Origin: Litoreibacter meonggei
GTDB lineage: Bacteria; Pseudomonadota; Alphaproteobacteria; Rhodobacterales; Rhodobacteraceae
Length of the DNA: 64,000 bases
Assembly (NCBI RefSeq): GCF_003663885.1
Contig: NZ_RCCE01000003.1
Coordinates: forward strand, 607,501 to 671,500
Direction: 5' to 3'
Position numbers and translations under genes: made by a program. The notes under the pieces are model-generated. The model saw only the letters and a program-made list of their open reading frames with translations. It searched no databases and had not been told where the DNA came from. Shown piece after piece: positions 1-64,000 of this stretch (the stretch's first letter is position 1; each line of letters begins with the position of its first letter).

Positions 1-968
1 TTTCGATGGCGTTCGTCTCGTCCCTTCCAATGCTTGTGGCGCTTATCTTTGTGCTGCGCCTTATGGGTCAAGGCATGTCCAGCCATGTCGCCAGCACCGC
101 AATGGCACGCTGGTTCGTCGCCGCGCGGGGGCGCGCGTTAGCTGTGGCGAGCTTTGGTTTCTCGATCGGCGAAGCGTTACTTCCGTTTATTTTCGTGGCA
201 CTTATGGGGCTGATTGGCTGGCGTAGTTCTTGGTTGGTCGCCGCTGGTGCGCTCGTGGTAATTTCACCCCTGATATTCCTGCTGCTAAAACAAGAGCGGA
301 CACCGCAATCATCTTCCTCTGAGGATCACGTCGCTGGCATGGACGGGCGTCACTGGACGCGAGTTCAGGTTCTTCGCTCGCCGCTGTTCTGGATGGTCGT
401 TCCCGTATTGATCGGGCCGCCCGCCTTTGGCACCGCCTTTTTCTTTCTTCAGGTGCATCTGGCCGAAGTGAAGGGCTGGAGCCACCTTGACCTCGTTCAG
501 CTATTCCCCGTTTACACCGCGATGTCGATTTGCGCGATGATAGCTTCAGGGTTTGCAATCGACCGGTTTGGAACTGGCCGTATGATGTCGGTTTACACGC
601 TGCCGCTGGCCGTGGGTTTCTTGATCTTTTCGCAAAGCGCGACGCTGGTTGGCGGGGCAATCGGGATCGCGTTTTTTGCGATGACATCGGGCATGCAGGC
701 GACGCTTCCAGCGGCGTTTTGGGCCGAGTTTTTCGGAACCAGAAATCTGGGAAGCATCAAGGCCATGGCCACCGCGATCATGGTCTTTGGATCAGCAGTC
801 GGGCCGGGCTTAACGGGACTGATTATCGACTTTGGTGTGGATTACACCCAGCAAATGGTTTGGGTTTCTGGCTACATGGTTGCTGCCACCGCGTTCGCAA
901 TGACTGGGCTAAATCGCGCGCGTCTTTTGCTACCGCGCGCGCCGCAGGTAGACGTAATACGCCCCTGA
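1..968 (+). CDS. MFS transporter, 5' end cut off by the window
   Basis: This is the C-terminal three quarters of a major facilitator superfamily permease in the inner membrane. About 320 residues are visible with roughly nine or ten hydrophobic segments, where a full member has twelve segments and about 400 residues. The first ATG in frame, at position 6, falls inside a membrane helix, so the true start lies upstream of the window. The stretch RWFVAARGRALAVASFGFS, just after the first complete helix, resembles the conserved loop of monocarboxylate-type MFS carriers. A charged central loop (around residues 95-115) separates the two six-helix halves. The substrate cannot be told from the sequence. 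The 3' end overlaps the convergent smr gene by 39 bp. Confidence 0.85.
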   Translation, partial: SMAFVSSLPMLVALIFVLRLMGQGMSSHVASTAMARWFVAARGRALAVASFGFSIGEALLPFIFVALMGLIGWRSSWLVAAGALVVISPLIFLLLKQERTPQSSSSEDHVAGMDGRHWTRVQVLRSPLFWMVVPVLIGPPAFGTAFFFLQVHLAEVKGWSHLDLVQLFPVYTAMSICAMIASGFAIDRFGTGRMMSVYTLPLAVGFLIFSQSATLVGGAIGIAFFAMTSGMQATLPAAFWAEFFGTRNLGSIKAMATAIMVFGSAVGPGLTGLIIDFGVDYTQQMVWVSGYMVAATAFAMTGLNRARLLLPRAPQVDVIRP

Positions 969-1523
969 GCCGCCATGCTTCTGGCTCGCTTGCGTAACTT
1001 GCAATATGTGAGGCTTAAGCGGGTGTTGTTGAAACCAGTTCGGCACCTGATGGCGCAAGACCCCTAATCGCGTCGGAATCGGGCCGTTGTCATCTCGGCT
1101 TTTGCCTTTACCCGTAATGACCAGCACCAGACGTTTCCCCTGGGCGTGGGCGTCCAGAATGAAGCGGTTTAGCCGTGGATGTGCTTGGTCTAACGTCATG
1201 CCATGCAGGTCTAGCCGTGCCTCTGGACTTAGCTTCCCCTGCTTCAGTCGCGTAAACGCCTTCTTGTCCATGGCGACCGGAGCTTTGACCAAGTGTTGGT
1301 CAAGGCTTGGCGCCAGATTATGTCTGGCAGTCTTGGAGGCAGCCCGCTCGCCCAGTTTGAAAGACTTAATAGGGCGGGGCGAAACGGGGTCGGCAACTTT
1401 TGTTTTGATTGGCTGATCGGCAATTTTTGCCTTTGAGCGCACAGGCATCGGTATAGCGGTTTCTGTGACACGCGCCCAAAGCTCTTGCTCTTCGGGGTTC
1501 AACTTACGTTTACCGCGCTTCAT
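930..1523 (-). CDS. Smr domain protein (possible DNA/RNA nuclease)
   Basis: This 197-residue protein carries a C-terminal Smr domain, named after the C-terminus of MutS2, which in other proteins has nicking or RNA-cleaving activity. The signature LDLHGMTLDQA is at about residues 104-114 and the ITGKGK loop at about 136-141, both typical of the family. The N-terminal 90 residues are basic, low in complexity and probably disordered. I chose the ATG at 1523 (MKRGKRKLNPEEQELW) because longer versions would run back into mltA. The gene follows mltA by 4 bp and is probably the last gene of the tim44-mltA-smr operon. This arrangement is common beside the origin in alphaproteobacteria. The cellular role is unknown. 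Confidence 0.9.
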   Translation of the reverse strand: MKRGKRKLNPEEQELWARVTETAIPMPVRSKAKIADQPIKTKVADPVSPRPIKSFKLGERAASKTARHNLAPSLDQHLVKAPVAMDKKAFTRLKQGKLSPEARLDLHGMTLDQAHPRLNRFILDAHAQGKRLVLVITGKGKSRDDNGPIPTRLGVLRHQVPNWFQQHPLKPHILQVTQASQKHGGSGAYYVYLRRAR

Positions 1524-1527
1524 GCTG

Positions 1528-2565
1528 TTAACCGCCGGGGGCCAGAGTATAGGCGGTCTGGATAGGTAACAGGGCAACCAATCTGCCACGATCACGGATA
1601 CGGCCTGCCGCTCGGCCAGCCTGATCGCCGGTCCCGTAGTAGATATCCGCCCGCTGCGCACCCTTGATGGCAGAGCCGGTGTCTTGCGCGATCATCAAGC
1701 GAGCGAGCGGCTTCGCGCCACCTTTCTCGATCCAGACCGGACCACCCAATGTGTTGAAAGCCGGATCAACAGCAATCGAGCGCATGGGCGTAATCGAGCG
1801 GTTCATTGCGCCAAGCGGACCTTTGTCAGCAGGCACCTCGGACACCTCGCGGAAGAACACGTAAGATGGATTGTGGCGCAGCAATTCGTGCCCGTCTATC
1901 GGGTTCCGCTTCACCCAGTTGCGAATGACCTGCGCTGAAACTTGGTGGGGTTCATAGATGCCACGGCGGATCAACTCTTTGCCAATAGACTTATATTCAT
2001 GGCCATTCTTGCCGCCATACCCCACGCGCATCGCGCCGCCTTCGGCCAGCTTCACGCGGCCAGAACCTTGAACCTGTAGGAAAAACTTTTCAACCGGATC
2101 GTCGATCCACACCAACTCTAACCCGCGACCCTCGAGCAAGTTTTGCTCTTCTATTTCGCGTCGGGAAAACCACGTGCTCCCATTTTGTACTTCTGGGGGC
2201 TTACTATGAAGAGGGTATTGATACGGTCCGCCCCGCGTTCGAGATCCTCGCAGTTCAGGCTCAAAATATCCTGTAAACAGCGCTTGATCGTCGCCGTTGA
2301 TCAGGACAGGGCGAAAGAACAGCTCGAAGAACGTGCGCGCGGACGGCTGGCTTGTCGCCAACGCGCAAAGGGTCGCCCATTCGGGGTCTTTGATATCAGC
2401 GCAGGTGTCCTGAAAAACGGAAAGGGCGGCGGCGTGATCGTCATCCGCCCAGCCGTTCAAATCATCAAATGTGAGGATTTCATAAGTGGGCGCGGCGTCA
2501 GCTGGGGTGAGGGTCACAGTCGCCCCCAGTGCAAATATCGCCGCTGCCCACCGGACATGCCTCAT
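1528..2565 (-). CDS. mltA: MltA membrane-bound lytic murein transglycosylase
   Basis: The product (345 residues) cleaves the beta-1,4 link between MurNAc and GlcNAc in peptidoglycan, forming a 1,6-anhydro end, and acts in the periplasm. Residues 1-25 look like a signal peptide (MRHVRWAAAIFALGATVTL), without an obvious lipobox. The MltA domain follows (FTGYFEPELRGSR at about residue 95), and the C-terminal 3D domain shows the three conserved aspartates in DTGSAIKGAQRADIYYGTGD near residue 300. The start at 2565 is preferred over an ATG 8 codons upstream because its ATG overlaps the tim44 stop as ATGA, indicating translational coupling. It lies between tim44 and smr in one operon. Confidence 0.93.
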   Translation of the reverse strand: MRHVRWAAAIFALGATVTLTPADAAPTYEILTFDDLNGWADDDHAAALSVFQDTCADIKDPEWATLCALATSQPSARTFFELFFRPVLINGDDQALFTGYFEPELRGSRTRGGPYQYPLHSKPPEVQNGSTWFSRREIEEQNLLEGRGLELVWIDDPVEKFFLQVQGSGRVKLAEGGAMRVGYGGKNGHEYKSIGKELIRRGIYEPHQVSAQVIRNWVKRNPIDGHELLRHNPSYVFFREVSEVPADKGPLGAMNRSITPMRSIAVDPAFNTLGGPVWIEKGGAKPLARLMIAQDTGSAIKGAQRADIYYGTGDQAGRAAGRIRDRGRLVALLPIQTAYTLAPGG

Positions 2566-3218
2566 TCCCCGGTGGCGACCAATTGCCAATTAGGATCATC
2601 GCTGCCCATGATACGAGAGAAGGTCCAGATGTCTTTGACCCGCTTGATCGCATTCGGGTCGCCTTCGACAATATCGCCGGCGGCGTCGCGTACAACGGAT
2701 GTAAGCTCACCCACAAACCGAACTTTCAGCTCGCCCTCTTCGGTGTCTTTGTCGAACTCCGCATCAAGTAGAGTCAGCTCGCGAACGCCAACGAAATTGG
2801 CTTGAACCAGAAGGCCTTCCTTCTCGCGTTGCTCGATCACTTGCTCGAATGCTTCGAGAACGTCACCGGATAGGAACGGGGCAATATCGTCGATCTCTCC
2901 AAGCTCGAACGCCATCAAGATCATCTCGTAAGCGCCGCGTGCGCCTCCTAGGAAATCACTGACACCGAAAGATGGGTCAACTCGCTTCATCTCCGCGAGT
3001 GCTTTGGCCGCGTCGCTGTCTTCGTCAACGTGGTCGGTAATGTCGCGATCCGCGCCGCCATCGATCACTTCAAACTTCTGACGCGCTTTTTGAGCAGGGT
3101 CGTTCGCGGATGGAATGGGGAGTGGAGGCTTCTCGAACCCCTCACGCGTGCCCAACACCGATTTCAGCTTTAGAATGAGAAAGACGGCGATGCCCGCCAA
3201 GACTAGAAGTTCGATCAT
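2562..3218 (-). CDS. Tim44/TimA-family membrane-anchored protein
   Basis: This 218-residue protein has one N-terminal membrane segment (residues 2-19, IELLVLAGIAVFLILKLK), a proline-rich linker and a C-terminal Tim44-like domain from about residue 75 (SDFLGGARGAYEMILMAF) to the end. Bacterial Tim44-like proteins are related to the membrane-binding part of the mitochondrial import motor subunit Tim44. In Caulobacter the homologue TimA has been linked to the membrane and envelope, but its exact job is not settled. The gene heads the tim44-mltA-smr operon, is transcribed away from fxsA, and its stop overlaps the mltA start. No residues beyond the domain pattern identify a catalytic role. Confidence 0.88.
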   Translation of the reverse strand: MIELLVLAGIAVFLILKLKSVLGTREGFEKPPLPIPSANDPAQKARQKFEVIDGGADRDITDHVDEDSDAAKALAEMKRVDPSFGVSDFLGGARGAYEMILMAFELGEIDDIAPFLSGDVLEAFEQVIEQREKEGLLVQANFVGVRELTLLDAEFDKDTEEGELKVRFVGELTSVVRDAAGDIVEGDPNAIKRVKDIWTFSRIMGSDDPNWQLVATGE

Positions 3219-3336
3219 ATTATGCTCTTCAACGCCTCTGTGTGCCGGAAAGTTGGCAAATTGGAACCCAGCCTCTTATGTAGGTGCTAGGGGGACACAA
3301 GTCCACCTGACGCACTACTAGGAATAGGCTTTTGCC

Positions 3337-3825
3337 ATGTGGCTATTTTTGCTCTTCGTTACGATCCCAATCGTGGAGATCGCGTTATTCATTCAGGTCG
3401 GTGGATGGCTAGGCCTATGGCCGACGCTGGCAATTGTGGTTTTAACCGCTATTTTGGGGACATTTCTTGTGCGTGCGCAAGGGCTTATGGCGATTTCCAA
3501 GATACGGTCCAACTTGCAGGAATTTCAAGATCCTACCGAATCCTTAGCACACGGCGCCATGATCCTCGCGTCTGGCCTATTATTGCTAACGCCCGGCTTC
3601 TTTACCGATGCCGTTGGTTTTGCCTTGCTTGTTCCACCAATCCGTTTGGCCTTGTTCCACTGGCTGCGCAGTAAAGTTAAGGTTCAGAGCTTTGTTCAAA
3701 CCGACTATCGCCGCGAACAACGACGCTCACCTGACAATGGGGTGATCGACGGCGAGTTCTCCGAACTGGACGATGACGCGCCCAGCCCAACGCATCGACC
3801 GCCTTCAGGATGGACAAGGCATTGA
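3337..3825 (+). CDS. fxsA: FxsA family membrane protein
   Basis: A 162-residue inner-membrane protein with the FxsA pattern: helix at about residues 1-20 (MWLFLLFVTIPIVEIALFI), a second helix at about 25-46 containing GTFLVRAQG, a third at about 75-100 (ASGLLLLTPGFFTDAVGF), then a polar cytoplasmic tail. FxsA in E. coli was found as a suppressor of F-exclusion of phage T7, and the physiological role is unclear. The PGFFTD motif is the most diagnostic stretch. The gene is divergent from tim44 and precedes secB by about 70 bp, so the two may be co-transcribed. Confidence 0.9.
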   Translation: MWLFLLFVTIPIVEIALFIQVGGWLGLWPTLAIVVLTAILGTFLVRAQGLMAISKIRSNLQEFQDPTESLAHGAMILASGLLLLTPGFFTDAVGFALLVPPIRLALFHWLRSKVKVQSFVQTDYRREQRRSPDNGVIDGEFSELDDDAPSPTHRPPSGWTRH

Positions 3826-3894
3826 GTTGAGGCGAACGTGACGACCTGCTAAGCACATTGCAGCTAAATTTCTCGCTTTAAGGAGACGCCTCAG

Positions 3895-4395
3895 ATGGCC
3901 GAAGAAAACGGCGCGGCACCAACCGCCCCTACACCACCCCGCATGCAAGTTCTGGCTCAGTTCATCAAGGATATGTCCTTCGAGAACATCGCCGCCCAAA
4001 AGGGCCTTGGCGAAGGTGACCAGACACCCGATATTCAAGTTCAGGTAAATCTCGACGCGAAAAAACGCGGCGACGAGAACCAGTTTGAAGTGTCCACAAA
4101 GCTGGAAGTCACTGCGAAAACCACTGGCGAAGGTAAACCGATCTTCCTGATGGAGCTGGAATATACCGGTATTTTCCAAGTCGAGAACGTTCCCGAAGAC
4201 CAGCTGCATCCCTATCTGATGATCGAATGCCCGCGCATGTTGTTCCCATTCCTGCGCCGTATCGTATCTGACGTCACGCGCGATGGTGGCTTCCCACCAT
4301 TGAACTTGGAAACCATCGACTTCCTTGCCCTGTACCGCAACGAACTTGCCCGTCGTGCGCAGGCCGAGGCCGCAGCAAAAACCGCAGACGCCTAA
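3895..4395 (+). CDS. secB: SecB protein-export chaperone
   Basis: SecB is a cytosolic tetrameric chaperone that keeps secreted precursors unfolded and delivers them to SecA. The 166-residue length and the sequence fit the family, including QVLAQFIKDMSFENI at about residues 17-31, MELEYTGIFQVENVPED at about 84-100 and the RRIVSDVTRDGGFPPLNLE block near 120-138. The C-terminal tail is Ala-rich (RRAQAEAAAKTADA). A good ribosome binding site, AAGGAGAC, lies 8 bases before the ATG. The stop codon overlaps the convergent dnaQ stop by 4 bp. Confidence 0.96.
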   Translation: MAEENGAAPTAPTPPRMQVLAQFIKDMSFENIAAQKGLGEGDQTPDIQVQVNLDAKKRGDENQFEVSTKLEVTAKTTGEGKPIFLMELEYTGIFQVENVPEDQLHPYLMIECPRMLFPFLRRIVSDVTRDGGFPPLNLETIDFLALYRNELARRAQAEAAAKTADA

Positions 4396-5084
4396 GCTTG
4401 AGATTTCCACAAAGCGGCGTCGCCCAACTTGTCTACAAAGACTTTGTGGGCGGCGCGTTCTTCTTCGGTGATCAGCGGGGCCAGCGGTTCAGGCCGCGGC
4501 ATTGGACGCCAAGCGTCCGCTGACTGGTTTTGACCAGTCGCGCCCCCCGACGCAGATAACACCAGATCGGGTTGACGCCCACCGATCAGCTCCAGATACA
4601 CCTCTGCCAGAATTTCGCTGTCCAGAAGGGCCCCGTGTTTCTCACGTGCGGAGTTGTCGATACCAAACCGGCGGCAAAGCGCATCCAGCGATGCGGGCGA
4701 GCCCGGGAACTTCTTGCGCGCGATCGCTAACGTATCCAGCGCTTGATTGTTGGGAAGCAGCATAAAACCGCCCCAGCCCAATTCCGCGTTCAGAAACTTC
4801 ATATCGAAAGCTGCGTTATGAATGACGAGCGTTGCGTCGCCGACAAAATCAAGAAATGCCTGCCCAACCTTCTTGAACACCGGTTTGTCACGCAAGAATT
4901 CGTCACCAAGCCCGTGCACCTCAAACGCGCCTTGCGGCATGGAGCGTTCAGGATTGATGTATTGGTGATAAACCTTACCCGTTGGCATGTGATTAAACAG
5001 CTCGACCGCGCCGATTTCGACGATGCGGTCCCCTTCACCCGGCTCAAAGCCGGTGGTCTCTGTATCCAGAACGATTTCACGCAT
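4392..5084 (-). CDS. dnaQ: DNA polymerase III epsilon subunit (proofreading exonuclease)
   Basis: The 230-residue protein is the 3'-5' exonuclease of the replicative polymerase. All DEDDh catalytic residues are visible: D7 and E9 in VLDTETTGF, D94 in HNAAFDMKFLN, and H150 with D155 in REKHGALLDSEI. The C-terminal 50 residues (PEPLAPLITEEERAAHKVFVDKL) would bind the alpha subunit. The gene overlaps coaE by 8 bp in the minus-strand operon maf-aroE-coaE-dnaQ, an arrangement widespread in alphaproteobacteria. Confidence 0.95.
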   Translation of the reverse strand: MREIVLDTETTGFEPGEGDRIVEIGAVELFNHMPTGKVYHQYINPERSMPQGAFEVHGLGDEFLRDKPVFKKVGQAFLDFVGDATLVIHNAAFDMKFLNAELGWGGFMLLPNNQALDTLAIARKKFPGSPASLDALCRRFGIDNSAREKHGALLDSEILAEVYLELIGGRQPDLVLSASGGATGQNQSADAWRPMPRPEPLAPLITEEERAAHKVFVDKLGDAALWKSQA

Positions 5085-5676
5085 GTCGGGCCCTCAATTC
5101 TTCGACCAAGGATGTCACGTCCGCCTTGGTGTTTTCAAGGGTCAGAGTCTCGACAACATAGTCCGCACGTGCGCGTTTTTTTGCATCGGGCATCTGTTTT
5201 GCAACGATCGCTTCAAACATTTCAGGCGTCATGGTGCCGCGATCCAATACGCGCGCGCGCTGAACCTCCGCGGGAGCGGTCACGACCAACACAGCATCAA
5301 CCTGATCTTGCGCATTTGTCTCAAACAACAGTGGGATGTCCAAAACAACCAGCGCATCGTCCTTATGGCTCTGAAGAAATGCCTCGCGACTTTCGCGGAC
5401 CAACGGATGCACAATCGCCTCGATCTGCTTCAACACATCGGGATCGGCGGCAATGGCTTGCTTCATCGCTGTCCGGTCGGCGTAGCCATCGGACACGAAG
5501 CTGGGGTTGATCTCTCTTAGACCGAAAATGGCGCGGCCATCTTGAGAATAGAGGTCGGCAACTGCTTGGTCGGCATCCCAAACAGGAACCCCAAGATCAC
5601 GAAACATCTGAGCGGTGGTCGATTTTCCCATCCCAATCGAGCCTGTAAGCCCCAAAACGATGCGACCAGCCCTCAT
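5077..5676 (-). CDS. coaE: Dephospho-CoA kinase
   Basis: This enzyme catalyses the last step of coenzyme A synthesis, the ATP-dependent phosphorylation of the 3'-hydroxyl of dephospho-CoA. The P-loop GLTGSIGMGKST is at residues 9-20. The substrate region WDADQAVADLY lies at about 34-44, and the lid contains the DRGTMTPEMFEAIVAKQMP stretch near residue 146. The 199-residue length is typical. The start overlaps the aroE stop as ATGA, so translation is probably coupled. Confidence 0.95.
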   Translation of the reverse strand: MRAGRIVLGLTGSIGMGKSTTAQMFRDLGVPVWDADQAVADLYSQDGRAIFGLREINPSFVSDGYADRTAMKQAIAADPDVLKQIEAIVHPLVRESREAFLQSHKDDALVVLDIPLLFETNAQDQVDAVLVVTAPAEVQRARVLDRGTMTPEMFEAIVAKQMPDAKKRARADYVVETLTLENTKADVTSLVEELRARHA

Positions 5677-6506
5677 CCCAGAACGGCGCGGCGCAGTTCC
5701 GCATCCACCTCTGGCGCGCGACCGAACCAGCGCTCGAAGCCAGGAACGGCTTGATGTAGCAACATTCCAAGGCCATCCACGGTGAAACAGCCACGCTCTT
5801 TTGCATTCGCCAACAGCGAGGTGACCAACGGGTTATATACAATATCCGTGACCAGCGTTTTAGGTGTCAGGCCATCAAGATTGAACTTCAGTTCTTCCTT
5901 GCCAGTCATTCCCAAGGCCGTTGTGTTCACAAGCGTGGTCGCTTCATCAAGGTGGCTGGCGGCTTGTGTCCAGTCGACAACTTTGATCTTGCCGCCGAAA
6001 TGGGCTTTCAGCGCATCCGCGCGTGCACGGGTGCGGTTGGTCAGAATAATCTCGGGCACTTTTTCATGCAACAGCGCTGCCACAATCGCACGAGATGCTC
6101 CACCGGCCCCAAGGACCAAAGCCGGTCCTGCTTTTGGGTCCCACCCTGGCGCCTCTTGTTTCAAACTAGAGATAAACCCGATCCCATCAGTGTTATCAGC
6201 GTGGATCTTACCGTCACTTTGAAAAGTCAGCGTGTTGGCTGCACCAATAAGTGCAGCCCGATCGGAAATGACATCGGCGATATCCAAAACGCTTTCTTTG
6301 TGGGGCAGCGTAATGTTTACCCCGCGAAACCCCATCTTGGGCAAGTTGTTCAGAACGTGAGGCAGGTTCACACTGGAGACGTCCATCGGGATATAATAGC
6401 CGTTAATACCATACCGCTTGAGCCAATGACCGTGCAGGAGGGGTGATTTGCTTTGGGTAATCGGCTGGCCAATGACCCCCGCCAAGAGGATTGTGTCGTT
6501 GGTCAT
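5673..6506 (-). CDS. aroE: Shikimate dehydrogenase
   Basis: AroE reduces 3-dehydroshikimate to shikimate with NADPH in aromatic amino acid synthesis. The 277-residue protein has the substrate motif [10 protein letters not shown] at about residues 17-26, the catalytic lysine K70 in NITLPHKES, and D107 in NTDGIG. The nucleotide-binding loop GAGGASRA is at residues 133-140. The start codon overlaps the maf stop (ATGA) and its own stop overlaps coaE in the same way, giving a tightly coupled operon. Confidence 0.95.
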
Positions 6507-7102
6507 CCGTCAATTGCTCCTGACATGGTAAGATAGCCTAGCACTTCTAATAGCGGCAGGCCCAGCACTGTGAAATAGTCACCGTCCACACGGGCGAAAA
6601 GCCGCGCGCCTTCGGCCTCAAGTTGATAGCCGCCAACGCAGTGGCGAATGTTATCCCAATTTCTGTTAACGTAGCCCTCGATATAATCTGGGCTCAGCAC
6701 ACGCATGGTTAATCGGACCTGCCCTACAGTCCGCCATACAGGCTTTGCATCCTCGTAAATGACAGCGGCAGAAAGCAGTTTGTGTTGTTTGCCGGACATT
6801 CGTGCAAGTTGCGCCATCGCATCATCAGGGGATTTAGGCTTGGATAGGACTTGGCGTTCAAACTCCAACACCTGATCGCTGCCGATCACCAAGGCTTCCG
6901 GGTGTCTATCCGCAATTCGGCGGGCCTTGAACTCCGCTAGGGTATCGGCGACGTCGCGTGCAGTCGCATCCTCGGCGAAAAGCGAAGCCTTAATGCTATC
7001 CTCATCAATACGAGCAACCATAGAGGTGAAGGAAACACCCGCCTGCCGCAGCATGGACTGCCGTGTTTCAGAGCCGGATGCGAGAATTATTGGGCGTGTC
7101 AT
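6503..7102 (-). CDS. maf: Maf family nucleotide pyrophosphatase
   Basis: Maf proteins hydrolyse non-canonical or modified nucleoside triphosphates and have been called septum formation inhibitors. The 199-residue protein has the N-terminal phosphate-binding motif as LASGSETRQ (residues 7-15) instead of the usual LASASPRR, and the catalytic D76 in [10 protein letters not shown] followed by LSKP. This variant fits Maf-like proteins found in alphaproteobacterial origin regions. It is the first gene of the operon reading away from oriC. A perfect DnaA box abuts and shares one base with its start codon, so DnaA may influence its transcription. Exact substrate preference is unknown. Confidence 0.88.
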
Positions 7103-7110
7103 GTGGATAA
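7102..7110 (-). promoter_or_regulatory. Perfect DnaA box at the maf start
   Basis: TGTGGATAA, the exact reverse complement of TTATCCACA, sits directly upstream of maf and shares the first base of its start codon. It is the strongest DnaA box of the origin region. Confidence 0.8.
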
Positions 7111-7496
7111 CTCTGAGGGGAAGTGCAGGGACATATATTGCGTTAAGAAGATCTTATCCACCGTGTTTGAGTTGATCGATCGCTTTACCCACATTGTTCG
7201 AATTTTGGGTCTACTCTTGTCCCTTGTGGAGTACGCCATTCACGGATGTGCGCAATGTTGCTGAACGCAATTCCGTACACTATTTACCCACAGATTCTCC
7301 ACTACGTTGAGTGTGTTTAACTATCTGTTTTTTATAAGTTTTTTATGGCTTTTACTTTTCCATGGAAACTTTCGCTCTCTGATTGCGGAATCGTGGACAA
7401 GTATTTGATCCACACTATCCACTGTACCTACTAACAACATCATCTTTTCTTTCTTCTTTATTTATTTAAGAAGGAACAACTTATATCGGAGCGCAA
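7103..7496. other. Probable chromosomal replication origin (oriC)
   Basis: This 394-bp block has no gene and separates minus-strand genes on the left from plus-strand genes on the right. DnaA boxes (consensus TTATCCACA) are dense: a perfect one on the minus strand at 7102-7110, one-mismatch copies at 7154-7162, 7185-7193, 7284-7292 and 7406-7414, and two-mismatch copies at 7225-7233, 7295-7303, 7392-7400 and 7415-7423. AT-rich tracts at about 7317-7361 and 7442-7470 could serve as unwinding elements. Two GANTC methylation sites (7293-7297 and 7388-7392), as used by CcrM, are present. parS sites and parAB lie 3-7 kb away. In Caulobacter and Rickettsia the origin lies next to hemE; here the neighbours are maf and hemJ. 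Confidence 0.85.
7317..7361. other. AT-rich candidate DNA-unwinding element in oriC
   Basis: This stretch is strongly AT-rich (TTAACTATCTG, then TTTTTTATAAG and TTTTTTATGG) and lies between the left and right groups of DnaA boxes. It is the best candidate for the duplex-unwinding element. The assignment is by composition only. Confidence 0.5.
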
Positions 7497-7949
7497 ATGA
7501 CAGATTTTCTGGCAGAAGTTTATCCATGGACCAAAAGCATGCATGTAATCTCCGTGATTGCTTGGATGGCCGGGTTGTTCTATCTGCCACGATTATTCGT
7601 TCATCATACTGAGAAAGTAGAAGTTGGGTCCGAAACGGACAAGCTGTTTCAAATGATGGAACTGAAGCTGTTCAAACTCATCATGACTCCGGCGATGATG
7701 AGTACGTGGATTTTTGGACTGTCACTGGTTTTTACCCCCGGGGTTGTAGACTGGTCGGAATGGTGGCCTTGGATCAAGGCCGGGGCGGTGCTTGGAATGA
7801 CATGGTTTCATGAGTGGCTGGGTCAGCGCCGCAAGGAATTTTCTGCGGGGAAGAATACGCGAACGGGTCGAACCTACCGCTTGATGAATGAGCTGCCGAC
7901 TGTTTTTATGATCGTTATTGTCATCATGGTGATTGTCCGCCCGATTTGA
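7497..7949 (+). CDS. hemJ: HemJ-type protoporphyrinogen IX oxidase
   Basis: HemJ oxidises protoporphyrinogen IX to protoporphyrin IX, the penultimate heme step, and is an inner-membrane protein. The 150-residue product has four or five membrane segments. It carries the family hallmark WTKSMHVISVIAWMAGLFYLP (residues 11-31 region) with the conserved H16, and the later GMTWFHEWLG and IVIVIMVIVRP segments. A Shine-Dalgarno-like AAGGAAC precedes the start by about 20 bases, and a weaker GGAG lies nearer. It is the first plus-strand gene to the right of oriC. hemE, often its neighbour in other alphaproteobacteria, is not in this window. Confidence 0.9.
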   Translation: MTDFLAEVYPWTKSMHVISVIAWMAGLFYLPRLFVHHTEKVEVGSETDKLFQMMELKLFKLIMTPAMMSTWIFGLSLVFTPGVVDWSEWWPWIKAGAVLGMTWFHEWLGQRRKEFSAGKNTRTGRTYRLMNELPTVFMIVIVIMVIVRPI

Positions 7950-8088
7950 TGTGGCCCGATTTGATGTGGATTGACTCGACCTGTCTTCGTTGCTACCCAC
8001 CTCGCTTAATGGCCGTCCGGCTGTGATGACTCCCTGACCAACATATTTTCGACCTGGCTTAACTGCCACCTGAATTGGGTGATCCCTT

Positions 8089-9360
8089 ATGTCTGAAGAC
8101 AAGATAAATCTCGCTGACCTCAAGAAGATTAGCCCAGCCGATCTGGTGGCTATGGCTGAGGAGCTGGAAATTGAAAACGCTTCCACAATGCGGAAAGGGG
8201 ACATCATGTTCTCGATCCTCAAAGAGCAGGCGGAAGAGGGCTGGGAAGTATCCGGTGACGGCGTCTTGGAAGTGTTGCAGGACGGGTTTGGTTTCTTGCG
8301 TTCTCCGGAGGCAAACTATCTACCCGGCCCTGATGATATTTACGTGTCGCCTGAGATGATCCGAAAACACTCGTTGCGTACCGGTGACACGGTGGAGGGC
8401 GTTATGGCTGCTCCCGGCGAAGGTGAGCGGTATTTCGCAATCACTTCGGTAACTTTGATTAACTTTGAAGATCCGGAGAAAGCGCGACACAAGGTATCTT
8501 TTGATAACTTAACGCCGCTTTACCCTGATGAGCGGATGACGATGGAGTTGAAAGACCCGACCATCAAAGACCGTTCCGCGCGGATTATCGATCTTGTCGC
8601 GCCGATTGGCAAAGGACAGCGATCCTTGATCGTGGCGCCCCCGCGGACGGGTAAGACCGTCTTGCTGCAAAATATCGCAAGATCAATCGAAGAGAACCAC
8701 CCAGAGTGCTACTTGATCGTTTTGCTGATTGATGAACGGCCTGAAGAGGTGACGGACATGCAGCGTACGGTTAAGGGCGAAGTTGTCAGTTCGACCTTCG
8801 ATGAGCCTGCGACTCGCCACGTGGGTGTGTCGGAAATGGTCATCGAAAAGGCCAAGCGTCTGGTCGAGCACAAACGGGATGTTGTTATCCTTTTGGACTC
8901 CATCACTCGTTTGGGTCGCGCATTTAACACTGTGGTGCCGTCATCTGGTAAAGTTTTGACCGGTGGTGTCGATGCGAACGCGCTACAGCGTCCCAAGCGC
9001 TTTTTCGGGGCTGCACGTAACATTGAGGAAGGCGGCTCTCTGACGATCATTGCAACGGCTCTGATCGATACTGGTTCGCGCATGGACGAGGTCATCTTTG
9101 AGGAATTCAAAGGGACAGGTAACTCCGAGATTGTTCTGGATCGCAAAGTTGCTGACAAACGCGTCTTCCCTGCAATGGACATCCTTAAGTCCGGTACGCG
9201 GAAAGAAGAGCTGTTGGTTGATAAAAACGATCTCCAGAAGACCTTCGTATTGCGCCGTATTCTGAACCCAATGGGGACGACGGATGCGATCGAGTTCTTG
9301 ATCGGGAAATTGAAGCAAACCAAGTCAAATGCGGATTTCTTCGACTCAATGAACACCTAA
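8089..9360 (+). CDS. rho: Transcription termination factor Rho
   Basis: Rho is the hexameric RNA-dependent ATPase that ends transcription at C-rich untranslated RNA. The 423-residue protein has the N-terminal helical domain, the RNA-binding cold-shock-like domain with [21 protein letters not shown] (within residues 66-86), and the P-loop APPRTGKT at 183-190. [10 protein letters not shown] (near 215-224) and the Q/R-loop region around [21 protein letters not shown] are also present. Length and sequence are those of a standard alphaproteobacterial Rho. The 139-bp gap before it holds no other gene. Confidence 0.97.
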
Positions 9361-9391
9361 TTTCTGTTTAAAAACAGTAAGGTACGAGAAT

Positions 9392-10672
9392 ATGAACACG
9401 ATATTCGCCCTCGCCACGGCGCGGGGTAAAGCTGGTGTTTCTATTATTCGGGTAAGCGGTCCGAAAGCGTTTGAAACAGCCAAGGTGTTGACTGGTCGCG
9501 ACATCTCTGCGCGGAAACCTATGCTGTCCGATCTACGAGGTTTTGATGGTGGACTCATTGACCGGGCACTTGTGCTTGGCTTTGCCGAGGGCGCAAGCTT
9601 CACTGGCGAGCAGGTAATCGAGTTTCAGGTGCATGGTAGTCCGGCTATTGCATCCGCGTTACTGAAAATACTTGGTGACATGGATGGCCTGCGACTGGCT
9701 GAACCTGGGGAGTTTACCCGTCGTGCGTTGCAGAACGGGTGCTTAGACCTCGCTCAGGTCGAAGGGTTGGCGGATCTTATTGACGCAGAAACCGAAGCAC
9801 AACGTCGGCAGGCGGTCCGGGTGTTTAGTGGTGCATTGGGTGAAAAAGCAGAAAGTTGGCGGAAGGATTTGATCCGCGCGGCTGCGTTGCTAGAAGCTAC
9901 GATAGATTTCGCCGATGAAGATGTGCCGGTTGATGTCTCGCCGGAAGTTCGCACGTTAACGTCCGGTGTTCGGGTAGAACTGGATAAGATGGCGGACGGA
10001 GTTGGTGCCGCTGAGCGGATTCGTGACGGGTTTGAGATTGCGATTGTTGGACCACCCAATATCGGAAAGTCCACACTTCTAAATACGTTGGCAGGTCGCG
10101 ACGCGGCGATTACTTCGTCGGTGGCTGGTACAACGCGGGACATTATCGAAGTTAGGATGGATCTTCGAGGTTTGCCGGTGACATTCCTTGACACTGCAGG
10201 ATTACGCGACACGCAGGACGAAGTCGAAGCAATCGGAATTGGGCGCGCTGTAGAGCGAGCGGCAATGGCGGATTTACGAGTGTTTTTGGTTGATGACACG
10301 AACGCGCGGCTTCCGCTGGCTGTTCAGGCTGACGATATTGTCGTGCAGGGGAAGGCGGACAAGACTGGTGATGGTCTATCTGGCTTGACCGGGGAAGGCG
10401 TGCCCGAGCTGCTGGACAGGGTTCATATCTTACTGGAAGGCAAGGCGTCCGGGGCCGGGTTAGCGATTCGCGAGCGGCATCGTGTGGCGTTGTTGAAGGC
10501 CTCTGAGGCCTTGGGAGCCTGCGACGAAGAGATGCAGTACGGCATGGATCGCGCAGAGATTGCGGCAGAGGAGCTTCGGACGGCTGTAAGGGCATTGGAA
10601 AGTATGATAGGTCGCGTAGATGTCGAATCCGTATTGGACGAGATTTTCGCAAGTTTCTGTTTGGGCAAATAG
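9392..10672 (+). CDS. mnmE: tRNA modification GTPase MnmE
   Basis: MnmE works with MnmG to install the carboxymethylaminomethyl group at C5 of wobble uridine 34. The 426-residue protein shows the N-terminal folate-binding domain ([21 protein letters not shown]), the helical domain, and an inserted G domain with P-loop GPPNIGKS at 220-227. The G2 motif TTRD and the G3 motif DTAGLRDT are also visible. The C-terminal CLGK (423-426) carries the conserved cysteine. The sequence is shorter than E. coli MnmE (about 454 residues), mostly in the G domain. It lies 2 bp upstream of mnmG. Confidence 0.96.
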
Positions 10673-10674
10673 GA

Positions 10675-12555
10675 GTGTTTCACGTGAAACATTCGTCATT
10701 CGATGTAATTGTTATTGGCGGCGGTCACGCTGGCACCGAGGCTGCGCACGCCGCGGCGCGCGCCGGCGCGCGAACTGCACTTGTTACGCAGAAGGCTGAT
10801 ACCATCGGCGTAATGTCCTGTAATCCAGCGATTGGCGGACTCGGAAAAGGGCACCTGGTGCGAGAAATTGATGCTCTTGATGGTATCATGGGTCGCGCAG
10901 CCGATGCGGCAGGGATTCAATTTCGGCTGCTAAATCGCCGCAAAGGTCCTGCGGTTCAGGGGCCGCGTGCACAGGCAGACCGCGCCTTATATAGATCGTC
11001 AATTCAAACACTTGTTGCGAATCAACCTAATCTCACAGTCGTTGAAGGCGAGGTCGAAGATCTTATTTTCAAAGGCGAAACTGTAGGTGGTGTGATTCTG
11101 GCTGACGGTTCGAAGATCACATCGGGTGCAGTTGTGTTAACGGCGGGCACTTTCTTGCGCGGAATTATACACATCGGTGATGAGTCGCGGCCCGGCGGTC
11201 GGGTTGGCGATGCGCCAGTGATAAAGCTGGCAGAACGCATTGATAGCTTTGGCGTTGAAATGGGCAGACTGAAGACGGGTACGCCCCCTCGGCTTGCCAG
11301 TGATACAATTAACTGGTCGATATTGGAGATGCAGCCCGGCGATGACCAGCCGGAGCTATTTTCGTTTATGTCTAAGGGAACAGTGGCTAAGCAGATTTCT
11401 TGCGGTATTACACACACCAATGAGCATACCCATGAGCTAATTCGCAGTAATCTTGAACGATCGGCGATGTATGGGGGGCACATCGATGGGGTGGGTCCTC
11501 GATATTGCCCCTCGATCGAGGACAAGGTTGTCCGCTTCGCTGACAAGACATCCCATCAAGTGTTTTTGGAGCCTGAAGGATTAAACAGCAACTCCGTTTA
11601 TCCGAATGGTATTTCGACGTCGCTTTCTGCGGATATTCAGGAGAAATATGTTCAATCAATTCAGGGTCTTGAGAATGCGCACATCCTTCAGCCGGGCTAC
11701 GCGATTGAGTATGATTACGTTGACCCGAGGGCGCTCAGCAGAACGCTAGAGCTTCGGGTTGCGCCCGGATTGTTTTTGGCAGGACAGATCAACGGGACAA
11801 CAGGATACGAAGAAGCAGGCGCGCAAGGATTGATGGCTGGACTGAATGCAGCGCGACGCGCCCTTCGAAAGGATGAATTTATAATTGGCCGCTCAGAAGC
11901 ATATATCGGGGTCATGATTGATGATTTGATCACGCGTGGGGTTCAAGAGCCATATCGCATGTTCACGTCCCGCGCAGAGTATCGAATGTCCCTTCGGGCT
12001 GACAATGCCGATCAGAGGTTAACGCAACGAGGCATCGAGGCGGAGTGTGTCAGCAAAGATCGCGCCAAAGTATACCGCACGAAGTATGAAGGCTTGATGG
12101 CGCTTCGCTCCCAGATGGAGTCTGTGAGAGTGTCTCCGCAAGAAGCGGAAAAAGCCGGTATTAGGGTGAACAAGGACGGGCAGAGGCGATCGGCTTTTGA
12201 GCTTTTGGCGTTTCCTGATGTAACGCTGGACTCGTTGTCCACGTTGGTGCCTGGATTGTCTGGATATGACTCAGAAATCGCGACTCAAGTAGCTCGAGAT
12301 GCGCTTTATGCAAACTATATTGAGCGGCAGAATCGGGACGCAGAAGCGCTTCGTCGGGACGAAGCCGTTGTTATTGATAGTGATTTTAGTTTTGATAACC
12401 TAAATGGCCTTTCCAATGAGCTTAAGGGTAAGCTTACACGCGCACGTCCGGCGACACTTGCGCAGGCAGCGAAGGTGGATGGTGTGACCCCCGCTGCGCT
12501 AACGCTCATCCTCGGCCATATTAAGTCCCAGAGGGCGCGTGCGAGCCAAGCATGA
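10675..12555 (+). CDS. mnmG: tRNA uridine carboxymethylaminomethyl synthase subunit MnmG (GidA)
   Basis: MnmG is the FAD-containing partner of MnmE in wobble uridine modification. The 626-residue protein begins with a Rossmann motif [14 protein letters not shown] at residues 11-24. It contains the conserved [23 protein letters not shown] block at about 48-70 (read here in two parts, with the redox-active cysteine in SCNPAIGG) and the [17 protein letters not shown] block near 370. Translation starts with GTG at 10675. The first codons read MFHVKH, which is the parS palindrome at 10676-10691 translated in this frame. It overlaps rsmG by ATGA. Confidence 0.96.
10676..10691. other. parS centromere site 1 (inside mnmG)
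   Basis: TGTTTCACGTGAAACA is a perfect 16-bp parS palindrome, the ParB-binding site of chromosomal parABS systems. It overlaps the start of mnmG, encoding the FHVKH of its N-terminus. parA and parB lie 2.5-3.3 kb downstream. Confidence 0.95.
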
Positions 12556-13178
12556 TGGAGCAAGATCAATTTGCTGAGCAGCATGATGTTTCACGTGAAA
12601 CAATGACGCGACTGCGGACTTACGACAGCTTGCTGAGGAAGTGGACGACGAAAATTAACCTCGTCTCCAAATCAACATTGCCGGAACTCTGGACGCGCCA
12701 TTTCGCGGATTCGGCGCAGGTATTTGACTCAATCCCTAGCGACGCCCTTTCACTATGTGATTTTGGCGCTGGTGGTGGCTTTCCGGGACTAGTAATCGCG
12801 GCATTAGCACATGAGAAACTACCAAATCTTACCGTTTCGCTCGTTGAATCGGATGTTCGGAAGGCATCATTTCTAGTCACCGCTGCACGGGAGATGGGTG
12901 TCCAGGTAGTGGTTCACGCCGAGAGGGTAGAAGCGTTGCCGGCGCAAAACGCGGACGTTATCACAGCGCGCGCCCTTGCTTCGCTCAGTGACTTACTTTT
13001 GATGGCCGATTTGCACCTCCGAGAAAGAGGGACAGCATTGTTTTTGAAGGGCGAGCGGCATCAAGAGGAACTAGACATAGCCTCAACGATGTGGGACTTC
13101 AAAGTAGACAAGCATAAGAGCACGACAAATACCGGGTCGGCCCTCCTAGCGATAACAAATCTGAGGCGAGCAGTATAA
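12552..13178 (+). CDS. rsmG: 16S rRNA 7-methylguanosine-527 methyltransferase RsmG (GidB)
   Basis: RsmG methylates G527 of 16S rRNA using S-adenosylmethionine. The 208-residue protein has the SAM-binding motif [16 protein letters not shown] at about residues 68-83, with [14 protein letters not shown] for the second strand. [13 protein letters not shown] near residue 137 is the usual active-site segment. The start overlaps the mnmG stop (ATGA). Codons 12-17 (DVSRET) are a second parS palindrome. It is followed directly by parA with no gap. Confidence 0.95.
12587..12602. other. parS centromere site 2 (inside rsmG)
   Basis: TGTTTCACGTGAAACA occurs again, identical to site 1, 1911 bp away. Here it is read in a different frame and encodes DVSRET of RsmG (residues 12-17). 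Two identical 16-bp palindromes next to parAB are far beyond chance. Confidence 0.95.
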
Positions 13179-13979
13179 ATGGCGAAAAAGCCACCAAGAA
13201 TCATTTCTATCGCCAACCAAAAGGGCGGCGTGGGCAAGACAACAACGACAATTAACCTTGGCGCAGCTCTGGCCGCTAAAGGAAAGAAGGTTGCCCTAAT
13301 TGACTTGGATCCTCAGGGTAACGCCTCAACTGGGTTAGGTATCGAGCATGCCGATCGGAAAAGCACGACTTACGATCTGCTCTTGAATGACATGCCGTTA
13401 ACCGAGATTTTGCGGGATACCGCAGTTCCTGGCTTGTCAATTTCGCCCGCAAACTCCGACCTGAGTTCAGCTGACTTGGAATTGGTTTCAACAGCACGCC
13501 GAACTTTTCTTATTAGCGACGCTTTAACCGGACAGGATATCAAAGGGTTAGGCTTAGACTACATTCTAATAGATTGCCCACCATCGTTGAACTTGCTGAC
13601 GCTGAACGCGATGGTTGCATCGGATTCGGTCCTTGTGCCCCTTCAGGCGGAGTTCTTCGCATTGGAGGGACTTTCACAACTGATGCTCTCAGTTCGCGAA
13701 ATTCGCGAAACTGCGAACTCCAGACTTCGCTTGGAAGGTATTGTGCTTACCATGTATGATAGACGCAACAACTTGTGTCATCAGGTAGAGATGGATGTCA
13801 GGGAAAACCTTCGTGACCTCGTCTTTAAGACGATGATTCCTAGAAATGTAAGGTTAAGCGAGGCGCCATCTTACGGCCTTCCTGTGATTAACTATGACCC
13901 TGCTTCACTTGGGGCGGTGGCATACAAATCGCTCGCGACAGAGATGGTCGCGAGACATATTAAATTGGATGGAGCTTAA
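13179..13979 (+). CDS. parA: Chromosome partitioning ATPase ParA
   Basis: ParA is the Walker-type ATPase that moves ParB-parS complexes and segregates the origin. The 266-residue protein has the deviant P-loop KGGVGKTT at residues 15-22 with the signature lysine of the family. DLDPQGNASTGLG at about 43-55 is switch I, and LDYILIDCPPSLNLLTLNA near 127-145 is the Walker B region. The start codon follows the rsmG stop immediately, and parB begins 1 bp after its stop. The short N-terminus, without an HTH, is typical of chromosomal ParA. Confidence 0.96.
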   Translation: MAKKPPRIISIANQKGGVGKTTTTINLGAALAAKGKKVALIDLDPQGNASTGLGIEHADRKSTTYDLLLNDMPLTEILRDTAVPGLSISPANSDLSSADLELVSTARRTFLISDALTGQDIKGLGLDYILIDCPPSLNLLTLNAMVASDSVLVPLQAEFFALEGLSQLMLSVREIRETANSRLRLEGIVLTMYDRRNNLCHQVEMDVRENLRDLVFKTMIPRNVRLSEAPSYGLPVINYDPASLGAVAYKSLATEMVARHIKLDGA

Positions 13980-13980
13980 A

Positions 13981-14862
13981 ATGGCGGAGAAACGTGGACT
14001 TGGGCGTGGATTGTCGGCGTTGATGGCTGATATTGATGTGTCCGCGCCGTCAAAGGCGGATAGCCCCACTGGCAGTGGTGAGCGGATCGTCGCAATCGAG
14101 CGTATCGAGCCAAATCCAGATCAACCGCGCCGTGATTTCATCAAGGCGGATCTAGAGGAGCTCGCTGAGTCCATTCGGGCCAAGGGGATCATTCAGCCCT
14201 TGATCGTGCGTACGCATCCGACGTCCGCAGACCGGTTTGAGATTGTTGCCGGTGAGCGGCGCTGGCGCGCAGCGCAAATGGCGCAAGTTCATGAAGTTCC
14301 TGTCGTCTTGCGGGACCTGAACGACACTGAAGTTCTTGAAATTGCTATCATCGAGAACATCCAGCGTGCCGATCTGAATCCCGTCGAAGAGGCGATGGGG
14401 TATCGACAACTGCAGGACAAGTTTGGCCACACCCAAGAGCAGTTGGCGAATGCACTGGGAAAAAGCCGCAGTCACATCGCGAACTTGATGAGATTGCTGA
14501 GCTTGCCAGAAGACGTTGTGCAAATGCTGCGCCAAGGGGACCTGACCAGCGGCCATGCTCGGGCGCTTATCACGACAGACAACCCTAGCGAATTGGCGCG
14601 GAAGGTTGTTAAAAATGGCCTTTCGGTACGAGAAACAGAACGTCTCGCGAAAGCAGGTGGCGCAAAGCCGAAGCGGGTTAAACCCGCAGTTCGATCAGAA
14701 AAGGACGCTGACACGAAGGCGCTAGAGGGCGATCTGGCTGCGACACTTAAAATGGGCGTGAGCATTGATCACATAGCGGGCACCGAGGGTGGCCGCCTTA
14801 CCGTTACTTATAAAGACTTTGAGCAACTGGACGAACTGTGCCGCCTTCTTGCGGGAAACTAG
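13981..14862 (+). CDS. parB: Chromosome partitioning protein ParB
   Basis: ParB binds parS, spreads along DNA as a CTP-dependent clamp, and stimulates ParA. The protein is 293 residues when started at the ATG at 13981 (MAEKRGLGRGLSALMAD, the usual ParB N-terminus), one base after the parA stop. The CTP-binding ParB/Srx domain includes the GERRWRAAQMA box at about residues 89-99 and ENIQRADLNPVEEAMGYRQL at about 125-144. A helix-turn-helix follows (TQEQLANALGKSRSHIANLMRLL, about 150-172), and the C-terminal dimerisation domain ends the protein. Two parS sites lie upstream. Confidence 0.96.
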   Translation: MAEKRGLGRGLSALMADIDVSAPSKADSPTGSGERIVAIERIEPNPDQPRRDFIKADLEELAESIRAKGIIQPLIVRTHPTSADRFEIVAGERRWRAAQMAQVHEVPVVLRDLNDTEVLEIAIIENIQRADLNPVEEAMGYRQLQDKFGHTQEQLANALGKSRSHIANLMRLLSLPEDVVQMLRQGDLTSGHARALITTDNPSELARKVVKNGLSVRETERLAKAGGAKPKRVKPAVRSEKDADTKALEGDLAATLKMGVSIDHIAGTEGGRLTVTYKDFEQLDELCRLLAGN

Positions 14863-14866
14863 TCTT

Positions 14867-16027
14867 CTAGGTCACAAGTTGTGCAAGTATTGCGTTCAGC
14901 AAAATCCTGGATTTAGCAGGAACAACCAATCTTGAATCCTCAAGTATTAAGCGACCAGATTCTGATAAGTCTTTGATTTTGCTAGATGAAATAGAGTTTT
15001 TATCCAACTGATACAACCAGTCCGTCTCGCAACCTTCTGCCAAGCGCAATGACATCAGGAGATATTCGAGCGCTTGCTCCTCAGTCGTGAGACGAGCCAC
15101 GGCGTTTTCGCCCGTGCCTCGAGTATTGACGGAGTCCAGCCATTTGTTGGGCGCCAAAAAGGTCTCGGTTGCTAGTCGCGCGCCATTGGCATCAAATCTG
15201 CCATGGGCACCGGGGCCAACCCCCACATAGTCACCGCCGCGCCAGTATACCAAATTGTGGCGAGACTCTTGGCCAGCCTTGGCATGGTTAGACACTTCAT
15301 AAGCGGAAAAACCATATGCGTCGGTGATGGATTGCGTAATCTCGAAGAGGTCTGCGGATAGGTCATCAGACGGTAATCCACGCAAGCCGCCCCGTGCGAA
15401 GCGATCACCGAATGCTGTGCCGTCTTCGATCGTGAGTTGATAGACAGAGAGGTGGTCGACGGCCATTCCCAGCGCGCGTGTCAACTCGGCTTCCCAGTCG
15501 GAAGCCGTTTGGTTCTGCCGCGCGTAGATTAGATCAAAGCTAACTCTGTCAAACGCCGTTCGTGCGATATCAAAGGCGCGCTCGGCCTCGGATACGGTGT
15601 GAAGTCTTCCCAAAAGTTTGAGGTCAGCGTCATTCAGCGCCTGTATCCCCATCGAGATCCGATTAACTCCAGCTTGACGAAAGCCGTTGAACCGCTCGGC
15701 TTCGACCGAAGTTGGATTGGCTTCCAAGTTTATTTCGATGTCGTTGGAGGTTCGCCAGTTAGCACGAATTCGTTCAATGATTGCGGCGACGGTGTCTGGA
15801 TGCATAAGGCTAGGCGTGCCGCCGCCGAAGAAGACGGTGCTGACAATTCGGTCTGGTGTGAGTGCCGCGAGTCGGTTCAACTCTGATAAATAGGCTCTAA
15901 CCCACGCGGATTGATCCACATTGGCCGAAACATGGCTGTTGAAATCGCAATACGGGCACTTGGCCTGACAAAAAGGCCAATGGACGTAGACGCCAAATCC
16001 GGCCCGTTGCCAGTTTTCAAGGCTCAA
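14867..16027 (-). CDS. hemW: HemW-type radical SAM heme chaperone
   Basis: HemW is a radical SAM protein that binds heme and is thought to deliver it. It was long misnamed oxygen-independent coproporphyrinogen oxidase. The 386-residue protein has the cluster motif CQAKCPYC (C20, C24, C27) and the SAM-binding TVFFGGGTPSL near residues 63-73. It lacks the extra N-terminal part of true HemN. The best start is a TTG at 16027 (SLENWQRAG), because no ATG occurs before the cysteine motif. This start overlaps the end of rdgB by 11 bp, so translation is probably coupled. It is convergent with parB, 4 bp apart. Confidence 0.88.
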   Translation of the reverse strand: MSLENWQRAGFGVYVHWPFCQAKCPYCDFNSHVSANVDQSAWVRAYLSELNRLAALTPDRIVSTVFFGGGTPSLMHPDTVAAIIERIRANWRTSNDIEINLEANPTSVEAERFNGFRQAGVNRISMGIQALNDADLKLLGRLHTVSEAERAFDIARTAFDRVSFDLIYARQNQTASDWEAELTRALGMAVDHLSVYQLTIEDGTAFGDRFARGGLRGLPSDDLSADLFEITQSITDAYGFSAYEVSNHAKAGQESRHNLVYWRGGDYVGVGPGAHGRFDANGARLATETFLAPNKWLDSVNTRGTGENAVARLTTEEQALEYLLMSLRLAEGCETDWLYQLDKNSISSSKIKDLSESGRLILEDSRLVVPAKSRILLNAILAQLVT

Positions 16028-16625
16028 AGGCTTTTACCAGTTTAGAGAAGGCGTTGGCGCGGTGACTGATCTTGTTCTTTTCCCAACGGTCCATTTCGCC
16101 AAATGTGATGTCATAACCGTCTGGTTGAAAGACAGGATCGTAGCCGTGGCCCTGTTCGCCGCGCATTGGCCAAACAATCTGGCCTTCCATAGTGCCGACG
16201 AAGAACTCATCATGCCCATCGGGCCAGGCGAGCACCAATGTCGCACAGAATCGAGCGGTCCACGGCGCGGGCTGTCCTGACTTCAGTATCTCGTCATAGG
16301 TTCGGGTCATTGCGACAACAAAATCCCGTCCGTTAGGGGTCTCGGACCAATCTGCGGTGTAGACGCCCGGTGCGCCACCCAGGCAATCGACTTCGATCCC
16401 GCTATCATCAGACAGCGCAGGAAGGCCCGTGGCTTTCGCGGCAGCGTGCGCTTTGATGCGCGCGTTGCCGACGAAAGTTGTTTCGGTTTCTTCTGGTTCT
16501 GGCAGGTCATGTTCGGCGGCGGATGTCACATTGATCGCAAAAGGCTCTAACAATGCGGAAATCTCTTCCAATTTGCCCGTGTTGTGGGTGGCCACAAGAA
16601 GGGTATCGCCAGTAAACTTGCGCAT
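16017..16625 (-). CDS. rdgB: RdgB/HAM1 family XTP/dITP pyrophosphatase
   Basis: This enzyme removes deaminated purine triphosphates (XTP, dITP) to NMP and pyrophosphate, protecting DNA. The 202-residue protein has the nucleotide-binding THNTGKLEEI at residues 13-22, the ALSDDSGIEVDCLGG block with catalytic acids at about 70-84, and the C-terminal GHGYDPVFQPDG and EKNKISHRANAF motifs. It lies between rph and hemW in a minus-strand operon, a common alphaproteobacterial order. Confidence 0.95.
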   Translation of the reverse strand: MRKFTGDTLLVATHNTGKLEEISALLEPFAINVTSAAEHDLPEPEETETTFVGNARIKAHAAAKATGLPALSDDSGIEVDCLGGAPGVYTADWSETPNGRDFVVAMTRTYDEILKSGQPAPWTARFCATLVLAWPDGHDEFFVGTMEGQIVWPMRGEQGHGYDPVFQPDGYDITFGEMDRWEKNKISHRANAFSKLVKAFEP

Positions 16626-16628
16626 TGC

Positions 16629-17342
16629 TTAGCCCCCGACGGCTGCTTTTTGCGCGGCTGTCAGCTCGGCAACGCCTTTTTCAGCCAGATCCATCAACTT
16701 GTTCAGCTCATCACGGCTGAACGTGGCGCCCTCGGCGGAACCTTGAACCTCGATAAGGCCAAGGCTATCCGTCATGACGAAATTCGCGTCAGTGCCCGCG
16801 TCGCTGTCTTCAGGGTAATCGAGGTCCAGAACGGGCTGACCTGCATAGATCCCACAGCTAATGGCCGCGACATGATCGGTAAGCGGATCGGTCGCGATAT
16901 CGCCAGCCTTCATCAGCGCATTCACCGCTAAGCGCAAGGCGACCCAACCGCCCGTGATTGACGCGCAACGCGTTCCGCCGTCAGCCTGAATGACATCACA
17001 ATCGACAACAATTTGACGCTCGCCCATCGCCACGCGGTCAACACCAGCACGAAGAGACCGACCAATAAGGCGTTGAATTTCCTGCGTTCTGCCTGATTGA
17101 CCACGTTTGGCTTCACGATTCATTCGTGTGTGCGTGGCGCGGGGTAGCATACCGTATTCGGCCGTGACCCATCCAAGACCGGAATTCCGCAAAAATGATG
17201 GCACACGCTCGTCGATTGAAGCGGTGCAAAGCACGTGCGTATCACCGCATTTGATCAGGCAAGACCCTTCGGCGTGGCGGGTGACATTGGTCTCAATTGT
17301 GATGGAACGCATTTCGTCGAGCTGGCGGCCAGAGGGGCGCAT
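16629..17342 (-). CDS. rph: RNase PH
   Basis: RNase PH is a phosphate-dependent 3'-5' exoribonuclease that trims tRNA precursors and forms a hexameric ring. The 237-residue length is typical when started at the ATG at 17342 ([17 protein letters not shown]). Conserved blocks include [20 protein letters not shown] (about residues 34-53), [17 protein letters not shown] (57-73), the arginine-rich segment [20 protein letters not shown] and [18 protein letters not shown]. It leads the rph-rdgB-hemW operon and is divergent from hrcA. Confidence 0.95.
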
Positions 17343-17375
17343 GATAAATCTCCTGTTGGAACGGGTCCAGATACC

Positions 17376-17405
17376 CTTGTGATACGCTTGGTTGCAAGCC
17401 ACATT
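17376..17405 (+). promoter_or_regulatory. Possible heat-shock (RpoH-type) promoter of hrcA-grpE
   Basis: CTTGTGA (17376-17382), a 16-base spacer and CCACATT (17399-17405) resemble the sigma-32 pattern CTTGAAA / CCCCATnT. They lie about 45 bases upstream of the hrcA start. The match is imperfect. I saw no CIRCE operator (TTAGCACTC-N9-GAGTGCTAA) here. Confidence 0.3.
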
Positions 17406-17448
17406 GAGTATTGCCACATATCAAGCGGGCCATGAGAGAAGTTGCAGG

Positions 17449-18510
17449 ATGAACCGAGAAGATCTCTTGTCGCAGATGAACGACCGCAGCCGGGAGGTGT
17501 TCCAGCGGATCGTGGAGTCATATTTGGCCAGCGGTGATCCTGTTGGCTCGCGTACATTGACGCGAACACTCAGCGAAAGCGTAAGCGCCGCGACCATTCG
17601 TAACGTGATGCAGGATTTGGAGCTTCTCGGACTGCTTGATAGCCCACATGTTTCAGCGGGCCGCATTCCTACACAGGCCGGGTTACGGATGTTTGTCGAC
17701 GGGTTGCTGGAGATGGACGAAGTCACCATCCATGACCGAGAAAAACTGGATGCAACTTTAGGAAGCAATGACCGTGACGTCGGGGTGATGCTGGATCATA
17801 TTGGATCGGCGTTATCGGGTCTAACACACGGCGCGAGCCTTGTTTTGACACCAAAACACGAGGCACCGATCAAGCATATCGAGTTCGTGAGTCTTGCCGC
17901 AGATCGCGCTTTGGTCGTTTTGGTGTTTGCGGATGGGCACGTAGAAAACCGCGTTTTCGTTCCGCCGATGGGCCAAACTCCGTCATCGATGCGTGAGGCG
18001 GCAAACTTCCTGAACGCTGTCGCAGTTGGTGCCACTATTTCAGAGCTTCGCGGGCGAATCCAAAAGGAAATCAAAGCCAGGCGGCAGGAGCTGGACGTAC
18101 TGGCGCAAGACCTTGTTAAAACAGGTCTGGCCGTCTGGGAGAACGAAGGCGAGCAAACGGAACGTCTAATTGTTCGCGGACGGGCAAATCTGATTGAAGA
18201 CGCTGACGATTCCGAAGCGCTTGATCGTGTAAGAGCACTGTTTGACGATCTCGAACGCAAGCGAGACATCGCTGAATTCCTTGAGTTGACCGATGCAGGC
18301 GACGGTGTGCGCATTTTTATTGGCTCGGAGAACAAACTCTTTTCACTTTCGGGTTCCTCTTTGGTCGTCTCTCCCTATATGAACTCTGATCGAAAGATTA
18401 TCGGCGCGGTGGGCGTGATTGGCCCGACACGACTGAACTATGGGCGCATTGTGCCTATCGTGAATTATACAGCGCAGATGGTCGGCAAATTGATTTCGGA
18501 CGGCGGCTAG
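17449..18510 (+). CDS. hrcA: Heat-inducible transcription repressor HrcA
   Basis: HrcA represses heat-shock operons by binding CIRCE elements and depends on GroE for activity. The 353-residue protein (start at 17449, MNREDLLSQMNDRSREVF) shows the N-terminal winged helix with ESYLASGDPVGSRTLTR at about residues 24-40 and the signature ATIRNVMQDLELLGLLDSPH (about 48-67). The HrcA domain ends with MNSDRKIIGAVGVIGPTRLNYG, here read as a conserved C-terminal block. An upstream extension lacks family similarity. It precedes grpE by 8 bp as one operon. No CIRCE element was seen in this window, so its target, possibly groESL, is probably elsewhere. Confidence 0.93.
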   Translation: MNREDLLSQMNDRSREVFQRIVESYLASGDPVGSRTLTRTLSESVSAATIRNVMQDLELLGLLDSPHVSAGRIPTQAGLRMFVDGLLEMDEVTIHDREKLDATLGSNDRDVGVMLDHIGSALSGLTHGASLVLTPKHEAPIKHIEFVSLAADRALVVLVFADGHVENRVFVPPMGQTPSSMREAANFLNAVAVGATISELRGRIQKEIKARRQELDVLAQDLVKTGLAVWENEGEQTERLIVRGRANLIEDADDSEALDRVRALFDDLERKRDIAEFLELTDAGDGVRIFIGSENKLFSLSGSSLVVSPYMNSDRKIIGAVGVIGPTRLNYGRIVPIVNYTAQMVGKLISDGG

Positions 18511-18518
18511 AGGTAAAT

Positions 18519-19070
18519 ATGTCTGACGTGAACAAAGAAGATGATTTCCAAACGGATCACTTGGAGGCAATGGCTGAAGAGTCTGTAGATCTGATGGAAG
18601 AAAATGACGAGATGCAGGCGCTTGTTGAAGAGCGCGATATGCTGAAGGACCGCCTTCTGCGTGCGCTGGCGGATATCGAGAATACGCGCAAACGGGGTGA
18701 ACGTGACCGGCGAGAGGCCGAAAACTACGGCGGGACAAAGCTGGCGAAAGACATGCTGCCAGTTTACGACAACCTACGTCGTGCGCTGGATGCTGCTGAT
18801 GACACGCAGCGTGAAGCCGCCAAAGCAGTATTCGAGGGTGTCGAGTTAACTCTGCGCGAGCTTATTCACGTGTTCGGAAAGCACCAAATCGAGGCTATTA
18901 TGCCTGAAGTGGGTGATCGCTTTGATCCCCAGCTGCATCAGGCGATGTTTGAGGCCCCGCTTCCAGACACCAAAGCTGGTGATATCATTCAAGTAATGGC
19001 GGAAGGCTTCTTGCTGCATGATCGCCTGTTGCGTCCGGCGCAAGTTGGCGTTTCTTCAACTCCGGCTTAA
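18519..19070 (+). CDS. grpE: GrpE nucleotide exchange factor
   Basis: GrpE dimers release ADP from DnaK. The 183-residue protein has a long N-terminal coiled coil (about residues 30-75, [20 protein letters not shown]) and a C-terminal beta domain containing [21 protein letters not shown]. The family's [18 protein letters not shown]-type signature appears here as [20 protein letters not shown]. It follows hrcA and ends in a 15-bp convergent overlap with mutS. Confidence 0.94.
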
Positions 19071-21704
19071 GTCCTTCAACTCATAGAGCAACTGCAAAGC
19101 CTCGCGCGGCGTTAATTCGTCGGGCGAGATTTCTTTCAGCCGCTCATCGGTTTGCGATGCCTTGGCGATCGGGGGTGGTGTCGGTGCCGATGCGAACAGC
19201 GGTAGATCGTCAATCAGCGCTTTTTGACGGGTTCCGCCTTCACGCTCGCCCTTTTCCAGCTGTTCAAGTACAGCACGTGCGCGGTCGATGACTGTAGCTG
19301 GAAGGCCGGCAAGCTTCGCAACTTGAACCCCATAAGATCGATCTGCTGCACCGCGCTTAACTTCGTGCAGGAAGATCACGTCGCCATCCCATTCCTTAAC
19401 AGTAACCGTCGCATTTTCGACGCCCGGTAGTTTTCCGGCCAATGCGGTCAATTCATGATAGTGCGTCGCAAACAATGCGCGGCAGGTATTGGTTGCGTGA
19501 AGATGCTCAAGCGTGGCCCATGCAATAGACAGGCCATCATAAGTAGCCGTGCCGCGCCCGATTTCGTCGAGAATAACCAACGCCCGCTCGTCTGCCTGAT
19601 TTAGGATGGCTGCGGTTTCAACCATTTCGACCATGAAAGTGGATCTTCCGCGTGCAAGATCGTCAGACGCACCGACACGGCTGAACAGTTGCGATACGAC
19701 GCCGATGTGAGCCGAATCTGCGGGCACATAAGACCCTATTTGGGCCAAAAGCGCGATAATTGCATTTTGGCGGAGGAAGGTTGATTTACCCGCCATGTTA
19801 GGACCGGTGAGTAGCCAAATGCTTGACGCACCTTCCGAAGCTGACAGATCGCAGCCATTCGCAACAAAGGGTGCCGCGCCTTGATCTTTTAGCGCTTTTT
19901 CTACGACAGGGTGGCGTCCCCCAGATATTGCAAAGGCTCTGGAGCTGTCGACCGTTGGGCGAATCCAGTCCTCAGACGCGGCAAGATCTGCCAATGCCGC
20001 AAAGACATCTAGCTGCGCTAAAGCAGCAGCGGCGGCGAAGAGATTGGCGCTGACCTCCAGAACGTCTGCTCTGACATCCTCGAAAATTCTTAGCTCAATC
20101 TCTGTTGCTCGACCGCCTGCGTTCAGAATCTTTGTTTCTAGCTCCGACAGCTCTAGCGTCGTAAACCTGATGGCGTTGGCGGTGGTTTGGCGGTGAATGA
20201 AGCGTTCGGAAAGTGGAGGCTTGAGCATTTTTTCGGCGTGCGCCGTTGTTGTCTCGATGAAATACCCCAGCACATTGTTGTGCTTAATCTTTAGGGTGCT
20301 AATTCCGGTTTCCGCGGCGTATTCGGCTTGATGTTCAGCAATTATCTTACGCCCCTCGTCGCGCAACTTTCGCATTTCATCTAGTTCCGCGTCGTAGCCC
20401 GCAGCGACAAAGCCCCCATCTCTGGTTAGCAACGGGGGCTCAGCGACAAGCGTGCTTTGAAGTAGGCTTATGGTTTGGTCGTGGCCAACCAGATCCGTGG
20501 TGCACTCCTGAATTGTAGGAGAGAGGTCTGCGGAAATCAGCAGTTCGTGCAATATTAGACACTGTTCAAGCCCGGTACGAAGCGAAACTAGATCTCTTGG
20601 CCCCCCACGGTTCATCGCTATCCGCGAAAGTGCGCGGTCCATGTCTGGCACTCGTCGTAGTTCACCCCTTAATTCGGTCCGCAATTTGGCTTCCGTAGAG
20701 AACGTCTCGACCGAGTCCAGTCGAGCGTGGAGTTCTTCCAAATGTGTGGAGGGGCTGGACAGGCGACGGTCTAGCAATCGTGCCCCACCTGCGGTCAATG
20801 TGCGATCAATAGTGTCGAGCAACGAGCCTTTGCGGGTGCCGTTCAGCGTTTGTGAAAGCTCCAAATTGCGGCGAGTTGCAGCGTCGATTTGCATTGATCT
20901 GTTTGCGGCCTCGCGGACTGGCGGGCGTAAAAGCGGTAACTTACCCTTCTGTGTTATGTCGAGGTAGTCGACCAGTGCGCCAAGGGCTGCAATCTCGGCG
21001 CGGGAAAATGTTCCAAACGCATCCAACGATCCGATAGAATAGAGACTAATCAGACGCTTTTCGGCTGAAGCGCTGTCAAAGCTGCCTTTGCTGAGAGGTG
21101 TGAGCGCAGACCCCGTGTCTTCGACAATTGCCATCAGGTCATCAAAGTCCGGTTCAGAAACTAACACCTCGCTCGGAGCCAATCTTGCGAGTTCAGGAGA
21201 CAGGCGCATCTTTGAGCAGGGCCCCGCGCGCATCTCGCCGGTGGAAATATCTACCCAAGCCATCGCGCCATCCCCGCGAATTTCGGAATACGCTGCGAGG
21301 AAGTTATGCCGTCGTGGCTCCAACAGGCTGTCTTCGGTGAGAGTTCCGGGGGTAACAAGCCGCACTACGTCCCGCTTCACCACCGATTTAGAGCCGCGTT
21401 TCTTGGCTTCAGCAGGGCTTTCCAGCTGTTCACCAACGGCTACGCGGAACCCTTTGCGGATCAGTGTCAGTAAGTAGTTCTCGGCAGCATGGAAGGGCAC
21501 CCCACACATCGGTATGTCGTTTCCGAGATGTTTGCCGCGTTTTGTGAGGGAAATGTCTAGCGCCTCAGAGGCGGCAACCGCATCGTCAAAGAATAGCTCG
21601 TAGAAATCACCCATGCGATAAAACAACAGCGCGTCAGGATACTGCGCTTTGATATCCAGATATTGCGCCATCATTGGCGTTACAGATGCGTTGGCGACGG
21701 TCAC
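19056..21704 (-). CDS. mutS: DNA mismatch repair protein MutS
   Basis: MutS detects mismatches and starts strand-directed repair. The 882-residue protein has the mismatch-reading F34-x-E36 in [12 protein letters not shown], the connector and lever domains, and the ATPase P-loop [34 protein letters not shown] (Walker B and D-loop) and [13 protein letters not shown]-type switch ([17 protein letters not shown]) also match. Length matches alphaproteobacterial MutS. The C-terminal [23 protein letters not shown] is the clamp- and tetramer-related tail. It is divergent from the malic enzyme gene. Confidence 0.96.
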
Positions 21705-21836
21705 AGTCTCACCCCCCGGTGTGTTTTGCAGATTCTAGTGGTCTGTGCGGGGGGGCGAAAGCCCGAATTCCAAGGGATGTTGTCGCGCGGTGTTAAGCTG
21801 GGTATCAATGGTATCTGCCCAACAGAAAGAATGTTC

Positions 21837-24095
21837 ATGTCCAAGAAAAGCCGCGTCACTGATGAAGAGGCACTGTCCTACCATTTGGAACCCACCCCCG
21901 GGAAGCTGGAGATCAATGCCTCGACTCCGATGGCGACGCAACGCGACCTGAGCTTGGCGTATTCTCCGGGTGTCGCGGTTCCGGTTCAGGCGATCGCGGA
22001 CAATCCGGCTACCGCCTATGATTACACGACCAAAGGCAACATGGTCGCCGTAATCTCGAATGGCACGGCCATTCTGGGAATGGGTAACCTTGGTGCGCTG
22101 GCGTCCAAGCCGGTGATGGAAGGCAAGTCCGTCTTGTTCAAGCGGTTTGCGGATGTGAACTCCATCGATCTGGAATTGGATACAGAAGACCCGGACGAAT
22201 TTATCAATGCGGTCCGACTGATGGGGCCAAGTTTCGGGGGCATCAATCTTGAAGATATCAAGGCGCCTGAATGCTTCATCATCGAGCAGCGGCTCCGTGA
22301 AGAGATGGACATTCCGGTCTTTCACGATGACCAGCACGGAACGGCTGTGATCTGCGCTGCCGGGTTATTGAACGCGCTGCATCTAACGGGCAAGAAAATC
22401 GAAGATTGCAAAATCGTTCTGAACGGTGCTGGCGCGGCTGGGATTGCATGTGTCGAGCTGATTAAGGCCATGGGGGCCAAGCACGACAATTGCATCGCTT
22501 GCGATACCAAGGGGGTCATCTACCAAGGCCGGACCGAGGGGATGAACCAGTGGAAGTCCGCCCACGCCGCAAAGACAACGGACCGCACTCTTGAAGAGGC
22601 GATGACTGGTGCAGATGTGTTCCTTGGCGTGTCCGCGAAAGGCGCCGTGACGCAGGACATGGTAAAGTCCATGGCTGACAACCCTGTTATTTTTGCAATG
22701 GCCAATCCCGATCCCGAGATTACACCAGAAGACGCGCACGAAGTGCGACCCGATGCGATTGTGGCGACGGGACGTTCTGACTACCCGAACCAAGTGAACA
22801 ATGTGCTATGTTTCCCTTACCTGTTCCGCGGGGCATTGGACATTCACGCACGAACAATCAACGACGCCATGAAAATTGCCTGCGCGGAAGCTTTGGCGAA
22901 GCTTGCAAGGGAAGACGTGCCAGATGAAGTGGCGGTGGCCTACGGGCAAAAGCTGACATTTGGTCGTGACTACATTATTCCGACGCCGTTTGATCCGCGA
23001 CTGATCTACACGATCCCACCCGCAGTCGCGCAGGCCGGTATGGACACGGCTGTTTCACGCAAGCCAATCGTTGATTTTGACGCCTATACAGTGACCTTGC
23101 GATCAAGGATGGATCCAACAGCATCCATGCTGGAAGGATTGCACAACCGCGCCAAAACCAAGAATGCACGGATGATTTTCGCCGAAGGTGACGACATTCG
23201 CGTTTTACGCGCTGCGGTTGCGTATCAACGCGCAGGACTTGGGCAAGCTCTAGTTGTTGGACGCGAAGATGACGTCAGAGATAAGCTAATGGCGGCCGGG
23301 TTGGAGGACGCATATCGTGAGCTTAGCATCGTGAATGCGCGAAATACCGAGCATTTAGACAGTTACCGTTCATTCCTCTACAGCCGCCTTCAGCGGAAAG
23401 GTTACGACGCGCAGGATGTGCACCGCTTGGCGTCGCGCGACCGTCACGTGTTTTCTGCGTTGATGCTTGCCCATGGGCATGGCGATGGATTGATAACAGG
23501 CGCTACCCGCAAGTCTGCACATGTTTTGGAATTGCTGAACTATGCGCTGGACGTGTCCCCTGAAGATGGCGCCGTTGGCGTAACCGCCCTGCTTCGAAAC
23601 GGCCGCATCGTGTTGATCGCAGATACATTGGTTCATGAATGGCCGGATGAGCACACTCTGGCGGATATCGCCGAACGCGGGGCCGCGACCGCGCGTTCGC
23701 TTGGCCTTGAGCCGCGTGTGGCGTTTGTCAGCTTTTCCACCTTTGGTTATCCGGTCAGCGAGCGCGCGGAGAAAATGCATGTTGCAACAAAGGTGCTTGA
23801 TGGGCGTGGTGTAGACTTCGAATATGATGGCGAAATGACGGTGGATGTTGCGATGAACCTCGACGTCATGGCGAATTACCCATTCTGTCGTTTGACGGGT
23901 CCTGCCAATGTTTTGGTCGTGCCAGCGCGCCACTCTTCCTCGATCTCGGTTAAGTTGATGCAAGAAATGGGAGGCGCGACTGTTATCGGCCCGATTCTGA
24001 GCGGTGTGGATCATCCGGTACAGATTTGCTCGACGACGTCGACATCCAACGACATTCTGAACATGGCTGTTATGGCGGCTTGTAACGTCGGATAA
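21837..24095 (+). CDS. maeB: NADP-dependent malic enzyme with C-terminal phosphotransacetylase domain
   Basis: The 752-residue fusion decarboxylates malate to pyruvate with NADP. Residues 1 to about 430 form the malic enzyme part, with YSPGVAVPVQAI and VFHDDQHGTAVICAAGLLNA. The NADP loop is NGAGAAGIACVELI, and the conserved ANPDPEITPEDA is also present. The rest resembles phosphate acetyltransferase (RMIFAEGDDIRVLRAA), which in MaeB homologues is regulatory, binding acetyl-CoA, and not catalytic. The ATG at 21837 is preferred to one 6 bases upstream because GAAAGA is then 6 bases away. It is divergent from mutS. Confidence 0.93.
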   Translation: MSKKSRVTDEEALSYHLEPTPGKLEINASTPMATQRDLSLAYSPGVAVPVQAIADNPATAYDYTTKGNMVAVISNGTAILGMGNLGALASKPVMEGKSVLFKRFADVNSIDLELDTEDPDEFINAVRLMGPSFGGINLEDIKAPECFIIEQRLREEMDIPVFHDDQHGTAVICAAGLLNALHLTGKKIEDCKIVLNGAGAAGIACVELIKAMGAKHDNCIACDTKGVIYQGRTEGMNQWKSAHAAKTTDRTLEEAMTGADVFLGVSAKGAVTQDMVKSMADNPVIFAMANPDPEITPEDAHEVRPDAIVATGRSDYPNQVNNVLCFPYLFRGALDIHARTINDAMKIACAEALAKLAREDVPDEVAVAYGQKLTFGRDYIIPTPFDPRLIYTIPPAVAQAGMDTAVSRKPIVDFDAYTVTLRSRMDPTASMLEGLHNRAKTKNARMIFAEGDDIRVLRAAVAYQRAGLGQALVVGREDDVRDKLMAAGLEDAYRELSIVNARNTEHLDSYRSFLYSRLQRKGYDAQDVHRLASRDRHVFSALMLAHGHGDGLITGATRKSAHVLELLNYALDVSPEDGAVGVTALLRNGRIVLIADTLVHEWPDEHTLADIAERGAATARSLGLEPRVAFVSFSTFGYPVSERAEKMHVATKVLDGRGVDFEYDGEMTVDVAMNLDVMANYPFCRLTGPANVLVVPARHSSSISVKLMQEMGGATVIGPILSGVDHPVQICSTTSTSNDILNMAVMAACNVG

Positions 24096-24100
24096 GAAAA

Positions 24101-24128
24101 GAAGCGCCCGTTTTGGGCGCTTCTATTT
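24101..24128. terminator. Bidirectional terminator between maeB and dnaJ
   Basis: A perfect 9-bp stem GAAGCGCCC (24101-24109), loop GTTTT, and GGGCGCTTC (24115-24123) is followed by TATTT on the plus strand and by TTTTCTT on the minus strand. It lies just after the convergent maeB stop and at the dnaJ stop, so it can end both transcripts. Confidence 0.88.
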
Positions 24129-25266
24129 AGCTTTTCATATCTTCCCAGAAGGATTTGACCTTCGAGAAGAAGTTGGTGAGGAGCGGATTATTCTCCTCAC
24201 TAAGCTTTTCAAACTCTCGAAGCAGCTCTTTTTGCTTTCCGGTCAGGTTGACGGGTGTCTCGACGGCCAACTCAATGAACATGTCGCCAGATCCACCGCC
24301 ACGAAGGGCTGGCATACCTTTCGAGCGAAGGCGCATTTGACGGCCGGATTGGCTGCCAGCCGGAACCTTCACGCGTGACCGACCGCCGTCAATAGTTGGG
24401 ACTTCGACATCGCCACCAATCGCAGCAGTCGTCATTGCGACCGGCACCTGGCAGAATAGATCTACGCCGTCACGTTGGAACAGTTCATGCTCCGTGACTT
24501 CGATAAAGATGTACAGATCGCCTGACGGGCCTCCGCGCAGTCCGGCCTCGCCTTCACCGGCAAGACGAATTCGTGTACCAGTTTCGACGCCTGCGGGAAT
24601 ATTGACGCTTAGCGAGCGCTCTTTTTCCTCGCGGCCAGAACCGCCACATGTGCGGCACGGATTCTTGATAATTTGGCCCATGCCGGAACAGGTCGGGCAA
24701 GTGCGTTCAACAGTGAAGAAACCCTGTTGCGCGCGAACTTTGCCCATGCCGGAACATGTTGGACAGGTCTGTGGTTCTGCACCGCCTTCGGCACCGGACC
24801 CGTCACACCCATCGCACGACACAGAGGTCGGGACGGTGATAGCTTTTTGCAAACCGGCGAACGCATCTTCCAAAGAGATGCGCAGGTTATAGCGCAAGTC
24901 AGAACCACGGGTCGCGCGTTGACGCCCGCCACGCTGGGCGCCTCCGCCCATAAAGTCGCCAAACAGGTCTTCGAATACATCCGAGAACGCTGACGAGAAG
25001 TCACCATTGCCTTGGCGTTGACCGCCTCCGCCCATTCCGTTTTCAAATGCTGCGTGACCATATCGGTCATAGGCTGCCTTTTTGTCGGCATCCTTCAAAA
25101 CTTCGTAAGCTTCATTCGCTTCTTTGAACTGGGATTCTGCGTTGGGATTGTCAGAGTTGCGGTCCGGGTGCAGCTCTTTCGCCTTTGTCCGATAAGCCTT
25201 CTTGAGCTCTTCGGGTGAGGCGCCGCGGGTGGCGCCCAGTACTTCGTAATAATCACGTTTTGCCAT
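24127..25266 (-). CDS. dnaJ: Chaperone DnaJ (type I Hsp40)
   Basis: DnaJ delivers substrates to DnaK and stimulates its ATPase. The 379-residue protein has a J domain with HPD at residues 33-35, a glycine-rich linker (about 75-115), and four CxxCxGxG zinc motifs between about 147 and 215 ([16 protein letters not shown] twice, CRTCGGSG). Two C-terminal beta domains complete it. This is the complete type I organisation. It lies 86 bp downstream of dnaK in the same direction, with a strong hairpin between the two. Confidence 0.96.
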
Positions 25267-25302
25267 GGATCAACCTTCCAAAACTCGATCACTGAAACAT
25301 GC

Positions 25303-25330
25303 AGACCGGCCCATGTTGTTGGGCCGGTCT
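25303..25330. repeat. Stem-loop between dnaK and dnaJ
   Basis: A 10-bp perfect inverted repeat, AGACCGGCCC (25303-25312) and GGGCCGGTCT (25321-25330), encloses an 8-base loop. In the dnaK-dnaJ transcript (minus strand) no U-tract follows. It is therefore more likely an mRNA processing or partial-termination element that lowers dnaJ relative to dnaK. The T-rich tail is on the plus strand, where no gene needs it. Confidence 0.7.
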
Positions 25331-25352
25331 TTGATTTCAGGACTTGGCGTCA

Positions 25353-27272
<1,920 letters not shown>

Positions 27273-27353
27273 GAGCTAGGTCCTTTCTTCGCGGCGATGT
27301 TGAGGAGGGCAGGCCCAAGCTGGCCCCTGCACTCCGATCCCAAAATTGAACCG

Positions 27354-27366
27354 GGGGCGTAGCCCC
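27354..27366. repeat. Short GC hairpin in the dnaK upstream region
   Basis: GGGGC GTA GCCCC forms a 5-bp inverted repeat about 80 bases upstream of the dnaK start codon. It could be part of the leader or an operator. No clear sigma-32 promoter or CIRCE copy was recognised between 27273 and 27465. Confidence 0.35.
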
Positions 27367-27477
27367 ATCGGAATTCGAAGGGTATATAAGGCTGGCTCAT
27401 AGGTGCTGCAAGGCACAGGACTGCCGGAATCTCTCAAAATCGTGAGAATAGTGATCTAAAGTGACATGGAGGGGGAA

Positions 27478-28104
27478 ATGAGCGGTCAATCAGGGAAACT
27501 ACCACCAGATTTGGTAGTCCGAGGCGTTCAGATTTTTGAGAAATTTCTCGATGACGCTCAGCAGCAGGCGCTTTTAGAGGATCTCCGAAAAGTAGTCTCG
27601 GCTGCGCCACTTTTTACGCCGATAACAGCCCATGGTAAGGAAATGTCAGTCCGCATGACTTCCGCAGGTAAATTGGGTTGGGTGTCGGGCGAAAATGGTT
27701 ACCGCTATGAGGCGACGCACCCGCGCGGCATGGCGTGGCCGTCAATCCCGGACTCCGTATTGGATATCTGGCGGGTGGTTGGATCCGCCCTCCGCGAACC
27801 GGATTGCTGCTTGATTAACTTTTACGACGCCACGGCGCGGATGGGTCTGCATCAGGACCGAGATGAAGCGAACTTTTCATGGCCTGTCGTTTCCGTTTCG
27901 TTGGGGGACGATGCGTTGTTCAGAATTGGCAACCAAACGCGCGGCGGGAAGACCGAAAGCATATGGCTGCGTTCCGGTGATGTGGTGGTTATGGGTGACG
28001 AGGCCCGATTAGCGTATCATGGGGTTGATAGGATCAAGGCCGGGACCTCACTTTTGCTGCCAAAGGGAGGGCGGATCAACCTGACGTTGAGGGTGGTGAC
28101 TTAG
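27478..28104 (+). CDS. alkB: AlkB-family 2-oxoglutarate/Fe(II) dioxygenase
   Basis: AlkB-type enzymes remove methyl groups such as 1-methyladenine and 3-methylcytosine from nucleic acids by oxidation. The 208-residue protein shows the iron-binding triad H125 and D127 in GLHQDRDE and H181 in AYHGVDRI. The 2-oxoglutarate arginines are in GGRINLTLR near the C-terminus, and NFYDATARMGLH is characteristic. I chose the ATG at 27478 because a strong GGAGGGGG lies 3-10 bases upstream; an ATG at 27466 precedes that site. The 3' end overlaps the convergent polysaccharide permease gene by 4 bp. Confidence 0.92.
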   Translation: MSGQSGKLPPDLVVRGVQIFEKFLDDAQQQALLEDLRKVVSAAPLFTPITAHGKEMSVRMTSAGKLGWVSGENGYRYEATHPRGMAWPSIPDSVLDIWRVVGSALREPDCCLINFYDATARMGLHQDRDEANFSWPVVSVSLGDDALFRIGNQTRGGKTESIWLRSGDVVVMGDEARLAYHGVDRIKAGTSLLLPKGGRINLTLRVVT

Positions 28105-28922
28105 CGACCAGCGGTCCAGCTGATGGAGGCGTGTCGACGTGCTTTGAACTCGCCCATCAGCCCGATCATGATCAGCGTGACCGACACGATCAAGGGATAG
28201 CTGATCGAGCTGAAATGCGGGTTGTAATTAATGAACGCGAAACCGCGCGCTTGGTCGATGCAGTGGAATAGGGGGTTCCAGTCGAAGAACACCAATATTG
28301 ACGACGGCATGCTGTTGGCGACAAACATTTTACCCGAGGCGATCATGTTGGCTCGGCTATATACGGTCGATGCAATTGCAGCGAAGCCTGGAAACCATGG
28401 CTTGATAGCTAGGAAGACCATGCCTACCGCCACGCCGGAAAACCAAGAAAGAAGAAACATCCCAATCGTGCCTATTGGCTGACTGATTTCGATGGGATGC
28501 CATGCGACATGTACCATGAACAATATCAGGGCGGCCGACAGAGTTTGTAGATAAAGCGATGATAGCGCCGCCGAGGCGATTGCAATAGCGGTGTTCATCG
28601 GCGCATGTTTCATCATCGCCGATGTCGGGCCTTCAGAGCTCATGATTGCGCCCACCGCTTTAGTGTGGGTTAGGAACAGAAAAATGCCCGACAGCAAGTA
28701 GAGGATGAAGTCGCCACGAATGGCGTTGCCGCGCAACCCCAAGACCGAGAACATTATATAAAATGCCGCGACCATGACGATGGTCGTCATCATGTTTGTT
28801 GCCAACCCGATGATCGCGTTGCGGTGCGACTTGCGGATATGCCGCACTGTGCTGACGTAAATCAGGTCCGCCAGCCCGATGGCTGACCGAAAATGCGTGT
28901 TGCGTTCTTCGGTTTCGAACAT
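28101..28922 (-). CDS. ABC-2 type polysaccharide export permease (KpsM/Wzm-like)
   Basis: This 273-residue inner-membrane protein has about six hydrophobic segments in the arrangement of ABC-2 permeases that export capsular or O-antigen polysaccharide. Helpful stretches are IYVSTVRHIRKSHRNAIIGL near the N-terminus and the conserved periplasmic-side segment FFDWNPLFHCIDQARGFAF near residue 215. The partner ATPase gene is not adjacent in this window, which is unusual for a kpsMT-type pair. It is transcribed divergently from cysQ and the polysaccharide genes. Confidence 0.85.
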   Translation of the reverse strand: MFETEERNTHFRSAIGLADLIYVSTVRHIRKSHRNAIIGLATNMMTTIVMVAAFYIMFSVLGLRGNAIRGDFILYLLSGIFLFLTHTKAVGAIMSSEGPTSAMMKHAPMNTAIAIASAALSSLYLQTLSAALILFMVHVAWHPIEISQPIGTIGMFLLSWFSGVAVGMVFLAIKPWFPGFAAIASTVYSRANMIASGKMFVANSMPSSILVFFDWNPLFHCIDQARGFAFINYNPHFSSISYPLIVSVTLIMIGLMGEFKARRHASISWTAGR

Positions 28923-29016
28923 TCTTGCAAACCTGCGTTGCTTACGGTCGGTGCCCTGATGCTTAGACGTCAGAAAACTTGCCGATCCGTTACCGACAAA
29001 GCATAAGAAGACCGTA

Positions 29017-29847
29017 ATGTTAAATCAATTATCCGGCAGGAGAGTGGCTTTGGACTATAACAAGATGGCAACGGTGTTTCGTGAGCTGGCGCTAGAGGCT
29101 GGTGACAAGATCATGGAGATTTATGACGCCGACGATTTCGAGGTCCGCTCCAAATCTGATGATAGCCCTGTCACCGCCGCGGACGAAGCTGCGGATGCGT
29201 TGATTTCTGCCGGTTTGCGTGCGGCATTCCCCGATGTCTTGCTGGTCACTGAGGAACAAGCAGCGACACATGCGGAAAACGCCGCAAACTTTATAATTGT
29301 TGACCCGTTGGATGGAACCAAAGAGTTCATCAAGCGGCGCGGCGACTTCACCGTAAATATCGCATATGTGGAGAACGGCACTCCAATTCGCGGAGTTGTA
29401 TATGCTCCGGCAAAAGGGCGGATGTTTTATACGGACGCAGACGGGAAAACAGTAGAAGAGGCGGGCCCATTTGATCGTGCTAAACAGGGTCTAACAAGAC
29501 CTATTCGCGTTAAATCACCTGACAATAGCTCGTTGGTTGTAGTTGCTTCCAAGTCGCATCGGGACGAAGCCACAGACGACTATATTTCCAAATACAAAAC
29601 CACCGATATGACGGGTGCAGGATCGTCGTTGAAGTTCTGTCTCGTGGCGGCTGGAGAAGCGGATCTTTATCCGCGCTTAGGTCGGACAATGGAATGGGAT
29701 ACAGCCGCCGGACACGCGGTCTTGAATGGCGCTGGCGGTGCGGTTGTTCGCTTCGACGATCACTCCCCGCTTACATACGGGAAGCCAATCTACGAGAACC
29801 CATTCTTTATCGCATACGCTCCGGGCGTAGAATTGAAGCCCGCCTGA
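29017..29847 (+). CDS. cysQ: 3'(2'),5'-bisphosphate nucleotidase CysQ (PAP phosphatase)
   Basis: CysQ removes the 3'-phosphate from 3'-phosphoadenosine 5'-phosphate, the by-product of sulfate activation and of PAPS-dependent sulfotransferases. The protein has the inositol-phosphatase fold with VTEEQ (metal ligand near residue 87), the core IVDPLDGTKEFIKR at about 98-111, and MEWDTAAGHAVL near the C-terminus. The ATG at 29017 gives 276 residues, but AGGAGAG seven bases before a TTG at 29050 suggests the true start may be 11 codons later. It overlaps kdsB (TGATG) and shares its operon with a sulfotransferase 8 kb on. Confidence 0.9.
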   Translation: MLNQLSGRRVALDYNKMATVFRELALEAGDKIMEIYDADDFEVRSKSDDSPVTAADEAADALISAGLRAAFPDVLLVTEEQAATHAENAANFIIVDPLDGTKEFIKRRGDFTVNIAYVENGTPIRGVVYAPAKGRMFYTDADGKTVEEAGPFDRAKQGLTRPIRVKSPDNSSLVVVASKSHRDEATDDYISKYKTTDMTGAGSSLKFCLVAAGEADLYPRLGRTMEWDTAAGHAVLNGAGGAVVRFDDHSPLTYGKPIYENPFFIAYAPGVELKPA

Positions 29848-30647
29848 TGTCGGTCACGATTGTCATCCCCGCCCGTTACGCTTCGACCCGATATCCGGGC
29901 AAACCACTCGTCACACTCAAAGGTGCCACCGGCGAAGCGCGGAGCTTGATCGAGCGGTCCTGGGCCGCCGCGAAGTTGGTATCGGGTGTTGATCGGGTCG
30001 TCGTGGCGACCGACGATGATCGCATAAAGGAGGCATCGGAGAAGTTCGGCGCTGAGGTGGTTATGACCTCTTCCGATTGCTTCAATGGTACTGAGCGGTG
30101 TGCAGACGCTTTGCCAGCGTTGGGTGATGAGCCAGAGATCGTAGTCAACCTTCAGGGTGATGCGCCACTTACCCCTGCTTGGTTCGTCGAAGATCTGATT
30201 GCCGGCCTTCGTGCGGCTCCAGACGCGGCCTGCGCGACACCGGTTCTACGGTGTGATGGGTGGGCATTGAACGGGTTTCTCGAAGATCGCAGGAACGGCC
30301 GCGTTGGCGGTACAACTGCAGTTTTTGCACAGGATATGTCGGCGCTTTATTTTTCCAAGGAAGTTATCCCCTTTACGTCGAATACATACTCTAACAATGC
30401 TGAAACACCCGTTTTCCACCATGTTGGTGTTTATGCTTATCGCCCCGACGCTCTGCGCGCGTATGCCACCTGGCCTGTGGGCCCGCTGGAGAAACTCGAA
30501 GGCTTAGAGCAGCTGCGGTTTCTAGAGAATAGCCGCAAGGTTTTGTGCGTCGAGGTCGAAGCGCGCGGGCGTCAGTTTTGGGAGTTGAACAATCCTGAAG
30601 ACGTCCCACGGCTGGAGGCGATGCTGTCGGAGATGGGCCATCCATGA
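29847..30647 (+). CDS. kdsB: CMP-KDO synthetase
   Basis: KdsB (3-deoxy-manno-octulosonate cytidylyltransferase) joins CTP and KDO to give CMP-KDO for lipopolysaccharide or capsule. The 266-residue protein has VIPARYASTRYPGKPL at residues 6-21, VVVATDDDRI near 47, and VNLQGDAPL near 97 where KdsB usually reads QGDEP. The later FHHVGVYAYRPDALR is also typical. The start overlaps the cysQ stop. The variant QGDAPL and position inside a glycosyltransferase cluster suggest a paralogue for capsule rather than the core enzyme. This is an inference. Confidence 0.87.
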   Translation: MSVTIVIPARYASTRYPGKPLVTLKGATGEARSLIERSWAAAKLVSGVDRVVVATDDDRIKEASEKFGAEVVMTSSDCFNGTERCADALPALGDEPEIVVNLQGDAPLTPAWFVEDLIAGLRAAPDAACATPVLRCDGWALNGFLEDRRNGRVGGTTAVFAQDMSALYFSKEVIPFTSNTYSNNAETPVFHHVGVYAYRPDALRAYATWPVGPLEKLEGLEQLRFLENSRKVLCVEVEARGRQFWELNNPEDVPRLEAMLSEMGHP

Positions 30648-31849
30648 CATCCCTATCGGTCAGTGTGGTTATTGTCAGCCGCCATCGACCGGATGAACTA
30701 CGTCGCTGCATTAAGGCTTTGGAGTTTCAAACATTCCGCGACGTCGAAATTGTGGTGGTTGTTGATGGCGATACCGCGACCAACCTGCATGAACTTGTTC
30801 CGCTTGATCGCGTCAAAGCCGCAACATGCGACGAAGCCAATATATCACGAGCTCGCAACATTGGGATTGGCCTCGCGGCAGGTGACTTGGTTGCGTTCAT
30901 TGATGATGATGCAATCGCGGAGCCGACATGGCTTGAGCGCCTGATCGAGCCATTTTCAGATCCTAATGTTGGGGCTTCTGGTGGATTCGTCCGCGGGCGA
31001 AATGGCATCAGCTTTCAGTGGCGTGCGGAGGTGATCAGCGTGGACGGGGTGTCTAGCCCAATAGATATTGGCGAGGTCACCGTTTTGAAAGCCGATCCAA
31101 ACAAGGGAATAAAGACGCAAGGCACCAATTGTGCGTTCCGGCGTGCAGCCTTGTATAAGCTCAATGGCTTCGACGAGAATTATCGGTTCTATCTTGACGA
31201 AAGCGATTTGAACCTGCGTGTCGGTCAGGCCGGATGGTTAACCGCGGTAGTGCCAAACGCAGAAGTTCAGCACGGGTTTGCTGCATCATATTTGCGAGGT
31301 AAAGACAGGCGCCCAAAATCGTTGTTCGAGGTTGGGGCGAGTCAGGCCTATTTCATAAAGAAGTTCGGTGGAATGAAGGCCGCTCTTCTGGCATTTCGAA
31401 AACAACAATGGGTGAGGTTGGAGTCCGTGCTTGTCAAAGGGACGTTGGAACCTAGAGACCTGCGTCGCCTTAGAACAGAACTCGATGCGGGGATCGCCGA
31501 CGGGCAAGGTCGCGATCCACTCGTGGGTAGAGTTCGGCCTGCTCAAACGCCATTAAAGCCTTTCTCAATCCATAAGCCTGAAAGTCATAAATTCATCGCT
31601 GGCCGTTGGTTGTTCCGTCGACGGGTTTACGCTGAGGCCAAGAGGCTTGCAGAGAATGGAGTCCCCTGCACGGCAATCATCCTGAGTCCGACAGCAGTCT
31701 TTCACCGTCGCTGGTTTCATGAAGATGGGTTTTGGGTCCAGTCAGGGGGAATATTCGGCAAGTCTACCCGTTCGGATTCGCTTTGGTCTTGGTACAGTTT
31801 CGCCAAGCGGATTCGCAGAGAGCAGGCGTCGCTCCAAAAAACGCGTTAA
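30644..31849 (+). CDS. Family 2 glycosyltransferase with C-terminal extension
   Basis: The N-terminal 250 residues are a GT-A fold: VSVVIVSRHRPDELRRCI at the start, the nucleotide-sugar aspartates DDD at 87-89 (VAFIDDDAIAEP), and GTNCAFRRAALYKLNGFDE with the later FYLDESDLNLRV acceptor region. The last 130 residues (about 270-401) match nothing I recognise; they include a YAEAKRLAENGVPCTAIILS stretch and a basic tail. The start overlaps kdsB by 4 bp. Donor and acceptor are unknown, but the setting is a surface polysaccharide locus. Confidence 0.87.
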   Translation: MTSLSVSVVIVSRHRPDELRRCIKALEFQTFRDVEIVVVVDGDTATNLHELVPLDRVKAATCDEANISRARNIGIGLAAGDLVAFIDDDAIAEPTWLERLIEPFSDPNVGASGGFVRGRNGISFQWRAEVISVDGVSSPIDIGEVTVLKADPNKGIKTQGTNCAFRRAALYKLNGFDENYRFYLDESDLNLRVGQAGWLTAVVPNAEVQHGFAASYLRGKDRRPKSLFEVGASQAYFIKKFGGMKAALLAFRKQQWVRLESVLVKGTLEPRDLRRLRTELDAGIADGQGRDPLVGRVRPAQTPLKPFSIHKPESHKFIAGRWLFRRRVYAEAKRLAENGVPCTAIILSPTAVFHRRWFHEDGFWVQSGGIFGKSTRSDSLWSWYSFAKRIRREQASLQKTR

Positions 31850-31850
31850 T

Positions 31851-31951
31851 CTGAGCGGAAACTGGCCTGAAAGTGGCGTTAGTCATACTCGAAGACCGAT
31901 ATGGCCACAGTTTTGCCAGAGTGACTGTTGATTGTGTGGCGAACCGCTCAG
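31851..31951. repeat. Long-range inverted repeat before galU
   Basis: CTGAGCGG (31851-31858) and CCGCTCAG (31944-31951) form a perfect 8-bp inverted repeat enclosing about 85 bases in the gap between the glycosyltransferase and galU. It may fold in the mRNA leader, but chance is not excluded. Confidence 0.3.
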
Positions 31952-31989
31952 GAAATGAGTAAAGTTGTTAAGTGAATGAGGCATATTGA

Positions 31990-32883
31990 ATGAAGCGTAG
32001 AGTTACGAAAGCGGTCTTTCCCGTCGCCGGGCTAGGAACGAGATTCCTTCCCGCGACGAAGTCGATTCCAAAAGAGATTATGACTTTGGTTGATAGGCCC
32101 CTCATTCAGTACGCCATCGACGAAGCGCGTGCTGCGGGAATTAAGGAATTCATCTTTGTCACGTCCCGCGGGAAAGGTGCGCTTGAGGATTACTTTGACC
32201 ACGCGCCTGAGCTGGAAACATCTCTGCGCAAGAAGGGAAAGAAAGATCTTCTTGCGACCCTTAAGAACACGAATATGGACAGTGGCGCTATCGCGTATAT
32301 TCGCCAGCATAAGGCGTTGGGCTTGGGGCACGCGGTGTGGTGTGCACGCCGGTTGATTGGCAATGAGCCCTTTGCTGTTATTTTACCTGATGACGTCATT
32401 GCGGCGGAAAAACCATGTCTGCAACAAATGGTCGAAGCTTACAGTGAGACTGGTGGTTGCATGGTGGCCGCTATGGAGGTTCCTCCGGAGAAGGCTTCGG
32501 CTTACGGCGTCTTGGACGTGAAAGAAGACATGGGATCCATGGTTTCCGTTCGCGGCATGGTAGAGAAGCCAAGTATCGATGAAGCGCCGTCCAACCTTGC
32601 TGTAATTGGCCGCTATATTTTAACGCCACAAGTGCTCAAAAACCTCAACCAGATCAAGCAGGGTGCTGGCGGCGAAATTCAACTGACAGATGCTATTGCT
32701 CAAGAAATTGAAGCTGATCGCGAAGTCTACGGTTATCGTTTCCGAGGCCAGCGTTTTGACTGCGGTTCCAAGGCGGGGTACTTGCAAGCAACGGTAGCCT
32801 TCGGACTTGCCCGCGAAGAGCTTCGTGACGAACTTGCAAGCTACCTGGATGAGATGAAAGCAGTCCGCAAAGCGGCTCAATAA
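31990..32883 (+). CDS. galU: UTP-glucose-1-phosphate uridylyltransferase
   Basis: GalU makes UDP-glucose from UTP and glucose 1-phosphate, supplying surface glycans. The 297-residue protein starts with KAVFPVAGLGTRFLPATKSI (the nucleotide-binding loop), followed by KEIMTLVDRPLIQYAIDEA, then FAVILPDDVI and GVLDVKE. GRYILTPQVLKNL and FDCGSKAGYLQA complete the family pattern. It lies 140 bp after the preceding glycosyltransferase and 15 bp before galE, with which it probably forms an operon. Confidence 0.95.
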   Translation: MKRRVTKAVFPVAGLGTRFLPATKSIPKEIMTLVDRPLIQYAIDEARAAGIKEFIFVTSRGKGALEDYFDHAPELETSLRKKGKKDLLATLKNTNMDSGAIAYIRQHKALGLGHAVWCARRLIGNEPFAVILPDDVIAAEKPCLQQMVEAYSETGGCMVAAMEVPPEKASAYGVLDVKEDMGSMVSVRGMVEKPSIDEAPSNLAVIGRYILTPQVLKNLNQIKQGAGGEIQLTDAIAQEIEADREVYGYRFRGQRFDCGSKAGYLQATVAFGLAREELRDELASYLDEMKAVRKAAQ

Positions 32884-32898
32884 CTAGAGGACTGATTT

Positions 32899-33882
32899 AT
32901 GGCGAATGTGCTGGTTACAGGCGGTGCGGGCTATATTGGCTCACACGCATGTAAGGTTCTGGCCGCTGCCGGTTTCACACCGGTCACTTTCGACAATCTA
33001 TGTACTGGGTGGCAGGATGCCGTGAAGTTCGGGCCCTTTGCGCAAGGTGATTTACTTGATCGTGGCCGACTGGATGAGGTGTTTGCCGAATACGCGCCTG
33101 TTGCTGTGGTGCATTTTGCAGCGCTTAGCCAAGTGGGGGAATCGACGACGAACCCCGGTCTGTATTGGCGCAACAATGTCGGTGGATCACTCAACTTGAT
33201 CGAAGCAGCCACCGCTGCCGGGTGCCTCAATTTCGTGTTTTCATCGACTTGCGCCACCTATGGCGATCAGGACGGCGTTACACTTACAGAAGATACCGAG
33301 CAGCACCCGATCAATGCGTATGGCGCGTCGAAACGGGCGGTCGAAGACATCTTGCGAAATTTTCAGGAAAGCCACGGGCTACGGTCTGTCATTTTCCGGT
33401 ATTTCAATGTCGCTGGAGCAGATCCTGATGGCGACGTCGGCGAGTTTCATCAACCTGAAACTCATTTGATTCCGTTGATGCTGGATGCGATTGACGGCAA
33501 GCGAGATGCTTTGACGGTTTATGGTACCGACTATGACACGCCTGACGGGACCTGCATCCGAGACTACGTCCATGTTATGGATCTGGTGGCCGCACATGTT
33601 AAAGGCATTGAGTGGCTGTTAGATGGCCGCGATCCTAGGGTGTTTAACCTTGGGACTGGCAGCGGCTTTTCTGTTCGTGAGGTTATTGATCATAGTCGTG
33701 CAGTGACCAACAAAGAGGTGCCCATTGTCGAAGGGGCGCGTCGTGCTGGCGATTGCACCAAGCTGGTGTCTGGAAGTGATCGCGCGGTATCAGAGCTTGG
33801 TTGGACACCTGAGCGCTCAACCCTGGAGGCGATGATCACCGATGCATGGCGCTGGCACCAATCCGGGCACTACGAAAAATAG
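32899..33882 (+). CDS. galE: UDP-glucose 4-epimerase
   Basis: GalE interconverts UDP-glucose and UDP-galactose with bound NAD. The 327-residue protein has the Rossmann loop GGAGYIGSH at residues 8-16, the catalytic S115-S116-T117 region (FSSTCATYG), and the Y141-x3-K145 pair in YGASK. RYFNVAGADPDG and the C-terminal substrate region RRAGDCTKLVSGSDRA also match. Paired with galU, it would provide UDP-galactose for the glycosyltransferases around it. The 3' end overlaps the next gene by 41 bp. Confidence 0.94.
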   Translation: MANVLVTGGAGYIGSHACKVLAAAGFTPVTFDNLCTGWQDAVKFGPFAQGDLLDRGRLDEVFAEYAPVAVVHFAALSQVGESTTNPGLYWRNNVGGSLNLIEAATAAGCLNFVFSSTCATYGDQDGVTLTEDTEQHPINAYGASKRAVEDILRNFQESHGLRSVIFRYFNVAGADPDGDVGEFHQPETHLIPLMLDAIDGKRDALTVYGTDYDTPDGTCIRDYVHVMDLVAAHVKGIEWLLDGRDPRVFNLGTGSGFSVREVIDHSRAVTNKEVPIVEGARRAGDCTKLVSGSDRAVSELGWTPERSTLEAMITDAWRWHQSGHYEK

Positions 33883-35098
33883 ACCCTACTCAGTTGTTCT
33901 AGACATTACCCGACTTGTGTCACGGGTGGGTCGAGGCCCGTTGACTGGTGTTGACCGTGTCGAAATGGCCTATCTGAACTGGTGCTTGAGTGATCGCAGT
34001 GAGCCGGTCTACGGGCTTGCGCGAATCGCTGGCGGATATGTCGTTCTGGATCGTGCTGGGATGTCCACATTCAGAGCAAAGTTGCGTGGCGAAGTTCCTT
34101 GGGGAAAACCAGATTTCCGTGCTCGGCTCGGAGTGAAGACATCAAAGGAGCGAGGTGCTGCTGAGTCCGATTTGCGACGTCTCGCTATTGCCCGTTCAAG
34201 TAAGGCATCCTTGCCGGATATCCCTTTGACGCAAGGTGTCTATCTGAACACCGGTCACTCGAATCTGAGTGCGACGAGCCTGTCAGGTATCAAAAGAACT
34301 GGTCTAAAAATCGCTACGCTGGTGCATGACATGATCCCGCTGGACTGGCCCCAATTTCAACGTGACGGAACGGTTCGGCGGTTTGAAGAAAAGATGCGGG
34401 CTGCTGCTGCCTACAGTGACCTGATCATCGCGAATTCTGATGGCACGCGAGGCCGGATAGAACACTATTTTGGCCACTGGGGCGCAGATCCGTTTCAGGT
34501 AACTTCGCATCTTGGCGTCGATATATTCAATGAGGCGCGGCCGCTTTCTGGCAATAACAGACCCTATTTTGTGACGACTGGTACGATAGAGCCACGCAAA
34601 AACCACAGCCTATTATTAGACGTCTGGGACAGCTTTGAAGCAGAGATACGACCTGATCAAATCCCCGTTCTTCACATCGTTGGCCAGCGCGGCTGGAAAA
34701 ATGAAGATGTCTTTCAGCGACTGGACTCTTTGCAAGGAAAGAGTTGGCTGTATGAACATAATGACATGGATGACGCTGCGCTAAAGCACCTACTAGCAGG
34801 GTCTCATGGTTTGCTTTTGCCGTCGTTTGCAGAAGGATATGGCCTGCCTTCCATGGAGGCCGCACAGATGGGTATTCCAGTGATATGTGGCGAACTTGCC
34901 ATTCACCACGAGGTGTTAGGTGACTACCCCGTTTACGCAGACCTGCAAGACATATACCTTTGGAAAAAAAGAATACTTGAGCAGGCAAAGCAGAGGCAGA
35001 AAGACCTCGTCTACGCAAATTTGGCCAAGAAACCCAAAATTCCGACTTGGTCGGAGCATTTTGATGCCGTTAACGCGGCGGTGGCGAAGCTATTCTAA
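33842..35098 (+). CDS. Family 4-type glycosyltransferase
   Basis: The 418-residue protein has the GT-B fold. TTGTIEPRKNHSLLLDVWD at about residues 240-258 opens the nucleotide-sugar domain, and LLPSFAEGYGLPSMEAAQ near 325 is the EX7E-type donor-binding region. The N-terminal third includes TGVDRVEMAYLNWCL and LVHDMIPLDWPQF. The ATG at 33842 overlaps galE by 41 bp. No later ATG precedes the conserved VLDITRLVSR, so this start is likely. Such long overlap suggests coupled translation. Confidence 0.85.
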   Translation: MHGAGTNPGTTKNRPYSVVLDITRLVSRVGRGPLTGVDRVEMAYLNWCLSDRSEPVYGLARIAGGYVVLDRAGMSTFRAKLRGEVPWGKPDFRARLGVKTSKERGAAESDLRRLAIARSSKASLPDIPLTQGVYLNTGHSNLSATSLSGIKRTGLKIATLVHDMIPLDWPQFQRDGTVRRFEEKMRAAAAYSDLIIANSDGTRGRIEHYFGHWGADPFQVTSHLGVDIFNEARPLSGNNRPYFVTTGTIEPRKNHSLLLDVWDSFEAEIRPDQIPVLHIVGQRGWKNEDVFQRLDSLQGKSWLYEHNDMDDAALKHLLAGSHGLLLPSFAEGYGLPSMEAAQMGIPVICGELAIHHEVLGDYPVYADLQDIYLWKKRILEQAKQRQKDLVYANLAKKPKIPTWSEHFDAVNAAVAKLF

Positions 35099-35123
35099 CC
35101 AGCGTGGTCAGGGGTGACATAAA

Positions 35124-36134
35124 ATGGGTCTCCTGAAATCATATCGGCTTCGCCTAGAGCGGAAACGGTGGCGCATGCGGGCAGTCCGCAAGCGACGGCA
35201 ACTTGCGCCGGTGAAGAATCGAACTGACCAGATTGCAAAGTCGGACATCATTGTGTTTTGCACGCTGCGTAACGAAGTTGTTCGTCTGCCCTATTTCCTC
35301 AAATACTACCGCGAGCTTGGGGTTGATCACTTTGTGTTTGTCGACAACGGTTCGGATGACGGAACGACCGACTATCTTTCCGCACAGCCTGACGTATCGG
35401 TTTTTGGAACTCACCATAGCTACAAGCGATCCCGATTTGGTGTCGATTGGATAAACTGGTTGTTGCGGAAATACGGACATCAGCACTGGTGTCTGGTGCT
35501 GGATGTTGACGAATTCCTTGTCTATCCGTTCAGTGATACGCGCCCGATCAAAGCGCTGACTGACTGGCTTGATGCATCGTCGGTCAAATCGTTCGGAACG
35601 ATGCTTCTGGATATGTATCCAAAGGGGCCGATAGACTCCGTTAAATATGAAGCTGGCAATGATCCGTTCGAGCATGTCCATTGGTTCGACAGCGGTAACT
35701 ACACAATCCAGAAGAACGAAAGATACGGAAACCTCTGGATACAAGGCGGACCTCGCGCACGCGCATTCTTTGCCGACAAACCTGAACGCGCCCCGGCGTT
35801 GAACAAGGTTCCGCTGGTGCGTTGGGATCGGAGTTACGCTTATGTTAGTTCGTCCCATATGCTTCTGCCGCGGGGCCTCAATCTTGTTTATGATGAGTGG
35901 GGTGGCGAGAAGACATCTGGCTGTCTTCTTCACGCAAAGTTTCTCGATACCTTCACGTCAAAGTCTGAAGAGGAGCTGAAGCGCAAAGAGCATTTCGCCA
36001 ATAGCCATGAGTATAAGGCGTATCATAGCGGCCTGGTTGAGGACCCGGATTTGTGGTGCAAATGGTCTGAGAAGTATATCAACTGGCGTCAGCTAGAGAT
36101 TCTGGGCCTGATGTCCAAGGGGAATTGGGCATGA
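35124..36134 (+). CDS. Glycosyltransferase family 2-like protein (Glyco_tranf_2_4 type)
   Basis: This 336-residue protein begins with a basic segment and then IIVFCTLRNEVVRLPYFLKY (about residues 42-61), VDHFVFVDNGSDDGTTDYL (68-86) and the aspartate pair in LVLDVDEFLVYPF (125-137). These match the group of GT2-like transferases known from galactosyl or sialyl-like decoration. The C-terminal part has HFANSHEYKAYHSGLVEDPDL. It shares an ATGA overlap with the next gene, supporting an operon of transferases. Substrates are unknown. Confidence 0.82.
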   Translation: MGLLKSYRLRLERKRWRMRAVRKRRQLAPVKNRTDQIAKSDIIVFCTLRNEVVRLPYFLKYYRELGVDHFVFVDNGSDDGTTDYLSAQPDVSVFGTHHSYKRSRFGVDWINWLLRKYGHQHWCLVLDVDEFLVYPFSDTRPIKALTDWLDASSVKSFGTMLLDMYPKGPIDSVKYEAGNDPFEHVHWFDSGNYTIQKNERYGNLWIQGGPRARAFFADKPERAPALNKVPLVRWDRSYAYVSSSHMLLPRGLNLVYDEWGGEKTSGCLLHAKFLDTFTSKSEEELKRKEHFANSHEYKAYHSGLVEDPDLWCKWSEKYINWRQLEILGLMSKGNWA

Positions 36135-37825
36135 GTGTTGGGTTTGTCATGTTGGTGCACGACGCACTGGATCGTGCTGCGCAGGTCGCGCGGCATTGGT
36201 CCGAGCATGGCAAGCCGATTGTTATCCATGTCGACAAACGCGTCGACGGGCCGGCTTTTGAATACTTCAAAGGTAAGCTTGCTGATCTGGACAATGTCAG
36301 ATTTTCGGAACGCCACGCTTGCGAGTGGGGCAATTGGTCGATCGTTGCGGCCACCCAATCTGCTTGTGAATTGATGCTGGATGCGTTCACCGAAGTACGT
36401 CACGTCTATTTGTCCAGTGGATCGTGCATGCCGCTGCGACCGGTAGAGGAAATACAGACTTATCTGGATGAGCGCCCTCGTACCGACTTTATCGAGTCTG
36501 TAACGACTGATGAGGTGGACTGGACCGTGGGTGGGCTAGATCAGGAGCGGTTTACTCTGCGTTTCCCGTTCTCATGGAAACGTCAGCGACGTCTGTTTGA
36601 CCACTATGTTGATCTTCAACGGCGCCTAAAGCTTGCACGCCGCATTCCGGATGGGGTGACGCCCCATCTAGGGTCGCAGTGGTGGTGCCTGACCAGACAG
36701 ACTTTATCGGCAATTCTGGAAGATCCCCGCCGCGCCGAATTTGATCGCTATTTCAGGCGCGTTTGGATTCCTGATGAGAGCTATTTTCAGACCCTATCAC
36801 GGCTCTATTCTACTCAAATCGAAAGTCGCTCGCTGACTTTGTCCAAGTTCGACTTTCAAGGAAAACCACATGTTTTCTACGACGATCACCTGCAACTCCT
36901 TCGGCGATCGGACTGCTTTGTAGCGCGTAAAATTTGGCCACGCGCAGAGCGTTTGTATCGCGAATTTCTGGTACCGGCGTCTCGGGCATTGGTGATGGCA
37001 GAACCCAACCCGCTGAAAATTGACCGGTTGTTTAGCCGTGCAACAGAACGACGGACCCGTGGCCGTGCAGGTCTTTACATGCAGGGGCGCTTTCCCAACG
37101 AGGGTTGGGAGAATGGCAAAACTAGCGGTCGTTATTCCGTGTTCGAAGGGTTTACGGACCTGTTCGAAGATTTTGAAGCGTGGATTGCCCGCCGGACCGG
37201 CAATCGGGTGCATGGGCACCTGTTCGCTGAAGACCAAGTTCACTTCGCTGGCGGTGATGCAGTTTATAACGGGGCCTTATCCGATAGTGCGCAGCTGCGG
37301 GAGTATAGCCCGCAGGCCTTTATGACGAACCTGATCTGGAACACACGAGGGGAGCACCAGTGCTTTCAGTTTGGTCCGGCAGACGACCAAAAAGTTTCGG
37401 AATTTCTAGCCACCGACAGAAACGCGCAAATCTCGATAATCTCTGGTGCGTGGGCCATTCCGCTGTTTCATTCAAACCAGAACTTTTCCGACCTGCGGAA
37501 AGTCGCGGCGCATCTTCAACGCATTGAAACCGCTCATTTGGACCTGCTTCGCATGGGTAAAACCAAAGCGCGCGTCCGGATCTGGAGCCTTGCGGAGTTT
37601 ATCGAAAACCCGATGGAAAATTTGCAGGCAATTCTTGATGAAATCGGCGGTATTGGCCAGAGACGCCTCTCTGAGGTGCCCGTTATGGCGGATCTCAGTG
37701 GATTTGGACAATTTTTGCAAAACTTGAAAAACCAGGGGATGAGCCCGCATCTGATGGGCGACTTCCCATTGAATCAAGACAGCCCCGAGAAACCCCAGGG
37801 TGGCCGCCCCTATTTGGTGAAATAG
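36131..37825 (+). CDS. Core-2/I-branching-type beta-glycosyltransferase with C-terminal DUF5928-like domain
   Basis: The 564-residue protein has an N-terminal half like the core-2/I-branching beta-1,6-N-acetylglucosaminyltransferase family (GT14): VGFVMLVHDALDRAAQVARH, VIHVDKRV, HVYLSSGSCMPLRPVEEIQ, LGSQWWCLTRQTLSAIL and a VWIPDESYFQTL segment, here at about residues 215-226. The C-terminal 230 residues resemble the DUF5928 domain seen with such enzymes in roseobacters and are of unknown function. SIISGAWAIPLFHSNQ and RVRIWSLAEFI lie in this part. The ATG at 36131 overlaps the previous stop as ATGA. The donor is not certain. Confidence 0.8.
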   Translation: MSVGFVMLVHDALDRAAQVARHWSEHGKPIVIHVDKRVDGPAFEYFKGKLADLDNVRFSERHACEWGNWSIVAATQSACELMLDAFTEVRHVYLSSGSCMPLRPVEEIQTYLDERPRTDFIESVTTDEVDWTVGGLDQERFTLRFPFSWKRQRRLFDHYVDLQRRLKLARRIPDGVTPHLGSQWWCLTRQTLSAILEDPRRAEFDRYFRRVWIPDESYFQTLSRLYSTQIESRSLTLSKFDFQGKPHVFYDDHLQLLRRSDCFVARKIWPRAERLYREFLVPASRALVMAEPNPLKIDRLFSRATERRTRGRAGLYMQGRFPNEGWENGKTSGRYSVFEGFTDLFEDFEAWIARRTGNRVHGHLFAEDQVHFAGGDAVYNGALSDSAQLREYSPQAFMTNLIWNTRGEHQCFQFGPADDQKVSEFLATDRNAQISIISGAWAIPLFHSNQNFSDLRKVAAHLQRIETAHLDLLRMGKTKARVRIWSLAEFIENPMENLQAILDEIGGIGQRRLSEVPVMADLSGFGQFLQNLKNQGMSPHLMGDFPLNQDSPEKPQGGRPYLVK

Positions 37826-37828
37826 ATC

Positions 37829-39259
37829 ATGAGCAACCAATTCGAGTATTTCGTTGTTTTTGCCGAAATGCGCACCGGGTCCAACTTCCTTGAAGCCAGC
37901 CTGAACGAGTTCAGCGACCTTCACTGTTATGGGGAGGCCTATAATCCGCATTTCGTCGGGCATCACAACAAGGATGCGTTGTTCGGTGTCGACATGGCGC
38001 AGCGGGAAATTTCACCGCTGTCTTTGATAGAACGGATGAAGGAAAACACCGACGGGTTTCCCGGTTTCCGCTTCTTCAACGACCACGATCCGCGGGTTAT
38101 GGCGCATGTGCTTGAAGACCCGAGATGCGCCAAAATTATCCTTACGCGAAACCCTTTGGACAGCTATGTCTCTCTCAAGATTGCCGCGCAAACCGGTCAA
38201 TGGAAGCTGTCGGATATGAAGCAGCGCCGCTCCGCGACTGTTGCATTTGATCGTGATGAATTTCTGACCCATCTGGAGGCCAAGCAAGCGTTTCAGCTGG
38301 ATATTCTCAAGGGCATGCAGGTGTCTGGTCAAACCGGATTCTATGTTGCCTACGAAGATATCGGCAATGTCGATGTGTTGAACGGAATGGCGCGATTTAT
38401 CGGCTCAAGCGAACGTATTGGCGCCACGCCTAACTCGGTCAAAAAACAAAACCCAAGCGAGTTGGAAGACAAGGTCACCAATTATGACCAGATGGTTAAA
38501 GACCTTGCGAGCATCGACCATTTTGCGCTGTCAAACACGCCAAACTTCGAACCGCGTCGCGGTCCGGGCGTGCCCGGATTCTATCTGGCGGCGGAGGCTC
38601 CACTGCTGTTCATCCCGGTCGCGGCATCGCCAAAAGCCTCGGTACTTGGTTGGCTTGCGGCTCTCGATGATGTCGATGCGGAGGACCTTCAAACGAACCT
38701 TTCTCAAAAGGCTCTGCGCCAATGGAAGCGGGACAATCCAGGGCATCGGAGCTTTACAGTGATCCGGCACCCCTTGGCGCGGGCGCATCAGGTGTTTTGC
38801 GAATACATTGTTCCGAAGCGCGATGATAATTTTTCTGATCCACGAAAAGTCATGCGGAACAAATACGGTGTCGCCGTCCCGAATCAGGGTGAGCTTAGCT
38901 CGTATTCGAAAACCGAGCATCGCGCAGCCTTTGCCAACTTCTTGAAGTTCTTGAAGGGCAATTTGGCCGGGCAAACGAGCATCCGCATCGACGCGGTTTG
39001 GGCGACACAGTCTGCGTTGTTGCAAGGTGCGGCGGGTGTGGTGCTTCCAGATGCGGTCATCCGTGAAGAAGAGCTATCTGACCGGTTGGTTGCGATGGCT
39101 GAATCACTAGGGATTGAGACCGATGCAATTAAGATGGAGCCCGAGATAGGCCCCTTCCGATTGGAAGATATCTATTATGAAGAGTTGGAAAAGCTGGCGA
39201 TGGCCGCCTACCGCAAGGATTACATAAATTTCGGCTTTGGGCGCTGGGACGAAAGCTAA
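37829..39259 (+). CDS. Tandem (two-part) sulfotransferase family protein
   Basis: The 476-residue protein appears to join two sulfotransferase-like halves. The first (about residues 1-240) has the 5'-PAPS loop as FAEMRTGSNFLEASL (R15-T-G-S-N) and the 3'-phosphate-binding LTRNPLDSYVSLKIA (R107, S112), as in the Stf0 type. The second half (about 250-476) has FTVIRHPLARAHQVFCEYI at about 309-327, like the 3'-phosphate motif of sulfotransferase family 2. I did not see a clear second 5' loop, so the second half may be inactive. It ends 4 bp inside the convergent ptsN. It probably transfers sulfate from PAPS to a surface glycan. Confidence 0.8.
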   Translation: MSNQFEYFVVFAEMRTGSNFLEASLNEFSDLHCYGEAYNPHFVGHHNKDALFGVDMAQREISPLSLIERMKENTDGFPGFRFFNDHDPRVMAHVLEDPRCAKIILTRNPLDSYVSLKIAAQTGQWKLSDMKQRRSATVAFDRDEFLTHLEAKQAFQLDILKGMQVSGQTGFYVAYEDIGNVDVLNGMARFIGSSERIGATPNSVKKQNPSELEDKVTNYDQMVKDLASIDHFALSNTPNFEPRRGPGVPGFYLAAEAPLLFIPVAASPKASVLGWLAALDDVDAEDLQTNLSQKALRQWKRDNPGHRSFTVIRHPLARAHQVFCEYIVPKRDDNFSDPRKVMRNKYGVAVPNQGELSSYSKTEHRAAFANFLKFLKGNLAGQTSIRIDAVWATQSALLQGAAGVVLPDAVIREEELSDRLVAMAESLGIETDAIKMEPEIGPFRLEDIYYEELEKLAMAAYRKDYINFGFGRWDES

Positions 39260-39720
39260 GCTGCTTTCGATTCCACCGCTTCCGTCAATATCGCGTGAAG
39301 AGACGTGGGGTTGGTGTTGGAGCGGAGCTTGGTGCACACGTCGCTATTGCGCATTGTCCGTGACACCAGAGCCAGTGCCTTAAGGTGATCCACACCCGCT
39401 GATTCCGGCGCGAAGAGGGCAAAGAACAAGTCAACAGGATGACGGTCAGCCGAGTCAAAGTCCAAAGGGCGTTCCACGCGCAGGAACACTGCAACGACCC
39501 GATCAAGGTCCTTTATTCGTGCGTGTGGCAAGGCAACCCCATGGCCCACACCAGTTGGACCAAGGGATTCGCGTTCGAGTAGGGCTGCCAGCGAAATATC
39601 TGCCGGAATCCCATGCGCAGCATATGCAATCTCAGAGACCTCCTGAAAGAGGCGCTTCTTACTGGTGACTGCCGAGACAGTCTTCACAGCTGACGGAGTC
39701 AGGATTTCCGAGATTTGCAT
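39256..39720 (-). CDS. ptsN: PTS IIA-like nitrogen-regulatory protein PtsN
   Basis: PtsN (EIIA-Ntr) is the end of a regulatory phosphorelay that responds to nitrogen and affects K+ transport and the stress response. The 154-residue protein has the phosphorylated His66 in GHGVALPHARIKDL. FLRVERPLDFDSADRHPVDL and the C-terminal LRSNTNPTSLHAILTEA are also typical. It follows hpf by 39 bp in the minus-strand lptA-lptB-hpf-ptsN group. rpoN is not present beside it. Confidence 0.94.
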   Translation of the reverse strand: MQISEILTPSAVKTVSAVTSKKRLFQEVSEIAYAAHGIPADISLAALLERESLGPTGVGHGVALPHARIKDLDRVVAVFLRVERPLDFDSADRHPVDLFFALFAPESAGVDHLKALALVSRTMRNSDVCTKLRSNTNPTSLHAILTEAVESKAA

Positions 39721-39759
39721 GGTCTGCTCTCTGAACGTGGCCTGCTACGGCTCATTTAT

Positions 39760-40332
39760 CTAGCTGCTTGTGGGGTCAATCCAGCCTATATTGCCATCCT
39801 CGCGATGATACACGACGTTGACGTTCTTGTTTCCCTCGTTGCGGAATACGAGCACAGGTGCGCCCGCAATTTCCATCTGCATCACGGCTTCCCCGACCGA
39901 GAGCGAAGGGATGTTGGTCTCCATTTCTGCAACGATGATTGGCTGCAGATCTTCGGGCTCTGAGTCGTCCGACCCCCCGCTTGCGGCAAGGATATAGGAG
40001 GATGCGCCCGAGAGTTCAACTGGTTGTGATCGATCCTTATGATGGTCCTTGAGGCGACGCTTGTAGCGTCGGAGCTGCTTGTCCATTTTCTCGCCACATA
40101 AATCGAAGGCCGCATAGATTTCAGTGCTGTGGCCACGTGCCTGGGTCGTCAGGCCGGTGCTGAGGTGTACAACCGCTTCACAGACATATTCGTGGGCATC
40201 CTTTGAGAAGACGATTGTGGCGTCTGTTGGCCGCCCTGCATACTTCTCCAGTATGCTACTAAGTTCAGTTCTGACATGAGTCTGAAGCGCTTCGCCAATG
40301 TCAATTTGTTTGCCCGTGATCTGGTACCGCAT
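39760..40332 (-). CDS. hpf: Ribosome hibernation-promoting factor, long form
   Basis: Long HPF binds idle 70S ribosomes and pairs them into 100S particles. The 190-residue protein has an N-terminal RaiA-type domain (MRYQITGKQIDIGEALQTHV to about residue 105). A variable linker follows. The C-terminal dimerisation domain includes PVLVFRNEGNKNVNVVYHRED and GNIGWIDP. A clear AAGGAGA precedes the ATG. It lies between lptB and ptsN, the standard place, except that rpoN is missing upstream. Confidence 0.94.
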   Translation of the reverse strand: MRYQITGKQIDIGEALQTHVRTELSSILEKYAGRPTDATIVFSKDAHEYVCEAVVHLSTGLTTQARGHSTEIYAAFDLCGEKMDKQLRRYKRRLKDHHKDRSQPVELSGASSYILAASGGSDDSEPEDLQPIIVAEMETNIPSLSVGEAVMQMEIAGAPVLVFRNEGNKNVNVVYHREDGNIGWIDPTSS

Positions 40333-40568
40333 GGCGTCTCCTTATTGATAAATAGGGGAAATAACCGACCAAAAATCAATACTTATGGCCGGATTTGGAT
40401 TGAGTGTCTGGTATCGCCCGAGGGTGCGGGACGTGTCCGTTTCGGGGTTTGCGCGAGGCAAGACCAAAGCCTGGGGCTGTCGATCACTCATTGACCCCAT
40501 TTGGCGACGAGGGAGGGCCATGTGTCAACTAAAGAGATTGGGAAATCGGTTTTTCGGCGTTGAAAAGT

Positions 40569-41330
40569 TTAGCTAATCCGAAAATTTTGCCCCAGATAGA
40601 CGCGGCGCACATTCTCGTCTTTGACGACTTCTTCGGTGGTGCCGCTCATCAGGACGTGGCCATCATGTAGAATATAGGCGCGGTCCACGATTTCGAGCGT
40701 TTCGCGCACATTATGATCCGTGATCAGCACGCCAATACCCCGTTTTTTAAGGTCAGACACCAATCCGCGAATCTCGCCTACGGCTATCGGATCAACACCT
40801 GCGAATGGTTCATCCAACAGCAAATATTTCGGATCAGCGGCCAGACAGCGTGCGATTTCAGCCCGGCGACGTTCGCCACCGGACAGGGACAGGGCAGGTG
40901 CACGTCTAAGGTGACCGATAGAGAATTCGTTTAGTAACTCTTCCAGCCGTTCGCGGCGCTTTGTGCGGTTTTTGATGGCGATTTCGAGAATCGCCATGAT
41001 GTTGTCCTCGACGCTCAGGCCGCGAAAAATGGACATTTCCTGCGGGAGGTATCCAATCCCAAGCTTTGCGCGCCGATACATTGGCAGCAGGGTGACGTCG
41101 CGCCCGTCAATCGTGACCGTACCAGCCTCCGGCGTCACAAGCCCCGCGATTGAATAAAAGCAGGTTGTCTTGCCGGAACCGTTCGGACCCAACAGCGCTA
41201 CAACTTCACCGCGGGCGAGTTCCATTGACACGTCACGGATCACCGGGCGGCGCTTGTAGTTCTTGCGTAGCCCAAGAACTTTCAGCCCGGACGAACCGTC
41301 TTGGACGCTAAGGTCAGGCGCATCGGTCAT
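40569..41330 (-). CDS. lptB: Lipopolysaccharide export ATPase LptB
   Basis: LptB powers the LptBFG-C machine that extracts lipopolysaccharide from the inner membrane. The 253-residue protein has the P-loop GPNGSGKTT at residues 48-56, the LptB-specific IGYLPQEMSIFRGLSVEDN near 94-112, the signature LSLSGGERRRAEIARCL and LLLDEPFAGVDPIAVGEI. The start overlaps the lptA stop (ATGA). The gap to hpf (40333-40568) contains no gene; rpoN, which lies there in many proteobacteria, is absent. Confidence 0.95.
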   Translation of the reverse strand: MTDAPDLSVQDGSSGLKVLGLRKNYKRRPVIRDVSMELARGEVVALLGPNGSGKTTCFYSIAGLVTPEAGTVTIDGRDVTLLPMYRRAKLGIGYLPQEMSIFRGLSVEDNIMAILEIAIKNRTKRRERLEELLNEFSIGHLRRAPALSLSGGERRRAEIARCLAADPKYLLLDEPFAGVDPIAVGEIRGLVSDLKKRGIGVLITDHNVRETLEIVDRAYILHDGHVLMSGTTEEVVKDENVRRVYLGQNFRIS

Positions 41331-41845
41331 TTGTTACCGCCGGTTTGGAAGATGGTGCGCACACGGCCTTCCATGCGACCGGAGCCGGATGTCAGATCAA
41401 CGGTCAGCTTTTCTCCAGACAATGCGTTAATGCCCTGAGTGAGGATGACATTTCCTGTCATCACAATTTCCGAGCCGCCGACCGAATAGATCGCCTTGTC
41501 CGACTCTGCGGCTTCGGCGCCATTCACCAGAGTGACACTGCCGGTCGCCAGCAATTTGTCGATACGGCCGGTGGCTTGGCCATTCTCGGTTGCATATTGA
41601 ACCTGCACGTGACCAGCGCTTAAACGCATCTCGCCTTGTCCTGCGACGACGTTTCCGATGAAAACCGCGCTGCCAGTGGCTTGATCCACCGTCAACTCAT
41701 CAGCGGTAATCTCTACCGGCAGCGATGCATCATGTTTCAGGCCACCAAAGGCGACTGATGCTCCCTGAGCATGGGCTGAACCGGAGATCACGAGGAGGGC
41801 AAGCGCCACTGAGGCAGCAAATCTGGAAAAAACAGTCATAGTCAC
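41327..41845 (-). CDS. lptA: Periplasmic LptA-type lipopolysaccharide transport protein
   Basis: LptA forms the periplasmic bridge carrying lipopolysaccharide to the outer membrane. The 172-residue protein starts with a signal peptide (MTMTVFSRFAASVALALLVISG, cleavage after SAHA at about residue 26). The OstA-type beta-jellyroll repeats follow: LPVEITADELTVDQATGSAVFIGNV and GEMRLSAGHVQVQY, here about residues 42-82. It lies directly after lptC and overlaps lptB. Confidence 0.92.
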   Translation of the reverse strand: MTMTVFSRFAASVALALLVISGSAHAQGASVAFGGLKHDASLPVEITADELTVDQATGSAVFIGNVVAGQGEMRLSAGHVQVQYATENGQATGRIDKLLATGSVTLVNGAEAAESDKAIYSVGGSEIVMTGNVILTQGINALSGEKLTVDLTSGSGRMEGRVRTIFQTGGNK

Positions 41846-41848
41846 CCT

Positions 41849-42448
41849 CTACTCTTTTGGATCGTATACCAGCTTCACGCCATTCTTGAAAACAAGAACC
41901 TGTGTATCGCCGTTGGTCGTTAGTGACATGGAGCCTGCCTCCAGTTGGCCTGCCGGCCCTCTGCCGGCTACTGCGCCGGGCGCGGTGATTCCGGTTTCGG
42001 CCAGATTGGCGATAAGTTGGCCGGTTATTAGCTTATATCCTGCCGACGTGGACAAACGTACATCGCCTTCCAATTCAAGAAAGTCATCAGTCCCGTCATA
42101 AAACGCAGTTTCAGCAATGATGCCATACGATGGCCCTGCCTCAGTCTCGATGCGCGCCACGACTTTTCGGATGGTAAGGCGACGCAGGTTGCTTGGGTCG
42201 GGAATTGCGACCCCGGCTTCAACAATGATGGCGGAACCGTCGCTGGTTGTTCCCGAAAAACGAGGCGCTGTTAGCTGCTGTTCGCGTGCAATCTTCTCAA
42301 CATCTATGTCTGCGAAAGGGATGGCGTCAGACGGATCTAGGTTGCGCGAAAAGAGGAACATCGTCGACAGCAGGCCAAGTGCTACCAAGGGAAAGACAAT
42401 CTTAGCCCACTGCACGAAACGCGAGTACCTGTTGTCAACGCGGGCCAT
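41849..42448 (-). CDS. lptC: LptC-like lipopolysaccharide export protein
   Basis: LptC is the bitopic inner-membrane protein linking LptBFG to LptA. The 199-residue protein has one N-terminal membrane helix (about residues 14-30, AKIVFPLVALGLLSTMFLFS). A periplasmic OstA-like fold follows, with RRLTIRKVVARIETEAG and VRLSTSAGYKLITGQLIANL. Family conservation is low, but the position before lptA and lptB supports the call. It follows kdsD by 3 bp. Confidence 0.88.
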   Translation of the reverse strand: MARVDNRYSRFVQWAKIVFPLVALGLLSTMFLFSRNLDPSDAIPFADIDVEKIAREQQLTAPRFSGTTSDGSAIIVEAGVAIPDPSNLRRLTIRKVVARIETEAGPSYGIIAETAFYDGTDDFLELEGDVRLSTSAGYKLITGQLIANLAETGITAPGAVAGRGPAGQLEAGSMSLTTNGDTQVLVFKNGVKLVYDPKE

Positions 42449-42451
42449 GCG

Positions 42452-43429
42452 TCAGGCGACGCCAGCGCGCAAGCAATCGTGAATGTGCAAGATGCCCAGT
42501 GGTGCGCCGCCATTGCCTGCCGCAGTCACAAACAAGCAGGTGATCTTGCGATCATTCATATTTGCCACGGCCTGCTCGGCCAAGGCGTCCGGCGCGATGG
42601 TTTTCGGGTTGGCAGTCATAACCTCGGCTGCGCTCATATCAAGCAGCCCCTTCATATGGCGCCGCAAGTCACCATCGGTGATGATGCCCGCTAGGTCGCC
42701 CTCAGTTGTGACGACGCCCACCACACCAAACCCTTTTTGGCTAATGGCAATCAGCACGTCCGACATCGGCGCGTTCATAGCGATAAGCGGAAGCTCTTCG
42801 CCGGAATGCATCAAATCAGACACTTTGGACAGGCGCGCGCCCAGCTTTCCGCCGGGGTGGAATTCGCGGAAATTTTCGGGGGTGAACTGGCGATGCTCCA
42901 TCAACGCGATGGCCAGCGCGTCACCCAAGGCCAAGGTCATCGTGGTCGATGTTGTCGGCACCACGCCGGTGTCACAGGCTTCTTCGGCTTTGGGCAGAAC
43001 CAGCGCGACGTCGCATTGTTTGATCAACGTGCTTTCGGCGCGGCTGGCGACGCCGATCATCGGAATGCTGAAACGGCGGGTATAGGCGATCACATCCGCA
43101 AGCTCCGGTGTCTCACCGGAGTTGGACAGGATCAGCGCCACGTCACCTTGCGCCATCATACCCAGATCGCCATGGCTGGCCTCTGCAGGGTGGACGAAAT
43201 GTGCAGGTGTGCCGGTCGAGGCCAAAGTCGCCGCAATCTTGCGGGCAACGTGGCCGGATTTTCCCATACCGCAGATAATTACGCGTCCGGTGGCCCCAAG
43301 CATCAGTTCTACGGCGTCGGCGAAACTGTCGTTCAAGCTATCTGCCAGAAGTTCCAGCGCCGCTGCCTCGCGGGTGATGACACGACGGCCAATCTTCAGA
43401 AACGTCTCTGGTGAGGTTTTGTTTTCCAT
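42452..43429 (-). CDS. kdsD: Arabinose-5-phosphate isomerase KdsD (KpsF/GutQ family)
   Basis: This enzyme converts ribulose 5-phosphate to arabinose 5-phosphate, the first step to KDO. The 325-residue protein has a SIS domain with GRVIICGMGKSGHVARKIAATL (about residues 46-67), FVHPAEASHGDLGM, and SNSGETPEL at about 104-112. Two CBS domains follow (about 205-325). It heads the kdsD-lptC-lptA-lptB set, uniting KDO synthesis with lipopolysaccharide export. Distinguishing KdsD from capsule paralogue KpsF by sequence alone is not possible. Confidence 0.92.
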   Translation of the reverse strand: MENKTSPETFLKIGRRVITREAAALELLADSLNDSFADAVELMLGATGRVIICGMGKSGHVARKIAATLASTGTPAHFVHPAEASHGDLGMMAQGDVALILSNSGETPELADVIAYTRRFSIPMIGVASRAESTLIKQCDVALVLPKAEEACDTGVVPTTSTTMTLALGDALAIALMEHRQFTPENFREFHPGGKLGARLSKVSDLMHSGEELPLIAMNAPMSDVLIAISQKGFGVVGVVTTEGDLAGIITDGDLRRHMKGLLDMSAAEVMTANPKTIAPDALAEQAVANMNDRKITCLFVTAAGNGGAPLGILHIHDCLRAGVA

Positions 43430-43438
43430 CTACGTTAT

Positions 43439-44050
43439 CTAGTGCGCGAAGATGTCAATTTCAGGCCAGCCGGCCAAATCCAGCCGAGCGCGGGTCGGAA
43501 GGAAGTCGAAACAGTTCTGCGCCAATTCCATGCGACCTTCACGCTCCAGCATCCGGTTCAGTTCTGTTCTCAACTGGTGCAGGTGCAAGACGTCTGATGC
43601 GGCGTAGTCGTGCTGCGCTTTCGTAAGCTCTGGCGCGCCCCAGTCGCTGGATTGCTGTTGCTTGGAAACGTCGACGCTCAAAAGCTCTTGGAGCAGGTTC
43701 TTCAAACCATGGCGGTCCGTATAGGTGCGCACCAGTTTGGACGCAATTTTGGTGCAATAGACGGGTGCCGTGAGCGCACCGAACGCATTGTACATCGCAG
43801 CGATGTCAAAGCGGCCAAAGTGAAACAACTTCAAAACATCTGGGTCTTCAAGCATGCGGCAGAGGTTAGGAGCGTCTGATTGACCGATCGCAATTTGTAC
43901 AAGATGCGCATCGCCATCGCCCGCTGACAATTGCACGACACATAGCCTGTCGCGATGCGGGTTAAGCCCCATGGTTTCGCAATCAATGGCTACAACCGAG
44001 CCGAGGTCAAGATCGTCAGGCAGGTCGCCTTGGTGCAGAAAATTGGCCAC
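43439..44050 (-). CDS. Short RNase D-like 3'-5' exonuclease
   Basis: The 203-residue protein has only the DEDDy exonuclease domain of RNase D. D23 and E25 are in VAIDCETMGLN, D82 in FHFGRFDIAAM, and Y149 with D153 in HDYAASDVLHL. The HRDC domains that follow in E. coli RNase D (about 375 residues) are absent. This short form is common in alphaproteobacteria, and some act as processing exonucleases. It lies 10 bp upstream of kdsD, so it probably begins the operon that continues into lptC-A-B. Confidence 0.9.
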   Translation of the reverse strand: MANFLHQGDLPDDLDLGSVVAIDCETMGLNPHRDRLCVVQLSAGDGDAHLVQIAIGQSDAPNLCRMLEDPDVLKLFHFGRFDIAAMYNAFGALTAPVYCTKIASKLVRTYTDRHGLKNLLQELLSVDVSKQQQSSDWGAPELTKAQHDYAASDVLHLHQLRTELNRMLEREGRMELAQNCFDFLPTRARLDLAGWPEIDIFAH

Positions 44051-44431
44051 GCGTGAGGCTCCCTTCAGGTTTCCAATGCGGAATAGGCTCTTTGGGTTCG
44101 ATATTCAACAACGGGGATGTTTATGCGGCGTTGCTGAGGTCCGCTACTTGCCCCTAGGGGTGGGTGCCGCTTTCACACCGGACTCGGACGAGTGTCACAA
44201 GTAGCTCTGCCTAAATCAGCTTCTTGCTGTGTCTCACGATTGAAAATAGCGGACACCTACTAGCAAAATGACCCTGTGCTGCACATGATCGAGATACCCT
44301 GACCCGTTGTCCTACTGACTAAATTCAGCGAGGTTTAGAGTACCGAGCCAAACTAAGAGCCACCGAACTGCGAAAACACTCTACTCTTTGCAGAATACGG
44401 TAAGAAAACACCTTTTTTGAGGGACACGGCA
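44051..44431. other. Gene-free gap between the RNase D gene and a small secreted protein
   Basis: About 380 bases with no convincing coding region. The only structure I see is a perfect palindrome CCCCTAGGGG at 44151-44160. It should contain the promoters of the flanking divergent genes, which I cannot place. Confidence 0.6.
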
Positions 44432-44839
44432 ATGAAATTTATTCGCGTAACAATGGTAATTCTTATTGCTCTTGCGCAACTCTCCTCTGCTCAAGCTCAA
44501 TCGAAATACGAAGCCCCGCTCTGCGAGGCTGCTAAGACAAACCGTGTTGTTGAGCTGATCTACGACAAAGACGTTAGTAAAGGGTGCCTCCCGCGTCTTG
44601 TTGATGTGCATCAAGTTGCAATTGGCAAAAACGGCAAACTATACGTGCATGGTTGGCAAACTCGTGGTTGTACAAAAGGGCGAGATTTTGCGGCCGAACG
44701 GATTTTCAGACTCGATAAGATCAAGTTCGTTGAACTCATCGAAGGTGACTTCGATAAGAAATCTCAATCCATAAAGCGAGACGGTTGGGACGGTTGCATC
44801 GGTTCGAATTGCTTTATCAAGGAGAACGTCTGTGACTAG
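44432..44839 (+). CDS. Small secreted cysteine-rich protein with WYL-like pattern
   Basis: The 135-residue product starts with a clear Sec signal (MKFIRVTMVILIALAQLSS, cleavage after AQAQ at about residue 23). The mature part has six cysteines, so three disulfides are possible. The segments RVVELIYD, KLYVHGWQTRG and AERIFRLDKIKFVELI recall the beta-sheet order of WYL domains (ligand-binding domains of bacterial regulators), but in an exported protein. This is a resemblance only. The start is set by the signal peptide; an ATG-like start 5 codons upstream is less likely. Function is unknown, and the gene stands alone. Confidence 0.6.
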   Translation: MKFIRVTMVILIALAQLSSAQAQSKYEAPLCEAAKTNRVVELIYDKDVSKGCLPRLVDVHQVAIGKNGKLYVHGWQTRGCTKGRDFAAERIFRLDKIKFVELIEGDFDKKSQSIKRDGWDGCIGSNCFIKENVCD

Positions 44840-44864
44840 AGCCAACTTTACCATGTTCGCCAAT

Positions 44865-45758
44865 TTAGTGCTGAATGGCTCCCCATACATCCAGTAGAGT
44901 ATTGGAAATCTCGTCGTCTTTGTTGGTATATATTGTTACCTTAAGGCACTCTTTTCCCAAACTGTTGGCAAGTGAAATGAGGCTTCCGTTCTCGATCTCG
45001 CGATGCGCCATGCTGTACGGGATCCATCCAACGCCAATTCCGTTTAGGACCAACTCTTTTACGCCGCTAGAGAAAGCTGACTCACAAACGGGATTGTTGC
45101 TGAAGGCGGATGTGCCAAACATCCTTTCCGCTGAATTAAGGAATTCGCCGAAGTAACTTCCCTCTGGATACACAACAGATGGCGTATCATGAGGAATTTT
45201 ACCGTGGTCTTTGACCGTATACCGCCGCGACCCGCCAATGACGGGGATCAGATAGTCGACGCCCCACGGCTCTCGACGGATCGTGTCTCCGAAGGGCAAA
45301 GGCCCCGTATTTTCAGATTCATAGCACAGTAACGTGTTCACATCGCCTCTTAGAAAGAGGGTGACACAATCTCGTAGGTTGCCGGTACGCAAACGAAACT
45401 TCAACGCCGGAAGATGATGCTTTGCGTGCACTATCATATCAGGAAGCGTGGAGATGAAGGGCGCGTGTTGCGCCGCAATCGAGATGGTCGAACTGGCGGG
45501 GTTAAATTGCGCAATCTTACCTCGAAGGTCTGCAATCCGGGACACTAGGGCGCGCATTTCAGGCTCGTTAGCTTTCAAAGCTTGACTGATCTCGACGGAA
45601 TTGGCCCCCCGCTCCAAAACCTCGACGCCAAGCCAGTTTTCGAAGGCGCGAATACGCCGAGAGAAAGCAGGCTGGGTGATGTTCCTTCGGGAGGCTGCAC
45701 GGGTCATGTTGCCTTCTTCCAAAAGCACAAGGACATCGTCCAAAAATTTAAGGTCCAT
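44865..45758 (-). CDS. LysR-family transcriptional regulator
   Basis: The 297-residue regulator has the N-terminal winged helix-turn-helix (MDLKFLDDVLVLLEEGNMTR to about residue 60, with AASRRNITQPAFSRRIRAFE). A periplasmic-binding-like effector domain follows. The start at 45758 is chosen because the HTH begins there; an upstream extension to 45893 is not conserved in character. It is divergent from the PLP enzyme gene, with a 117-bp gap, the classical arrangement of a LysR regulator and its target. The effector is unknown, perhaps the cassette substrate. Confidence 0.9.
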   Translation of the reverse strand: MDLKFLDDVLVLLEEGNMTRAASRRNITQPAFSRRIRAFENWLGVEVLERGANSVEISQALKANEPEMRALVSRIADLRGKIAQFNPASSTISIAAQHAPFISTLPDMIVHAKHHLPALKFRLRTGNLRDCVTLFLRGDVNTLLCYESENTGPLPFGDTIRREPWGVDYLIPVIGGSRRYTVKDHGKIPHDTPSVVYPEGSYFGEFLNSAERMFGTSAFSNNPVCESAFSSGVKELVLNGIGVGWIPYSMAHREIENGSLISLANSLGKECLKVTIYTNKDDEISNTLLDVWGAIQH

Positions 45759-45805
45759 ACTCGCTTCCTTACGCTTGCTCAAACAAACTGTACGGGCAGC
45801 CCAAG

Positions 45806-45819
45806 AAGAAGGCATTCTT
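45806..45819. promoter_or_regulatory. Candidate LysR operator
   Basis: AAGAA GGCA TTCTT is a perfect 14-bp dyad in the gap between the divergent LysR gene and the PLP enzyme gene. It resembles the short dyads bound by LysR regulators, which often follow T-N11-A. The assignment is by position and symmetry. Confidence 0.35.
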
Positions 45820-45875
45820 TTTTTACTTTGGTATAGGGCAAGCTTTGGGTGAATCAGCTCAAAGGATAAGAGTGC

Positions 45876-46970
45876 ATGACCCAGAATCCGCAAATTGCCG
45901 ACGCTGACGTAGGCCTTACGCCCGAAATGACCGTCAGCTTGTGTAAAGACCTGTCGATTGCATTAGCGAAGTTTCCCAAAGTCCGCCTTGGACATCTGCC
46001 GACCCCTTTGGAGCCGATGGATCGCCTGAGCGAGCTTCTCGGTGGTCCACGCCTTTGGGTGAAGCGGGACGATTGCACCGGGTTGTCGTCTGGTGGCAAC
46101 AAGACGCGGAAGTTAGAATTCTTGATGGCAGATGCGCAGGCACATGGCGCGGATACGATAATTACACAAGGTGCAACCCAGTCAAATCACGCGCGGCAGA
46201 CAACAGCCGCTGCGGCAAAATTGGGGATGGCTTGTCATATCTTGCTTGAGGATCGCACGAACTCGAACAACGAAAATTACATCATGAACGGCAACGTTTT
46301 GTTGGATCGCCTGCACGGTGCATCGGTCTCAAAACGCAGCGGCGGCACTGACATGAATGCCGAGATGACTGCTCTGTCGGAGCAGTTAATCAACGACGGG
46401 CACACGCCATATATTATTCCGGGTGGTGGCTCTAACGCCATCGGGGCGCTGGGATATGTGAATTGCGCGCGCGAACTGGCTGAACAAGCGACCGATATTG
46501 GCTTGAAGGTGGATGCACTTGTGCACGCAACAGGCAGCTCCGGGACGCAGGCCGGATTGGTCACGGGCCTTGCCGCGATTCGAAGCGAAATCCACTTGCT
46601 GGGGATTGGGGTGCGCGCGCCGCGAGACAAACAAGAGCAAATGGTTTTCGATCTAGCCCAACGTACCGCGGACCACATGGGCACAGGGCTGACCATCAAC
46701 CGCCAAGATGTGCGCGCGAATTGTGACTATGTCGGCCCCGGTTATGGCTTGCCGACCTCAGGTATGATCGAGGCGGTGAAACTGCTTGCCCAAACGGAGG
46801 GTCTTTTGTTCGACCCTGTCTATTCCGGCAAAGGACTGGACGGGATGATTGATCAGATCCGCAAGGGCTATTTCGATGGAATGGAAAACGTCGTGTTCCT
46901 GCATACGGGGGGGAGTGCTGCGCTCTTCGGTTACCCCGATACATTCGATCTTCCCGGATACTCAACCTAA
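45876..46970 (+). CDS. PLP-dependent D-cysteine desulfhydrase / L-cysteate sulfo-lyase-like enzyme
   Basis: The 364-residue protein belongs to the ACC deaminase/D-cysteine desulfhydrase group. Recognisable blocks are [20 protein letters not shown], the PLP lysine K76 in [49 protein letters not shown] and [14 protein letters not shown]. The spelling of these blocks is close to what I recall of CuyA, the roseobacter enzyme that splits cysteate into pyruvate, sulfite and ammonia. D-cysteine desulfhydrase is the other reading. It is divergent from a LysR gene and precedes an ABC importer. The extra 30 N-terminal residues are not conserved. Confidence 0.8.
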
Positions 46971-47009
46971 TAAAAACAAGAAAAAATCACTCAACAAGGA
47001 GAACTTAAA

Positions 47010-47981
47010 ATGTCACTGAAAAAGACCCTCATGACGGCTACGCTGGCATCTGCCATCGGCATCTTCAGCGTGCCTGCTTTCGCCGCTGAAGAAGTCAAAA
47101 TCGGCGTTCCCTCTTGGACCGGAGCCCAAGCGATTGCCCATCTTCTTGGCGCCGTCGTCGAGATGCGTATTGGCGGAACCGCCGAAATGGTGCCCGGCAA
47201 TAATGCGACGATTTTCCAAGCGATGGACCAAGGCAAGGGTGACATCGACGTCCATCCCGATGTCTGGCTGCCGAACCAAGAGAGCTTCACCAAGAAATAT
47301 GTTGACGGCGCAGGCACAGTAACGCTGTCATCCAACCCCTACGAAGGCAATCAGGGCTTCTGCGTGTCCCAGGACTTCGCAAAAGCCAATAGCATCACCG
47401 ACATTGCGGACTTAGGGCGCCCAGATGTTGCTGCGCTGATGGACAGTGACGGCAATGGTAAAGGTGAGATGTGGATCGGCGCCCCCGGTTGGGCATCTGC
47501 CAATGTGAACGAAGTCAAAACCCGGGACTATGGGCTGCTGGATTTTGTTGAACCCATTCGGGCAGAGGAAAGCGTGAAAACTGCGCGCATCAAAGACTCT
47601 ATCGCGAAGGGCGAGGGCTACGCGTTCTACTGCTACAAACCACATGCCGTCTGGTACATGTTCGACGTCGAGATGTTGAGCGAGCCTGCCTACGATCCGG
47701 CAAAATACACTATGATTCAGCCCTCGGACGATCCGGATTGGTACACCAAATCCAACGTGGCATCCAAAGATGCGCTGAAGAATGTGCAAATCGCTTGGTC
47801 CAATTCTCTGGCCGCTCGCTCGCCAGCTATTGCTGAATTCTTTGAGCGGTTTTCGCTGACCGCCGACGATGTCAGCAACTTTGCCTTTGAGATCAGCGGC
47901 AAGGGTCGCGAACCGGCTGAAGTTGCGCGCGAGTGGGTTGAAGCAAACCCAGAACGTGTTGATGCGTGGTTGGGGCTCTAG
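47010..47981 (+). CDS. Betaine-type ABC transporter substrate-binding protein (ProX/OpuAC family)
   Basis: The 323-residue periplasmic protein has a Sec signal (MSLKKTLMTATLASAIGIFS, cleavage near FAA at about residue 26). The OpuAC fold follows with VKIGVPSWTGAQAIAHLLGAV, GDIDVHPDVWLPNQ and GYAFYCYKPHAVWYMFD. These proteins cradle quaternary amines in aromatic boxes; W and Y residues are abundant here. Ribosome binding site AAGGAGAAC lies 7 bases upstream. It begins the importer operon and is followed by a stem-loop that may favour its higher expression. Confidence 0.9.
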   Translation: MSLKKTLMTATLASAIGIFSVPAFAAEEVKIGVPSWTGAQAIAHLLGAVVEMRIGGTAEMVPGNNATIFQAMDQGKGDIDVHPDVWLPNQESFTKKYVDGAGTVTLSSNPYEGNQGFCVSQDFAKANSITDIADLGRPDVAALMDSDGNGKGEMWIGAPGWASANVNEVKTRDYGLLDFVEPIRAEESVKTARIKDSIAKGEGYAFYCYKPHAVWYMFDVEMLSEPAYDPAKYTMIQPSDDPDWYTKSNVASKDALKNVQIAWSNSLAARSPAIAEFFERFSLTADDVSNFAFEISGKGREPAEVAREWVEANPERVDAWLGL

Positions 47982-48005
47982 GCTACATTGACGTGATTTA
48001 AGCAT

Positions 48006-48036
48006 GATGGCCCTCGCATGTCGGGGGCCGTCATCA
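48006..48036 (+). terminator. Stem-loop after the substrate-binding protein gene (possible attenuator)
   Basis: TGATG GGCCC-type arms (TGATGGCCC, 48006-48013 region) pair with GGGCC-GT-CATCA (48025-48036) with a small bulge. The T-tract is weak (CCTTTGAT). Such hairpins after binding-protein genes usually allow partial read-through, here into the ATPase gene. Confidence 0.5.
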
Positions 48037-48072
48037 CCTTTGATCTCTCCCGAATAGCGAAGGGTACACGAC

Positions 48073-49128
48073 ATGAGTACCGACACAGTCATCGAGATCT
48101 CTAATGTCTGGAAGATTTTTGGTGGGCGCCCCGAAGTGGCTCTGAAGGCTATCCGGGCCGAGGGGTTGGATAAGGCAGAGGTGCTTGCGCGATACAACGC
48201 CGTAGTTGGTGTGGCTGACGTGAGCCTGTCGGTTAATCGCGGCGAGATTTTTTGCATCATGGGGCTATCTGGCAGCGGGAAGTCCACATTGGTGCGCCAC
48301 TTCAACCGCCTGCTGGAACCGACATCGGGTAAAATCCTGATCGAAGGGACGGATGTGATGGGGCTTGGCACGAAAGAGCTGCAAGGCTTTCGCAACCGCA
48401 AAATCGGCATGGTATTTCAGAACTTCGCCCTGATGCCGCATCGGTCCGTGTTGGATAATGTGGCTATGCCTTTGGAAATCAGGCAGGTCAGCAAGAATGA
48501 CCGCATGCGGCAGGCCGCGGCAATTCTTGACATTGTGGAGCTCGGGGCGTGGGGTTCGAAATTTGCCCACGAACTGTCGGGCGGCATGCAGCAGCGGGTG
48601 GGCCTTGCTCGTGCGTTGGCGGCTAACCCAGATGTGTTGCTGATGGATGAGCCGTTCAGCGCGCTTGACCCCCTGATCCGCCGCCAATTGCAGGATGAAT
48701 TCATCCGGCTGTCGAAAATTCTTAAGAAAACCACTGTTTTCATCACCCATGATCTGGACGAGGCCGTGCGCATCGGTGACCGGATCGCAATTATGCGGGA
48801 CGGGAAGTTGGTCCAGACGGGAACAGCAGAGGAAATCGTCATGAATCCTGCTGACGATTATGTGGCGGAATTTGTTGCGGGTATTTCGCGGCTCAAAGTG
48901 GTTCACGCCAACGCAGTGATGCAGCCCATCGAGGCCTACATCAAAGCCAATGGCCCCCTTGGGGCAGACGCACCTCGTGTCAATCAGGACGAAACACTTA
49001 GCACCCTGATCAATCTGGCAATCGACCACGAGAGCGCAATTATTGTCGCGCGGCAGGGGGTAGATGTCGGGGTGATCACCCGTTCAGACATTCTGCGAAC
49101 TGTTGTTGAAGGGACCGAAATGTCATGA
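48073..49128 (+). CDS. Betaine-type ABC transporter ATPase (ProV/OpuAA-like)
   Basis: The 351-residue ATPase has the P-loop GLSGSGKST at about residues 64-72, signature LSGGMQQRVGLARAL, and DEPFSALDPLIRRQLQDEF with THDLDEAVRIGDRIAIMRDG. The long N-terminal region NVWKIFGGRPEVALKAIRAE is the hallmark of the glycine betaine/proline subfamily. The C-terminus (about 275-351) is a CBS-like regulatory segment, shorter than the tandem CBS of OpuAA. It overlaps the permease gene as ATGA. Confidence 0.93.
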   Translation: MSTDTVIEISNVWKIFGGRPEVALKAIRAEGLDKAEVLARYNAVVGVADVSLSVNRGEIFCIMGLSGSGKSTLVRHFNRLLEPTSGKILIEGTDVMGLGTKELQGFRNRKIGMVFQNFALMPHRSVLDNVAMPLEIRQVSKNDRMRQAAAILDIVELGAWGSKFAHELSGGMQQRVGLARALAANPDVLLMDEPFSALDPLIRRQLQDEFIRLSKILKKTTVFITHDLDEAVRIGDRIAIMRDGKLVQTGTAEEIVMNPADDYVAEFVAGISRLKVVHANAVMQPIEAYIKANGPLGADAPRVNQDETLSTLINLAIDHESAIIVARQGVDVGVITRSDILRTVVEGTEMS

Positions 49129-50666
49129 CCGACGCTGCTGAAAACCCACTGGACGCTAAAGACACCGAAGCGGCGCTCGCCTACGCAAAGGCACGCCAAG
49201 ACAACATACGCACCTTTGTGCGCACCAACCCGGATTATTACATCGCGCAGTTCGACACGATCGGCGAAAGCTCGAAATTTACCCCGACTTTCAATGCTAT
49301 GGCGGGTCTGTTTGGCCCGATTTGGTTCGGCGCACGGGGGCTGTGGTCGTGGGCCTTGCCGTTTTTGATCTTAGAAACTCTGGCCTTGGTGCAGATCGCA
49401 CGCGGATTGTTCGGAGACCTTGCCGCGGACGCCTTCAAACGCATTGCGTCTATCGAAGGCACGCTTGAACTGCGTCGTGAGCAACTCGCAGCAGCCATCG
49501 AGTCTGGCTCGGACAAGATCGACGTTTACCAGCGCACGGTCGAGTCTCTGGAGGCCGCCATCGGAGGTATCCGGGCCGAAGCGGTTGCGCAGTCAGAGCA
49601 AGGTATCTGGATTGCGCTCATGGGGCTTGTGATTTTGCTGGTGACGAAGGCCATTCAAGCCACCGTTGCCAATTGGGCGCTAGAGACACGCTTTTCAGAC
49701 TGGTTGTCGGACCGCTCTGTCCGGTCTGGCCTGCCTATTTCCCATATCGTTTTCAGCGCCATTTTCATGGCGTTTATCGTGGCTGCAGCTGTGTTGCATT
49801 ACAGCTTTCCCAACCGCTTCGCCATTCTCACGGCGTTTCCCACCGATCCCGACTATCGACTCGATAGCATTGAATTGGTGGAGGCGTTCTTTGCCTATTG
49901 CGTCGCAAATGGTGAGGTCCTGTTCGACTTTATCACCTACGGTATCCGATTGTTGTTAGACGCGTTGGAACTGGTTTTTGTCAGCACACCTTGGATTGTG
50001 GTCGCCAGCTTGATCATCTTGCTTACTTGGCTGACCGCCGGCATTCGAATGGCTGTTTGGTCTGGGGCGTTCCTGTCCTACATGGGATTGTTGGGATTTT
50101 GGGAGAAAGCCATGACGACACTGGCCTTGCTGGGGACAGCCGCGTGTTTGTCGATCCTCATCGGCATTCCGTTGGGCATGTTCTGCGCGCGCAGGCGACG
50201 GCTTTATGCCTTCATTCAGCCAATCATGGACTTCATGCAGACCATGCCCGCTTTCGTTTTTATGATCCCGGTCATCGCTTTTTTTGGCACCGGAAAGCCT
50301 GCCGCTGTGGTCACAACCATGATCTTTGGTGGCACCCCGGTCGTCCGCCTTACCGTGCTTGGGTTGCGCGGAGTGCCTGACAGTGTGCGCGAGGCGGCGA
50401 TCTCGTTTGGTGCCACCAAATGGTACCTGCTCACCCGCGTTGACCTTCCGCTGGCAGGGCCGTCAATCCGTGCAGGGATCAACCAAACCATCATGCTGTC
50501 ATTGGCCATGGTCGTCGTGGCCTCGCTGATCGGCGCCAAGGGGTTGGGCGAAGATGTATTGGAAGCGCTGCAATACGCGAATGTGGGGCAAGGTATTCTT
50601 GCAGGGTTCTCGATCCTGTTCTGTGCCATGATCCTTGATCGGATCGTTCAGGGGCACCGTAAGTGA
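49125..50666 (+). CDS. Betaine-type ABC permease with unusual N-terminal domain
   Basis: The 513-residue protein ends in a classical ProW/OpuAB permease (about residues 320-513, with ACLSILIGIPLGMFCAR and GVPDSVREAAISFGATKWYL, the EAA motif region). It is preceded by a long extension. Residues about 45-75 (FTPTFNAMAGLFGPIWFGAR) resemble the DUF2628-type membrane domain. A helical, possibly coiled-coil stretch with RREQLAAAIESGSDKIDVYQ lies at about 100-150, and two more membrane helices follow. The start overlaps the ATPase stop and the end overlaps the hydrolase gene (GTGA). Confidence 0.85.
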   Translation: MTDAAENPLDAKDTEAALAYAKARQDNIRTFVRTNPDYYIAQFDTIGESSKFTPTFNAMAGLFGPIWFGARGLWSWALPFLILETLALVQIARGLFGDLAADAFKRIASIEGTLELRREQLAAAIESGSDKIDVYQRTVESLEAAIGGIRAEAVAQSEQGIWIALMGLVILLVTKAIQATVANWALETRFSDWLSDRSVRSGLPISHIVFSAIFMAFIVAAAVLHYSFPNRFAILTAFPTDPDYRLDSIELVEAFFAYCVANGEVLFDFITYGIRLLLDALELVFVSTPWIVVASLIILLTWLTAGIRMAVWSGAFLSYMGLLGFWEKAMTTLALLGTAACLSILIGIPLGMFCARRRRLYAFIQPIMDFMQTMPAFVFMIPVIAFFGTGKPAAVVTTMIFGGTPVVRLTVLGLRGVPDSVREAAISFGATKWYLLTRVDLPLAGPSIRAGINQTIMLSLAMVVVASLIGAKGLGEDVLEALQYANVGQGILAGFSILFCAMILDRIVQGHRK

Positions 50667-51382
50667 CACCGCTCGTTCTGGTTCACGGCTTCATGGGGGG
50701 AAGTGCGCAATGGGCACCGCAATTGCCGGATTTGGCAGACCATTTTAATGTCATAGCCATCGACCTGCCGGGCTTCGGGCAAAACGCACATCTTGAACCG
50801 ATAGAGACAATCGGTGGGTTTGCCGATTGGGTCATCTCGGACCTGCGGGCAAAAGATGTGGACCGATACCATCTTCTTGGCCATTCGATGGGCGGCATGG
50901 TCGTTCAAGAAATGATGAGTCGGGATGCAAATTCCGTTGATCGTCTTATTCTTTATGCCACCGGTGCGACGGGTGTTCTGCCCGGCCGTTTTGAAACCAT
51001 TGACGAGAGCAAGCGTCGCGCAGAAATTGATGGTGCGCGTGCCACCGCTCGCCGCATATCAGCAACCTGGTTTTTAGACGAACAGCTTGCGCAGGCCTAT
51101 GAGCATTGTGCTGACATTGCAGAGAAATCTTCACCCGGTGCAATAGCTGCTGGCCTAGACGCCATGCAGGCATGGTCAGGAATCGAGTTTCTACCGAAAA
51201 TACGGTCCAAGACGCTTGTCATCTGGGGAGATGGTGATCGCACATACCCTTGGCAACAAACACAACACCTCTGGCAAACCATCCCCGCAGCACGTCTAGC
51301 TGTCGTACCAGGTTGCGCCCATGCGGTTCATCTTGAAAAGCCGCGGCTTTTCAATGATCTGGTGTTGGATTTCCTCCAGTAG
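50663..51382 (+). CDS. Alpha/beta hydrolase
   Basis: The 239-residue cytosolic enzyme has the oxyanion segment VLVHGFMGGSAQW (residues 5-17), DLPGFGQNAHL, and the nucleophile S75 in LLGHSMGGMVVQEM. A candidate acid lies in WGDGDRTYPW, and the histidine in GCAHAVHLEKP near residue 225. It probably hydrolyses an ester, amide or carbon-carbon bond of the imported compound. Translation starts with GTG overlapping the permease stop, so it belongs to the importer operon. The substrate is unknown. Confidence 0.88.
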   Translation: MTPLVLVHGFMGGSAQWAPQLPDLADHFNVIAIDLPGFGQNAHLEPIETIGGFADWVISDLRAKDVDRYHLLGHSMGGMVVQEMMSRDANSVDRLILYATGATGVLPGRFETIDESKRRAEIDGARATARRISATWFLDEQLAQAYEHCADIAEKSSPGAIAAGLDAMQAWSGIEFLPKIRSKTLVIWGDGDRTYPWQQTQHLWQTIPAARLAVVPGCAHAVHLEKPRLFNDLVLDFLQ

Positions 51383-51710
51383 GTCCAACATTTAGTTTTG
51401 TCTTGGCGCGGTGTAGGAAGCAGCGTTGAGCGTGCTTATCGCCGCACGGACCTTCTAGAAAAGAGGCGCGTCCTTATGGAGTCTTGGTCTATGCACTGCT
51501 TGGGAAGGCCGACTACCGCAATATCAAATGCAGTTATTCAGTGAAACTGGGAACACCAAATGTTGACGCGCTGGGTGACCGCATCTCGAATGAGTCAGCA
51601 AAAGCTGTTTACCCACATTGTGGTTGTGACGTGGTGAAGCAAAAATATGGCGTTGAAAGGTTCCAAACTGACCCGTTCAAGACGTCAGAACAACTGAACT
51701 GCATGTGAGA
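51383..51710. other. Gap between the hydrolase gene and the accessory patch
   Basis: About 330 bases without a reliable gene. A 74-codon reading frame (51484-51708, TTG start) contains a CGC-type cysteine pair and ends against the next gene, but nothing supports it as real. I see no integrase or tRNA gene. Confidence 0.5.
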
Positions 51711-52790
51711 ATGGCGATGTATGAATGGCGTGGATGGGCAAAGTTCGGATTCTGGGAGCATATTTCTGCCGAGGATTTTCTCGGTAGTGCAGATCGCTCT
51801 GAGATCTCTGAACTGACTTGGGTACTGGAACAAGTAGTCCCAGTTATTCACGTGCCGCTGGGAGGGGATGGTCCCCTCGGGCCCAAGCGACCCGCAACGT
51901 TTCGCGATGAAAAAAAGCTACTGCAGCATATCCGCCGAGGTTCCTATGACAGAGCGCTGCGAAAAGTTTCTGAAAGATTTATCTCAGTCTCGGACCCAGA
52001 TAGTGGCGAGCCCATGGACACCTACTTGGCCTGCCACACGAAAACCCACGGCGGAGACGAGGGTTTTAAGCTGCACCAGTTGAAACGGGCTGCGAATAAC
52101 CTAGAAATTCTTAATGCAGGTTTACCCGAAGATCCCAACTACGAGTGGCTGCATGCCGCCGAGAGCGACGCGATTAAGGCAATTGAGAGTGAAGGGGTTA
52201 CCTTTAGGGGCCTTGATGAAACTTTCCTGAAACTGGTGGAAAAGAAAAAGCGGAAAGTAGTGAGCCCAAAACGCGATGGAATTTGGGAAGAGGCTGAAGA
52301 AGCCGAAGCCGGGGCCTATCCTTTGGTTCAGATCGCTGATGAAAACGCACAATGGCTTAGAACAAGCGTTTTCCATGCAGTAAACGTGCTGTTGGGGGTG
52401 AGAACACTGAACATGCACATACGACTTTTACCGCCTGCTTGCTGCAATGAAGATCTGTGGACCCCGGAAAACGTTTCAAGACACATGGTCGAAGCGACTG
52501 CCCTTTCCTGCTCAATCGGCTACCACTGGAACGCGCTTGACGATCACTACCTGCAGAAGCTGGCACAGGGGAAAAAGAAGCAAGAAAAACCGCTTTTGGA
52601 CGACAACATTAAACGTAGCGAAGCCCAAACCGATAGAGATAGCGAGATTGTGAAGCAGATGGGCGTGCTTGTACGGCGCGGGTGTAAGGTCATGCCTGCC
52701 GCTCGAAAAGTGCAGAAAGACATGGGATTATCTACTAGTCCCTCAAGAATTCAGGGCATTTACTACAAAGCACTTAAAAAGCAAAAATAA
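51711..52790 (+). CDS. Hypothetical protein, accessory patch
   Basis: An open frame of about 359 codons that I do not recognise. The sequence is mostly alpha-helical and charged, with a K/E-rich middle (KKKRKVVSPKRDGIWEEAEE). Its C-terminal RRGCKVMPAARKVQKDMGLS and SRIQGIYYKALKK could be a helix-turn-helix DNA-binding segment. The start is uncertain: GTG at 51705, ATG at 51711 or ATG at 51717, with no strong ribosome binding site. Base and amino-acid usage (more A, K, E and N) differ from the flanking housekeeping genes, which fits acquired DNA. Confidence 0.6.
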   Translation: MAMYEWRGWAKFGFWEHISAEDFLGSADRSEISELTWVLEQVVPVIHVPLGGDGPLGPKRPATFRDEKKLLQHIRRGSYDRALRKVSERFISVSDPDSGEPMDTYLACHTKTHGGDEGFKLHQLKRAANNLEILNAGLPEDPNYEWLHAAESDAIKAIESEGVTFRGLDETFLKLVEKKKRKVVSPKRDGIWEEAEEAEAGAYPLVQIADENAQWLRTSVFHAVNVLLGVRTLNMHIRLLPPACCNEDLWTPENVSRHMVEATALSCSIGYHWNALDDHYLQKLAQGKKKQEKPLLDDNIKRSEAQTDRDSEIVKQMGVLVRRGCKVMPAARKVQKDMGLSTSPSRIQGIYYKALKKQK

Positions 52791-52864
52791 GTGTTTGCGC
52801 ATTCGGCGCAGACAAAATTGCAATGGCACGGTGGTCACTACGAAACAAATCGGAGTACCGTGAC

Positions 52865-53053
52865 ATGCGATATTTAACTATGGAACAACTGCGCCAGATG
52901 CTCGGCGGTCGAGGCCGCACGACGATCTATCGTGACATCGAGGCAGGCCGCTTACCAACACCAACCAAGATTGGCGGGATCAACTACTTTCCCGATCATC
53001 TGGTCTTTGCTGCACTGAAGAAGCTAGATCCCAAACCGAGGGGTGGGAGCTAA
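52865..53053 (+). CDS. AlpA-like small DNA-binding protein
   Basis: This 62-residue protein resembles the AlpA/excisionase-type regulators of prophages and genomic islands. The MerR-like helix-turn-helix reads MRYLTMEQLRQMLGGRGRTT followed by IYRDIEAGRLPTPTKIG. These often activate an integrase or excise an element. No integrase is visible. It is followed 4 bases later by the next gene's start. Confidence 0.78.
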   Translation: MRYLTMEQLRQMLGGRGRTTIYRDIEAGRLPTPTKIGGINYFPDHLVFAALKKLDPKPRGGS

Positions 53054-53057
53054 GGTT

Positions 53058-54035
53058 ATGTATCAGCCAGATATTTCAACCCTCAGCGGCGATTTCACAC
53101 TGTCTGAACTGAAACTCCAGATCATTCAGAACATGGCGCTAGATGACAACCTGTCGCCCTCCGCTACTAAGGTTGCGACAGTTCTCATCACAGCACTACT
53201 TGATCGGAAATCTGGGTGGTGTTTTCGAACTGATGTGGAGCTTGCGAGTTGCGCTGGAATTTCAGTAGACACCCTGCGTCGCCGCGTGAAAAAGAACTCT
53301 TCATTTCTTCAATACTATTCGGTCAAGCGTGGAAAGCACAAAGGGATTGCGACTGAGTATCAATTAACCTCCCAAGCTATGCAGGATGGCGCGAAACGCC
53401 GCGCAGGAATGTTAAGCAACACGACGCGCGCTAGTGGTGAATCCGCGATCATAAATCGGAGAGCCCAATCTGAGCCGGTGGTGGGAAAAATCACCAACTC
53501 AGATTGTGAAGGTGGGAATAATTCCGACATAAGGGGGGAGGAATTACCTACAACAGGCGGGAAGAAACACCCACCCATCACAGTTCCTAAACCCAGTTCA
53601 ATAACAGCTTGTAGCAGCAATCGGCTTTGCGAGACAATCGAACCGATATCCAGCATTCTTGAGTGGTTCACCAGTGCTTACCCTCGTGAAGGCAACGTCA
53701 GAAAAGTCAAATCCGCTTTGGCGTCCTTGATTGCAGAGAACATACCTCCCAACGCAATCATCAAAGCAGCCGCTGCATACGCTTGCGAGCAAAAGGGCAA
53801 TGAAATTAGGTTCATGAAGCTTCCTGAGAACTGGCTGCGTGAGAAGGATTTCAGGCAACCCCGTACTCCCAAGTACAGCGGCGCTACAAAAGCTGATGTA
53901 CGGCAAACTTCCGCGAACTGGATCAAAGAGAGATCTGGTCTTGCTCGCACCTGTTCGTCTGATGAGGTGCGCGAGTTGTTAGCTCAGGGATTGGTTACTC
54001 GAGAGGAGTGTTTAGCCGCAGGACTGTCGTTGTGA
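53058..54035 (+). CDS. Helix-turn-helix protein, possible replication initiator of a lost element
   Basis: The 325-residue product has a helix-turn-helix region at about residues 35-90 (ATKVATVLITALLDRKSGWC, then DVELASCAGISVDTLRRRVKK). This is like the winged helix used by plasmid/phage replication or regulatory proteins. The middle (about 120-200) is low in complexity, with N, S and T. The C-terminal part contains MKLPENWLREKDF, reminiscent of the end of phage replication proteins. A GGGTGGGAG site precedes the ATG at 53058. It follows the AlpA-like gene, so the two may have come from one mobile element. Function is an inference. Confidence 0.6.
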   Translation: MYQPDISTLSGDFTLSELKLQIIQNMALDDNLSPSATKVATVLITALLDRKSGWCFRTDVELASCAGISVDTLRRRVKKNSSFLQYYSVKRGKHKGIATEYQLTSQAMQDGAKRRAGMLSNTTRASGESAIINRRAQSEPVVGKITNSDCEGGNNSDIRGEELPTTGGKKHPPITVPKPSSITACSSNRLCETIEPISSILEWFTSAYPREGNVRKVKSALASLIAENIPPNAIIKAAAAYACEQKGNEIRFMKLPENWLREKDFRQPRTPKYSGATKADVRQTSANWIKERSGLARTCSSDEVRELLAQGLVTREECLAAGLSL

Positions 54036-54098
54036 ACGGTGAGGCCTGCTGCCAAAGAAATTATCTCGATTGGCTCGCATTTTAGGTCCCGCGAAACC

Positions 54099-54138
54099 TT
54101 TGCACCCCGACACCGCAAGGCGGGAGAGTAGGTGCAAA
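54099..54138. repeat. Nested inverted repeat in the accessory patch
   Basis: TTTGCACC (54099-54106) pairs with GGTGCAAA (54131-54138), and inside it CCGC (54113-54116) pairs with GCGG (54120-54123). The 40-base nested stem lies 24 bases upstream of the next start codon. It may be an operator, an RNA structure or an iteron remnant. Confidence 0.6.
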
Positions 54139-54161
54139 CTCGTTGACTGGAAGGATGAAAA

Positions 54162-54785
54162 ATGAACAACGTGACAGACCGTAAACATGATAGTCAAATT
54201 GGAGGAAATACTCCTACTGGCCGGTCGGCATCGACCAGCAATGATTCGGTTACTGCAAGCAACTCTGTCGCGTCTTTTGGAGCCTGCCAAACCATAAAAC
54301 AACGATGCACACCGGACCTTGGAAGCGTAACGACATCTCAGATCGCAGATAACTTGCCAGATGAGACGGAGCTGCAATCGATGTACGGCGTGAAGAGCTC
54401 TACCGCAGCTCGTGGTCTTCTGATGAGCGCCCTCCAAGGCCTTGGCGAAGGGGGTGCTCATTATCGGTCCTTCGTTTTATCAATGGGAGCTGAGTTGGAA
54501 CCTAACGATGCGATCGAGGCGATGCTTGTCACGCAAATGGCCGTCACTCATGCAGCCATGATGACTAGTGTGGGGAGTTCTTTGAATGCCAAGAGCGACC
54601 AAGCAAGAGAGTCATATGACAGGATCACGAACCGACTTGGTCGTACATTCGTCACGCAACTCGAGGCGTTGAAGAAATATCGCAAGAGCCCTTCGCAAAC
54701 CATCCGCGTAGAGCACGTCACTGTTAACGCAGGTGGACAAGCGATTGTGGGGGACGTCAGATCTGGAGGGATAGATGTTGAATGA
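54162..54785 (+). CDS. Hypothetical protein, accessory patch
   Basis: A 207-residue product. Residues 1-65 are Ser/Thr/Asn-rich and look disordered. The rest is helical, with EPNDAIEAMLVTQMAVTHAA and RTFVTQLEALKKYRKSPSQT as the regular helices, and a C-terminal VNAGGQAIVGDV turn-rich end. I know similar proteins only as uncharacterised neighbours of small HGG-motif proteins, as here. GGAAGGA precedes the ATG. Function unknown. Confidence 0.65.
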   Translation: MNNVTDRKHDSQIGGNTPTGRSASTSNDSVTASNSVASFGACQTIKQRCTPDLGSVTTSQIADNLPDETELQSMYGVKSSTAARGLLMSALQGLGEGGAHYRSFVLSMGAELEPNDAIEAMLVTQMAVTHAAMMTSVGSSLNAKSDQARESYDRITNRLGRTFVTQLEALKKYRKSPSQTIRVEHVTVNAGGQAIVGDVRSGGIDVE

Positions 54786-55026
54786 TGACGCTAACCCCAT
54801 GCAAAGGGCACATTGCGCACCTCGCTGCACAGCAATGGCGAAATCCACCAAGCTGCGTTGTCGAGCCCCCGCTGTCACGGGTTGGAGTGTATGCCGTATG
54901 CATGGAGCACGAGGCGGTGCATCATCGGGGGCGCATCACCCCAACTTCAAGCACGGCCTACGAGGAAAGGAATTTAAGGAGCTGCGAAGCCTTTCCGTTG
55001 GTTTTCGGAAACTAAAGTACATGTGA
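54775..55026 (+). CDS. Small HGG-type cysteine/histidine protein
   Basis: The 83-residue protein carries the pattern CRAPAVTGWSVCRMHGARGG followed by HHPNFKHGLRGKEF. C and H residues here could bind zinc. It resembles small HGGxSTG-type proteins found widely in mobile elements. The start at 54775 overlaps the preceding stop by 11 bp; another ATG lies 8 codons later. The role is not known. Confidence 0.6.
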   Translation: MLNDDANPMQRAHCAPRCTAMAKSTKLRCRAPAVTGWSVCRMHGARGGASSGAHHPNFKHGLRGKEFKELRSLSVGFRKLKYM

Positions 55027-55741
55027 ATAACCAAGTCTTCGACTTGGAAGCCTAATTGGGGTTCTGCTGCGTTAATTGAATGTGGTCGGATTCAAGCTTA
55101 AGCCTTGGGACTATGAAGCGTCGTCGAACAGCCTTGCTACGAAGGAAATTTCGTTGAGCACAGGCGTTTGTCGACGCTATCGACGCGTTCTTTGTAGCTC
55201 ACGGACATACATATCCCCTTTGAAACGGTTGGTAGTGATGCGGGTATCAGGCTGCACAAGTGGCGCGTGAATACGTGAAGCACTCTAGTCTTGAGGCAAA
55301 GTAATTGAGACCGCCTAGGTCCGGGAAGGTCATACTGAACGAGCCAGTGCAGTGGCGAAATACCGTCTCAGGCTTGGTATTATGAGACAGTATTCGGTCC
55401 AATCGATAGTGCGTGCCCACTCCAAGAGGTTTAGGCACTGTTGATCGAAGCGCACTATCAGCGCAATCCGGTCATTCATTCGACACGCAGAATTGTTCAA
55501 GTTGGGCTTGAAGTTGCCGTTCGCGGCGTTGTGTATGACGCCAGTTATGGGTTGGTTACGACCAGCCACGCAGGCCTTGTCGCAACAGATGTTCGGGCCC
55601 GAGTTATACAATCCATAGCCCAGATTCGTATAAGCGCGCATATGTGAAATCTGACGTCGAAAATCTATTCAGCTAATGTCGGTTGTTCCTCTTAGACCGT
55701 ATGGATGAGTGAGATCAATTTTTTACGCTGCGTGTGCAGAG
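55027..55741. other. Gene-free end of the accessory patch
   Basis: About 715 bases without a convincing gene in six frames; frames of 60-100 codons occur but share no recognisable motif. GGCACTGTTG at 55434-55443 resembles the end of IS6-family elements, but no second end or transposase is seen. It may hold decayed mobile-element sequence. Confidence 0.5.
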
Positions 55742-56428
55742 CTAAAGCTGGTGTCGCACTAACCACGCTGTCAGGGTCTCGACGAGACTATCGGCTTCGG
55801 AAAAGTTGGTAGTACGAGGGTCCGTTCCTATCACACCCCAGATTGGGCTTTTCTTGTCATGCCGATCGATTGCGTCCAGTGTTTTGTCAAGACTTGGAAG
55901 TTGTGACATGTCGACGGTTTCCGGCGCGATAGCATGCATTAAATTCGTCTCGAAGGCCCCTGCGTGATCCGGTTCAATATTCGCAGCCACACAGCGGTTT
56001 ACTGCCGTGGCAATGATGTTGAGACGGTCGCTTTTGGCATTCCAATCCGCAGCGAAGCAGTCAATCATCACCAATTGTTCATCTGCAAAATGGCCGCTGA
56101 AGATGATCAACCGCTCAACATGCATCGCGCAAAGGCGTTCGGCAGTTCGAGCTAACATGGCTTCAATTTCGGCGGAGTCTTCCATCATAATCGTCCATGG
56201 GTATGCACTATGTCCGCCACCTGTTCCGAAATAAAGTGGCGGCATGACAAGCCCGCCACCTTGTTCAGCAGCACGAAGGCACAGGCCGTGCGCCGTGAGG
56301 GCGTCCAGCCCGACTGGCAGATGTTCGCAATGCCATTCGATCGTGCCGAGTGGCATCCAGATAGTGGATTTTTCCGCCAAAGCGGTGCGAATTTGATGCG
56401 GGCGCAGGCGTTCAATTTGCCTTGTCAT
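55742..56428 (-). CDS. Creatininase-family amidohydrolase
   Basis: The 228-residue protein has the metal-binding pattern of the creatininase family. EWHCEHLPVGLD (E31, H33, H36, D42) is present, then YFGTGGGHSAYPWT, SGHFADEQLVM, and the conserved acid in DHAGAFETNLM. Members act on creatinine, or on cyclic amide intermediates such as in cofactor and sugar degradation. Its substrate is unclear. It lies in the same direction as, and overlaps by 4 bp, the upstream aldo/keto reductase gene, so both are probably one transcript. Confidence 0.88.
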   Translation of the reverse strand: MTRQIERLRPHQIRTALAEKSTIWMPLGTIEWHCEHLPVGLDALTAHGLCLRAAEQGGGLVMPPLYFGTGGGHSAYPWTIMMEDSAEIEAMLARTAERLCAMHVERLIIFSGHFADEQLVMIDCFAADWNAKSDRLNIIATAVNRCVAANIEPDHAGAFETNLMHAIAPETVDMSQLPSLDKTLDAIDRHDKKSPIWGVIGTDPRTTNFSEADSLVETLTAWLVRHQL

Positions 56429-57399
56429 GTGTAAAAATTCCTTGCCCAGGCGTGCTTTTCTAATCGTTCGAGCAGCGCTTCCGGCAGGTGATTTCCGTCT
56501 GAATAGGCGATGTTCATATCGACCTCCTGTGGGGTTTTCATACCCGGAATCAAAACGCTAACGGCATCGTGCGACAAGACGTATCGCATTGCGGCTTCGG
56601 CGAGAGTCGGGAAAGCGTCGCCGAGTTCGCCCTTAAGCGCATCAAGCCGCATCAAGGTTTGCGCGAACCGATCTCCGCGAAACATTTCGTGTTGTTGTGA
56701 TCCGGTTTCCCAAGTGGCGTAGCTGTCTTTAGTCCAGTGTCCAACCAGCGACCCGCTGTCCAAGGGCACCCGTGCGATGATCGCGGTGTCGCTGGCTTTG
56801 GCGGCTCCGAACAATGCGTCGCGGGGCTGCTGTTCGAACAGGTTAAAAATGACCTGTTGCGAGCTTACCAACCCAAGGTGCGCCAATTCTACGCCTTCGT
56901 CAGGGCGATTGTCGCGCAGCGAAACGCCGATTTGGTCGATTTTGCCTTCACGGCGCAAATCATTCAGGGTTTCAAGCCAGTCCAATTCCAGATGACCGTT
57001 TGGCGCCCAAGTGTGCAATTGAAACAGATCAAGGCGTTCCACGCCAAGGTGGCGCAGCGAGTTTTCGACGTTCTCGCGAAGATGCCAATCGGGGAAACGT
57101 CCGCGAAAAGCAGGTGTGTTGTCACTTGCGTTTGGCCAGACAGTTGGTTGGGCCTTAGTCGCGACATAAATCTTGTCGCCGCTCCATTCACGCAGCGCCC
57201 GTCCAATTATTTTCTCGGAATGTCCCGCCCCATAGAGCTGCGCAGTATCCACAAAATTTATGCCACGTTCAAAGGCGTGGAGCAGTGTGTATACGGAGAC
57301 GTCATCGTCAACCGGGCCCCAAGCGCCGCCAATTTGCCAGCCGCCGAAACCAATTTCCGACACCATCCAACCTGTGCGGCCAAAACCGCGATACTTCAT
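56425..57399 (-). CDS. Aldo/keto reductase
   Basis: The 324-residue NAD(P)H-dependent enzyme has the TIM-barrel tetrad D51 and Y56 in VDTAQLYGAGHSE, K82 in VATKAQP and H129 in FQLHTWAP. The start at 57399 (MKYRGFGRTG) is chosen because the family N-terminus begins there, though no good ribosome site is directly before it. Instead, a strong AAGGAGG drives a 10-codon upstream frame whose stop overlaps this ATG. Alcohol, ketone or sugar-derived substrate is unknown. Confidence 0.9.
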   Translation of the reverse strand: MKYRGFGRTGWMVSEIGFGGWQIGGAWGPVDDDVSVYTLLHAFERGINFVDTAQLYGAGHSEKIIGRALREWSGDKIYVATKAQPTVWPNASDNTPAFRGRFPDWHLRENVENSLRHLGVERLDLFQLHTWAPNGHLELDWLETLNDLRREGKIDQIGVSLRDNRPDEGVELAHLGLVSSQQVIFNLFEQQPRDALFGAAKASDTAIIARVPLDSGSLVGHWTKDSYATWETGSQQHEMFRGDRFAQTLMRLDALKGELGDAFPTLAEAAMRYVLSHDAVSVLIPGMKTPQEVDMNIAYSDGNHLPEALLERLEKHAWARNFYT

Positions 57400-57428
57400 G
57401 TGGGCAAGTTCGCTTTGATTTTGTTCAT
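57396..57428 (-). CDS. Short upstream frame (MNKIKANLPT) coupled to the aldo/keto reductase
   Basis: A 10-residue frame, MNKIKANLPT, starts 5 bases after an excellent AAGGAGG (57434-57440). It stops with TGA, sharing bases with the reductase start codon (ATGA). This is the pattern of translational coupling. Whether the peptide itself has a role is unknown. Confidence 0.5.
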   Translation of the reverse strand: MNKIKANLPT

Positions 57429-57536
57429 CAACGCCTCCTTGGGTGTGGCCGCCGCAGGTGTGCGGCACCAATTGCTTTTGGGCAAACCTAGCGGTGCCGT
57501 CATGCTTTGTGCAGACACGAAGCTGATGTGAAACAA

Positions 57537-58574
57537 TCAGGGCGCTGGCGGGATGTTCTCTGGTCCATAAAGCACAATGGGGACGTTTGAGACATAGGGG
57601 CGCGCGACTGGTCTGCCTTCGTAACCAAAGTGATCCATCAGGACATCCAGAGAGAATTGGGCTTGGAGGCGGGGGTTTTGGTCTAGCGTTAGGGTCATTA
57701 TCCCATCGCGGAGCATCTGGGTCGTATATTGGGTAAGTTCATGGCCGACGAACAAAGGGCGCTTATGGAGTACGTCGGCTTCGATTGCTGCCCGGACACC
57801 TAGATTGGCGCCTCCGACATTATATATCGCGGCGATATCTGGACGCTCGCGGAATGCCGCAATGAGCTTTTCCCTTGACCGGTCACGTTCGTCCAGACCC
57901 TCAACGACACCAACAATCGTCAACTTTGGGGCATGTTCCGTCAGGTACTCCTTGAATCCGGCGATACGATCTGCGTGGGATTGGAAACCGAGGTGACTGC
58001 ATAAAACCATGACAGGGCCACCAAGCGGCACCATGCGCGAGACGAAGTAGCCTGCGGTTCGTCCAGCGGTATGATGATTGGTTCCAGCATAGGCGAGTTG
58101 TTTAGAACCCGACAGGTCTGAGATAATCGAGATCACAGGAATGTTTCGTTTGCCGACATCATCTATCGCATCGTGAATCAGGGCATCGTTCTGGGCATAA
58201 GCAATCACCGCATCGCAATCCGTCGCCCTTATGGCTGCCGCGAGGGCATCGGGGGTTTCATGGGGAAGAGTGGTGATGTGAAGGCTTATGCGCCTGTCGA
58301 TAGTTTTAGCAAGGTTCCGAAACTCCAACGCAATGCGGGCGAGAAGGGGAAGATCGGGACGTGCAAGGATCAGATTGAGTCGGATAAGTGGTTTGTAGGA
58401 CGGCGGCAATTGACGGCGAAGCCCAAGCGCGCGTGCCGCGTCAATGACCTTGCGGCGGACGTCTTCGCTCACGTTGCCACGTTCATTTAATACGCGATCA
58501 ACAGTGGCCGTGCCGACACCGGCACTACGCGCAACGTCTTGTAATCTTGGTCGTGAGTCGCCCTTTTTGGCCAT
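57537..58574 (-). CDS. LacI-family transcriptional regulator
   Basis: The 345-residue regulator has an N-terminal LacI helix-turn-helix (RLQDVARSAGVGTATVDRVL, about residues 10-29, then NERGNVSEDVRRKVIDAARA). The periplasmic-binding-protein-like domain contains YAGTNHHTAGRTAGYFVSRM. The start at 58574 gives the expected MAKKGDSRPRL N-terminus with GGGGGCG upstream; an extension to 58634 is unlikely. It is divergent from the fatty-acid-hydroxylase-like gene and adjacent to a sugar importer, which it probably controls. Confidence 0.91.
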   Translation of the reverse strand: MAKKGDSRPRLQDVARSAGVGTATVDRVLNERGNVSEDVRRKVIDAARALGLRRQLPPSYKPLIRLNLILARPDLPLLARIALEFRNLAKTIDRRISLHITTLPHETPDALAAAIRATDCDAVIAYAQNDALIHDAIDDVGKRNIPVISIISDLSGSKQLAYAGTNHHTAGRTAGYFVSRMVPLGGPVMVLCSHLGFQSHADRIAGFKEYLTEHAPKLTIVGVVEGLDERDRSREKLIAAFRERPDIAAIYNVGGANLGVRAAIEADVLHKRPLFVGHELTQYTTQMLRDGIMTLTLDQNPRLQAQFSLDVLMDHFGYEGRPVARPYVSNVPIVLYGPENIPPAP

Positions 58575-58589
58575 TTCGCCCCCTAAACT

Positions 58590-58634
58590 AACGTTGCAAG
58601 GGAGCATAGATTTTTTGCAGTTGATGTAAATCAA
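58590..58634. promoter_or_regulatory. Candidate LacI-type operators in the divergent promoter region
   Basis: Two dyads stand between the divergent genes: AACGTT at 58590-58595 with the central CG typical of LacI operators, and TTGAT GTAA ATCAA at 58621-58634. Neither has been tested, and the short AACGTT could be chance. Confidence 0.3.
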
Positions 58635-58752
58635 TCAGTTTCCGACATGCGACAAATTGGTCCAGCAGGCATGATGGTTCTAATCAACGGAACCGAGTTT
58701 CGATCTCTGGATCGGCACAAATTCACTGTTCAGACTGTCAGGGGGTATAGCG

Positions 58753-59766
58753 ATGGACGACTTAAAGAGCGGCACGCGGGACAAGCGTGGCAATTGGCGC
58801 CCCAATGACGCCATTGAAAACGCGCCGGTCTTTATCTGGCCCATTCGCCCGATGAAATTCGTGCGCTGGTTGCCAAGCTATTTCCTGCCGTGGAACCTGA
58901 CTTTTTTAGCTATCAGCGTGGTGTTCTGGTTTCTGTTGACACCGTCCCGTGAGACACTCGAAACGGTGGAGTGGGGGTGGGTGATTTACCTGTTTGCACG
59001 CAACTCAGCGATTGTGATCCTGTTTTACGGGGCGCTAGAACTGCGATTGTATGTGAAGCGGCGTCAGGGAACACATTTCAAATACAACGGCAAGTTTCCG
59101 TCGGAACATCCGTCGGATGTATTCATGTTCAAAAGCCAAAATGTGGACAACATCATCCGCACATTTGGCACCGGATTGCCGATTTGGACCGCCTATGAGG
59201 TCGGAATGCTGTGGGCCTGGGCCAACGGCTGGGGGCCTTGGGCCACCTTTTCTGAACATCCGATTTGGTTGATTTGCTTTGGTCTTGTTATTCCCATCCT
59301 GCACGAATTCCATTTCTATTGTATTCATCGGCTGATCCATATTCCGGTGCTGTATAAGTGGATCCATTCGGTACACCACAATTCGGTCAACCCGTCGCCG
59401 TGGTCATCGTTATCAATGCACCCCGTTGAACATCTTTTGTACTGGTCTGGCAGCCTGATCCATCTGGTTTTGCCATCGCATCCACTGCTGATGATCTATC
59501 ACCTCAATATTGCGGGAACGGGAGCTGTGGTCGGGCATGTCGGCTTCGACAAGATTGAGACAGGTGAGGATGGCGCGTTCGATACACATGCCTATGCCCA
59601 CTACCTGCACCACAAGTACTTCGAAGTGAACTACGCCGATGGGATGATGCCATTGGATCGCTGGATGGGCACTTGGCATGACGGTTCGAAAGCCGGTGAC
59701 AAAATCATGCAAGATCGTTTTCGCAAGAAGAAAGAAAGAGCAAACGCGCGCAAAGGGGAGGCCTAA
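58753..59766 (+). CDS. Sterol desaturase/fatty acid hydroxylase superfamily membrane protein
   Basis: The 337-residue protein has several membrane helices and the three histidine boxes of this di-iron family: HEFHFYCIHRLIH (H184, H187, H192, H196), HSVHHN (205-210) and HYLHHKYF (283-290). Family members hydroxylate or desaturate lipids, carotenoids or sterols with oxygen. The presence of such an enzyme between a LacI regulator and a sugar importer is unusual. It is 116 bp upstream of the binding-protein gene. Its real substrate is unknown. Confidence 0.87.
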   Translation: MDDLKSGTRDKRGNWRPNDAIENAPVFIWPIRPMKFVRWLPSYFLPWNLTFLAISVVFWFLLTPSRETLETVEWGWVIYLFARNSAIVILFYGALELRLYVKRRQGTHFKYNGKFPSEHPSDVFMFKSQNVDNIIRTFGTGLPIWTAYEVGMLWAWANGWGPWATFSEHPIWLICFGLVIPILHEFHFYCIHRLIHIPVLYKWIHSVHHNSVNPSPWSSLSMHPVEHLLYWSGSLIHLVLPSHPLLMIYHLNIAGTGAVVGHVGFDKIETGEDGAFDTHAYAHYLHHKYFEVNYADGMMPLDRWMGTWHDGSKAGDKIMQDRFRKKKERANARKGEA

Positions 59767-59882
59767 TGGCCGTTGCTTACAAGTCTAGGCTGTTCGCAGG
59801 TCGGACGTGCTAGCAAACGCCGGGTCCGATTGACCCACAACGAATGTCGTCAATTGTGACGGCGCAAAGGGAGGAAACTACA

Positions 59883-60860
59883 ATGAGTATCTTTAAGAAT
59901 GTAATGGGGGCACTGCTGGCGACAGCTACGTTAGGCGTTGCACCGGTAATGGCTCAAGAAGGCGCAACCATCGCGATTATCGGTGGTCGTGCGGATGATG
60001 CGTTTTTCGCGAAAATTGGTCGTGGCATTGATGATGCAACGCTTGTTGTCGAAGCCCATGGAGGCACCGTCAATTATTTGCAGTTGCAAACCTATGATAA
60101 CATTGGTGGCGACGCTGCAAACCTTGTCCGAACAGCGATCAGCCAAGGTGTCGACATCATTGCGGTTCCAAATTGGGTTCCGGACGCGCAGGACGAGGCG
60201 ATCGAGGCAGCTATGGCTGCGGGCATTCCCGTTATGCTTTATAATGCTGGTGGCGGGGATAAGGCGGCAGAACTCGGCGCGATCAACTATATTGGCAACG
60301 AAGAATACCCTGCTGGCCTTGCTGGTGGTAAATACTTTGCCGAACATGGCGCGACGAACGTAATTTGTGTAAATACGGTGCCCGGTGCAGGTAACCTCGA
60401 AGCGCGCTGCGATGGCATCCGTGATGGGATGGCCGAGTCTGGTGGCGTTTCGGAACAGCTTCCGCTGCCAGCAAGCGCATTTGGAGATCCAACAGCGGTT
60501 GCCGAAGCGATCAAAGCGACATTGCTTGGCGATGAAACTATCGATGGTATCTTTACGATTTCCTCTGCGGATGCAGACAGTGCGTACATCGGGATGCAGC
60601 AGGCGGGACGGGTGGAAACCGTCGCCCTTGGTTCATTCGACATGAACGTGGCTGGCCTTGAGCGTATCCGTGACGGTGAACAGCTTTTTGCGATTGACCA
60701 GCAGCCCTGGTTGCAGGGCTTTCTGGCGGTGACGCTAGCCGATGGTTACGTGAACTATGGTCTAGCGATGGCGACGTCGCCGTTGCTGACAGGGCCGGGC
60801 ATCGTGGATGCATCCAACATCGAAGCCACGCTTAAGGGCGGAGAACTCGGCTATCGCTAA
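59883..60860 (+). CDS. Ribose-type ABC transporter substrate-binding protein
   Basis: The 325-residue periplasmic protein has a Sec signal (MSIFKNVMGALLATATLGVA, cleavage after MAQ at about residue 25) and the ribose-binding-protein fold, with GRADDAFFAKIGRGIDDATL, VDIIAVPNWVPDAQDEAIEA and SSADADSAYIGMQQAG. Start at 59883 follows GGGAGGAAAC. It is followed by a strong hairpin, then the permease and ATPase. The ligand is likely a sugar or polyol. Confidence 0.9.
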   Translation: MSIFKNVMGALLATATLGVAPVMAQEGATIAIIGGRADDAFFAKIGRGIDDATLVVEAHGGTVNYLQLQTYDNIGGDAANLVRTAISQGVDIIAVPNWVPDAQDEAIEAAMAAGIPVMLYNAGGGDKAAELGAINYIGNEEYPAGLAGGKYFAEHGATNVICVNTVPGAGNLEARCDGIRDGMAESGGVSEQLPLPASAFGDPTAVAEAIKATLLGDETIDGIFTISSADADSAYIGMQQAGRVETVALGSFDMNVAGLERIRDGEQLFAIDQQPWLQGFLAVTLADGYVNYGLAMATSPLLTGPGIVDASNIEATLKGGELGYR

Positions 60861-60873
60861 GACTGAATTTGTT

Positions 60874-60899
60874 CGGCCCGTAGACGTTTCTGCGGGCCG
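60874..60899 (+). terminator. Stem-loop after the binding-protein gene (attenuator)
   Basis: CGGCCCG (60874-60880) pairs with CGGGCCG (60893-60899), and the stem extends inward by four more pairs (one a G-T wobble) around a CGTT loop. TTACAT follows. It probably lowers expression of the permease and ATPase relative to the binding protein. Confidence 0.65.
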
Positions 60900-60964
60900 T
60901 TACATCGGCATGACCTAACGATATGGTTGCCACCAGCCACCGAACAAACACGGGGACATTTCCA

Positions 60965-61960
60965 ATGAGTCGTTTATCAATCGGCAGTCTATTTCGCCGA
61001 CCAGAGGCCGGAGCCTTTTTGGGAATGGTCGCAGTCATTGCCTTCTTTCTAATTTTCGGCGGCATAAATTTTTTGAAACCGTCCGGTATCGCGAGTTGGC
61101 TAAACGTTGCCGCCAACATTGGGATTATTGCAATACCGGTCGGGTTGTTGATGATCGCAGGTGAATTAGACATTTCCATCGGGTCAATGATCCCTGCGGG
61201 GTCGATGATCGTGGCAATCATGTCCGGCCACTATGACTTCCCGATTTGGATGTCGATCATTGTGGTGCTCGGGTTTGGCGTGGTTGTCGGGTTTATCAAC
61301 GGCTTTTTGGTCGTTCACACAGCCGTCCCGTCGTTGATTGTAACGCTTGGCACTTTGTTTGCAGTTGCGGGTCTCGTGCTTGGCCTATCGGTGCTGATCA
61401 CCGGAACGACCAGCGTATCGATCAAGGCGCCGGACTTTTACAAAGCCGTTTTCGGGCAATTTATTGGTGGCACCTATCAAGTTATCATCTTGTGGTGGTT
61501 TGCTGTGACGGCCGTCTATATTTTCTACATTCATTATACGAAGTACGGTAATTGGATCTTCGCTATGGGCGGCGACCGTGAAAGCGCACGCAATGCCGGT
61601 ATCCCGACCACGAAACTGACGATCATCTTGTTCATCCTTTCGGCGTGTAGTGCGGCGTTCGTGGGCATGTGTCAGGCGCTGTTGTTCAACTCGGCGCAAG
61701 TGTCTGCGGGGATGTCTTATATCTTTAACGTTATCATTTCGGTGGTCGTTGGGGGCGTTGTCCTGACGGGTGGATTTGGGTCCGTCGTCGGGATCGTCTT
61801 TGGCACCATTACTTTTGCGGTGGTCAATCAAGGCATCTATTTCACAAGTTTTGATCGCAACTGGTCAAGTTTGATTATTGGCGTGATGCTGTTGGCCGCC
61901 GTCCTGATGAACAACACCTTCCGCTCCATGGCGCTGTCTTATGCGCCAAAGAAGAAATGA
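60965..61960 (+). CDS. Ribose-type ABC transporter permease (RbsC-like)
   Basis: The 331-residue permease has eight to ten membrane helices, with [20 protein letters not shown] (the family DLSVGS motif, here ELDISIGS) and [15 protein letters not shown] in the cytosolic loop. [18 protein letters not shown] near the end is the conserved carbohydrate-uptake-type-2 segment. The start at 60965 (MSRLSIGSL) is favoured; an extension lacks character. Together with its neighbours it forms a complete importer. Confidence 0.93.
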
Positions 61961-61970
61961 GGGCAAACCG

Positions 61971-62759
61971 ATGACTTCTCCAGTTCTGGAACTCCGTAGT
62001 GTTGATAAATCCTTTGGGCCGATCGACGTGCTGCATGATATTTCCCTCAAGATGAATGAAGGCGAGGTGCTTTGCCTGCTCGGGGATAACGGTGCGGGTA
62101 AATCAACGCTTATCAAGACGCTATGTGGTGTCCACAAGCCGACACGGGGTTCCATCCTTATGGATGGCGCGGAGGTGACATTCTCCACCCCGCGAGAGGC
62201 CCAAGATAAAGGCATCGCCACCGTGCACCAATTTGGCGGCACATTTCCGTTGATGAGCATTGGGCGCAGTTTCTTCGTGGGTGTGGAGCCCACCAAAGGA
62301 TGGGGTCCGTTCAAGATCTACGATCGCAAGAAAGCCAATAAGATCGCGGTCGAGGCTGTGCAGAACTTCGGCATCACGCGGGTCGATGACGGTGATCGTC
62401 TGATAGGCGGCTTGTCAGGTGGTGAACGTCAGTCGCTGGCCATTGCCCGCGCGGTCCATTTCGGCGCGCGTGTTCTTATCCTTGATGAACCAACAGCCGC
62501 GCTCGGGGTCAAACAGGCCGCACACGTTCTTCGCATCGTGAACGAGGCAAAACGCCGGGGATTGGCCGTGATTTTCATCACTCACCAGGTCATGCATGCC
62601 ATGGCAGTGGGCGATCATTTCGCTGTGTTGATCCGTGGCGCGATTGCTGCGGATTTCCGCAAAGGCGAACGGTCCCGCGAAGAGATCACCGATTTGATGG
62701 CAGGCGGCGAAACGATGGCAGATCTCGAAAGGCAAATCGAAGGCTATGCCGATGCTTAA
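61971..62759 (+). CDS. Ribose-type ABC transporter ATPase (single nucleotide-binding domain)
   Basis: The 262-residue ATPase has the P-loop GDNGAGKST at residues 38-46, [36 protein letters not shown] and [19 protein letters not shown]. Most RbsA-type ATPases are double, about 500 residues; this one is single, which occurs in a known subset that dimerises. The start at 61971 lies 10 bases after the permease stop. Confidence 0.92.
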
Positions 62760-62798
62760 GCTAACAACCCGACGCGTCGAGCTCCCAAGGTGTCGGTC

Positions 62799-62858
62799 GG
62801 GGAGCGCAGTCCAGTCCGGAGGTTGTCTCCCGGCCTCCCGCTCTGAAACGCGCTCCCC
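62799..62858 (+). repeat. Long-range inverted repeat between ATPase and dehydrogenase genes
   Basis: GGGGAGCGC (62799-62807) pairs perfectly with GCGCTCCCC (62850-62858), followed by TCTTTAT. The enclosed part holds a GGAGG/CCTCC pair. This could be a structured terminator or attenuator upstream of the next gene. Confidence 0.45.
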
Positions 62859-62881
62859 TCTTTATGATCTGGCAAACCTAA

Positions 62882-63886
62882 ATGACCGTTAGAATTGCAG
62901 TCATTGGCGCAGGATTGATGGGCGCGGACCACGCCAAGATCATTGCGGAGGATTTGCCGGGCGCGCAGTTGCAAATTGTGTGCGATATGAACGTCACCCG
63001 CGCACAAGGCTTGGCGGATCGCTATGGGGCGGTCGATTTTGCCATCGACCCGGACAGCGTGATCGCCCGCGATGACGTGGATGCGGTGATCTTGGCCAGC
63101 CCGGATTTTACCCATGCGCCGCTGTCATTGGCCTGCATCAAAGCGGGTAAGCGGGTGCTATGTGAAAAACCTTTGTCGCAACTGCCGGGTGAATGTCTGG
63201 CTGTCATCGCCGCTGAAGAGGCCTCAGGTGCTAAACATGTGATGTTAGGTTTCATGCGCCGTTATGACCAATCTTATATCGAGATGAAGCAGGCGCTTGA
63301 CGGTGGCACTTTGGGTCGCGCTTTGATGATGCACAATTTCCACCGCAACGTGGAAACGCCTGCCGCTGATTTCACGGGCGCCATGGCGATCACAAACTCT
63401 GCGCCGCATGAATTTGACGTGGTTCGCCATGTGCTGGGAACAGAATATGCGTCGATCACGGCCTTTCAGCCAAAGCGTTCTGACGCGCTGGTGGCCCCTG
63501 TCGTCATGGTTCTGGAAACCACAGATGGCCAACTGGTGACAATCGAGATCAACAACAATGCCGCCTACGGATACGACGTGCGCGGCGAATTGGTGGGCGA
63601 GGCAGGCACAATTGCGATAAACAATGTGGCGTACACCCGCACTGACATGAAATTGTCAAGTTCCACCCGCTATGAATCCGATTGGCGAGGCCGATATCAT
63701 GCGGCTTATGTTCGCCAGAACCGAGACTTTCTGGCCTATGTCGAAACGGGAAAATTCCCTGACATTGCATCGGATTGCTGGGATGGATACTGCGCCGCGA
63801 TTGTAGCGCAAGCTGGCATTGAAGCCTTGGTTTCAGGTACGAGAACACAGGTCGTGATGGCCCCTAAACCGGAGTTTTACGCATGA
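62882..63886 (+). CDS. Gfo/Idh/MocA-family oxidoreductase
   Basis: The 334-residue NAD(P)-dependent dehydrogenase has the Rossmann loop VIGAGLMGADHAKI at about residues 7-20 and the catalytic EKP lysine in VLCEKPLSQLPG near 94. The later NSAPHEFDVVRHVL holds the expected histidine of inositol-dehydrogenase-like enzymes. It probably oxidises the imported sugar or polyol, as myo-inositol dehydrogenase does, though identity cannot be fixed. It overlaps the following isomerase gene by ATGA. Confidence 0.91.
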   Translation: MTVRIAVIGAGLMGADHAKIIAEDLPGAQLQIVCDMNVTRAQGLADRYGAVDFAIDPDSVIARDDVDAVILASPDFTHAPLSLACIKAGKRVLCEKPLSQLPGECLAVIAAEEASGAKHVMLGFMRRYDQSYIEMKQALDGGTLGRALMMHNFHRNVETPAADFTGAMAITNSAPHEFDVVRHVLGTEYASITAFQPKRSDALVAPVVMVLETTDGQLVTIEINNNAAYGYDVRGELVGEAGTIAINNVAYTRTDMKLSSSTRYESDWRGRYHAAYVRQNRDFLAYVETGKFPDIASDCWDGYCAAIVAQAGIEALVSGTRTQVVMAPKPEFYA

Positions 63887-64000
63887 AAATGGGCTTTGTG
63901 TCTGACAGCCTTGGTGGAATCTCTTTCACCGACATGCTCGATCATGCGCAGCGCGTGGGCGTTTCGGGGGTTGAGGTAAACACCTGCGGGTGGTCAACGG
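63883..64000 (+). CDS. Sugar phosphate isomerase/epimerase, 3' end cut off by the window
   Basis: Only 39 codons are visible (MKMGFVSDSLGGISFTDMLD, then HAQRVGVSGVEVNTCGWST). The opening strand and the GVSGVEV segment match the AP-endonuclease-2/xylose-isomerase-like TIM barrel of sugar isomerases such as IolE. The start overlaps the dehydrogenase stop, so the two are translationally coupled. Confidence 0.7.
   Translation, partial: MKMGFVSDSLGGISFTDMLDHAQRVGVSGVEVNTCGWST

Follow-up and report, generated by a model that had tools for sequence, protein, structure and literature searches.

A very probable chromosomal replication origin between maf and hemJ in Litoreibacter meonggei and the proposed stepwise departure of its neighbours hemE and ppsR

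The genes maf and hemJ of Litoreibacter meonggei are separated by an intergenic gap of 394 bp, located at positions 7103–7496 of a 64,000-nt stretch of DNA (from here: the window), which corresponds to C3:607501-671500 in a 3.95-Mb draft genome consisting of 16 contigs. In a ten-protein tree the nearest rows to this genome were Litoreibacter ascidiaceicola and L. halocynthiae, with a top identity of 87%. The left boundary gene maf (6503–7102, − strand) and the right boundary gene hemJ (7497–7949, + strand) were assigned by matches above the cut-off to TIGR00172 (130 bits) and TIGR00701 (154 bits), respectively. Further to the left, aroE, coaE and a dnaQ-like gene are encoded on the − strand and secB on the + strand. 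To the right follow rho, mnmE, mnmG, rsmG and parA, all on the + strand, and then a parB-like gene; the names dnaQ, mnmG and parB were given from the translations only. An initial sequence-only reading had proposed this gap as the chromosomal origin of replication (oriC) and had pointed to the divergence of nearly all flanking genes, which applies to the nearest genes but not to secB, a + strand gene on the left side. The gene dnaA is located on a different contig from C3.

DnaA boxes were scored against TTATCCACA. A perfect box is present on the − strand at 7102–7110, its first base in + strand numbering coinciding with the final position of the maf start codon complement (7100–7102). It begins one base outside the range 7103–7496 to which it had been ascribed, and it is surrounded by a run of 21 bp (7099–7119) that is invariant in five Litoreibacter sequences. 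According to box scan and alignment, boxes with one mismatch begin at 7154 (TTATCCACC, 7154–7162, + strand, likewise invariant across the five sequences), 7185 (TTACCCACA, 7185–7193, + strand), 7284 and 7406. The box at 7284, again TTACCCACA, is followed at 7295 by TTCTCCACT with two mismatches (together 7284–7303, + strand), and the box at 7406, TGATCCACA, forms a tandem of direct boxes with CTATCCACT at 7415, which has two mismatches (together 7406–7423, + strand). Boxes with two mismatches within the gap are located at 7225, 7295, 7312, 7392 and 7415. Hence, the one perfect box had been recognized correctly, whereas the "about eight near-perfect" boxes of the earlier reading are reached only when two mismatches are allowed. 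The sequence TGATCCACA departs from TTATCCACA by a T-to-G change, presumably at the same position as in the G-boxes of Caulobacter. In the available text on these G-boxes a T-to-G substitution is described (PMC4468827).

The clustering of boxes is exceptional on this contig. When up to one mismatch was allowed, the candidate contained five boxes per 400 bp, the highest density along the 705,113 bp of C3, with two boxes at the runner-up site; at up to two mismatches there were ten, compared to seven at the next best site elsewhere on C3. The four boxes with at most one mismatch that lie inside the gap were matched by none of 2000 shuffles of the gap, and 53 related gaps contained 135 such boxes versus 7.6 ± 2.3 in dinucleotide shuffles. 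Another cluster, reaching up to seven boxes with at most two mismatches per 400 bp at window positions 61950–62450, is situated inside an ORF that resembles an ABC-transporter ATPase, as named from its sequence; this second cluster near position 62,000 was considered as an origin-like site and rejected, as it probably arose by chance.

The AT content of the gap is 0.60, a level reached by 0.03% of the C3 windows of the same size. The two AT-rich tracts described earlier are indeed present, one in the centre at about 7307–7346 (80% AT over 40 bp) and the other as a T-rich run from 7445. In many of the listed relatives the AT peak is found near the position of the central tract, in others nearer to the hemJ side. 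GANTC sites had also been taken as origin evidence, an argument that has to be dropped since there are two of them in the gap and the 53 related gaps contain 79 versus 94.9 ± 9.6 in shuffles, i.e., no enrichment. A strict search of positions 7051–7520 yielded no TTAA-N7-TTAA, TTAA-N6-TTAA or TTAACCAT, which we take to be the consensus forms of CtrA sites, and no WATCARNNNNTTR, the presumed consensus of the IHF site.

Towards hemJ the gap contains a conserved core of 83 bp (7393–7475, + strand), in which 81 of the 83 columns are invariant among the window and four Litoreibacter species, compared to 116 of 286 columns in 7103–7388. The invariant fraction of the core also exceeds that of the hemJ coding sequence (0.98 versus 0.60), and its longest invariant run is 63 versus 12. 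Along the core, an inverted weak box (7392) is followed by TGATCCACA (7406), CTATCCACT (7415), a spacer, CTACTAACAACATCATC and TTTTCTTTCTTCTTTATTTATTTAA; 21 bp separate the end of the core from the hemJ ATG. Behind the tandem boxes there are trio-like repeats (7428–7444, + strand) consisting of CTACTA at 7428–7433 and ATCATC at 7439–7444, and then the T-rich and AT-rich tract at 7445–7469, which from sequence and alignments is proposed to be the DNA unwinding element.

This arrangement resembles the basal unwinding system (BUS) of Bacillus subtilis and other bacteria, for which the available text of PMC8287927 gives a layout of boxes, a spacer and at least three triplets of the form 3′-NAN-5′ no more than 16 bp from a box. 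The core has the same elements, namely boxes, a short spacer, triplet repeats and an AT-rich tract, in matching order and direction. The core differs from BUS in that its triplets are mostly ATC, i.e., 3′-TAG-5′ instead of the commonest 3′-GAT-5′, with only three in a row in the window. In our implementation of the BUS rule the box tolerance was widened to two mismatches; under this rule the window conforms through the two-mismatch box at 7415–7423, a spacer of 15 and the triplets ATC ATC TTT. Two CTA triplets, equivalent to 3′-GAT-5′, occur 13 bp past the box at 7406–7414, after which the register breaks. The BUS-like pattern was found in 31 of the 53 related gaps, compared to 3.4 in shuffles and to 1.3% of random 150-mers from the contig, and the remaining 22 gaps failed the rule as implemented. 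The heptamer CATCATC was present in 36 of the 53 gaps versus 0.2 in shuffles. We propose that the segment 7393–7475 constitutes a BUS-like unwinding module aimed at hemJ.

Two exact copies of GTTTCACGTGAAAC, which we take to be the parS consensus, are located on the + strand to the right of the gap. The first, at 10677–10690, coincides with the start of mnmG (within MFHVKH), the second, at 12588–12601, lies near the start of rsmG (within DVSRET), so that in both cases the partition site overlaps coding sequence. No exact copy was expected in shuffles. These sites are the sole exact ones on C3 and are found 3.2 and 5.1 kb from the candidate. The parA gene, which matches ParA-type families, and the parB-like gene follow at 13179–14862 on the + strand.

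Neither hemE nor the RP001-type gene ppsR is located in the window, as had been stated before: hemE resides at C3:314383-315393, 299 kb from the candidate, and no match to ppsR (PF03618) was obtained in the whole genome. We surveyed the class in 133 genomes, nearly all from different families, with counts given on the rows kept. Both ppsR and hemE were detected in 77 of the 133, in 69 of which they were divergent within 3 kb of each other, with a median gap of 472 bp. In 83 of 94 genomes, hemE and hemJ shared a strand and were no more than 4 kb apart. Since 17 genomes retain this pair but gave no ppsR match (as seen by comparing two lists by hand), the isolated loss of ppsR is frequent across the class. 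Within the order, ppsR was found in 2 of 196 genomes, and the same two are the only ones with hemE at most 10 kb from hemJ (2 of the 111 genomes for which both rows were listed). A wider draw of the family yielded ppsR in 16 of 394 genomes. All 16 read maf-ppsR-gap, followed by hemE-hemJ in eight and directly by hemJ in the other eight, where hemE is elsewhere.

Three gene orders can thus be distinguished: the ancestral order A, maf-ppsR-ori-hemE-hemJ; the intermediate order B, maf-ppsR-ori-hemJ; and the derived order C, maf-ori-hemJ, to which the window belongs. In all eight family genomes of the ancestral order, hemJ is already positioned directly after hemE. Order C was read in 53 loci, 26 of them from a scan with the HemJ of the window and 27 from another draw (own copy excluded, two near copies included). 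A DnaA box with at most one mismatch at the same offset from the maf start was counted by hand in 40 of these 53 loci; among 18 loci retaining ppsR, none has such a box at the maf start. This suggests that maf came to adjoin a DnaA box once ppsR was lost. The sequence-only reading had considered the edge of the origin rearranged, with hemJ taking the place of hemE. The neighbours did change; however, hemJ did not move in, but hemE left and ppsR was lost. In nearly all other Rhodobacteraceae sampled, hemE and RP001 are likewise missing from this junction, which makes this the usual state of the family and not a peculiarity of one genome.

The core is widely distributed. A profile, R1, was built from 23 core sequences including that of the window and was searched at E ≤ 1, with 19 first-look candidates scored per genome and stricter filters; some of the test genomes are possibly close to the training species. 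R1 matched 188 of the 196 genomes of the order, the single match in the genome of the window having an E value of 1.3e-23, and gave no match in eight, among them G141 with the ancestral order. Among 150 matches listed, 128 had a listed hemJ, and in 128 of these 128 the core was located 25–95 bp upstream of hemJ on the same strand. Of 19 loci that have the ancestral or intermediate order or come from outside the family, 16 were matched and L190, L199 and L070 were missed. Comparing coordinates by hand, the match precedes hemE by at most about 150 bp in loci that have this gene there and precedes hemJ in the others. The core, found in 188 of 196 genomes, would therefore provide a sequence test for origins that is independent of gene neighbours.

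The order of events was approached with a ten-protein tree of 43 rows (8 with order A, 8 with B, 25 with C, and 2 outgroup rows). Most A rows branched earliest, then B, and the sampled C rows formed one clade with an SH-aLRT of 100, a grouping that is favoured by the selection of C rows according to their likeness to the HemJ of the window. G611 (locus L197), which has order A, was placed among B in the ten-protein tree and outside B in the HemE tree. A single departure of hemE, i.e., a group of B and C without G611, was rejected by an AU test (p 0.009) on a quick tree, with the group named after the tree had been seen. The position of G611 among B and this rejection imply two or more departures of hemE, or its return. 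The gap between ppsR and hemE in G611, of about 321 bp, is the shortest among the eight A loci.

In the genomes of order C, hemE is found divergently beside hemC in 13 of 14 examined. In those of order B, hemC is beside hemE in four of eight and hemA is no further than about 1.6 kb away in four of eight, with one genome having both and one neither. This recurrent placement next to hemC or near hemA in most of the derived and intermediate genomes examined would fit an alternative in which a foreign hemE copy elsewhere replaced the origin copy, which was then deleted. We regard this course of events as unlikely because the derived HemE proteins form one clade (99/97; 14 rows, two of them from one genome) next to the HemE of intermediate-order (84/84) and ancestral-order members of this family, in a tree with three outgroup rows that would be compatible with a transfer within the order. 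The placement of C near B and A favours a relocation of the same gene over a foreign replacement. That the origin travelled together with hemE was considered and rejected, since near hemE on C3 no two boxes with at most one mismatch occur per 400 bp and the core is beside hemJ. In the window's genome, hemC, hemE and hemF are clustered at C3:313320-317645 (L087:13320-17645), about 300 kb from the origin.

GC skew was computed on contig C3 and on sampled stretches of three relatives (G040, G015 and G141). The cumulative minimum over C3 is at 579,506, 35 kb to the left of the candidate. By segment, the skew is −0.040 at 0–548 kb, +0.003 at 548–615 kb and +0.052 at 615–705 kb. Inside the candidate, the curve dips to a local minimum at C3:614,956 (window position 7456), the lowest value within C3:600–632 kb, a range chosen by the analyst; it is undercut by values to the left of this range, e.g. 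at C3:596,000. The check whether the skew minimum marks this gap had a mixed outcome: the minimum of the contig is 35 kb off, but a flat stretch lies between a negative and a positive arm, with a local minimum in the gap. The 65-kb stretch of near-zero skew at C3:548000-615000, which starts to the left of the window and extends into it, is perhaps an inversion or insertion. At C3:590–600 kb every long ORF counted lies on the + strand, contrary to the expected fork direction. In G040, for which twenty 20-kb stretches were sampled, the skew was negative in nine of ten before hemJ, positive in nine onward to 3.0 Mb, and negative again in the last stretch at 3.5 Mb. The skew of G015 was noisy, and that of G141, with the ancestral gene order, was in rough agreement only.

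The distance of 35 kb to the contig-wide minimum, together with the overlap of the perfect box with the maf start codon, would be in line with the gap being a divergent maf/hemJ promoter controlled by DnaA, serving as a titration or regulatory site, with the true origin elsewhere, e.g. near C3:579,506. Such an explanation appears very improbable. Elsewhere on C3, to which the box scan was confined, at most two boxes with up to one mismatch occur per 400 bp, and the core, the parS sites and the gene order of alphaproteobacterial origin flanks all coincide at the gap. Moreover, the skew of G040 switches at the maf-hemJ junction, and the core profile matches the genome of the window once at E ≤ 1 (19 first-look candidates scored). 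A transposition of an oriC copy into the maf-hemJ junction, which would explain why both diagnostic neighbours, hemE and ppsR, are gone, is hardly credible given that the left (dnaQ-coaE-aroE-maf) and right (hemJ-rho-mnmE-mnmG-rsmG-parA) flanks are identical in loci of orders A, B and C and that the core keeps its position in all of them.

The clustering of DnaA boxes, the AT content, an unwinding-like core conserved throughout the family and the presence of parS and parA lead us to conclude that the gap separating maf from hemJ very probably represents the chromosomal oriC, as the sequence-only reading had claimed. With considerable confidence we further interpret it as an origin that stayed in place while its neighbours were shed stepwise, and we propose a BUS-like opening. 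DnaA would bind the boxes scattered from the maf start codon to position 7423, and the tandem weak boxes at 7406–7423 may steer a DnaA filament onto the adjoining trio-like repeats. The AT-rich tract at 7445–7469 would then melt in the manner of a BUS and two forks would leave, while the parS sites 3–5 kb to the right would allow ParAB to separate the new origins. In the history of the locus, hemE, formerly between the origin and hemJ, probably departed first and is now found beside hemC; ppsR would have been lost thereafter, bringing maf beside a DnaA box.

With 21 bp left between the core and the ATG, transcription of hemJ would need to begin within the unwinding element or before it; in that case, origin opening and hemJ expression would be coupled. 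Tentatively, the core may be viewed as a fixed unit of Rhodobacterales origins that was kept at a near-constant offset from the right-hand gene while hemE (at least twice) and ppsR were shed, with a coupling of origin opening to haem gene expression in which hemJ inherited the role of hemE.

A location of oriC next to maf is already in print. The oriC of Ketogulonicigenium vulgare Hbe602 adjoins maf, and its conservation in Rhodobacteraceae was claimed based on DoriC (PMC4793288); for 101 Rhodobacteraceae, origins were predicted with Ori-Finder, composition and parAB (PMC6699656). The direct neighbourhood of maf and the prediction by boxes and composition are shared between the former case and the window. 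A core module, a right-hand gene or an account of the departure of hemE and ppsR do not appear in the available text of these two papers. In Caulobacter and Rickettsia the origin lies between hemE and RP001 (COG1806), and alphaproteobacterial origins have been sought by means of these two genes (PMC1914354, available text). This flank is also found across the wider class and in the family genomes of the ancestral order, which have the same core before hemE. The window differs from the Caulobacter/Rickettsia type by its relocated hemE, the absence of ppsR and the lack of a CtrA consensus site in the gap. A changed boundary gene is likewise described for the origins of Wolbachia, Ehrlichia and Anaplasma; in these genera COG1806 is the displaced gene and hemE has stayed, whereas in the lineage of the window hemE went first (PMC1914354, as far as its available text describes). 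A search of openly accessible papers returned no prior description of the stepwise loss of hemE and ppsR or of the 83-bp core. What is new here is the bounded 83-bp core, and worth retaining alongside it is the A-B-C series of gene orders. The rule of finding origins by hemE and RP001 fails nearly always in the Rhodobacteraceae sampled, and genomes of the family can be arranged in a series along which the origin was retained while its boundary genes departed. The core itself represents a short, precisely bounded candidate for an unwinding module.

On the left side, the distance between secB and dnaQ is greater in L060, L061, L063 and L068 than in most other loci, and secB is inverted in L068, which points to a lower stability of the distal left arm compared to the right one.
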